Below, piece by piece: positions 1 to 33,461 of a stretch of DNA of 33,461 nt. The translations under genes were made by a program, and so were the position numbers. Origin of the DNA: Bacteroidota bacterium (GTDB taxonomy: Bacteria; Bacteroidota; Ignavibacteria; SZUA-365). The stretch lies in the NCBI GenBank assembly GCA_003246455.1, contig QKAF01000156.1, positions 1 through 33,461 on the forward strand, written 5' to 3'. The notes below the pieces were generated by a model. That model was given only the letters and a program-made list of their open reading frames with translations, made no database searches and was not told the DNA's origin. Positions within the stretch are counted from its first letter, which is position 1, and each line of letters begins with the position of its first letter.

Positions 1-438
1 GGGATCCTGCCAGTTGTCGTTGATGCGTCCGTTGTAGCGGAGCACGCGGCTGCGGTCGAAAACGAACAGGTCGGGCGTGCAGGCGGCGTTGTACGCGCGG
101 GCGACTTCCTGCGATTCGTCGTAAAGGTAGGGAAACGGGAATGCTTTCTCTTTCGCGCGAAGCACCATGTTGGGAAAGGAGTCTTCGGGATACCGCTCCG
201 TATCGTTGGGATTGATCAGGACGAACTGTACGCCGCGCGCGGCATAGTCCTGCTGCAGCGCGATCAGCGGATCCTCGCTCGCAACCGCGTAGGGACAGTG
301 GTTGCATGTGAATACAATCACCAGGATCTCCGCCTCGGCGAAGGAATCCGGCGAATAGCGATGGCCGTCGGTTCCCGGCAGTTCGAATGCCGGCATGATC
401 GTGCCGAGGGGGAGTCCGAGAGATGATGTCAGTGCCAT
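1..438 (-). CDS. Thioredoxin-fold (AhpC/TSA-like redoxin) protein, C-terminus cut off by the window edge
   Basis: Reading the minus strand from an ATG at 438 gives an open frame of 146 codons that runs off the left edge. A GGAGG ribosome-binding site lies 11 bases upstream. The protein begins with a redoxin-type segment (PAFELPGTDGHRYS) and carries CNHCP at residues 45-49, the redox-active CxxC of the 'thioredoxin family protein' group with the CNHCPY signature. After this come typical AhpC/TSA elements: a QFVLINPND strand and a CTPDLFVFD segment, which carries the cis-proline region. No signal peptide is visible, so it is probably cytoplasmic and acts as a thiol-disulfide reductase or peroxiredoxin-like protein. 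The substrate is not deducible. The next gene is divergent. Confidence 0.85.
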   Translation of the reverse strand, partial: MALTSSLGLPLGTIMPAFELPGTDGHRYSPDSFAEAEILVIVFTCNHCPYAVASEDPLIALQQDYAARGVQFVLINPNDTERYPEDSFPNMVLRAKEKAFPFPYLYDESQEVARAYNAACTPDLFVFDRSRVLRYNGRINDNWQDP

Positions 439-502
439 GGTAATGTGAGCCTCCGTATGGGTATGGGGGTAAACTAGGGGCTGGGAGTGAAAAGGGCAAA
501 AG

Positions 503-550
503 GTGAAGAGGTAAAGAGGTAAAGAGGTAAAGAGGTGAAGTGGTAAAGGG
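503..550. repeat. Six imperfect copies of an 8-bp tandem repeat (GTAAAGAG)
   Basis: Six consecutive octamers, GTGAAGAG, GTAAAGAG three times, GTGAAGTG and GTAAAGGG, end just before the GGGGAGG preceding the TTG codon at 559. The tract lies between two divergent genes, in what should be promoter/leader sequence of the antiporter gene. Units not divisible by three would be prone to slippage outside coding sequence. Confidence 0.85.
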
Positions 551-558
551 GGGAGGAT

Positions 559-2592
559 TTGCATGATTGGGTGCGGGGGGCGATTTTGCAGGCTGTTTCA
601 CAGATCACGGTTGCGATGCAGTACCCGATGCGCGGCAAGGCGATGGTTTCCCTTATTATCGGACTATTCTGTCTGATAACTGCCGCGCAGGGCCAGACGC
701 TGCACATCGACGCGCCGCCGCTGATACTGACGGATGTGAATTTTACGTTCGAGGTCACGGCGGTGGATGCGCACGGCGCTGTCGACACGACGGTGTCGGG
801 GGCGCTTCGCTTATCCGGGATGGAGCTTCCGGAGGGAGAAACGCCGGTGATGACCGCGGGGCGGTATCGGACGAAAGCCGCCCTGTGCGCGGAGTCGGGC
901 GAAACGGAGCTGCGCGCGCAGCTGCTGTCCGCGGGTGGCGATGGCGGCGAGGGAGATGGAGGCGCGAAGGACGAAACTGCCGGTGTATCCGCGGTCCGGA
1001 GCATACGGGTGATTCCGGGACTTCTCAGCATCCTTCCGCCGCTGCTGGCGATACTCCTCGCCCTGCTGCTGCGCCAGGTGATCGTGTCGCTTTTTGCGGG
1101 GGTATGGCTCGGGGCGGTGTTCGTGTTCGGCTATGATCCGTTCGGCGGCTTTCTCCGCGTGCTCGATCATTATATCGTCAACGCGCTGGCGGATTCCGAC
1201 CACATGTCCATCATCGCCTTTTCGATGCTGTTCGGCGGCATGGTCGGCATCATCTCGAAAAGCGGCGGCACGCTCGGCATCGCGGAGAAACTCACCCGCA
1301 TTGCGCGCTCCCCGCGCGGAGGACAGGTGGCGACATGGCTGCTGGGCTTCGTGATCTTTTTCGACGACTATGCGAATTCCCTCATCGTCGGCAACACCAT
1401 GCGTCCGATCACCGACCGGCTGAACGTCTCACGGGAAAAACTCGCGTTCCTCGTCGACGCCACGGCCGCACCCGTGACTGCCGTGCTCTTCATCAGTACC
1501 TGGATCGGCTACGAAGTCGGTCTGATCGACGCGGCGATGAAAAGCGTTTCATTCACCGGGCACAACGCCTACGCGGTGTTCCTCGACATGCTCCCCTACA
1601 GCTTCTATCCGATTCTGACGCTGGTCTTCGGCGTGATGATCGCCGTCAGCGGAAGGGACTTCGGTCCCATGGCGGCGGCGGAGGAGCGCGCCCGCCGGAC
1701 GGGAAAGCTGTACCGCGACGGCGCGCAGCTGGCGACGGATCTCACGGACTCCTCCGCGGTCATGCCCGACGAGGGCGTGCGGCCGCGGTGGTGGAATGCC
1801 GCGATTCCCATCTTCGTGGTCGTCGCAGGAGCGCTGGCGGGACTCTGGTACACCGGGACCCAGGCCATCATTGAAGCGGGGGGGACGGATTTCGGCATCG
1901 GGAACGTGATCGGACAGGCCAATTCCTACAAAGCCCTGCTCTGGGCCTCGTTGCTGAGCTGCGTGGTCGCGATTGCGCTCGCGGTCGGCCAGCGCATTCT
2001 CGGGATCATCGAGGCGATGGACGCCTGGTTCAACGGGCTCAAGTCGATGCTCCTTGCCATGCTCATTCTGACGCTGGCGTGGAGCATCGGACAGATCACC
2101 ACGGAACTGCACACCGCGGACTATCTCGTCCAGATCCTCAAAGGGAACCTGCCGCCGCAATGGCTGCCGGCCGCGACCTTCGCCGTTGCCGCGGTGATCA
2201 GCTTCGCGACGGGCACGAGCTGGGGCACCATGGGAATCATGATGCCCATCGTCATTCCCCTGTCGGTGGTGCTCGGACAGGACGCCGGGCTCGCCGCGGA
2301 TCCCGCGTATGTCATCACCCTCGGGACAATCGCGTCCGTCCTCGCCGGAGCGGTGTTCGGGGACCACTGCTCGCCGATCTCCGATACGACCATTCTCAGC
2401 TCCATGGCCTCGGCCTGCGACCATATCGACCACGTCCGCACGCAGCTGCCGTATGCGCTCGCCGTCGCCGCCGTCGCACTCGTGGGCGGACTCCTTCCCA
2501 GCGCCTACGGGGTGCCTCCTCTCCTCTCCCTTCTCCTGGGTACCGCGCTCCTCGCCGGCCTTCTGTTCTGGCGCGGAAAATCGACGAAATAA
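559..2592 (+). CDS. NhaC-family Na+/H+ antiporter with an extra N-terminal secreted domain
   Basis: A large inner-membrane protein of the NhaC family (PF03553), which exchanges Na+ for H+ or transports organic substrates. Family motifs are visible: FFDDYANS (about residues 267-274), GTSWGTMG (552-559) and GDHCSPISDT (601-610). About eleven hydrophobic segments lie between residue 155 and the C-terminus. Unusually, the first part is a signal-peptide-like segment (hydrophobic run near residues 30-45) followed by about 100 residues of beta-rich, non-membrane sequence resembling an Ig-like domain. This would sit outside the inner membrane. The start is uncertain: TTG 559 has a GGAGG only 2 bases away; ATG codons at 616, 628 and 643 are alternatives, and 628 or 643 would give a clean signal peptide. 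Monocistronic. Confidence 0.85.
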   Translation: MHDWVRGAILQAVSQITVAMQYPMRGKAMVSLIIGLFCLITAAQGQTLHIDAPPLILTDVNFTFEVTAVDAHGAVDTTVSGALRLSGMELPEGETPVMTAGRYRTKAALCAESGETELRAQLLSAGGDGGEGDGGAKDETAGVSAVRSIRVIPGLLSILPPLLAILLALLLRQVIVSLFAGVWLGAVFVFGYDPFGGFLRVLDHYIVNALADSDHMSIIAFSMLFGGMVGIISKSGGTLGIAEKLTRIARSPRGGQVATWLLGFVIFFDDYANSLIVGNTMRPITDRLNVSREKLAFLVDATAAPVTAVLFISTWIGYEVGLIDAAMKSVSFTGHNAYAVFLDMLPYSFYPILTLVFGVMIAVSGRDFGPMAAAEERARRTGKLYRDGAQLATDLTDSSAVMPDEGVRPRWWNAAIPIFVVVAGALAGLWYTGTQAIIEAGGTDFGIGNVIGQANSYKALLWASLLSCVVAIALAVGQRILGIIEAMDAWFNGLKSMLLAMLILTLAWSIGQITTELHTADYLVQILKGNLPPQWLPAATFAVAAVISFATGTSWGTMGIMMPIVIPLSVVLGQDAGLAADPAYVITLGTIASVLAGAVFGDHCSPISDTTILSSMASACDHIDHVRTQLPYALAVAAVALVGGLLPSAYGVPPLLSLLLGTALLAGLLFWRGKSTK

Positions 2593-2599
2593 CGAAATT

Positions 2600-2612
2600 T
2601 TGACCAAGTCAA
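2600..2612 (+). terminator. Weak hairpin downstream of the antiporter gene
   Basis: Arms TTGAC (2600-2604) and GTCAA (2608-2612) enclose a CAA loop, and a T-rich stretch (TGTTTTGATTTT) follows. The stem is only 5 bp, so efficiency as a terminator is doubtful. Confidence 0.3.
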
Positions 2613-2614
2613 TG

Positions 2615-2646
2615 TTTTGATTTTCATGATTGCGGTCGTATGTTTC
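2615..2646 (+). promoter_or_regulatory. Possible Bacteroidota-type promoter for the response regulator-phosphatase operon
   Basis: TTTG (2615-2618), a 20-base spacer, and TATGTTTC (2639-2646) match the Bacteroidota pattern TTTG-N19-21-TAnnTTTG except for the last base. The predicted start would lie near 2652, about 23 bases before the ATG at 2675. No clear Shine-Dalgarno lies in that short leader. Confidence 0.35.
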
Positions 2647-2674
2647 TCAACACGCAATTAAATGGCACATAGAC

Positions 2675-3859
2675 ATGAAAGACGACGGGAATCCAGTTCA
2701 CATTCTCGTGGTCGACGATGAATCGGATCTTGAGCTTCTCATTCGGCAGCGATTCCGTCAGAAGATACGTGACGGGGCCTATCGATTCTCTTTCGCCGCC
2801 AATGGCAAGGAAGCCCTCGATTTCGTCGAGCGCGATGACAGGGTCGATGTAATCCTGAGCGATATCAATATGCCCGTCATGGACGGCCTGACGTTCCTCG
2901 CGAACCTGCGCGAGCGCGGCCACGATGACCTCAAGACGGTCATCGTTTCCGCCTACGGGGACATGGGCAACATCCGCACCGCCATGAACCGCGGCGCGTT
3001 CGATTTCGTAACAAAACCGATAGACTTCGAGGATCTCGAGATCACCATCGAAAAGACCATCGGGGTCGTGCGCGACCTCCGTGCGGCGGAAGTGAACAAA
3101 CTCGAGCTCGAACGGGTGAACCGCGAACTCGAGGTCGCCAGCCGCATCCAGCAGGCGATCATTCCGAAGCAGTTTCCGCCCTTCCCCGAGCGGCGGGAAT
3201 TCGAGCTGTTCGCGGAAATGCGCCCGGCACTCCAGGTCGGCGGCGATTTCTACGATTACTTCCTGCTCAACGAGCACGAACTCGGCATCGCCATCGCGGA
3301 TGTCGCGGGCAAAGGCGTGCCTGCCGCACTGATCATGTCCGCGACGCGGGCACTGCTCAAAGCCGAAGCGATGCGTGACAACGGTCCGGCGAGCTGCCTG
3401 GGCGCGGTCAACTATCATCTCAGCGCGGAAAACATTTCCTCCATGTTCGTGTCGCTTTTCTACGGCGTTCTCGACTATCGTGACGGAATATTCCGCTATG
3501 CGTCCGCGGGACACTTCATGCCGTATCTGCTTACCGCTGACGAGGTGCGGCAGGTGCCGCGCGCGCGCGGTGCGGTGCTGGGGGTGGATGTGCAGAGCCG
3601 CTACGAGGAACGGCACATCGCGCTCGATCGCGGCGACGCGCTGTTCTTCAGCACCGACGGCATCATGGAGGCGTTCAACCGGGAGCGGGAGGAGTACTCC
3701 GACGACCGCCTCGAAGTGCTGCTGCGCGAAGCGGAGGACCGCGACGTGCGTCATCTTGTCGATTCGGTCATGCAGGACGTCCAGCGCTTCGTGGGAAGCG
3801 CCAAGCAGTCCGACGACATCACGGCAATGGCTCTCGCCTTCAAAGGCGCAAATGACTGA
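2675..3859 (+). CDS. Response regulator fused to a SpoIIE/RsbU-type PP2C phosphatase
   Basis: A 394-residue two-domain signalling protein. Residues 7-125 form a receiver domain with the acidic pair D14-D15, phospho-acceptor D63 (in LSDINMP), S92 and K114. A helical, probably coiled-coil linker (about 125-155) leads through the RsbU-type motif ASRIQQAIIPKQF into a PP2C-like SpoIIE domain. That domain keeps the metal-binding signatures GGDFYDY and IADVAGKGVPAAL, FSTDGIMEAF and SDDITAMAL. All key residues are intact. The expected role is phosphorylation-controlled dephosphorylation of a STAS-domain antagonist; such a protein is encoded two genes downstream (4931-6160). ATG 2675 was chosen because the receiver domain begins a few residues later. 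It is the first gene of a tight run with an ABC transporter; no histidine kinase or anti-sigma kinase is in the window. Confidence 0.92.
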   Translation: MKDDGNPVHILVVDDESDLELLIRQRFRQKIRDGAYRFSFAANGKEALDFVERDDRVDVILSDINMPVMDGLTFLANLRERGHDDLKTVIVSAYGDMGNIRTAMNRGAFDFVTKPIDFEDLEITIEKTIGVVRDLRAAEVNKLELERVNRELEVASRIQQAIIPKQFPPFPERREFELFAEMRPALQVGGDFYDYFLLNEHELGIAIADVAGKGVPAALIMSATRALLKAEAMRDNGPASCLGAVNYHLSAENISSMFVSLFYGVLDYRDGIFRYASAGHFMPYLLTADEVRQVPRARGAVLGVDVQSRYEERHIALDRGDALFFSTDGIMEAFNREREEYSDDRLEVLLREAEDRDVRHLVDSVMQDVQRFVGSAKQSDDITAMALAFKGAND

Positions 3860-3905
3860 TCACGGTTAGAGACGAAACGCAACATACATTGATAGAGGAG
3901 GTTCT

Positions 3906-4931
3906 ATGCAGTGGTTGACAGGCAACTCGGTTCGGCGGGTTTCGGTGATACTCGCCTCCGTCTTCATGGTCGTGCTCTTCTGGGCCTGCCAGAAAGCGAG
4001 TGAAGACGAGAACGCTCAGCACAAACGCTGGAAGCTCACCATGATCAAGTATGAAGACATGCGGCAGACCGAGGACGCGGAACGGGGATTCCGGGCGGGT
4101 CTTGCCGATGCCGGACTGCGCGAGGGCATCGATTTTGAAATCGTGTCGCGCAACGCGCAGGGTGACATTGCGACCGTCCTGACCATGCTCGACGCGGTCG
4201 CCGTCGACGGTACGGACATGCTGGTCTCCCTGCAGACGCCGACGCTGCACGCCGCAGTCAAGCGCAGTGCGGGTCTGCCTCTCGTGTTCATGGTCGTCGC
4301 GAACCCCTTCGTGATCTCCTCTGTCGGTTCCGGCGACAGCACGCATCTGCCATACCTGACAGGGGTCTACACCTACACGACCTTCGACCGCATGCTGCGC
4401 TACGTCAAGGGATGCATTCCGAATGTCCGGCGCATCGGGACGATGTACGCCAACGCGGAGCTCAACGCCACGTTTTACAAGAACGAGCTGATGACCGCGG
4501 GCACGCGCGCCGGTATCGAAGTGGAAATGGTCGGCGTCCAGTCGAAAGCGTCGGTGCCGCAGGCGACGCAGGAATTGTGCGACATGGGAGTCGATGCCAT
4601 CGTGCAGATCGAAGACAACCTTACCAGTGCCACGTTCGGGACCATCATCAAGGTGGCCCGGGAGAACAAGAAACCGGTGTTCTCCTTCGTCAACGATCAG
4701 GCGGAAAAGGGCGCGGTCATGGCTGTCGCTCCGGATTATGTGCGGGGGGCCCGCACGGCCGCCGGCTACGCCGCGCGCATCATGAAGGGTGAGCGGCCGC
4801 TGGACATCCCGTTCGGCCGCATCGACAAGTTCGATTTCATCATCAACATGGATGCGGCGAAAAAGGCCGGGATCGTCATTCCGCAGAGCATTCTCGACCA
4901 GGCCGATAAAATCATTCCCTCGGAAGAATAA
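3906..4931 (+). CDS. ABC transporter substrate-binding protein (ABC_sub_bind/COG2984 type), probable lipoprotein
   Basis: A 341-residue protein with a basic N-terminus (RR at 10-11), a hydrophobic run (12-27) and a cysteine at residue 28 (FWAC). The -3 position is not the usual Leu, but lipidation is plausible. The rest matches the ABC_sub_bind family (PF04392, COG2984): an N-terminal strand with EDAERGFRAGL, the hinge segment around VRRIGTMYANAE, and a C-terminal FGRIDKFDFIINMDAAKKAGI typical of the family. Relatives pair with COG4120 permeases and COG1101 ATPases; characterised examples import aromatic amino acids (TrpX-like), but the ligand here is unknown. A strong GAGGAGG precedes the ATG. 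The stop overlaps the next start by one base (TAATG), implying translational coupling. Confidence 0.88.
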   Translation: MQWLTGNSVRRVSVILASVFMVVLFWACQKASEDENAQHKRWKLTMIKYEDMRQTEDAERGFRAGLADAGLREGIDFEIVSRNAQGDIATVLTMLDAVAVDGTDMLVSLQTPTLHAAVKRSAGLPLVFMVVANPFVISSVGSGDSTHLPYLTGVYTYTTFDRMLRYVKGCIPNVRRIGTMYANAELNATFYKNELMTAGTRAGIEVEMVGVQSKASVPQATQELCDMGVDAIVQIEDNLTSATFGTIIKVARENKKPVFSFVNDQAEKGAVMAVAPDYVRGARTAAGYAARIMKGERPLDIPFGRIDKFDFIINMDAAKKAGIVIPQSILDQADKIIPSEE

Positions 4932-6160
4932 TGGAAATCCGACGCACCGGCAGCGGCCGCGCGGTGACCGTGCATGTCTCCGGGAAGATGGATGCATACT
5001 GGTCGGACGCGCTGAGCAGGGAACTCGAATCCTGCCTCAGCGACGGGGCGCGTGAAATCGGCCTCGATCTCGCCGATGTGAGCTTCATCAGTTCGGCGGG
5101 ACTCCGTGTGCTCCTCATCTACCTCAAGCAGATGAAGACCATCAAGGGGCGGCTGCAGTTCCTGAATCCCTCGGAAAAGGTCCGCAGCATATTCGATCTC
5201 TCCGGCCTGACCCATCTCCTGACCGCGGCCATGGGCGGCGGGACGGTTGACGCGGTCATCCCGGCGACGCCCCTGGCCGATCACACCGGCATGTACACGA
5301 TCGTCCCGATGGGCGAGGTCGCACCCGGCATCGTGACCGAGTTCGCTCCGCCGGGGGCGGGCGCGGAGAAATCCTATCCGCAGGTACGATATCCCTCCAC
5401 GCGCATGGGCTTCGGTATCGGCGTGTTCGGTGACACTGCCGGTGAAACCGATGAGCATTTCGGCGAATATCTCGCCGCGGCAGGCATCACGGTATGCGTG
5501 CCGACCGACGAACGCAGTCATCCCGACTATATGATCGAGGACGGTGTGTTCGTCCCGGTGATTTCCGTCTACTCCGGCGTCGCCGTCGACGCGGTGTTCA
5601 GCAAGCAGCTGAATTTCGAAGTCGCCGAACAGTATCGCGGAATCCCGCTATCCAGTCTCGCGCTGCTGGGCCTGCAGGAAGCGGAGACGTCCGCTGCCGC
5701 GGTGCTGATCATTGCCGAATCCGCCTCCCTGATCGGCGCGCAGCGCAAGAGTTCTCCGACGGCCGGAAGCGACGGCTTCACGGTCGCCGAAGCGCGTGAA
5801 CGGTTTTCCTTCACGACCGAACCCTCGTACGAGGGCAGCACCGCCGTCATCTGCGCGCTGGTGTCGCTGAAGAAATCGCCGATGCTCCGGCCGCTCGACC
5901 CCGCGTCGATGTGTTTCGGTCACGCCCACGCGGCGGTGTTTTCGCATAAGCCGCTGCCCGACGGAGAGATCGACGCGCAGGGCTTCATCCGGACGCTTTT
6001 CGATTTCGGAACCGTGCACTCGGTGCTCCATCTGATGTACGACGACCGCAACCCGATGCGCAGCACCGAGAGCGAGTTCATTCGGGGCTCGATGTGGGTG
6101 CATCCGCTGCGCGGGCTTCCGGACGGCCCAGCATCCGATGAAGGAGGCGGCGCATGCTGA
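4931..6160 (+). CDS. STAS-domain protein with a large uncharacterised C-terminal region
   Basis: Residues 1-100 form a STAS (anti-sigma-factor antagonist) domain. The conserved loop reads FISSAGLRVLL, with S55 aligned to the serine phosphorylated in SpoIIAA/RsbV. Residues about 115-400 are not recognised. They are soluble, lack Cys-rich or nucleotide-binding motifs, and contain an alpha/beta-looking stretch (GFGIGVFGDTAGETDEHFGEYL). The C-terminus holds an H/D/F-rich segment (MCFGHAHAAVFSHKPL) and ends CGGG-like as GGGAC. The gene sits between a substrate-binding protein and its permease, overlapping both (1 and 7 bases), so all are probably made together. The phosphatase encoded at 2675-3859 is the obvious partner for S55. 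MlaB, which is part of the Mla ABC transporter, is precedent for a STAS protein acting on an ABC system; the function here is inference. Confidence 0.85.
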   Translation: MEIRRTGSGRAVTVHVSGKMDAYWSDALSRELESCLSDGAREIGLDLADVSFISSAGLRVLLIYLKQMKTIKGRLQFLNPSEKVRSIFDLSGLTHLLTAAMGGGTVDAVIPATPLADHTGMYTIVPMGEVAPGIVTEFAPPGAGAEKSYPQVRYPSTRMGFGIGVFGDTAGETDEHFGEYLAAAGITVCVPTDERSHPDYMIEDGVFVPVISVYSGVAVDAVFSKQLNFEVAEQYRGIPLSSLALLGLQEAETSAAAVLIIAESASLIGAQRKSSPTAGSDGFTVAEARERFSFTTEPSYEGSTAVICALVSLKKSPMLRPLDPASMCFGHAHAAVFSHKPLPDGEIDAQGFIRTLFDFGTVHSVLHLMYDDRNPMRSTESEFIRGSMWVHPLRGLPDGPASDEGGGAC

Positions 6161-7098
6161 GCATGATCATCGGGGGACTGGCCGTCGGGTTCATCTTCGC
6201 CCCGTTGGCACTGGGCGTGCACATCAGCTACCGCATGCTGCGCTTCACCGACATGTCGGTGGACGGGACGTTTGCGCTCGGCGCAGTGGTCGCGGCGCGG
6301 CTCATCATGAACGATGTGAATCCCCTGACCGCGACACTGCTTGCGGCCATCGCCGGCGCCATCGCCGGCGCGGGCACGGGCACGCTGATCACCCGCTTCG
6401 GCATTCAGCGCATTCTCGCCGGCATTCTCATCATGTCCGCCCTGTACACCGTGAATACCTTCATTCTCGGCGGTTCGACCTTCGAAAGCGCCGGTCACGC
6501 GACGCTGCAGAGCTACGCCGAGTCCGCCGCCACCGCGGTGTTCGGCGACCTGGATGTGCGACTCTTCCTGGGAATGAAGGTGTCGCCGCGGTCCGTCTTC
6601 ACGCTGATTTTCTCGGGGGTCATCTCGCTGATCGCCGCAGGGGTTCTGCTGATGTTCTTCCGTACGCGGATCGGTCTCGCGGTGCGCGGCGCGGGAAGCA
6701 ACGAGGCCGCGATGCGGGCCATGGGTGCGGACGTGCCCTGGCTGCTGATCATCGCGCTCGCCATTTCCAACGGACTTGCCGCGCTCGCCGGTGCGATGTT
6801 CATCCAGGAACTTCCGTCCTTCACCGTGGCCGACGGAGTGGGGATGATCGTGACAGGCCTCGCCTGCGTCATGATCGGCGACGCATTCTTCGGCCGAAAG
6901 ACGTTTTCGACGCGGTTCATCGGCGCTCTTGTCGGCGCCCTGTTCTATCGGACACTGATTGCCGTCGTCTTCTACCTGAACATCCTGAGCGTCGATATAC
7001 GCCTGGCCACCGCCGTCTTTGTCACGCTCGCCCTCGTCACCCCGCGGCTGCTGAAGAAGCTGCGGACGCCGCGCAATACCGCGCCTCAACCGGAATAG
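6154..7098 (+). CDS. ABC transporter permease (BPD_transp_2 family, COG4120-like)
   Basis: A 314-residue integral membrane protein with about eight or nine hydrophobic segments. It matches the BPD_transp_2 permeases (PF02653) that work with COG2984 binding proteins. Visible signatures are the N-terminal RFTDMSVDGTFALGA, the coupling-region RTRIGLAVRGAGSNEAAMRAMG, and the C-terminal FFGRKTFSTRFIGALVGALFY. The start ATG lies inside the end of the preceding STAS gene (7-base overlap) and is preceded by AAGGAGG (6141-6147). Two bases separate its stop from the ATPase ATG. It would form the membrane channel of the importer with the proteins encoded at 3906-4931 and 7101-7913. Confidence 0.9.
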   Translation: MLSMIIGGLAVGFIFAPLALGVHISYRMLRFTDMSVDGTFALGAVVAARLIMNDVNPLTATLLAAIAGAIAGAGTGTLITRFGIQRILAGILIMSALYTVNTFILGGSTFESAGHATLQSYAESAATAVFGDLDVRLFLGMKVSPRSVFTLIFSGVISLIAAGVLLMFFRTRIGLAVRGAGSNEAAMRAMGADVPWLLIIALAISNGLAALAGAMFIQELPSFTVADGVGMIVTGLACVMIGDAFFGRKTFSTRFIGALVGALFYRTLIAVVFYLNILSVDIRLATAVFVTLALVTPRLLKKLRTPRNTAPQPE

Positions 7099-7100
7099 CC

Positions 7101-7913
7101 ATGCTCGAGCTGACCAGACTGACCAAAACCTACAGCGACGCGGGCGGAGATACGGTCTTCGCCCTGAAGGACGTGTCCCTCCGCTGCGAGCGCGGATCGT
7201 TCGTCGTCATCGTCGGATCGAACGGTTCGGGGAAATCGACGCTGCTCAACGTCATCGCCGGTTCGGATACGCCGGACCGGGGCACGATTTCCATCGGGGG
7301 AAAGACGCTCACGGATCTGCCCGAGCATCGGCGCGCGACCATCATCGGCCGCGTCTTCCAGAATCCCTTCCAGGGTACCATCGGCGATATGACCGTCATG
7401 GAAAACCTGGCCCTGGCCTCGTGCTGCGGACGCGGGTTCACGCTGACCCAGGCGCTGTCGCGCGCACTGAAGAATGAAATCCGTGAAAAGGTAGCGGCCA
7501 TCGGCATCGGACTGGAGGATCGGCTCGAGCAGTCGATGTCGACGCTCTCCGGCGGCCAGCGCCAGGCCCTCACCATGCTGATGGCGACATGGCGCAAGCC
7601 GCGCCTGCTGCTGCTCGACGAACACACCGCCGCCCTCGATCCGCGGAGCGCGGATCTCGTGCTGAATCTCACCGGGCGCATCGTGGCTGAGCGGGGGCTG
7701 ACCGTGCTGATGGTCACGCATTCCATGCAGCATGCCGTGCTGTTCGGACAGCGGCTGATCATGATGCATCACGGACAGATCGTCTACGACATCCGCGACG
7801 GCGAGAAACGCCGGGCGCGGCCGTCCGAACTCATCTCCCGCTTCGAGGAACTGCGCCGCGCCGACCGCGTCGACGAAAGCGTCGCCGGCCTTCTGCGCGA
7901 CCAATATCATTGA
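7101..7913 (+). CDS. ABC transporter ATP-binding protein (COG1101-like)
   Basis: A 270-residue ATPase subunit with every ABC motif in place: Walker A GSNGSGKST (39-47), Q-loop glutamine Q87 (VFQNPF), signature LSGGQ (149-153), Walker B LLLLDE (169-174), D-loop ALD and switch histidine H207 (VTHSM). It energises import with the permease encoded immediately upstream. It belongs to the ATPases that accompany COG4120 permeases. The start at 7101 was preferred to longer in-frame possibilities because the latter run through the permease gene and ABC homology begins directly after this ATG (LELTRLTKTY). It is the last gene of the run; a hairpin array and a bidirectional terminator follow. Confidence 0.93.
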   Translation: MLELTRLTKTYSDAGGDTVFALKDVSLRCERGSFVVIVGSNGSGKSTLLNVIAGSDTPDRGTISIGGKTLTDLPEHRRATIIGRVFQNPFQGTIGDMTVMENLALASCCGRGFTLTQALSRALKNEIREKVAAIGIGLEDRLEQSMSTLSGGQRQALTMLMATWRKPRLLLLDEHTAALDPRSADLVLNLTGRIVAERGLTVLMVTHSMQHAVLFGQRLIMMHHGQIVYDIRDGEKRRARPSELISRFEELRRADRVDESVAGLLRDQYH

Positions 7914-7923
7914 TGCAATCGGC

Positions 7924-8141
7924 ATGTATGACGCAGGGACGAGCCAACGGCTCGTCCACGTGCAGGAGGCAGGAAGCAGGAAGCCGATATGACGCAGGGA
8001 CGAGCCAACGGCTCGTCCACGTGCAGGAAGCAGGAAGCAGGAAGCCGATATGACGTAGGGACGAGCCAACGGCTCGTCCATGTGCAGGAGGCAGGAAGCC
8101 GATATGATGTAGGGACGAGCCAACGGCTCGTCCACGTGCAA
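7924..8141. repeat. Four tandem copies of a 54-61 bp unit carrying a perfect 9-bp hairpin
   Basis: Each unit contains arms GGACGAGCC and GGCTCGTCC around an AAC loop. The hairpins start at 7937, 7998, 8059 and 8113 (spacing 61, 61, 54). Between them lies purine-rich spacer built on CAGGAAG/GCAGGA and ending in AGCCGATATGA. Copies 1 and 2 have ACGCAGG before the hairpin, copies 3 and 4 have GTAGG, so they are near-identical rather than identical. The array follows the end of the ABC operon and precedes a bidirectional terminator. It could be REP-like sequence stabilising mRNA ends. It is not a CRISPR array, because the spacers are themselves repeats. Confidence 0.9.
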
Positions 8142-8146
8142 AAAAT

Positions 8147-8199
8147 AAACGCTCTGCGCATTGTGTGCGTGCAGGACGCACGCAGCGCGCAGAGCGTTT
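8147..8199. terminator. Bidirectional terminator between convergent genes
   Basis: A long hairpin with 13-bp perfect outer arms (8147-8159 and 8187-8199, AAACGCTCTGCGC and its complement). A nested inner stem, GTGCGT (8165-8170) with ACGCAC (8176-8181), lies inside. An A-run (AAAAATAAA) precedes it and TTTT follows, so both strands read as stem plus U-tract. It lies between the + strand ABC operon and the - strand ybjQ-like gene, the expected position for a shared terminator. Confidence 0.75.
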
Positions 8200-8223
8200 T
8201 CGATTTCAGGGGTGAGCGGGGGG

Positions 8224-8544
8224 CTAGCGGACGACGACCGCCGTGCCGCTGGCGGTGACCATGAGCATGCCGCCGGACGCGCCGAGATTCTCGTAATCGA
8301 GGTCGACGCCGACAATGGCGTTGGCGCCGAGCGACAGCGCGCGGTCTTCCATCTCCCGCAGCGCGATATCCTTCGCGCTGCGCAGCTCGTTCTCATACGT
8401 GGCGGAGCGGCCGCCGACGATGTCGCGGATGCCCGCGAAAATATCCTTGAAGATGTTTGCGCCGAGAATGGCTTCGCCGGTGACGATTCCCTTGTACTCG
8501 TGAATGGTCTTTCCTTCGATGGTCGGTGTGGTGGTGACGATCAT
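8224..8544 (-). CDS. ybjQ: YbjQ/UPF0145 family protein
   Basis: A 106-residue small soluble protein that matches the YbjQ (UPF0145, putative heavy-metal-binding) family along its whole length. Signatures are the N-terminal [15 protein letters not shown], the central [11 protein letters not shown] and ALREMEDRA, and the C-terminal [13 protein letters not shown] followed by a small hydrophobic strand with TASGTAVVV. The family forms pentameric rings; its function is not established. ATG 8544 is preferred to the ATG at 8553 because AAAGGA then lies 9 bases upstream and the protein begins at the usual family position. It is the last of three closely spaced minus-strand genes. Confidence 0.88.
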
Positions 8545-8577
8545 GAGATACATTCCTTTGCTTCGTTGACGGAGAAA

Positions 8578-8907
8578 TTACAGCCCGTATGCGGCATAGA
8601 GATAATACACGCCGTACATCAGGGCGGAGGTGACCAGCGTGGTGACGCCGGTACCGAGGATGATGCGCACGCGCGTCTCCTCCACGATATGCCATGCCAG
8701 GGTATGGAAAAACACCAGGTTGGCGATGACGGCCAGGAAGTAGATTTCCGAACTCTGGAAATAGCGGCCCTCGATGCTGAACGGGAACAGCTTCGACAGC
8801 ACGAGGATGGTGAGTCCTGTCATGACGATGACCACCAGGGCCTGGAGGAGGTACGTGATTTGCAGTTGCAGCGGCGCGCGCGGCTTACCCGGATCGCGGT
8901 CAGGCAT
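8578..8907 (-). CDS. Small hypothetical membrane protein (three predicted membrane spans)
   Basis: A 109-residue protein not recognised as a known family. The first 14 residues are charged and proline-rich (RDPGKPRAP), then there are three hydrophobic stretches: about 17-41, 54-73 and 82-106. A single conserved-looking polar loop with HIVEETRVR lies between spans two and three. The size and topology resemble small uncharacterised inner-membrane proteins. It lies 12 bases downstream of the YCF48-repeat gene and 33 bases upstream of the ybjQ-like gene, all on the minus strand, so co-transcription is likely. AGGGA precedes the ATG but is not a strong ribosome-binding site. Confidence 0.7.
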   Translation of the reverse strand: MPDRDPGKPRAPLQLQITYLLQALVVIVMTGLTILVLSKLFPFSIEGRYFQSSEIYFLAVIANLVFFHTLAWHIVEETRVRIILGTGVTTLVTSALMYGVYYLYAAYGL

Positions 8908-8919
8908 GCTGTGTCCCTG

Positions 8920-10431
8920 TTATTTCTGGAATACGAGTTCGATGATGCGGCGGCTTCCGTTCGCGTCGAGTTCCGCGAAATAGCGGCCGCTCGCCAGTCC
9001 TTGTGCGTTCCATCGCAGTATGTGCGTCCCTGCGTCCATCACCCCCTCGTGCAGGCTCGCGACGATGCGCCCGTCGACGGTCCGGATCCGCAGACGGACC
9101 ATGCTCTGAACAGGCAGGGTCAGCTGGATGCTGGCTGCGGGATTGAACGGATTCGGCCAGGCGGTGAGCGAGAGATCTGCCGCGAGGGCGCTCCGCTCCA
9201 CGGCAATTTCCGGCGAGTATTCCCAGCCGCCGTCGAAGTCGCGCTGACGGAGGCGGTAGCGCAGCAGTCCGGCGGAGGTCGCGGGACGATCGATGAAACG
9301 GTATTCCCGCGCGATTTTACTGTCCCCGTTCCCCGCCACGAATCCCGCGCGCACCCATCCGGCTCCTTCATCGCGCTCGACGTCGAAACCGAAATTCTGC
9401 GTTTCCGTTTCCGTCGTCCAGTGCAGCGACACGCTGCCGTCTTCCTGCGCCGTCGCGGAGAACGAACGCAGCTCGACAGGCCAGCCGCCGTTCCAGGTGG
9501 AAATGACCAGTCCCTGTTCCCCGGTCACCATGCCGTAATTCGCATCCACGAAAAAGACCGAGGAAAGATCGCGGGTGGTGCCGCTCGCCTGCTGATTCCA
9601 CGTGCTTCCCGCGTCGGTGGTGCGGAAGATGACGCCGTTGTCGCCGACCATCGTGCCGGTATTGACGTCGGTGAACATGATGCGCCGGAGATTCTCGATC
9701 GTCGGACCCGTCACGCCGCTCCACGTCGTTCCGCCGTCGGTCGTTTTCAGCAGGGTTCCGCCGTCGCCGACGACCCAGCCGATGTCGCCGGTGGTGAAGA
9801 AGATGTGGTTCAGGTGGAGGGTCGCGGGATTGCTGACCGCCTGCCAGTTCGCACCGCCGTCTGTCGTCGAGATGATGGTGCCGTCGTTACCGACCGCGAA
9901 CCCGTCGCTGAGCGTCTTGAAAAACACGCCGTTGAGCGTTCGGGGCAGGGGACTCAGCCGCAGGATCCAGTTCGCGCCGCCGTTGTTCGTCCACAGGATC
10001 ACCCCGCTTTCGCCGACCGCGGTCATGGTGGTGCCGACGGTCGGATCGTGCACGAAGATGTCGCGCAGATCCTGGCTGACGCCCGATGTCTGGGGCTGCC
10101 AGGTAAACCCGCTGTTGGTCGAGCGGAGGATGGTGCCGCCATCACCGACCACGGTGATGGTCGGGAGGGTGAGTCCGCTCACAAACAGCTTTCGCAGATT
10201 GTTCGTCGTTCCGCTCGTGCCGGTCAGCCAGGTGTTGCCGCCGTCGCTCGTGCCGATGATCGTGCCGTTGTTGCCCACGGCGATAGTCATGGACGATGAG
10301 ACGGAGAACAGTCCGTTGAGCGTGACCGAAGTGTTGGTCGGCAGCGGCTGCGACCACCCCTGCGCCATGAGCGGAGCGGCGAGACAGAAAAGGGAAAGGA
10401 CGACGGTGAATGCCTGTATGGATCGATGCAT
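8920..10431 (-). CDS. Secreted YCF48/BNR-repeat protein with a T9SS-type C-terminal domain
   Basis: A 503-residue exported protein. Residues 1-24 are a signal peptide ending LMAQ. About seven repeats of roughly 40-45 residues follow, built on G(D/N)xGTI-T-DGG-W and F-D/TxxxG-VG patterns, the YCF48/photosystem-II-stability-type beta-propeller family. Next is a fibronectin-III-like segment (about 330-410, ELRSFSATAQEDGSVSLHW and YRLRQRDFDG). The last 85 residues are a FlgD-like domain starting WPNPFNP and ending VFQK, the type-IX-secretion sorting signal seen in Bacteroidota/Chlorobiota. It is probably delivered to the cell surface. ATG 10431 was chosen because AAGGAG precedes it and it gives the signal peptide; longer in-frame readings lack one. 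Confidence 0.88.
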   Translation of the reverse strand: MHRSIQAFTVVLSLFCLAAPLMAQGWSQPLPTNTSVTLNGLFSVSSSMTIAVGNNGTIIGTSDGGNTWLTGTSGTTNNLRKLFVSGLTLPTITVVGDGGTILRSTNSGFTWQPQTSGVSQDLRDIFVHDPTVGTTMTAVGESGVILWTNNGGANWILRLSPLPRTLNGVFFKTLSDGFAVGNDGTIISTTDGGANWQAVSNPATLHLNHIFFTTGDIGWVVGDGGTLLKTTDGGTTWSGVTGPTIENLRRIMFTDVNTGTMVGDNGVIFRTTDAGSTWNQQASGTTRDLSSVFFVDANYGMVTGEQGLVISTWNGGWPVELRSFSATAQEDGSVSLHWTTETETQNFGFDVERDEGAGWVRAGFVAGNGDSKIAREYRFIDRPATSAGLLRYRLRQRDFDGGWEYSPEIAVERSALAADLSLTAWPNPFNPAASIQLTLPVQSMVRLRIRTVDGRIVASLHEGVMDAGTHILRWNAQGLASGRYFAELDANGSRRIIELVFQK

Positions 10432-10558
10432 GGAGATGCTCCTTGATATCCGACGAAATCGAGCCCCGGGGACAGTGACATCGAAATATAGCCCTGCCCC
10501 GGCTCTTTGTCCAGTTCCAACGCATCGCCGGCACCGCGCGCGGTGATCCGGGCGTGCA

Positions 10559-10589
10559 TTGAGAAGCACGGCAGGAATGGCTATCTTTC
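10559..10589 (+). promoter_or_regulatory. Possible Bacteroidota-type promoter for the secreted protein gene at 10628
   Basis: TTG (10559-10561), 20 bases, then TATCTTTC (10582-10589) fits TTG/TTTG-N20-TAnnTTTG apart from the last base. A start near 10596 would leave a leader of about 32 bases that includes the GGAGG at 10619-10623. Confidence 0.35.
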
Positions 10590-10627
10590 TTGACAGTTTG
10601 ACCATCCCAGTATGATCCGGAGGTTTC

Positions 10628-11461
10628 ATGAAGCGTCTGCTTTCCCTTCTCGCATTTTCACTGCTGCTCCCCGCGCTCGCGAACGCACAGCAGGTGACGT
10701 TCACCGCGCAGGCGTTTCCCGAAGGTACGACACGCGCCGTGGTCGACAGCATGGAACTCGTGTTTCTCATCAGTGTGAACGCGGAAGGCGCCGATCAACC
10801 CTTCGATGTCACGCAGGCGTTCCGCAGATCCTATGACGAGACGATCCTCGCGACCAGCGGAGGCGATATCACCCGGCGGAAGGTGACGTTCAAGGATGCC
10901 GGGGAGCGTGGCAACCGGCCCATGCAGGGAGTCCGGTCCAAGACCTATTCCATCAGCGGAAAAACCTATATCCTCGAGACCGGTGGCGACTCCCTGATCA
11001 TCAGCGGAGAGGACGGCGCCGAGGTGACGAAAGCGGAACGCGATGAGATCCGCGGCGTCTTCAGCGGCGGCGGCGAGAAACAGTTCACCGGCATTCTGAA
11101 GGATCGTACGATGTCGGTGGGCGAGGAGATCGAGCTCACCCCCGAGATGCTCTTCGAGTTCGGCGAAGGATTGCCCGGCGGCGTCCTGAAGCCGCAGAGC
11201 GGCCGGATGAAACTCGTCGACGTCCATGAAGCGCAGGGCATGTCCGCAGCGCTGCTGGAACTCGAAGTGAAGATGGCCGGCTCGCAGGGCATGATGGAGC
11301 TGGAATTTTCGCTGAAGGGCACGGTGGAAGTCGGCGTCGAAAACCTCTGGCCGATGTCGGTTGTCATGAAAGGCACCGTCGCGGGCGTCGGGAATCATGC
11401 CGGCATGGACATGAGCGCCGACGGCGATCTGCGCATGGCGAGAATCGTGACCTACGAATAA
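10628..11461 (+). CDS. Hypothetical secreted protein
   Basis: A 277-residue protein with a classical signal peptide (KR at 2-3, hydrophobic core, cleavage around NAQQ, residues 18-22). The mature part is beta-rich with repeated acidic segments. It contains an ISGKTYILETGGDSL motif and a late stretch MELEFSLKGTVEVGVENLWPM that alternates hydrophobic and polar residues. The pattern resembles secreted DUF6263-type proteins, but I do not recognise the family with confidence and no catalytic motif is visible. No C-terminal sorting domain is seen, so it probably stays periplasmic. A GGAGG lies 5 bases before the ATG. A strong terminator follows, so it is probably transcribed alone. Confidence 0.75.
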   Translation: MKRLLSLLAFSLLLPALANAQQVTFTAQAFPEGTTRAVVDSMELVFLISVNAEGADQPFDVTQAFRRSYDETILATSGGDITRRKVTFKDAGERGNRPMQGVRSKTYSISGKTYILETGGDSLIISGEDGAEVTKAERDEIRGVFSGGGEKQFTGILKDRTMSVGEEIELTPEMLFEFGEGLPGGVLKPQSGRMKLVDVHEAQGMSAALLELEVKMAGSQGMMELEFSLKGTVEVGVENLWPMSVVMKGTVAGVGNHAGMDMSADGDLRMARIVTYE

Positions 11462-11469
11462 CCGCTTCT

Positions 11470-11510
11470 GTCCGCGCCGATCGGTTCCGGTCGGCGCGGA
11501 CTTCCCGTTT
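11470..11510 (+). terminator. Rho-independent terminator
   Basis: Perfect 11-bp arms GTCCGCGCCGA (11470-11480) and TCGGCGCGGAC (11491-11501) surround a 10-base loop, followed by TTCCCGTTTT. It ends the secreted-protein gene nine bases after the stop. Confidence 0.8.
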
Positions 11511-11530
11511 TCCATCGAGGAGTACCGCAC

Positions 11531-12601
11531 ATGGAAGACACCGTTCCCACCCGTTACTGGCATGCGCTCGACCGCGACCGCGTGCAATGCGACCTCTGTC
11601 CGCGTGCCTGCGCCATGGGAGAAGGGCAGCGCGGACTCTGCTTCGTGCGCCAGAACATCGGCGGCGAGGTGATGCTCACGACATGGGGCCGCTCAAGCGG
11701 CTTCTGCATCGACCCGATCGAGAAAAAACCCCTCGCGCATTTTTATCCCGGAACGCCCGTGCTCTCCTTCGGCACCGCGGGCTGCAATCTTACCTGCCAT
11801 TTCTGCCAGAACTGGGACATCAGCAAATCGCGGCAGATGGATCGGCTGGCGGAACATGCGACGCCCGAAGTCATCGCCGACGCCGCCGTGCGGCACGGCT
11901 GCCGCTCGGTCGCGTACACCTACAACGATCCGGTGGTTTTCCATGAGTACGCCATCGATACCGCCCGGGCCTGTGCCGAGCGCGGCGTGCGCTCGGTCGC
12001 GGTCACGGCAGGCTACGTCTCCGCGGCGCCGCGGGAGGAGTTCTACCGGCACATGGACGCCGTGAACGTCGACCTGAAGGCGTTTTCGGAGGACTTCTAC
12101 CGCCGCCTCTGCGCCTCGCAGCTCGGGGTCGTGAAAGACACCCTGCGGTACATCGCCCGCGAAACGGACGTCTGGCTGGAAATCACGACGCTGCTCATTC
12201 CCGGAGAAAACGATTCTCCGGCGGAAATCGAGGCCATGACGCGTTGGATCGCAGAGGAACTGGGGACCGGTATTCCGCTGCATTTCACGGCGTTCCATCC
12301 CGACTACCGCATGATCGACATCCCGGCGACGACGGCGTCGACGCTGCGCCGGGCGCGCACGATCGCGCTGGGTAACGGCCTCCGCTATGTCTACACGGGG
12401 AACGTCCGGGATGAGGACGGGCAGAGCACCCGCTGTCATTCCTGCGGCGCGCTGCTGATCGGCCGAGATTGGTACGCGCTCACCGCCTGGGGACTCGATG
12501 CCTCGGGGCGATGCGCCGCCTGCGGCACCGCGTGCGCGGGAAGGTTCGATCCGCAGCCGGGGACCTGGGGCGCACGGAGAATGCCCGTCCGGTTGCATTA
12601 A
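11531..12601 (+). CDS. amrS: AmmeMemoRadiSam-type radical SAM enzyme (AmrS)
   Basis: A 356-residue radical SAM protein. The cluster-binding cysteines are C85, C89 and C92 (CNLTCHFC). The N-terminal Cys-rich stretch CDLCPRAC plus GLCFVR (residues 20-40) and the segment KKPLAHFYPGTPVLSFGTAGC are characteristic of the AmrS family, formerly called pyruvate-formate-lyase-activating-like. Further on come YTYNDPVVFHEYA, the substrate-strand VNVDLKAF, LIPGENDS and HFTAFHPDYRM. The C-terminus adds CHSCGALLIGRDWY and a second CAACGTAC, a zinc-ribbon-like pair. AmrS is usually encoded with AmmeMemo proteins; none is seen here. The reaction is not established. GAGGAG lies 8 bases before the ATG. The next gene follows on the same strand after 59 bases. 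Confidence 0.9.
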   Translation: MEDTVPTRYWHALDRDRVQCDLCPRACAMGEGQRGLCFVRQNIGGEVMLTTWGRSSGFCIDPIEKKPLAHFYPGTPVLSFGTAGCNLTCHFCQNWDISKSRQMDRLAEHATPEVIADAAVRHGCRSVAYTYNDPVVFHEYAIDTARACAERGVRSVAVTAGYVSAAPREEFYRHMDAVNVDLKAFSEDFYRRLCASQLGVVKDTLRYIARETDVWLEITTLLIPGENDSPAEIEAMTRWIAEELGTGIPLHFTAFHPDYRMIDIPATTASTLRRARTIALGNGLRYVYTGNVRDEDGQSTRCHSCGALLIGRDWYALTAWGLDASGRCAACGTACAGRFDPQPGTWGARRMPVRLH

Positions 12602-12660
12602 TAGCCATTGTGTGCTTCTTTGTGTCCAGGTGTCTTTATGCGTATTCCTCCGGCGGGTCC

Positions 12661-14157
12661 ATGAAATTCAGAAAACCGGCTCTGCATATCCAGATTCTTC
12701 TCGGGCTGCTGTTCGGCGCCCTGTTCGGACTCGCGTTCAGCGTGGATCACCACCTGCTGCTGCTCGAGGTGGATACCGGTGACGGGGTGAAGGAGGTGCG
12801 CGTCCGCGACTGGGAGGAAATCACGCTGCACCGTGACGGCCGCGACGTCCGTTTCGGTCCCGGCGACCAGGTCGAAATCCTCCATGCATTTCACCAGATG
12901 CGGAAGAAGAGTGACGCGCCGATTACCATGACCGTTCGCACCGCCGGCGGGGAGAAGACGTACACCGACGTGCGATCAATGGAGAAAGAGACGACCGTCG
13001 CCACCGCGATCAAACCGCTGGGCGACATCTTCATCCGGCTGCTTATGATGATCGCGATCCCGCTGGTGTTCGCCTCGCTTCTGGTCGGCGTCTCCAGCCT
13101 GCACGACGTATCGAAAATGGCGCGCATCGGCGGAAAGACCATCGCGTTCTATCTCGTCACGACGGCGCTCGCCATCAGCATCGGACTCGCACTGGGGAAC
13201 GCCATCCGTCCGGGGGCCCGGATGGACAGCGTCGCGCGCGACCGCCTGCTGGCGGCGTATGAAGAAGATGCCGCGGCCCGGATCGAACAGAACATTTCCG
13301 TGGATTTCGTCGACTACCTGGTGAACCTCGTGCCGAAAAATGTCGCGCAGGCGCTGGCGGAAGCGGAAATGCTGCAGATCATCTTTTTCGCACTGCTGTT
13401 GGGAATGACGCTGCTGTTCATCGATAAGGAGAAGGCGGGACGCGTGATCGGCTTCTTCGACGCGCTCAGCGATGCGATGATCAAAATGGTGGACTTCGTC
13501 ATGATCATCGCGCCGTATGCCGTCTTCGCGCTCATCGCGGCGACAATCAGCGAATTCGGTTTCGGCATTCTCCAGACGCTGCTCTGGTACATCGTCGCGG
13601 TGGTGGGCGGACTCGCCATTCAGACTTTCGTCGTGTATCCCGTCATCCTCAAATCCCTCGCGCGTGACGTGCCGCTGCGCACGTTCCTGCGGGAAATGCG
13701 TCCGGCCCAGCTCGTCGCCTTCACCACCAGCAGTTCCGCCGCCACGCTTCCGGTCACGATGGAATGCTGCGAAAACGTGGGCGCTCCCAAATCCGTCACG
13801 AGCTTCGTGCTGCCGCTGGGCGCGACGATCAATATGGACGGGACGGCACTCTACCAGGGGGTGGCGGCGGTGTTCATCGCGCAGGTCTACGGCATGGACC
13901 TCAGCCTCACCCAGCAGCTCACCGTCGTGCTCACCGCCACGCTCGCCTCGATCGGAACCGCTCCCGTCCCGGGTGTCGGCATCATCATGCTGATCATTGT
14001 CCTGCGCTCCGTGGGCGTGCCCGAAACCGGCATCGCCCTCATACTCGGCGTGGACCGCATCCTCGACATGTGCCGTACGATCACGAACGTGACCTCCGAC
14101 GCCACCGCCACGATGGTCGTCGCGAGCACGGAGAAGGTGTTCAGGAAATCGTTGTAG
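12661..14157 (+). CDS. Sodium/proton:dicarboxylate (glutamate) symporter with an inserted extracytoplasmic domain
   Basis: A 498-residue secondary transporter of the DAACS family (PF00375, GltP/DctA), importing dicarboxylates or acidic amino acids with Na+ or H+. All family hallmarks are present: KPLGDIFIRLLMMIAIPLVFASLLVG (about 118-143), the serine-rich TTSSSAATLP, GATINMDGTALY, and the C-terminal DRILDMCRTITNVTSDATA substrate/cation site. It is longer than the usual 420-440 residues because about 75 soluble residues (29-110) are inserted between transmembrane helices 1 and 2, on the outer side. The insert has alternating beta strands and ends like half a PDZ domain (PITMTVRTAGGEKTY). ATG 12661 is the first Met before helix 1; no clear ribosome-binding site precedes it. 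Confidence 0.88.
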   Translation: MKFRKPALHIQILLGLLFGALFGLAFSVDHHLLLLEVDTGDGVKEVRVRDWEEITLHRDGRDVRFGPGDQVEILHAFHQMRKKSDAPITMTVRTAGGEKTYTDVRSMEKETTVATAIKPLGDIFIRLLMMIAIPLVFASLLVGVSSLHDVSKMARIGGKTIAFYLVTTALAISIGLALGNAIRPGARMDSVARDRLLAAYEEDAAARIEQNISVDFVDYLVNLVPKNVAQALAEAEMLQIIFFALLLGMTLLFIDKEKAGRVIGFFDALSDAMIKMVDFVMIIAPYAVFALIAATISEFGFGILQTLLWYIVAVVGGLAIQTFVVYPVILKSLARDVPLRTFLREMRPAQLVAFTTSSSAATLPVTMECCENVGAPKSVTSFVLPLGATINMDGTALYQGVAAVFIAQVYGMDLSLTQQLTVVLTATLASIGTAPVPGVGIIMLIIVLRSVGVPETGIALILGVDRILDMCRTITNVTSDATATMVVASTEKVFRKSL

Positions 14158-14205
14158 GGACGGAGCTGGAGGATGAGCCTTCAGGTCGGAGACTCGCTGA
14201 GGCGA
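14157..14205. repeat. Left copy of a 49-bp inverted repeat flanking the superoxide dismutase gene
   Basis: Positions 14157-14205 match the reverse complement of 15161-15209 at 46 of 49 bases (mismatches in the segments AGCCTTCAGG, TCGGAGACTC and GCTGAGGCGA). The left copy starts at the last base of the symporter stop codon. An internal hairpin CTCGC-TGAG-GCGAG is present. Confidence 0.85.
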
Positions 14206-14249
14206 GCTCGTCCGCGGAAGTTCGGAAGCTTGTCGTGGCGAGGTGCGGG

Positions 14250-14276
14250 AGGAGCGGAAGGGGCGGAAGGGGCGGA
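14250..14276. repeat. Three copies of a 9-bp purine repeat (GCGGAAGGG-type)
   Basis: GAGCGGAAG followed by two GGGCGGAA-type units directly precede the A6 tract at 14276-14281. The same 9-mer, on the opposite strand, forms the long array at 15209-15307. Confidence 0.75.
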
Positions 14277-14302
14277 AAAAATCAGCGCCCCGTGAGGGGC
14301 GC
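14275..14302 (-). terminator. Rho-independent terminator for the superoxide dismutase gene
   Basis: On the minus strand, arms GCGCCCC and GGGGCGC (14296-14302 and 14285-14291) close a TCAC loop, and the run TGATTTTTT follows. It stands about 50 bases after the dismutase stop. On the plus strand the hairpin is not followed by a U-tract, so it mainly serves the minus-strand gene. Confidence 0.75.
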
Positions 14303-14353
14303 CTTCCAGGTTATCGGGTCTTTGTGCCTTCGTGTCTTTGTGTCGAAAAGCCG

Positions 14354-15091
14354 TTACCCCGAAATGGCGTCAAAGCGTTCTGCCACATCATTCCAGTTGA
14401 CGACGTTGAAGAAATTGTCGACGTAGTCGCCGCGCTTGTTCTGGTATTTCAGATAATACGCGTGCTCCCACACGTCGCAGACGAGCAGGGGCACCGCACC
14501 CCACTGTGTCAGGTTCTGATGCTTTTCGGCCTGAAGAACGACGAGGCGTTTGCCCAGCGGTTCGTAGGCGAGAATGCCCCAGCCCGAGCCCTCGACCGTC
14601 TTCGCCGTCTGCGCGAACTGCGCCTGCAGGGCTTTCGCGGATCCGAAGTCCCGTTCGATCCGGGCGAGGAGCGCACCTGCGGGCTTGCCGCCCGTTCCTG
14701 CCGGGGCCATGTTTTTCCAGAACACTTCGTGAAGGATGTGTCCCGAACCGTTGAAGGCGGCTTTCTGGGCGAGGCGGTCGATGAGCGCGAAATCGCCTTT
14801 CGCGCGCGCGTCGGCCATGGCGGCGAGTGCGGCGTTGAGACCTTTCACGTAGCCCGCATGATGCACATCGTGGTGCAGGCGCATCGTCTGGGCGTCGATG
14901 TACGGTTCGAGCGCGTCATAGGCGTACGGCAGGGGAGAGAGGGCGTATTCACCGTTCTCGGCGACCGGAGGGGCGAAGAGCGTTTTCTGTTCGCGATCGA
15001 GTTTTTCTGCGATCCCGGCATAGGGAGTCAGCATCGAAAGTCCCGCGGCAGCGGCACCGACCTTCATGAATTCACGACGTGTATTCGACAT
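14354..15091 (-). CDS. Iron/manganese superoxide dismutase with a Tat signal peptide
   Basis: A 245-residue exported superoxide dismutase that converts superoxide to peroxide and oxygen. The N-terminus has a twin-arginine motif (TRREFMK, residues 4-10) and a hydrophobic run (11-22), so it should be folded in the cytoplasm and exported by Tat. The mature part is a complete Fe/Mn-SOD: ligands H73 (RLHHDVHH), H121 (GSGHILHEVFW), D206 and H210 (CDVWEHAYYLKYQ). In place of the outer-sphere glutamine of E. coli MnSOD there is histidine H191 (KHQNL), as in mycobacterial FeSOD and archaeal enzymes, so metal preference cannot be read from sequence. GAGGA precedes ATG 15091; longer in-frame upstream sequence is Gly/Arg repeat from the 9-bp array and was rejected. 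Confidence 0.92.
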   Translation of the reverse strand: MSNTRREFMKVGAAAAGLSMLTPYAGIAEKLDREQKTLFAPPVAENGEYALSPLPYAYDALEPYIDAQTMRLHHDVHHAGYVKGLNAALAAMADARAKGDFALIDRLAQKAAFNGSGHILHEVFWKNMAPAGTGGKPAGALLARIERDFGSAKALQAQFAQTAKTVEGSGWGILAYEPLGKRLVVLQAEKHQNLTQWGAVPLLVCDVWEHAYYLKYQNKRGDYVDNFFNVVNWNDVAERFDAISG

Positions 15092-15160
15092 GGGAATCCT
15101 CGAGTTGATGTGTGTATTCAGAAAAAACCGCATCCGCCGGAATTTCGTTCCTCCCTGCGC

Positions 15161-15209
15161 TCCCCTCAGCGAGTCTCCAACCTGAAGTCTCATCCTCCAG
15201 CTCCGTCCC
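15161..15209. repeat. Right copy of the 49-bp inverted repeat
   Basis: This is the partner of 14157-14205, in opposite orientation, 46 of 49 bases identical. It lies just upstream (on the minus strand) of the dismutase gene and abuts the 9-bp array. Confidence 0.85.
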
Positions 15210-15307
15210 CTTCCGTCCCTTCCGCTCCTTCCGCTCCTTCCGCCCCTTCCGCTCCTTCCGCCCCTTCCGCCCCTTCCGCCCCTTCCGCCCCTTCCGCCCC
15301 TTCCGCC
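15209..15307. repeat. Eleven-copy 9-bp polypyrimidine tandem array (CCTTCCGCC)
   Basis: Eleven consecutive nonamers CCTTCCG(C/T)(C/T), the last six identical, form a pure polypyrimidine/G-interrupted tract. It sits between the divergent dismutase (-) and DUF5698 (+) genes, upstream of both starts. The strand asymmetry could allow triplex or slipped structures, and copy number could alter promoter spacing. Confidence 0.92.
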
Positions 15308-15377
15308 CCCGCGATTTCCTCTTTCCGGGAATCCTCCGTAATTTACAGGCTGCAATTACCGTGGAGGAATACGGACC

Positions 15378-15893
15378 GTGGAACTGGTATTCAGCGCATT
15401 ACTGATTTTCTTCCTGCGCATCGGCGACGTCTCGATCGGCACGCTGCGCACGCTCTTCACCGTGCAGGGGAAAAAGAAACTCGCTCCGCTGCTCGGGCTG
15501 TTCGAGTCGCTGATCTGGGTGATCGCGATCAGGCAGATTTTCTCGCAGCTGGATAATCCGTGGAACATCGCCGGATACGGCGCCGGGTTCGCGACGGGAA
15601 CGCTCATCGGCATTCTCATCGAAGAGAAACTCGCCATCGGTTTCCACCAGATTTACGTCATTTCCCGCCACCATGCCGACGACATCGCCGACACGCTGCG
15701 AAAGAACCTCTTCGGCGTGACCATCATCCCGGGCGAAGGCGGAAGCGGGGGCATGTCGATCATCACGTCGATGATCAAGCGAAGCCGTCTGAAGGAGTTC
15801 CAGAAAATCATCGACGGAATTGACTCCACGGCTTTCATCTCGATACAGAACGCGATGCTGTATCGCGGATTCACCCACGGCGCGAGGAAATAG
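15378..15893 (+). CDS. DUF2179/DUF5698 (UPF0316-like) membrane protein
   Basis: A 171-residue protein with three hydrophobic segments at the N-terminus (about 3-20, 34-52, 63-82) and a soluble C-terminal half (about 85-171). The start ELVFSALLIFFLRIGDVSIGTLRT and the charged QGKKKLAPLLGLFESLIWV are typical of the UPF0316/DUF5698 family. The tail (VTIIPGEGG, ITSMIKRSRLKEFQKIID) resembles the DUF2179 module seen in YitT-type proteins. The family has no settled function. The start is a GTG with GGAGG ten bases upstream; no ATG gives a better N-terminus. It is divergent from the dismutase gene. Confidence 0.85.
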   Translation: MELVFSALLIFFLRIGDVSIGTLRTLFTVQGKKKLAPLLGLFESLIWVIAIRQIFSQLDNPWNIAGYGAGFATGTLIGILIEEKLAIGFHQIYVISRHHADDIADTLRKNLFGVTIIPGEGGSGGMSIITSMIKRSRLKEFQKIIDGIDSTAFISIQNAMLYRGFTHGARK

Positions 15894-15925
15894 CAGACAG
15901 CGCATCGCTCACGACCGGAACGTAT

Positions 15926-15955
15926 GAGCCATCAGCTATCAGCCATCAGCCATTC
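15926..15955. repeat. Short imperfect tandem repeat (AGCCATC/AGCTATC)
   Basis: About three repeats of a 10/9-bp AGCCATC-type unit (AGCCATCAGCTATCAGCCATCAGCC) lie between the DUF5698 gene and ndk. No protein or hairpin is suggested. Confidence 0.6.
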
Positions 15956-16007
15956 ATATCGACAATCACGTAACATTCACTCAATACAAACCAGAAGGAA
16001 TATCAAC

Positions 16008-16421
16008 ATGCAGAGAACACTGGCCATCGTGAAACCGGACGGCGTGGCGGCGGGACTCGTCGGCGAAGTCGTCAAGCGCATCGAGCAGGAAGGTCTTCGC
16101 ATCGTGGGCATGCGCATGGAGCACATGACGCAGACGAAGGCGGAAGGTTTTTACTACGTCCATCGCGAGCGTCCGTTTTTCGGATCGCTGATGGAATTCA
16201 TGACGTCCGGTCCCGTCGTGCTGATGGCGCTCGAAGGCGATAACGCCATCAAGCGCTGGCGTTCGCTCATGGGCGCGACGAATCCTGAGAATGCCGATCC
16301 GGGCACGATCCGCCGCGACATGGCCACGAGCATCGAACGCAACGTCGTGCACGGCTCCGACGCCGAAGACACCGCGTCGTTCGAAGTGAATTACTTTTTC
16401 ACGGGTACCGAACTGATGTAA
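16008..16421 (+). CDS. ndk: Nucleoside diphosphate kinase
   Basis: A 137-residue enzyme that moves the gamma-phosphate between nucleoside triphosphates and diphosphates through a phosphohistidine. It is complete and of standard length. It has LAIVKPDGV (residues 5-13), the Kpn-loop region HRERPFFGSLMEF, RSLMGATNPENADPGTIR and the catalytic H115 in NVVHGSD. Soluble and cytoplasmic. AAGGA lies 9 bases before the ATG at 16008; the upstream in-frame extension runs through the tandem repeat and was rejected. The next gene is convergent. Confidence 0.96.
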   Translation: MQRTLAIVKPDGVAAGLVGEVVKRIEQEGLRIVGMRMEHMTQTKAEGFYYVHRERPFFGSLMEFMTSGPVVLMALEGDNAIKRWRSLMGATNPENADPGTIRRDMATSIERNVVHGSDAEDTASFEVNYFFTGTELM

Positions 16422-16505
16422 TTGGCGGGACGGAAGCGTCCGTCGGCGACGATGGACGTTTCCGCGACAGCCGACGCGAGCGACTGCCGCGGCAGCGAGC
16501 GCCGG

Positions 16506-18548
16506 TCAGCCGTGTTTGCGGAGCACCGCGGCGGTCTTGGGATACTGCTGCTGGAAATTCTCCGTCACATGCGGCTGGACGGGATGGGACGCGAGGATGG
16601 CGGCAAACTCTTCCCGCTTGCTGAAACGCGACGAAATGATCCACGCGATCAGCGTCTGAATCACCCCCCTGTGGCGGCCGTTGTATGCGGCCGCTTCTTT
16701 TAACGCCTCGAGAACAACGGTATCGTCATCGGTCAGGAACAGCGCCTGTCCGAGACGCGCGAAGGCTGCGTAGGTCGGATGCGCGCTGCTGATGGTCGCC
16801 GCACGCAGCGAACGCATGGCGTGTTCGATGCTGCGTCCGAGCATCTCGCTCGTCAGCGCGTAGAGGATGTACACGAGCGGGTGCATCATCTGTCCGCGGC
16901 GCTCGCCGCGGTTGATGTGCATCTCCAGGAGCACGTTGGCTTCCGCGGCATTGCCGCGGTGAAGCATCGCCACCACACGGTTGATCAGCGCGGTAAGGCT
17001 TTCCCCTTCGCGATCTTCTCCCGCGACCGAGAGCACCATGGATTCCCGCGCGGCGTGATGCGTGCGGATCGGGGCGAGCTGCATCGCCTGCCGGTAGGTT
17101 TCCATGATCTCCTCGATGGGCAGACCGAGGGCGGGGGAAAGCTCGCGGAGCTTCTCCATGATCTCCTTCTCGTCGAGGTTCTCGGCCGTGTTCTGCGCCT
17201 TGAGCAGGATGGACTGATACTCGAGCTCGGGTTCGTGGCCGAGCCGGGAGTGAAGCATCAGCGCGGAAGCGACCGAATTCTGCACGTCGGAATCCTCGCG
17301 ATGCGACAGGCGCAGATCGTTGAGGTAATACGCCGTCATCCGGTGCAGCGCCTCTTTCTCCTCCGCCGTCAGCTCATTGTAGAGCGCCGTGTGAATGGCG
17401 TGCTGCGTGAAATGGTAGACGGTGGATTCCTTCCCGTTTATCAGGCGGAAGCCGATCGGTTCGACGATGCCGTGCGCGACCTTGATGCGCCGGAGCCCGC
17501 GGATCAGATCGAGCGAAGAGCGCTGGGTGAGATGCATCAGCTCGTGAAGGGAAAACCGGTAGCCGAGCACCGAGGCGGTCAGCAGCAGCGTCAGATCGCT
17601 CTCCGCCAGCGCCTTCATCAGCCAGTTCGTCACGAGACGTATCTCCGCGGGCAGGCCGCGGTACGATTCGATGTCCCCGGTGACGCGGCCGCGCACGTCG
17701 AGAAGATTCTCGATCAGCAGATGCTGGATGTACGACTGCAGGAAGAACGGGTTGCCGCCGGATTTCTGTTCGAGCCAGAGGAGCAGATCGGGCTGCTGCG
17801 GACTCTGCGGGAAACGGGTGTGGAAGAAATCGCGGATCTGTCCGGAGTCGAACGGCGGCAGCATGATCTCTTTCGAAAACCGCTCCTGCGAAAACTGCGT
17901 GAAGATGGACAGCAGCTCCGGCATGGCCTGCAGCTCGTCGCGCCGCGCGCTGAGGACGAGCGTCAGCCGCGCGTTGCGGTACTCGCTCTCCGACAGGAGT
18001 TTGTGCAGGGCCTCGATGGTCGGAAGGTCCGCCCACTGGACGTCGTCCACCACGAGGATCACCGGCGTCTCTTCCGCGATCGCCCGGAGGTCCTGAAGAT
18101 ATTCACGCACGAAATTCGAGAAATCCACTTCGCGGTGGCCTTTCTTGAATTCATTGAGGTCGCGTCGGATTTCCTTGACGCCGTATGCCAGGTCGCCCAC
18201 GATGGGCAGCATCGCCAGCACCGTGAGCGAAATATTCTTGATGAGGCTGAGCTTCCGCCGGGAGTTCGCCTGGTTGGCGAGAAGGTCCTCGAAGAGGTCT
18301 TTCAGCGGCTGATACGGTTTGAGGACGTTGGTCGACTGATTCCCCAGCGGGGTGGAACAGTGCGCGTACGAGACGAGCACGCGCTCCCGCACCTGCTCGA
18401 GATAATACCGGAGAAAATAGGTTTTTCCCTGGCCCGAATCGCCCTGCAGCCAGATGACCTGCAGTCCTTCTTCCGTGCATCGTGTAAGGACGCGGTCGAA
18501 CTGTTCCCTGATATCGGGGCGCGGGATGAAAATCTGATCGCTGTCCAC
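16506..18548 (-). CDS. AAA/STAND-like P-loop ATPase with a helical repeat C-terminus
   Basis: A 680-residue protein. Walker A is GDSGQGKT (36-43), Walker B VILVVDDVQWAD (163-174), and a conserved sensor-like LSARRDE follows, as in the AAA_16 ATPases of MalT/adenylate-cyclase-type regulators. A hydrophobic stretch (about 100-124) lies between the two Walker motifs. Residues from 330 on are helical: winged-helix-like, then TPR-like (about 440-680). No DNA-binding LuxR domain and no effector domain is visible, so what it controls is unknown. The start is GTG at 18548, directly abutting the TAA of the upstream membrane-protein gene, so the two are co-translated. It may be the nucleotide-driven partner of that membrane protein. 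Confidence 0.8.
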   Translation of the reverse strand: MDSDQIFIPRPDIREQFDRVLTRCTEEGLQVIWLQGDSGQGKTYFLRYYLEQVRERVLVSYAHCSTPLGNQSTNVLKPYQPLKDLFEDLLANQANSRRKLSLIKNISLTVLAMLPIVGDLAYGVKEIRRDLNEFKKGHREVDFSNFVREYLQDLRAIAEETPVILVVDDVQWADLPTIEALHKLLSESEYRNARLTLVLSARRDELQAMPELLSIFTQFSQERFSKEIMLPPFDSGQIRDFFHTRFPQSPQQPDLLLWLEQKSGGNPFFLQSYIQHLLIENLLDVRGRVTGDIESYRGLPAEIRLVTNWLMKALAESDLTLLLTASVLGYRFSLHELMHLTQRSSLDLIRGLRRIKVAHGIVEPIGFRLINGKESTVYHFTQHAIHTALYNELTAEEKEALHRMTAYYLNDLRLSHREDSDVQNSVASALMLHSRLGHEPELEYQSILLKAQNTAENLDEKEIMEKLRELSPALGLPIEEIMETYRQAMQLAPIRTHHAARESMVLSVAGEDREGESLTALINRVVAMLHRGNAAEANVLLEMHINRGERRGQMMHPLVYILYALTSEMLGRSIEHAMRSLRAATISSAHPTYAAFARLGQALFLTDDDTVVLEALKEAAAYNGRHRGVIQTLIAWIISSRFSKREEFAAILASHPVQPHVTENFQQQYPKTAAVLRKHG

Positions 18549-19694
18549 TTACACGCTCCGTTTGCGTTCTGCTTCTTTCAGCATCAGGCTCAGCACCTCG
18601 TCGAGCAGCCGCTGCTCCTCGTACTCGGAGAGACTGTCGCTGGAGCCCGTCCCGCCGCCGCCGGAACCGCGCCTGTCGCCGAGCACCTCCTGGATGGTGT
18701 CGGTCTGATGCTTGATGGCGTCGCGCTGCTCGGCCTCGAGTTCCTTCACCACGCGGTCGAGCCTCTCCTCCTGCGCCGAACCCGCAAAGGTGATCATGAG
18801 CACGATGAGAAGAATGAACTCGATGGACAGCGCCATGAGAATCAGCGACGGCTCTTCCTGCGGAATGAGCTTGAGGCCGCGCAGACCGATCACGAAGATC
18901 AGGATGGCGGCGCCGCCGGAAACGAGTCCCTGGATCAGGTTGCCGTAGGATGCCGAAATGCGATAGCGGAAATAGAACAGCACCGGGACGAGGAAGTTGC
19001 GGGAGTGCCCTTCCACGTATTGATGCAGGGAGATGTAGTCTTCGACTTCGGTCACCACGACCTGCGGCAGCGTGGTGAAGCGGAGCAGCTGCTCGCGTTC
19101 ACTCCGGGAGACCTTGAACATTTCCTTGAAGTTCACGCCGTGCGCGTCGAACTGCTTTTCGAGCAGCGAACCGACGCGTTCATACTCGCGCATCAGCTTC
19201 GCCCGGATCCACGCCAGCTTGCTTCCTGCGGGGAGATACATGGAAATGAGAAATGCAATGAGTCCGCCGATGAAGATGTGCAGGGGGAAAATCGCGATAT
19301 ACGGATTGATGAAGTACAGCGTCTGATCGTTGTTCATCGTGTATTCGCGCAGCGCCTTTTTTCCGCGCAGCAGGTTGATCGTCTGATCCGTGTCGAACTC
19401 GCGATGACGGATCTTGAAGACGATATCGTTAAGCTTCTCGCGCTGCGAACCGAATTCGTCTTTCGGCGTCAGATCGCGGCTCATGATGATCCATTCACCG
19501 GGGATGACGTTGGTGATGAATTCGTAGTTCGGGAAAACGGCGTCGATGGAGCCTTTGATCACCGTTTCCTGCAGGCTGACGGTGGTCACGATCGCCAATG
19601 CAAAAATGAACAGATATGCAGCTAGTCCCGTCGTGTTTTGGGAAGAATCGGCCATACTGTGGTTGCCCGGTGTGACAGCGGTTATAGACGACAT
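18549..19694 (-). CDS. Unrecognised membrane protein with four predicted spans and a coiled-coil tail
   Basis: A 381-residue protein of no family I recognise. Hydrophobic segments lie near residues 24-41, 131-153, 253-276 and 283-305. Between the first two there is about 85 residues of probably extracytoplasmic sequence (PNYEFITNVIPGEWIIMSRDL). Between spans two and three lies a cytoplasmic, charged region (about 155-250). After span four there is a charged coiled-coil-like helix (EERLDRVVKELEAEQRDAIKHQ) and a Gly/Ser-rich low-complexity tail ending in helix. It is followed without a gap by an AAA-type ATPase. The start is ambiguous: ATG 19694, or ATG 19655 which omits 13 residues; neither has a good ribosome-binding site. 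Confidence 0.7.
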   Translation of the reverse strand: MSSITAVTPGNHSMADSSQNTTGLAAYLFIFALAIVTTVSLQETVIKGSIDAVFPNYEFITNVIPGEWIIMSRDLTPKDEFGSQREKLNDIVFKIRHREFDTDQTINLLRGKKALREYTMNNDQTLYFINPYIAIFPLHIFIGGLIAFLISMYLPAGSKLAWIRAKLMREYERVGSLLEKQFDAHGVNFKEMFKVSRSEREQLLRFTTLPQVVVTEVEDYISLHQYVEGHSRNFLVPVLFYFRYRISASYGNLIQGLVSGGAAILIFVIGLRGLKLIPQEEPSLILMALSIEFILLIVLMITFAGSAQEERLDRVVKELEAEQRDAIKHQTDTIQEVLGDRRGSGGGGTGSSDSLSEYEEQRLLDEVLSLMLKEAERKRSV

Positions 19695-19715
19695 AAGGTA
19701 GCGGAATCCGCCGAA

Positions 19716-19765
19716 GATAGCAATCGCGCGCTATCGCGCGCGGCAGTAGGCAGTAGGCAGTAGGC
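19716..19765. repeat. Hairpins and three-copy heptamer repeat between divergent genes
   Basis: GATAGC (19716-19721) pairs with GCTATC (19729-19734 region); overlapping it are CGCGCG arms (19725-19730, 19735-19740) around CTAT. Immediately after comes GGCAGTA three times plus GGC (19742-19765). The tract lies in the leader region between the membrane-protein gene and rsgA. Confidence 0.65.
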
Positions 19766-19828
19766 TGGGAACCAGGACCGTGGAAGCTGGCACATTCCCG
19801 GTCTGCGTTCATTCTCCTGCGTGCTGCC

Positions 19829-19859
19829 TTTGCGCAAAGCGGTGTAATTCGTATTTTTT
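19829..19859 (+). promoter_or_regulatory. Possible promoter for a leaderless rsgA transcript
   Basis: TTTG (19829-19832), 19 bases, then TATTTTTT (19852-19859) agrees with TTTG-N19-TAnnTTTG save the last base. It ends five bases before the ATG at 19865, and no Shine-Dalgarno is present, so transcription may start at or close to the start codon. Confidence 0.3.
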
Positions 19860-19864
19860 TCGTC

Positions 19865-20938
19865 ATGATATCTCTGACAGATTACGGATTCAGCGACGCC
19901 GACCGGGAAGCCTTCGAGGCGCTGTCGCGCCCGGATCTCATGCCCGCACGGGTGACGGCGGTCAACCGGAACAATTACGAACTCATCTGCGAACGCGGCC
20001 AGCTGCGGGGGGAACCCACGGGACACCTTCTGTTCGCGGCCGAGGACGCGCAGGCGCTTCCGGTGGTAGGCGACTGGGTGGGCGTGCAGGTATTCAACGA
20101 CGATACCTTCGCGCTGGTGCACGAGGTTCTCGAACGCCGCACGTTCCTGCGGCGCAAGGACCCGGGCCGCAACGTCGCCTTCCAGGTACTCGCCTCCAAC
20201 ATCGACACCGCGTACTGCGTGCAGTCCGCGGACCGCGATTTCAACCTCCACCGGCTCGAACGGTATTTCGTCATGATTCGCGACGGGGGCATCGATCCCG
20301 TCGTGCTGATCAGCAAGATCGATCTCGTCGACGATGCGCTGCGCCGCGAAATGCTCGAGGCGGTCGAGAGCATCTCGGGCGGCGCCCGATGCATCACCCT
20401 TTCCTCGCATACGGGCGAGGGTGTGGATGAATTCCGCACCGCACTGCGAAGCGGAACGACGTCCTGTCTGCTCGGGTCCTCCGGTGTCGGGAAATCCACC
20501 CTCCTCAACGCGCTGCTCGGTGCGGACGTCTTCGCCACGCAGGAAGTGCGGGAGGCCGATCATCGCGGACGCCACACGACCACGCGCCGTCAGCTGGTTC
20601 GTCTCGAGAACGGAGCGCTGATGATCGATACGCCGGGCATGCGCGAACTCGGAAACATCGGCGCAGAAGCAGGGCTGGCCGAGACCTTCGGCGACGTGCA
20701 GGAGCTGATCGAAAACTGCCGCTTCTCCGACTGCACCCACACGCAGGAGAAAGGCTGCGCCGTGCTCGCCGCCATCGAGGACGGCACGCTCGACGAAGAC
20801 CGCTATGAACATTACATGAAACTGCAGCGAGAATCCGCGCACTACCAGCGCAGCTATCTCGAGCGCCGCCAGCGCGACAAGGAATTCGGGAAAATGGTCA
20901 AGTCGGTTCTGAAAGGGAAAGGGGACAAGAGGGCGTGA
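19865..20938 (+). CDS. rsgA: Ribosome small-subunit maturation GTPase RsgA
   Basis: A 357-residue circularly permuted GTPase that binds the 30S subunit and acts late in its assembly. The order of motifs is the RsgA order: an N-terminal OB-fold (about 25-95), then G4 SKID (150-153), then G1 GSSGVGKST (204-212), then G3 DTPG (255-258). A C-terminal zinc site follows, with C285, C290, H292 and C298 (CRFSDCTHTQEKGC). All expected residues are present. The first Met at 19865 is taken as start; there is no ribosome-binding site. A hairpin array starts directly after the stop. Confidence 0.95.
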   Translation: MISLTDYGFSDADREAFEALSRPDLMPARVTAVNRNNYELICERGQLRGEPTGHLLFAAEDAQALPVVGDWVGVQVFNDDTFALVHEVLERRTFLRRKDPGRNVAFQVLASNIDTAYCVQSADRDFNLHRLERYFVMIRDGGIDPVVLISKIDLVDDALRREMLEAVESISGGARCITLSSHTGEGVDEFRTALRSGTTSCLLGSSGVGKSTLLNALLGADVFATQEVREADHRGRHTTTRRQLVRLENGALMIDTPGMRELGNIGAEAGLAETFGDVQELIENCRFSDCTHTQEKGCAVLAAIEDGTLDEDRYEHYMKLQRESAHYQRSYLERRQRDKEFGKMVKSVLKGKGDKRA

Positions 20939-21122
20939 GCCGCCTTCGGCGGCGCGTGAGCCGCGCTACGCACGTCGCGTGAGCCGTGCTTCGCACGTCT
21001 GGGGGAGGCCGTGCTTCGCACGTCCGCAGGCGCACCCCCGCGCCGTCAGGCGCACCCCCGCGCCGCCAGGCGCACCCCCGCGCCGTCAGGCGCACCCCCG
21101 CGCCGCCAGGCGCACCCCCGCG
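20939..21122. repeat. Hairpin-repeat array A: GTGAGCC-hairpin units and five 20-bp GGCGCACCCCC units
   Basis: The tract begins with GCCGCC-TTC-GGCGGC (20939-20953). Then come CGCGC-TAC-GCACG (20962-20974, one mismatch), and CGTGC-TTC-GCACG twice (20985-20997, 21010-21022), the first two of these preceded by GTGAGC. From 21027 a 20-bp unit with the core AGGCGCACCCCCGCG occurs five times (21027, 21047, 21067, 21087, 21107). Its variable base alternates T, C, T, C, so it looks like a doubled 40-bp unit. Each 20-bp unit folds as GGCGC-ACCCCC-GCGCC or GCGCC-GNCA-GGCGC. The first hairpin may also terminate rsgA. Confidence 0.9.
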
Positions 21123-21159
21123 ATTTCCCAACGACAGCGGTACTTCGTAACTTACCCCC

Positions 21160-22098
21160 ATGAAATACAAGCACCTCTTCGGCCCTGTCCCATCCCGCCG
21201 CCTGGGCGTATCGCTCGGCATCGATCTGACGCCGCAGAAAGCGTGCACGCTCAACTGCGTGTACTGCGAATGCGGGAAGACCGACGATCTCACGATCGAA
21301 CGGAAGGAGTACGTGCCGACCACGGAGGTAATCGAGGAGCTGCGGCACTTCCTGACGCGGCATCCCGAACTCGACGCGGTGACGTTTTCGGGTTCCGGTG
21401 AACCGACGCTGCACAGCGGTGTGGGAGAAATCATCGCCTTCCTCAAACGGGAATTCCCGCAGTACCGCATCGTCATGCTCACCAACAGCACGCTGCTGCA
21501 TCTGCCCGAGGTGCGTGCGGCGCTCCTGCCCGCGGACCTCGTCGTGCCCTCGCTCGATGCCGTATCGGAGGACGTTTTCCGCCGCATCAACCGGCCGAAG
21601 CACGAGCTGCGCAGCGCCGAGCTGATCGCGGGACTCACCGCGTTCTGTGACGCTTTCGAAGGGGAAGTGTGGCTGGAAGTGTTCATCATTCCCGGCGTCA
21701 ACGACACGCCGGAAGAGCTGGCGCTGTTCCGCCAGGTGTTTGAGCGGCTGCGGGTGGACCGCATTCAGCTCAACTCGCTCGACCGTCCGGGCGCGGTCGA
21801 CTGGATTGAGCCCATGCCGCGTGAAAACCTCATGGCGCTCGCGCATCAGCTCGGCGATGAAGTCGAGGTCATCGGCAAACCCGTCATCCGCCAGCGCTGC
21901 GCCGCCTTCAGCGACGACGTCTGCGACCGCATCCTCGCCACGATCCGTGTGCGTCCCTCCACCCTCGACGACCTCGCCGTCGCCCTCGGCCTCCACATCC
22001 TCGATGCGGGGAAATATCTCGATGTGTTATTGGGGGATGGGGTGATCGAGCAACATTCCGGCGAACGGGGTGTCTTTTATCGGGTGAAGGGGAGTTGA
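21160..22098 (+). CDS. Radical SAM protein (COG0731-like)
   Basis: A 312-residue radical SAM protein. C29, C33 and C36 (CTLNCVYC) bind the 4Fe-4S cluster. The N-terminal FGPVPSRRLGVSLGIDLTPQKAC is the signature of the COG0731 group, distantly related to TYW1. SAM-binding elements GSGEPTLH and SLDAVSEDVFRRINRP follow, then EVFIIPGVNDT and LNSLDRPGAVDW. The last 70 residues look like a winged helix. The reaction and substrate are unknown. No Shine-Dalgarno precedes the ATG; TAACTTAC ends 4 bases upstream of it. The repeat array A lies directly before. Confidence 0.88.
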   Translation: MKYKHLFGPVPSRRLGVSLGIDLTPQKACTLNCVYCECGKTDDLTIERKEYVPTTEVIEELRHFLTRHPELDAVTFSGSGEPTLHSGVGEIIAFLKREFPQYRIVMLTNSTLLHLPEVRAALLPADLVVPSLDAVSEDVFRRINRPKHELRSAELIAGLTAFCDAFEGEVWLEVFIIPGVNDTPEELALFRQVFERLRVDRIQLNSLDRPGAVDWIEPMPRENLMALAHQLGDEVEVIGKPVIRQRCAAFSDDVCDRILATIRVRPSTLDDLAVALGLHILDAGKYLDVLLGDGVIEQHSGERGVFYRVKGS

Positions 22099-22138
22099 TG
22101 ACAGATGACAGATGGAAAGATGGAAAGATGGAAAGATG
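22099..22138. repeat. Short tandem repeat at the start of the lipoprotein gene (GATGACA and GATGGAAA)
   Basis: Two GATGACA-type units follow the preceding stop, then three GATGGAAA octamers (22111-22134) plus GATG. The tract contains four ATGs, each in a different frame from its neighbours except every third. Its copy number decides whether the first ATG is in frame with the lipoprotein. Confidence 0.85.
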
Positions 22139-22873
22139 TGCTCTCGGGTAAGGGTGATCGGTTTCTGTATACTGCTGCTGCTGGCGGGGTGCGGGCCGAC
22201 GAATGAGCCGGAGTACGAACCGCCTGATGTGTACGGCAACGGGCTCATTGTCAGCGATACGCTCGTGGGGCAGCAATTTACGGTGGTCGATGTGTGGGAC
22301 GGCTGCACGACGACGATCGTACAGGACAGCGTGTGCCGCGCTATCGTGTCGGCGGACGAAAACCTTCTGGGACATGGGATGGGTGCCAGTGTCCGGGCCT
22401 CCCAAAGGGGAAGCGAACTGTCAATCTGGCGCGATGAGCATTTCTGGCCGACGAAGTATACGGCGACCGTGTGGTTGCCACGAGTCACCGCAATAAGTTT
22501 CTATCATGCCGAATGCGATTTCTCGTCCGGACTCACTTCGGACACCACCGTATGGATCTGGAGTATCGTGGGAGGGAAGATCAAGGGAACACTGCATGCA
22601 CCGGGGATCGATGCCTTGATCGCACAGTCCGCGCTGATCGTGTCCGGCACCGCACCCCGCGTAAACCTTAGAATCCGCAACGGGCACACGGATTTCAGCG
22701 AACTCCTTGCGGCGCATGTCACGGTCTCCAGCGATGACGGATGCACCGTCAAGGTTCACTGCACGGACACTCTCATCGTATCAGGAAAACGGGGTTCGCA
22801 TATCTACTACCGGGGAGATCCACGGCATATTGTCGCAGATCTTGACAGCACCTCCTTCCTGAAAAAACTGTAG
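22136..22873 (+). CDS. Putative lipoprotein, GIN-domain-like beta protein
   Basis: A 245-residue lipoprotein reading from ATG 22136: a short basic start (MCSRVR), a hydrophobic run, then the lipobox LAGC with cysteine at about residue 19. The body is beta-solenoid-like with alternating motifs such as VTVSSDDGCTVKVHC and ALIVSGTAPRVNLRIRNGHTDF, reminiscent of the head-GIN adhesin-like domain (DUF2807, PF10988). That assignment is weak. An upstream ATG at 22112 is in frame and would add 8 residues encoded by the tandem repeat; the shorter start gives the better signal peptide. It follows the radical SAM gene closely and may share its transcript. Confidence 0.7.
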   Translation: MCSRVRVIGFCILLLLAGCGPTNEPEYEPPDVYGNGLIVSDTLVGQQFTVVDVWDGCTTTIVQDSVCRAIVSADENLLGHGMGASVRASQRGSELSIWRDEHFWPTKYTATVWLPRVTAISFYHAECDFSSGLTSDTTVWIWSIVGGKIKGTLHAPGIDALIAQSALIVSGTAPRVNLRIRNGHTDFSELLAAHVTVSSDDGCTVKVHCTDTLIVSGKRGSHIYYRGDPRHIVADLDSTSFLKKL

Positions 22874-22997
22874 TCACCTTGAGTGCATACCGCGCAATCC
22901 GGGAACAGAATCCATGGCGTCCCTCAAGTCCTCCGCGCGCCTCTGTGAGCCTCCGCGGTAAAATCTTCTCTGCGGCCTCTGCCTCCTCCCTCCCTTA

Positions 22998-23040
22998 CTC
23001 CTCCCGCGCCTCCCTTTCTTCCTCCTCCCGCGCCTCCCTT
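22998..23040. repeat. Two copies of a 19-bp pyrimidine repeat
   Basis: CTCCTCCCGCGCCTCCCTT occurs at 22998-23016 and again, identically, at 23022-23040 (period 24), within a polypyrimidine stretch from about 22980. It lies just beyond the stop of the convergent protease gene. The remaining bases 22874-22979 hold nothing I recognise. Confidence 0.75.
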
Positions 23041-23043
23041 ACC

Positions 23044-24333
23044 CTACATCATATCCCGGACCCGCACCTTCATCTTCCCCCGGTGCCGCACTTTCTCTTC
23101 CGCCACTGCACGAATATGCCGTATCCGCTCCAGCAGCGGGGGATGGGAGTAATTCAGCCAGACATAGAACGGATGGGGTGTGACGTTGGAAAGGTTCGAG
23201 ACGGTGAGCTTTTTCAGCGCTTCGACGAACACCTCCGGTTTGCGGTAGGTCTGTACGGCGTAGCGGTCGGCTTCGAATTCGTGCCGGCGGGAAAGGATGT
23301 TCATGCCGAGTGACAGGATTGTCGAAACCGGTTCGTAGAGCAGACCGAAGAAAACCAGTCCGGCGTAGACGGACACATGCTGCATGAAAAACGCTTCTGC
23401 GAGGGCGGGACGGCTGACGAACAGGGAGAGCAGGAATAACATCACGCCCGTTTCGGCGATGCCGATGAGCATGCTGATGATGATATGCTTCCTCCGGTAA
23501 TGCCCGATCTCATGCGCGAGCACGGCGGTGACCTCCTCATCCGTGTGTTTCTCGAGCAGCGTGTCGTAGAGCGCAACGCGGCGGTTGCGGCCGAAGCCGG
23601 TAAAAAACGCGTTCGCTTTCGCCGAGCGTTTCGAGCCGTCCACCACGTATACATCCCGCACCGGGAAGCGCACGGATTCCGCGTAGGTCAGGATATGTTC
23701 GCGCAGGGAACCCTCACCGAGCGGGGTGAACTTGTAAAACAGCGGCATGAACAATGCCGGGGTGACATATTGCATGACAAGACTGAACGCTGTCACCGCA
23801 ATCCAGGCGTAGACCCAGGCCAGCATCCCCTGCGTCTCGATCAGCCACAGTACCGCGGCGAGGATCGGGAGGCCGATCGCCGCGCCCAGCGCCGCGCCCT
23901 TGATACGGTCGACGACGAACGTCTTCACCGTCGTTTTATTGAATCCGAATCGCTCCTCGATGACGAAGGTGGACCAGATGCGGAACGGCAGTCCGAAAAC
24001 GCCCATTCCGATCGCGAGGAGGGAGATGTACAGCAATCCGGCGGGAATGTCGGGCCATCCGATCGATCGGACCTGCAGATCCAGCCAGTTGAATCCCCCG
24101 GCGAACCAGAATCCCAGCAGCAGCGCCATGTCGAAGGCCGCGGTCACGAAACCGAAGCGGGTCCGCACGCGCGTGTATTCCTGCGACCGCGCGTATTTCT
24201 CTTCGTCGTACACGTCGCGGAACTCCTCCGGCAGTTCGGGTGACAGCGCGCGCAGGTTCAGTACTTCCGCCACCGTATCCAGTACGGCGGTGATAATCAG
24301 CGTGGCGAGTATGATCAGGGCGTATGGGTTCAT
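23044..24333 (-). CDS. M48-family metalloprotease (Ste24/CAAX-protease-like)
   Basis: A 429-residue membrane zinc protease of the Ste24 branch of family M48. The zinc motif is HEIGH (H274-H278), and the third ligand is E354 within RRHEFEADRYA. The N-terminal M48_N region contains several hydrophobic segments (about 4-24, 64-82, 98-118, 147-165, 172-192), as in Ste24. Further spans lie near 285-307 and 320-345. Other family elements are VDGSKRSAKANAFFTGFGRNRRVALYDTLL and SHPPLLERI. It should degrade or process membrane or lipidated proteins; the substrate is unknown. ATG 24333 was chosen because it starts the first span; no ribosome-binding site is seen, and TATATTAC stops 3 bases before it. 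Confidence 0.9.
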   Translation of the reverse strand: MNPYALIILATLIITAVLDTVAEVLNLRALSPELPEEFRDVYDEEKYARSQEYTRVRTRFGFVTAAFDMALLLGFWFAGGFNWLDLQVRSIGWPDIPAGLLYISLLAIGMGVFGLPFRIWSTFVIEERFGFNKTTVKTFVVDRIKGAALGAAIGLPILAAVLWLIETQGMLAWVYAWIAVTAFSLVMQYVTPALFMPLFYKFTPLGEGSLREHILTYAESVRFPVRDVYVVDGSKRSAKANAFFTGFGRNRRVALYDTLLEKHTDEEVTAVLAHEIGHYRRKHIIISMLIGIAETGVMLFLLSLFVSRPALAEAFFMQHVSVYAGLVFFGLLYEPVSTILSLGMNILSRRHEFEADRYAVQTYRKPEVFVEALKKLTVSNLSNVTPHPFYVWLNYSHPPLLERIRHIRAVAEEKVRHRGKMKVRVRDMM

Positions 24334-24360
24334 TGTGTAATATAGCGAAATCGGGGGGGA

Positions 24361-24560
24361 CGCGTGAGCCGCGCTTCGCGCGTCGGTGTTGGCGCTTCGC
24401 GCCGCGTGAGCCGCGCTTCGCGCGTCGGTGTTGGCGCTTCGCGCCGCGTGAGCCGCCATCGGCGGCGCTTGCCCCCCGCGCCGAAAGGCGCACCCCCGCG
24501 CCGAAAGGCGCACCCCCGCGCCGAAAGGCGCACCCCCGCGCCGAAAGGCGCTCCCCCGCA
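24361..24560. repeat. Hairpin-repeat array B, related to array A
   Basis: A 42-bp unit is repeated twice: CGCGC-TTC-GCGCG (24370, 24412) followed by GGCGC-TTC-GCGCC (24391, 24433). Then comes GCCGCC-ATC-GGCGGC (24452-24466), and four 20-bp units starting at 24481 (core CCGAAAGGCGCACCCCCGCG; the fourth is degenerate). GTGAGCC precedes hairpins at 24362-24370, 24404-24412 and 24446-24454, as in array A. The 20-bp units fold as GCGCC-GAAA-GGCGC. Both arrays share order and orientation: hairpin block first, then 20-bp block. Confidence 0.9.
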
Positions 24561-24592
24561 TTTGGTCCTGAGAAAAAGGATAAGTACGTTTG
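24561..24592 (+). promoter_or_regulatory. Bacteroidota-type promoter for the flotillin-like gene
   Basis: TTTG (24561-24564), a 20-base spacer, and TACGTTTG (24585-24592) give an exact match to the Bacteroidota consensus TTTG-N19-21-TAnnTTTG. The start would be near 24599, leaving a leader of about 130 bases. The remaining stretch to 24727 shows no clear riboswitch. It is the best promoter in the window and supports the phylum assignment. Confidence 0.6.
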
Positions 24593-24727
24593 TATTTATT
24601 GGCGAGCTGCCTGCCCGAATTCGCGCCTGTTCGTGAGCCCCGGGGAAACGCCCTTCTCGTCACGACCCTTCAGAGAACGAAAACAAAGTATCGATTCGCT
24701 TTTATCCCAAGTGTATTGGAGGCTTTC

Positions 24728-26116
24728 ATGCTTACCTGGATCATTATCATCGCTGTCGTCGTTCTTGCCGTCGCCGGTTTCATCTTCTGGATGACGCGGC
24801 AGTACCGCAAGGCGGGACCGAATGAAGTGCTGGTTATCTCCGGCAGGAAAAGTTCGATTCTCACGCCCGATGGCACCCAGCAGGAAATCGGGTACAAGTT
24901 CCGCATCGGCGGCGGTTCCTTCGTCAATCCGTTCACCGAGCAGGCCTCGACCCTGCCGATCGAGGTGGTCACGGTGACCATCAAGACGCCGGAAGTGCTG
25001 TCGAAAGACGGCATTCCCATTCTGTCCGAGTCTTCGGCCCAGGTGAAAATCGACTCCAACGAATACTCCATTTTCCTCGCCACGCAGAACTTCATGGGCG
25101 GCGGCACGGATGCGGTGCGTGAAGTCGCGCAGACGGTGCTCGAAGGAAAGGTGCGCGAGTCGATCGGAAGCATGACGATTTCCGAACTGTACCAGGATCG
25201 CCACGAATTCGCCAACCGCGTCTACAACGCCGTTGTCCGCGATCTCGGCAGCATGGGCCTCGTGATGATTTCCTTCGCACTCAAGGACATCGCCGATACG
25301 CAGGGCTATCTCGAAGCGCTGTCGAAGCCGAAGATCGCCGCCGCCAAGCGCGACGCCGTGGTCAAGCAGGCGGAATACGATCGCGACGCGGCCATCTTCG
25401 CCGCGCAGGCGAACAAGGAAGCGGAAGTGGCCAAGCTGACCGCCGCCGCTGAAGTCGCCGGCAGGACCTGGAAGAACGAAGAGCTGAAAGCCAAATCGCA
25501 GATCGAAGTCAGCAAGGTGCGCGCGCAGGCCGACTCCTCGTATGAACTCGAGCGCTTCCGCCTCGCGCAGGAAGTCAAGCAGGAAGAGTACAAGGTCAAG
25601 CTGATCGAGACCGTGGAAATGGCCAAGGTCCAGACCGAGGAAATCAAGCGCAAGGAAAAGGAACTCGAAGCGAACATCATCAAGCCGGCGGAAGCCCGCA
25701 AGGTGCAGATCATTTCCGAGGCCGAAGCCGAGAGCTTCCGCATGCTGAAGGAATCCGACGCCAAGGCGCAGGTCCGCGCGAAGGACAACGAAATCGAAGC
25801 CGAACGCATCAAGATGCTCGGCAAGTCCGAAGCCGACGCGATGGTCGAGAAAGCCAAGGCGTACGAACAGTACAACCAGGCGGCGATGTACCAGATGGTG
25901 CTCGACGTCCTGCCGGAACTCACCAAGAACGTCGCCGAACCGCTCTCTCGCATCGACAAGATCACGCTCGTCGGCGGAACGGACGGCAAGCTCGGCACGT
26001 CGCAGCTCACCGGCCAGATCACCGAAGTGCTCGCACAGGTTCCGGATCTCGTCAAGACGCTTACCGGCGTCGATCTGTCGAAATACCTCAAGGATAAACT
26101 CGCCGGCGAAGACTGA
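24728..26116 (+). CDS. Flotillin-like SPFH/Band-7 protein
   Basis: A 462-residue membrane-anchored scaffold protein. One N-terminal membrane segment (about 3-22) is followed by the SPFH/Band-7 domain (about 30-200; YRKAGPNEVLVISG and ALKDIADTQGYLEALS). A long charged coiled coil (about 200-400), rich in Ala/Glu/Lys, carries repeated EAE and KEKELE heptads. The C-terminus, SKYLKDKLAGED, is typical of flotillins. Flotillins cluster in detergent-resistant membrane domains and organise membrane proteins. A GGAGG lies 5 bases before ATG 24728. It is followed after about 100 bases by the aminotransferase-kinase fusion. Confidence 0.92.
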   Translation: MLTWIIIIAVVVLAVAGFIFWMTRQYRKAGPNEVLVISGRKSSILTPDGTQQEIGYKFRIGGGSFVNPFTEQASTLPIEVVTVTIKTPEVLSKDGIPILSESSAQVKIDSNEYSIFLATQNFMGGGTDAVREVAQTVLEGKVRESIGSMTISELYQDRHEFANRVYNAVVRDLGSMGLVMISFALKDIADTQGYLEALSKPKIAAAKRDAVVKQAEYDRDAAIFAAQANKEAEVAKLTAAAEVAGRTWKNEELKAKSQIEVSKVRAQADSSYELERFRLAQEVKQEEYKVKLIETVEMAKVQTEEIKRKEKELEANIIKPAEARKVQIISEAEAESFRMLKESDAKAQVRAKDNEIEAERIKMLGKSEADAMVEKAKAYEQYNQAAMYQMVLDVLPELTKNVAEPLSRIDKITLVGGTDGKLGTSQLTGQITEVLAQVPDLVKTLTGVDLSKYLKDKLAGED

Positions 26117-26220
26117 TTCGCAGTGCGCGTCAACCGTTGACCGGACTCCGCGGCCGCTGCATCACTGAACAACGCGCGGTGCGGGTGCTTTTCGAAAACG
26201 ATATCAATTGAGGTAGCAAC

Positions 26221-28575
26221 GTGACGGCAGATAGAATTCATCTCATCGGTTCATCGCCGACGCTGAAGGTCGCCGCGAAAGCCAAGGCGCTCAAGGAGCA
26301 GGGGATCGACGTGATCGACTTCTCCGTGGGCGAACCGGATTTCGGGACCCCGGCCCACATCAAGGAGGCCGCGAAACGCGCGATCGACGAGAACTTCACC
26401 AAGTACACCGCCAACGAGGGCATCCTCCCGCTGCGCAAGGCCATCGCCCGGCAGCTGCAGGAGGAGCACGGACTGAACTACGACCCGGCGTCGGAGATCA
26501 TCGTCTCCAACGGCGCGAAGCACTCCATCTACAACGCCATGATGGCCATCGTCAACGACGGCGATGAAGTCATCATTCCGGCACCCTACTGGGTGTCCTA
26601 TCCCGAGATGGTCAAGCTCGCCAACGGACGCCCGGTCATCGTGCAGACACGGGAGGAGGACGGTTTCCGCCTCACCGCCGCCCAGCTGCGCGATACGATC
26701 AACGCCAGCACCCGGGCGGTGTTCATCAACAACCCTTCCAATCCGACCGGTTCGGGCTACACGCGCGAGGAACTCGAGGCGCTCGCCGAAGTCATCGTCG
26801 AGGAGGACATCATCTGCATCGCCGATGAAATCTACGGCAAGCTGATGTATGACAACCTCAAGTTCACCCGCTTCGCCTCGCTCGGCGAGGAAGTGAAGAA
26901 GCGCACGATCACCATCGACGGCGTTTCGAAAGCGTACTCGATGACCGGCTGGCGCATCGGCTGGGCCGCGGCGCCGAAAGACATCACCGCGGCCATGGCC
27001 AAGGTGCAGAGCCACGCGACGTCGAACCCCAGTTCGGTGTCGCAGCGCGCGGCGCTCGAAGCGTACAAAGGACCCCAGTACGAAATCTCGAAGATGGCGG
27101 CCGAATTCGAGAAGCGCCGCAACTTCGTGGTGTACAAGCTGCAGGGGATTCCGGGCATTTCCTGCCCGATGCCCCGCGGGGCGTTCTACGCATTTCCGAA
27201 TGTCAGCTCTTTTTATCGGATGGAATACGACGGCGTGCCCATTCGCAACAGCTACGGCATGGCCTACTTCCTGCTCAAGCATGCGAACGTGGCCATCGTG
27301 CCGGGCGACGCCTTCGGCAGCGACGACTTCATCCGCATCAGCTACGCCACCTCGATGGCCAACCTCACCGAAGGCATGTCGCGAATCGCCGACGCGCTCG
27401 CGAAGCTGAAGCCGGCCCCGAAGCGCAAGCTGATCAAGCTCGCCAACACCGAAACCGTGATCAAGCACCCGGTGCCGGTGGACTACGACGTCAAAGTCGG
27501 CGTGCGCGATGCGCTGGTGGCTGAGGCCGAAGCGCATCTGAGCTACAGCGGCTACTTCGAATGGAACGCCAATATCAACGGCATGATCGTGCAGCTGCGC
27601 ACCAACGTCGGGCACCTCTACGACTTCTGGGTAGAGAACTGGTATCCCGCGCAGCTCGAAGCCGACATCGAACCGCACGGCGTAATCTACGCGGTGGACG
27701 GCGTGACGGGACGCGAACCGCATGCGTTCTATAATTCCGACACCAAGACCGGCATCCTTTTCAACGCCGATCATTACGGATCCCTGCGCTCCCTGGCGCT
27801 CGGACTCGTCACGGACGTGGCCGAACGCGTCTTCGACATTCATGCCGTACGCGGCCTGACGATGGACGTCGGCGGCGAAGGCGTGCTGCTTCTCGGCCCC
27901 TCGGGAACGAAGAAGACCGAGCTGTTCTGGCGTCTTTTCCAGGAAAGCGAAGAAGTCGCGGTACACAGCAACGACTATGTCTTCCTACGCTACGGCGGGG
28001 GCTATGCGGCCGCGGACAACCCGGAGCGCAAGATGTATATTCAGACCAACGCCGTCAGCACGCATGAAGGACTTGCGAAACTCTTCGACAAGAGTAAATG
28101 CGAAAACGTTACGACGAAGGTCGAAGACTGCCGCAACGACGAGCACAAGCTGCAGGAGTCGTGTCCGCTCAACAGCGGCGCGCCGTACAGTTACAGCTGT
28201 GCGAAGAAAAGCCACGCGATGCTCGATCCCTACTGGCTCGGCGGCATGGCGCGGCACGTCAAGCGCATCGATATCCGTCATGTATTTGTTCTCCGCAACG
28301 ATCCCGTGACCAGTGCCGTGCAGAAGCTCGACATGGACGAGGCGCTGCACATGGTCGAGGCGGGCTATCCCGCCGGGACCTCCGTCGGCGGCAGGCAGCA
28401 GCCGTATTACAACCCGCATCTGCTCGTCAAGTCCGACGAGCGGATGGAGCTGCAGAAACGATTCTTCACGAAGCTGTTCCAGTCCGCCGCCGTCTACCAG
28501 CTCAACGCTGGCACGGCCACGCTCACCGATATGGTGCAGCAGGTGTTGTCACATGTCGGTGCGAACGGAAGGTAA
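26221..28575 (+). CDS. Fusion of a class I aminotransferase with an HprK/PEPCK-like P-loop domain
   Basis: A 784-residue protein read without interruption from a GTG (GAGG seven bases upstream). Residues 1-400 form a complete class-I aminotransferase of the bacterial aspartate aminotransferase type: YTANEGILPLRKAIA, NNPSNPTGSGYTREEL, and the PLP-binding K237 (SKAYSMTGWRIGW). After a short linker, residues about 430-784 resemble the HprK/PEPCK superfamily: GGEGVLLLGPSGTKKTELFW, then HSNDYVFLRYGGG and a late VFVLRND strand. The P-loop (559-567) reads GPSGTKKTE: the usual G of G-K-[ST] is replaced by K564. Whether it still binds nucleotide is uncertain. I know of no described protein with this domain order. 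The aminotransferase part should convert aspartate to oxaloacetate; the kinase-like part may regulate it or phosphorylate something. The next gene is PEPCK-like. Confidence 0.85.
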   Translation: MTADRIHLIGSSPTLKVAAKAKALKEQGIDVIDFSVGEPDFGTPAHIKEAAKRAIDENFTKYTANEGILPLRKAIARQLQEEHGLNYDPASEIIVSNGAKHSIYNAMMAIVNDGDEVIIPAPYWVSYPEMVKLANGRPVIVQTREEDGFRLTAAQLRDTINASTRAVFINNPSNPTGSGYTREELEALAEVIVEEDIICIADEIYGKLMYDNLKFTRFASLGEEVKKRTITIDGVSKAYSMTGWRIGWAAAPKDITAAMAKVQSHATSNPSSVSQRAALEAYKGPQYEISKMAAEFEKRRNFVVYKLQGIPGISCPMPRGAFYAFPNVSSFYRMEYDGVPIRNSYGMAYFLLKHANVAIVPGDAFGSDDFIRISYATSMANLTEGMSRIADALAKLKPAPKRKLIKLANTETVIKHPVPVDYDVKVGVRDALVAEAEAHLSYSGYFEWNANINGMIVQLRTNVGHLYDFWVENWYPAQLEADIEPHGVIYAVDGVTGREPHAFYNSDTKTGILFNADHYGSLRSLALGLVTDVAERVFDIHAVRGLTMDVGGEGVLLLGPSGTKKTELFWRLFQESEEVAVHSNDYVFLRYGGGYAAADNPERKMYIQTNAVSTHEGLAKLFDKSKCENVTTKVEDCRNDEHKLQESCPLNSGAPYSYSCAKKSHAMLDPYWLGGMARHVKRIDIRHVFVLRNDPVTSAVQKLDMDEALHMVEAGYPAGTSVGGRQQPYYNPHLLVKSDERMELQKRFFTKLFQSAAVYQLNAGTATLTDMVQQVLSHVGANGR

Positions 28576-28580
28576 TCCCC

Positions 28581-30431
28581 ATGGCAAAAGATATTTACAG
28601 CAACGACGCCTACAAGAAGTTCTACGAGCAGCTCGTTCCGCTGCTCAACGGACCCAATATCAAGGAAGTCAACCTGAAGTGGCTCGAACCGCGGGTCAAG
28701 GAATATTCGCAGAAGACCGTGTACGGATCCCATGTCTGGCGGTCGGTGCAGAGTTCGCGCCTCGCGGCAAAAACCGTCTATCTCGGTACCGAGAAAGTCC
28801 GCCTTCCGTCACTGCTTCCGTACCAGGAAAAGGTGGTCAAGGGCGCGCCTGACGAACTCGACAAGGTGCTGCACTGGATGAAGACCCTGCCGTTCATCAA
28901 ACTCACGCGGCAGATGGGCAACAACCCCGACTTCAATCCTGTGTGCACGCTTTACCTGAGCGTCGGCGACTGGCGCAATTCGCGTCTCGCATACATGTGG
29001 GGCAACCTGCTCGACGAACCGTCTGGCCGGCCGGGTCCCGCCATCACCATGATCCATATTCCCGAGGAGCATGCCTCCCGTCAGCAGATCCTGACCATGC
29101 CGGAGTTCAACCTGAACATCTGCCTGGGCAGCGACTATCTCGGCGAGGAGAAAAAGGGCTTCCTTCGCCAGGCCATGTGGCTGGCCGACGAGCGCGGCAT
29201 GCTCGGTCTCCACGCCGGTTCGAAAGTGGTGGTCGCACGCGACGCGAAAAGCAATGAGCTGAAGAAGCACGGCGTGATTCTCTTCGGCATGACGGCCACG
29301 GGGAAATCCACCTGGAGCTGCCACCAGCTCGAGATGGATCCCAAGCGCGGCGAGATGACCTATGCGTCGCAGGACGACATCTGCTTCCTTCGCGACGACG
29401 GTTCCGCATTCGGTTCCGAGCACAACTTCTATGTGAAGACCGACGCGCGCAAATCCGACCAGGAAGCGATGTACCACGCGCTCACGCACAAGTCGGCCCT
29501 GCTCGAGAACATCATGGTCGACGCGAAGGGCAACATCGATTTCCTCGACGAGTCGCTCTGCGGCAACGGCCGCGCGGTCGTGCGGATGGATCAGCTCTTC
29601 ATCGAACGCGAGAACAAGCTGATCTCCATCGCGGCGCCGAGCATCAACCTGCCGAGTCTCGACAAGAACGACGCGCTGTGGTTCGCCTTCATCACCCGGC
29701 GCAACACCATCATGCCGTACTCGCAGATGCTGACGCCCGAGCAGGGCGTGCTGGCGTACCTCTTCGGAGAATCCACGCTCAGCTTCGCCGCCAATCCCGA
29801 GAAGGCGGGCGAGTCGGTCCGCATCGTCGGTACCGATGATTTCATCATCGGCAGCCGCGGCGCGAAGGTGAACAAGTTCTACGACATCATCATGAAGCTC
29901 GTCAACCGCTTCCCGGGCCAGGTGAATTTCCGCATCTACAACACCGGCGGCATGGGCGAGATCATCGAGGAGTACGACGAACGCGGCACGACGAAGAAGC
30001 GCATGGTGCGCAAGGCCGAGCGCGTGCCGCTCGAACTGATGGCCGCCATTCAGCGCGGCGACCTGCGCGGCACCAACGTCTACGAGAAAGGCGTGCTCGG
30101 CACCATGTCCATCGTCGAAGCCGACGGCCGCCGCATGGATGAATGGGACGTGCACAAGCTCTACACGCCCGAGCAGATCGATTACTACGTGAAGGACATC
30201 ATCCGCGGCCGCCGCGCCTTCCTTGAGGAAATCGCGAAAGAAGGACTGCGTCCGGAAATCATCGCCGCGGCCGAACGTTCGTTCCGCGCCATGGGCGACC
30301 TCTCCGCGCGCAAGGCCGGCACGGCCTCCGCTCCGGCGTTTGCCCCCGCGGCTCCCGAGCCGCGCGTCATCGTTCAGCGCGAAGAGCCCGTCGCGCGTCC
30401 CCGCAAGCCGGGAGTATGGCGCTGGCGGTAG
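28581..30431 (+). CDS. Divergent PEP carboxykinase (ATP) family protein
   Basis: A 616-residue protein related to ATP-dependent PEP carboxykinase, which makes PEP from oxaloacetate, but clearly divergent. Its kinase-1 loop is GMTATGKST (236-244; usual GLSGTGKT). Other residues in equivalent positions are K191/K192 (EEKKGFLRQ), H211 (GLHAGS), the acid pair D265-D266 (ASQDDICF) and R331 (GNGRAVVR). These match the metal, PEP and nucleotide contacts of the family. Odd features are the missing third acid after DD, extra length (about 540 is usual), and a proline-rich tail (APAAPEPR). It is preceded by GGAAGG, and only 5 bases follow the fusion's stop, so the two are co-expressed. It may complete aspartate to oxaloacetate to PEP. 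Confidence 0.8.
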   Translation: MAKDIYSNDAYKKFYEQLVPLLNGPNIKEVNLKWLEPRVKEYSQKTVYGSHVWRSVQSSRLAAKTVYLGTEKVRLPSLLPYQEKVVKGAPDELDKVLHWMKTLPFIKLTRQMGNNPDFNPVCTLYLSVGDWRNSRLAYMWGNLLDEPSGRPGPAITMIHIPEEHASRQQILTMPEFNLNICLGSDYLGEEKKGFLRQAMWLADERGMLGLHAGSKVVVARDAKSNELKKHGVILFGMTATGKSTWSCHQLEMDPKRGEMTYASQDDICFLRDDGSAFGSEHNFYVKTDARKSDQEAMYHALTHKSALLENIMVDAKGNIDFLDESLCGNGRAVVRMDQLFIERENKLISIAAPSINLPSLDKNDALWFAFITRRNTIMPYSQMLTPEQGVLAYLFGESTLSFAANPEKAGESVRIVGTDDFIIGSRGAKVNKFYDIIMKLVNRFPGQVNFRIYNTGGMGEIIEEYDERGTTKKRMVRKAERVPLELMAAIQRGDLRGTNVYEKGVLGTMSIVEADGRRMDEWDVHKLYTPEQIDYYVKDIIRGRRAFLEEIAKEGLRPEIIAAAERSFRAMGDLSARKAGTASAPAFAPAAPEPRVIVQREEPVARPRKPGVWRWR

Positions 30432-30455
30432 AGATCAGCCGATATCCGATTTCAT

Positions 30456-30485
30456 TGTAGGGGCGCAGCATGCTGCGCCCCTACA
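30456..30485. repeat. Perfect 30-bp palindrome
   Basis: A perfect self-complementary tract in which the left half begins TGTAGGGGCG and the right half ends CGCCCCTACA, meeting at GCATGC around 30468-30473. It lies between the PEPCK-like gene and the YbaK-type gene. The opening TGTAGGG matches the symporter-stop repeat (14154-14160), and GTAGGG the ABC-operon hairpin array (8055-8060). It may act as a terminator although no U-tract follows. Confidence 0.9.
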
Positions 30486-30504
30486 CACATGCAGTCCTGA
30501 GACC

Positions 30505-30969
30505 ATGAAAACCAACGCCACCCGCATCCTCGAATCCCGCAGCATCCCCCACGAACAGCACACCTACGACAGTTCCGACGGGGCGATCGACGCCATCTCC
30601 GTGGCGGACAAGATCGGGGCCGAGCACGAGCAGGTATTCAAGACGCTCGTGGCGCGGGGAGACAAAACGGGTCTCTGCGTGTTCTGCATTCCCGGTCCGT
30701 TCGAACTCGATCTGAAGAAAGCCGCCGCGGCCAGCGGCAACAAGAAGGTGGAGATGATCCACGTGCGTGAACTGCTTCCGCTCACCGGGTACATCCGCGG
30801 GGGCTGTTCTCCGATAGGGATGAAGAAACCGTACCCCACCTGGATCGACGAAACCGCGCAGCTCCACGAACGCATTTACGTCAGCGCCGGCGCCCACGGC
30901 GCGCAGCTCCTGATCTCCCCCGCATATCTCGCCGATGCGATCGACGCCTCCTTCGCCGACCTGACATAA
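30505..30969 (+). CDS. ybaK: Cys-tRNA(Pro)/Cys-tRNA(Cys) deacylase, YbaK type
   Basis: A 154-residue soluble enzyme of the YbaK/EbsC family that hydrolyses misacylated Cys-tRNA(Pro). The family signatures are present: VFKTLVARG (the conserved Lys of the active site is in this strand), GPFELDLKKAAAASGNKKV, and GYIRGGCSPIGMKK, plus ISAGAHGAQLLISP-type strands near the end. The start ATG at 30505 gives the usual length; a longer in-frame reading starts inside the previous gene and was rejected. The ribosome-binding site is weak. It may be transcribed with the two genes upstream across the palindrome. Confidence 0.92.
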   Translation: MKTNATRILESRSIPHEQHTYDSSDGAIDAISVADKIGAEHEQVFKTLVARGDKTGLCVFCIPGPFELDLKKAAAASGNKKVEMIHVRELLPLTGYIRGGCSPIGMKKPYPTWIDETAQLHERIYVSAGAHGAQLLISPAYLADAIDASFADLT

Positions 30970-30970
30970 A

Positions 30971-31120
30971 GAAGAAACCACGAAATCGCGAAAACACGAA
31001 GAAGAGACACGAAGGATTAGTTGAACGGCAATGCCCATCAATACCTATGAGCGTTGTCCGTCTCATAAACCTTCGCGCTTCTTTTTCGCGCTTTAGCGTT
31101 TTCGTGGTTTTTTCTTCCGG
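30971..31120. repeat. Inverted pair of a 46-bp GAAGAAACCACGAA-type repeat, locus 1
   Basis: A forward copy (30971-31015, consensus GAAGAAACCACGAAA... ending CGAAGG) and a reverse copy (31073-31120, CCTTCGCGC... ending TTTTTTCTTC) face each other across 57 bases. They would form a long imperfect hairpin. Two further copies are at 33123-33256. The locus lies just beyond the YbaK stop and before the sigma-factor gene, so it may terminate transcription in either direction. Confidence 0.8.
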
Positions 31121-31254
31121 ATTGTGCGACTTTTCGGGGGGATGTGTCTCTATTACCATGTACGGCCGAATGAACTGCGGAGTATCGCGAAAGCCTGATG
31201 TCCCTTAACAAGCCCGGGTCCCGTCCGTTGTCGAAGCAGCGGCAGGAGGAATTC

Positions 31255-31785
31255 ATGCTCCTGCTGGAAACGCACCATGCGGCGTTTGTCCGCTACGTGC
31301 GTGCCATGACGAAGGACACCGAGCAGGCGCGGGACATCGTGGCGGAGACCCTGCTCATCGCGCTCGAGCGCTTCGACACCCTGCGCGATCCCGCGTCCTT
31401 CCTGTTCTTTCTCATCGCGATCGCCCGCCGGCATTTCTGGCGACTGCGCAAATGGAGCGGCGTGTTCCTGCGCATGGAGACGAAGCACGAGGAGCTTGTC
31501 ATCGATCCCGCGGCGTCGCAGGATCTCCGGCCGGACATCCGCCTGCTTCACGAATGCATCGCGCAGCTGCCTGCCAGGCAGCGCGAAGCCCTGGTGCTGT
31601 TCGAATTCTCCGGACTGAGCCTCAGCGAAATCCAGGAGCTTCAGGGCGGCTCGCTGTCCGGCGTCAAGTCCCGCATCGCGCGCGCGAGACAGAAGCTGGC
31701 AGGACGGATGCAGGAACGCGATGACGTCGAGGAGACGGACAGGGGCAGCGCAGTCGAATGTATCGAGATCGAGGCGGAACGATGA
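31255..31785 (+). CDS. ECF-type RNA polymerase sigma factor
   Basis: A 176-residue sigma factor of the extracytoplasmic-function class. Region 2 spans about residues 8-75 (HHAAFVRYVRAMTKDTEQARDIVAETL and ARRHFWRLRK) and region 4 about residues 100-158 (CIAQLPARQREALVLFEFSGLSLSEIQEL with helix-turn-helix and VKSRIARARQKL). ATG 31255 is preferred over ATG 31198 because a strong AGGAGG lies 5 bases before it and region 2 follows at once; the longer form would add 19 residues. It overlaps the next gene by four bases (ATGA), the typical sigma/anti-sigma arrangement. Its target promoters are unknown; ECF genes often activate their own operon. Confidence 0.88.
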   Translation: MLLLETHHAAFVRYVRAMTKDTEQARDIVAETLLIALERFDTLRDPASFLFFLIAIARRHFWRLRKWSGVFLRMETKHEELVIDPAASQDLRPDIRLLHECIAQLPARQREALVLFEFSGLSLSEIQELQGGSLSGVKSRIARARQKLAGRMQERDDVEETDRGSAVECIEIEAER

Positions 31786-33122
31786 AGAAGAAAGAACAGA
31801 TGCTTGACCGGCTCCTGGAAGAAGCCCGGAAAACTCCGCCGGTTGTTTCCTTCGCCTCCGCCAGGGACTTCCTCGCATCACGCGACACGTCCCCGCAGTC
31901 CGCCGCCGTACGCACAAACGGAAAACAGACACGACTCATTGTTATCTCGGGAGGAGTTATGATGTTGATCACTGCAATTCTTTTTGTCATGGGTGTATTT
32001 TCAGGCTCTGATTCAGAAGTGAAACTTCGTGAAACGCAGCCCGTCAGGGAGAGAATTCAGGCGTCCGCTGCGATCGATGACTCGGTCAAAAGTCGGAGCA
32101 AGCAGGGCATGGCAACCGATGAATCAACCGCCAGCCAGCGTAAAGGGCCTGGTATCACCGTTGCGGTATCTCCGCAGGGCGGGGCTGCGGGCCAGAACCG
32201 GCCGGCGCACACGGTGGATACGGCGGGATTCAGAGAGAGAGAGGAAACGTTCGCCGCATGGACGAGGGAGAGAATCCGAGGGTGCACCATCTACCGCCTT
32301 GATCGCGCGGAGCTGGAGGCCATAGGATTCAGAATTGAGGCCGACGGGACCATTTATGCTCCGGGCCTGCCCATGGGCATGAAGGAGGACCATGCAAGCG
32401 GAATGGTCAGCTATTCGTTTCGGGGGATGGCGCATGGTGAGGACAGTGCGAAAATTGTCCGGCACTTCGAAGAATTAAAAAAGGGAGGAAAGTCGACCTC
32501 CTCGACACGGACAGAGCGACCTCATAAACAGCAGTACATTTCGCCTGTCCTGGTGACGAATTCTCGGGGCCAGTCGATGATGCACGCCCAGCCCTACGGA
32601 AAGAAACTGAAGCCCTCGGAGGTTGGATCCGGACAGTATAACGGAAGGGAGCTTATCCCGATTCGTGTGCAGGTGGATAATGAAACACTGCCGTCGACCG
32701 AAACCGACTATTATTACCTTTTCTGGTTTGAACCGACAGATGAGTTCATCTCCACTCTTCCCGATCGTGTTCAGCGAGAATTGAAAGAGCGGCAGAATGA
32801 GAGTCCGGCGGGAGCAATCGCTGAAGCGGACGATAGCAATACCACGTCGCGTATACTCGAAGGGGCCAATATTCATCCGAATCCCGTTACCTCAGGAACC
32901 GCAACCGTGGAATACACGATCCAGAATTCATGCAGGGTTGCGCTGTCGATGTACGACATCACGGGCGAGCGCGTAAGAGACATCGCCGTATCGGAACAGC
33001 GAGATTCCGGTACCTGGCAGGAGAACGTCTCATTTGAGGGAGTCCCTGACGGCTACTACCTCCTCGCCGTCACGACTGACAAGGGCGAACAGAGCATCCG
33101 GCCTTTCATCCTGGAGCGGTAG
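31782..33122 (+). CDS. Putative membrane-bound anti-sigma factor with a T9SS-type C-terminal domain
   Basis: A 446-residue single-span protein. Residues 1-50 are charged and likely cytoplasmic, residues 51-73 form one membrane segment, and residues 74-446 lie outside. No zinc-binding HxxxCxxC motif is seen in the cytoplasmic part, so anti-sigma activity is inferred only from position and topology. The outer part (80-360) is low-complexity to globular (SYSFRGMAHGEDSAKIVRHFEELK) with no known domain. Residues about 363-446 form a FlgD-like domain (NIHPNPVTSGTATVEY, MYDITGERVRD, DGYYLLAVTT, FILER) like T9SS sorting domains. It overlaps the sigma gene by four bases. An internal anchor plus a T9SS-type domain is unusual. 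Confidence 0.65.
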   Translation: MKKKEQMLDRLLEEARKTPPVVSFASARDFLASRDTSPQSAAVRTNGKQTRLIVISGGVMMLITAILFVMGVFSGSDSEVKLRETQPVRERIQASAAIDDSVKSRSKQGMATDESTASQRKGPGITVAVSPQGGAAGQNRPAHTVDTAGFREREETFAAWTRERIRGCTIYRLDRAELEAIGFRIEADGTIYAPGLPMGMKEDHASGMVSYSFRGMAHGEDSAKIVRHFEELKKGGKSTSSTRTERPHKQQYISPVLVTNSRGQSMMHAQPYGKKLKPSEVGSGQYNGRELIPIRVQVDNETLPSTETDYYYLFWFEPTDEFISTLPDRVQRELKERQNESPAGAIAEADDSNTTSRILEGANIHPNPVTSGTATVEYTIQNSCRVALSMYDITGERVRDIAVSEQRDSGTWQENVSFEGVPDGYYLLAVTTDKGEQSIRPFILER

Positions 33123-33256
33123 GAAGAAACCACGAAAACGCAAAAGCACGAAAAAGAAGCGCGAAGGTTTATTAAACCGCTCCTGATTGAATCAGGTGCG
33201 ACACCCTAATACCCTTCGCGTCTCTTCTTCGTGTTTTCGCGTTTTCGCGGTTTTTC
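33123..33256. repeat. Inverted pair of the GAAGAAACCACGAA-type repeat, locus 2
   Basis: The forward copy (33123-33167) and the reverse copy (about 33209-33256, CCCTTCGCGTC... ending GGTTTTTCTTC) are about 41 bases apart. It is the same family as locus 1. The pair starts right after the anti-sigma-like gene's stop and ends two bases before the stop codon of the opposing gene, so it is placed as a bidirectional terminator. Confidence 0.8.
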
Positions 33257-33257
33257 T

Positions 33258-33461
33258 TCACGCGAACGCGATGAGGAGAATTCCGAACACCACCCACTGC
33301 GCCGCATAGACGATGAGGAAATTCCGGCGGGGATAGAGGTCGCCGACGAGACGGCGATAGACCGCGATGTCGCCGTGCAGCCAGGGGAGTTCGGTGCCGC
33401 CGAAGGCGATCCACGTGAACACGTAATACGCGATGTCCTCGGTCGAAAAGATGACCGCGCC
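33258..33461 (-). CDS. C-terminal fragment of an unrecognised membrane protein, cut by the window edge
   Basis: The minus-strand frame is open from the right edge to a TGA at 33258-33260 (67 residues). It shows AVIFSTEDIAYYVFTWIAFGG, a loop GDIAVYRRLVGDLYPRRN, and a final hydrophobic span FLIVYAAQWVVFGILLIAFA. It ends within the membrane. The fragment is too short to name. Minus-strand frames running into the repeat in other phases were rejected in favour of this one, which keeps the membrane-span pattern. Confidence 0.6.
   Translation of the reverse strand, partial: GAVIFSTEDIAYYVFTWIAFGGTELPWLHGDIAVYRRLVGDLYPRRNFLIVYAAQWVVFGILLIAFA

Follow-up and report, generated by a model that had tools for sequence, protein, structure and literature searches.

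The gene at 26221-28575 (+ strand) of the window, the whole 33,461-nucleotide stretch of DNA analysed here, encodes an aspartate-type aminotransferase that is fused to a PEPCK domain with an eroded active site. Our computational analysis finds that the fusion is conserved across several phyla, that its C-terminal domain has a PEPCK fold, has lost catalytic residues and is under purifying selection, and that the gene lies in a conserved cluster with a flotillin gene and usually with a divergent PEPCK gene, which we call PE. The parts are of known kinds; it is the fusion of a pseudo-PEPCK to an aspartate aminotransferase within a flotillin-PEPCK cluster that appears to be new. In our favoured reading, to which we give an even chance, the pseudo-PEPCK domain tethers or regulates the aminotransferase in an aspartate-oxaloacetate-PEP module with PE, most likely at a flotillin scaffold.

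The fusion gene and its distribution

The open frame has a GTG start, with GAGG a few bases 5' of it, and encodes 784 aa. The aminotransferase domain occupies residues 1-397 (26221..27411, + strand). PF00155 covers residues 30-389 of the fusion (E=1.6e-74) and the PLP lysine, K237, is in place, as in class I aspartate aminotransferases; the closest solved structure to this half is 6f35, aspartate aminotransferase B (E=1.6e-106). The half does not reach the NCBIfam equivalog cut-offs (433 vs 617 bits), and aspartate and oxaloacetate are its predicted substrates.

Relatives were scanned with one genome per species. There were 96 relatives found and 80 kept, six of which start at a contig edge and are uninformative on the fusion. 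In the other 74 (74/74 informative loci) the aminotransferase and the C-terminal domain are in a single open frame. The first-pass annotation of this DNA had described a PLP enzyme (K237) that runs in frame into a P-loop domain and had proposed a check for the fusion in related genomes; its description is borne out by these loci, which span several phyla. It had also considered that relatives might carry two separate genes and that a stop codon had been lost here. This is ruled out by the 74 fused loci: neither the loss of a stop nor an error of sequencing would recur at every informative locus in several phyla.

By record title, the carriers are Ignavibacteria/Bacteroidetes, Calditrichota, Aminicenantes, Acidobacteria, Zixibacteria, Planctomycetota and a few others; the genomes are mostly metagenome bins and some of these taxon labels may be wrong. 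The fusions of L008 (titled Ectothiorhodospiraceae) and L043 (titled Clostridiales) nest with Ignavibacteria-type and Aminicenantes sequences, and their odd placement may reflect mislabelled bins or horizontal transfer. Stand-alone copies of the domain were sought in 296 genomes of the phylum; the matches were the window's genome and G306, both fused, and the remaining matches were P-loop background (18-29 bits).

Family and fold of the C-terminal domain

The pseudo-PEPCK domain (residues 406-784, domain residues 1-379; 27436..28572, + strand) was assigned from an AlphaFold2 model, Foldseek, VIA and a profile match. No curated family scores above its cut-off on these residues, and the best matches are weak HprK/PEPCK matches around the P-loop: PF07475 (E=0.06, 13.3 bits vs a cut-off of 33.3) and TIGR00679 (E=8.6e-4, 18.6 bits vs a cut-off of 240). 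PF01293 gave no match listed up to E=1, and a single-sequence PDB search with the domain gave chance matches only; it was the profile and the fold that revealed the relation to PEPCK.

The AlphaFold2 model of the domain, built on 51 homologues, has a mean pLDDT of 90.8. Foldseek matches it to the ATP-PEPCK 1oen (E 1.7e-17) and VIA to the ATP-PEPCK 2pc9_D (Z 29.8, 342 residues aligned, 2.9 A), and by both the domain has the complete two-subdomain PEPCK fold. GTP-PEPCKs score lower (~Z 23). The structural matches listed are PEPCKs, and HprK is not among them. Profile comparison of the domain gave E 1.8e-6 over 327 columns against canonical PEPCKs and E 2.6e-4, with a modest probability of 42%, against PE. 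Taken together, the whole-domain fold matches of the model to ATP-PEPCK and the agreeing profile comparison indicate that the C-terminal domain is a PEPCK in shortened form and not an HprK.

The first-pass annotation was therefore right to place the domain in the HprK/PEPCK superfamily, in line with the weak similarity seen by sequence. A reading of the domain as an HprK-like kinase is not supported, as both subdomains of the PEPCK fold are present in it. HprK as the family of the domain is rejected on the scores, and there is a separate, true HprK gene elsewhere in the window's genome.

A conserved cluster with flotillin and PE

The first-pass annotation had left out the gene context. Directly upstream of the fusion is a flotillin (SPFH) gene (24728..26116, + strand; 462 aa if read from the likely ATG, in a mechanical frame that starts at 24590), which scores above the cut-offs of both PF01145 (Band_7; 90.6 bits vs 23.6) and PF15975 (Flot; 31.2 vs 27). 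Downstream, PE (28581..30431, + strand; 616 aa) starts 5 bp after the fusion stop. Both neighbours are conserved across phyla. Flotillin is directly upstream of the fusion and in the same direction, often within a few bases, at 66/67 loci with room for it, and PE is downstream at 56/71 loci. The conserved order is flotillin, aminotransferase-pseudoPEPCK, (NDK), divergent PEPCK. The nucleoside diphosphate kinase (NDK) gene lies between the fusion and PE in Zixibacteria and after PE in L011 and L079, and PE comes first, followed by flotillin and then the fusion, at L051 and L052 of Planctomycetes.

The window has an NDK gene of its own (15924-16421; PF00334, E=3.5e-55) ~10 kb upstream of the fusion. 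There is also a second flotillin-like gene in the window's genome (G000:C107:38399-39697), ~30% identical and found in most close relatives too.

PE is a divergent ATP-type PEPCK that PF01293 recognizes (E=1.7e-23, 83.5 bits vs a cut-off of 26.5). Its fold matches 2pc9_B with Z 32.0 over 484 residues, and in the structural alignment its identity to solved PEPCKs is 18-19%. Aligned to canonical PEPCKs, it has the catalytic residues: Y186, K191, K192, H211, K242, D265, D266 and R331 are invariant in 43 sequences. It is under the NCBIfam PEPCK cut-off NF006821 (267.9 bits vs 369), and is predicted to interconvert oxaloacetate and PEP. A search with PF01293 and PF00821 found PE as the sole PEPCK in the window's genome.

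Within the window's class, a canonical ATP-PEPCK is present in 1/16 cluster genomes vs 33/45 others (p=3e-6, uncorrected for kinship). That PE simply replaces the canonical PEPCK fits this class; it fails elsewhere, where both coexist. A canonical PEPCK is also present in at least 14/40 fusion genomes, so that in those genomes the main gluconeogenic enzyme may be one other than PE.

Possible role of the pseudo-PEPCK domain

The location of the fusion beside flotillin, and usually beside a working-looking PEPCK, across phyla suggests a membrane-linked enzyme assembly. The aminotransferase would turn aspartate into oxaloacetate, or the reverse, and PE would interconvert oxaloacetate and PEP, giving a route aspartate - oxaloacetate - PEP that could run in either direction; where the cluster includes NDK, that enzyme would rebalance nucleotides. 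The pseudo-PEPCK would no longer run the PEPCK reaction and would be kept as a docking or sensing module, most likely one that binds the flotillin scaffold and/or PE. With the proteins in contact and localized in this way, oxaloacetate would be made and used at one membrane-associated site, with possible channelling or regulation. A further proposition, that the dead PEPCK domain docks onto the active PEPCK (with NDK in some lineages) as well as onto the flotillin scaffold and so ties amino-acid carbon flux to a membrane microdomain, is tentative and we lean against it in this full form.

Somewhat less probable again is an allosteric sensor that acts on the aminotransferase alone. The domain would bind PEP, oxaloacetate, a nucleotide or some other ligand but would dock onto neither flotillin nor PE, and the cluster would reflect shared regulation. 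The natural exceptions bear directly on this. Five genomes (L032, L036, L038, L042 and L043) have flotillin and the fusion without PE, and a PF01293 search found no PEPCK in them; G306 and L053 have the fusion without this flotillin, a SpoIIE-type phosphatase gene being in flotillin's place. No single cluster partner is strictly required, which counts against the favoured reading. Additionally, the equivalent of E. coli Y207 is invariant in the domain, which may leave some of a ligand pocket in place.

The PEPCK gene near the fusion of G306 is a canonical one, ~2 kb upstream, and takes the place of PE, in keeping with the favoured module. The SpoIIE-type phosphatase genes (PF07228) upstream of the fusion are at L111 3677-4894 and L053 5461-6648.

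The remaining exception is G006, a 98% complete genome that is without the pseudo-domain and without this flotillin and in which the aminotransferase and PE are still adjacent. On the tree its aminotransferase nests inside the fused clade, which indicates that the domain was lost there. This unfused aminotransferase (L098, 7883-9070) has a branch of 0.36 vs 0.038 for its sister, ~10x longer, as if constraint had been lifted once the domain and flotillin were gone. The long branch after loss of the domain counts in favour of a sensor. However, the flotillin link at 66/67 loci, together with the joint loss of flotillin and pseudo-domain in G006 (a single event), suggests more than shared regulation, and we continue to favour tethering or regulation of the aminotransferase in a module with PE.

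Erosion of the active site

The P-loop of the domain reads GPSGTKKTE (residues 559-567; 27895..27921, + strand), with K564 at the PEPCK Gly position and K565 as the Walker Lys. The first-pass annotation had singled out this changed loop and proposed an alignment of it across homologues. In that alignment the residue before the Walker Lys (E. coli G253 position) is K in 58/85 sequences and G in 13/85. The Walker Lys is kept in 62/85 and lost in 23/85 (Arg in 22, Ser in 1), and Thr/Ser follows it in 61/85. The change is therefore real, and it is one part of a family-wide erosion that includes K212, K213 and R333. The functions of the active-site residues of E. coli PEPCK are textbook knowledge. 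In a remote alignment to that enzyme (15% identity, with R65 and H232 the least sure), the K212/K213 positions are S/L in the domain, the R333 position is S/E/A and the D268 position is mostly N, while the equivalent of R65 is unrecognizable and probably gone. The D269 position is always D or E. The domain thus has neither the set of PEPCK catalytic residues nor the canonical P-loop. Because the active-site residues are eroded and the Walker Lys has given way to Arg (22 sequences) or Ser (one), nucleotide-dependent catalysis is, judging by sequence, unlikely as the shared function of the domain.

On a tree computed without the P-loop columns, the members without the Walker Lys group together, near the Planctomycete and Zixibacterial GTGK-type members, and three changes among three P-loop states suffice. 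Other residues are strictly kept: the polar residues R118, E197, R198 and K199 (domain numbering) are invariant in alignment A1, which holds 51 diverse sequences. Two cysteines, C222 and C243 (fusion residues 627 and 648; ~28099-28101 and 28162-28164), are nearly invariant (81/85 and 80/85), possibly as a metal or redox site.

These data bear on another reading, in which the domain is an active member of the PEPCK/HprK superfamily, an NTP-dependent kinase or some other enzyme. Its active site would have been remodelled, the usual PEPCK groups having given way to K564 and to invariant Arg, Glu, His or Cys residues. The frequency of the Walker Lys and of Thr/Ser next to it, the acidic residue at the D269 position, the four invariant polar residues, the two cysteines and the GTGK[ST]-like loops kept in Planctomycete and a few other members are all in keeping with such an enzyme. 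Nevertheless, the lineages with KRG and GRG loops, which are without the Walker Lys, have the same fusion in the same cluster, and most oxaloacetate- and metal-binding residues of PEPCK are gone from the domain. We consider a working enzyme unlikely.

Selection on the domain

The dN/dS of the domain is 0.04-0.10 against three close relatives, and that of the N-subdomain is 0.04-0.06 against two of these. There are >30 invariant columns in the domain among the 51 sequences of alignment A1. The most conserved block (residues 447-476; 27559..27648, + strand; EWNANI...QLRTN..HL..F..EN..P, invariant columns in A1 and the 85-sequence set) is in the N-terminal subdomain, far from the P-loop in sequence. 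Such strong purifying selection shows that the domain is still in use, and the pattern fits a pseudo-PEPCK, a pseudoenzyme with a putative binding role.

It is very improbable that the domain is a functionless remnant, a decaying PEPCK copy: erosion of the P-loop in several lineages and the clean loss of the domain in G006 could be read in this way, but the low dN/dS, the invariant columns and the presence of the domain at 74/74 loci largely refute it. Least credible of all is an artefact, in which a lost stop, misassembly or sequencing error made the fusion or the extra Lys (an error in the Lys having been raised by the first-pass annotation), for which we found no support and which is refuted by conservation, the 74 loci being from assemblies made independently, whole chromosomes among them, and the Lys recurring in 58/85 sequences.

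Significance and comparison with known systems

We found no description of the fusion or the cluster in the openly available literature, and none in such literature on PEPCK pseudoenzymes or on flotillin with aminotransferase or PEPCK. This agrees with the first-pass annotation, according to which no characterized protein is known to have this architecture. To our knowledge, few bacterial flotillins have a known dedicated client, and the cluster provides a testable candidate client that is conserved across several phyla. If the proposition of docking onto both partners is correct, the cluster would give a bacterial flotillin a metabolic client of its own, fixed genetically. An apparent pseudoenzyme derived from a central-carbon enzyme and joined to the preceding step is also a natural experiment on control of the aspartate-to-PEP branch point, for which G006, without both flotillin and the pseudo-domain, is a ready comparison.

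The fusion shares with class I aspartate aminotransferases (PF00155; 6f35) the complete PLP domain, the catalytic Lys and close sequence similarity; it differs in the added C-terminal pseudo-PEPCK domain and in falling below the equivalog cut-offs. In common with ATP-PEPCKs (PF01293; E. coli PckA, Thermus thermophilus 2pc9/1j3b), the domain and PE have the PEPCK fold, but the C-terminal domain is cut to ~380 residues, sits behind an aminotransferase and has lost most of the substrate, metal and P-loop residues. With HPr kinase/phosphorylase (PF07475, TIGR00679) it shares the P-loop region of the superfamily and weak local similarity; it is far below the curated cut-offs, it matches PEPCK when the fold of the entire domain is compared, and a separate HprK is encoded in the genome.

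The upstream gene resembles those of bacterial flotillin operons (SPFH2) in having Band_7 and Flot domains. A 2009 survey of prokaryotic SPFH proteins names NfeD-type partners of flotillins and mentions neither aminotransferase nor phosphoenolpyruvate (PMC2636767); here the neighbours are instead the fusion, PE and sometimes NDK.

Finally, a parallel in kind may be found in pseudoenzymes that partner metabolic enzymes, among them HisZ with the short HisG and the trypanosome prozymes. In these, as perhaps here, a dead relative of a metabolic enzyme is kept as a regulatory partner. In contrast with them, the apparently dead PEPCK described here is joined in one chain to the enzyme one step earlier in the route.
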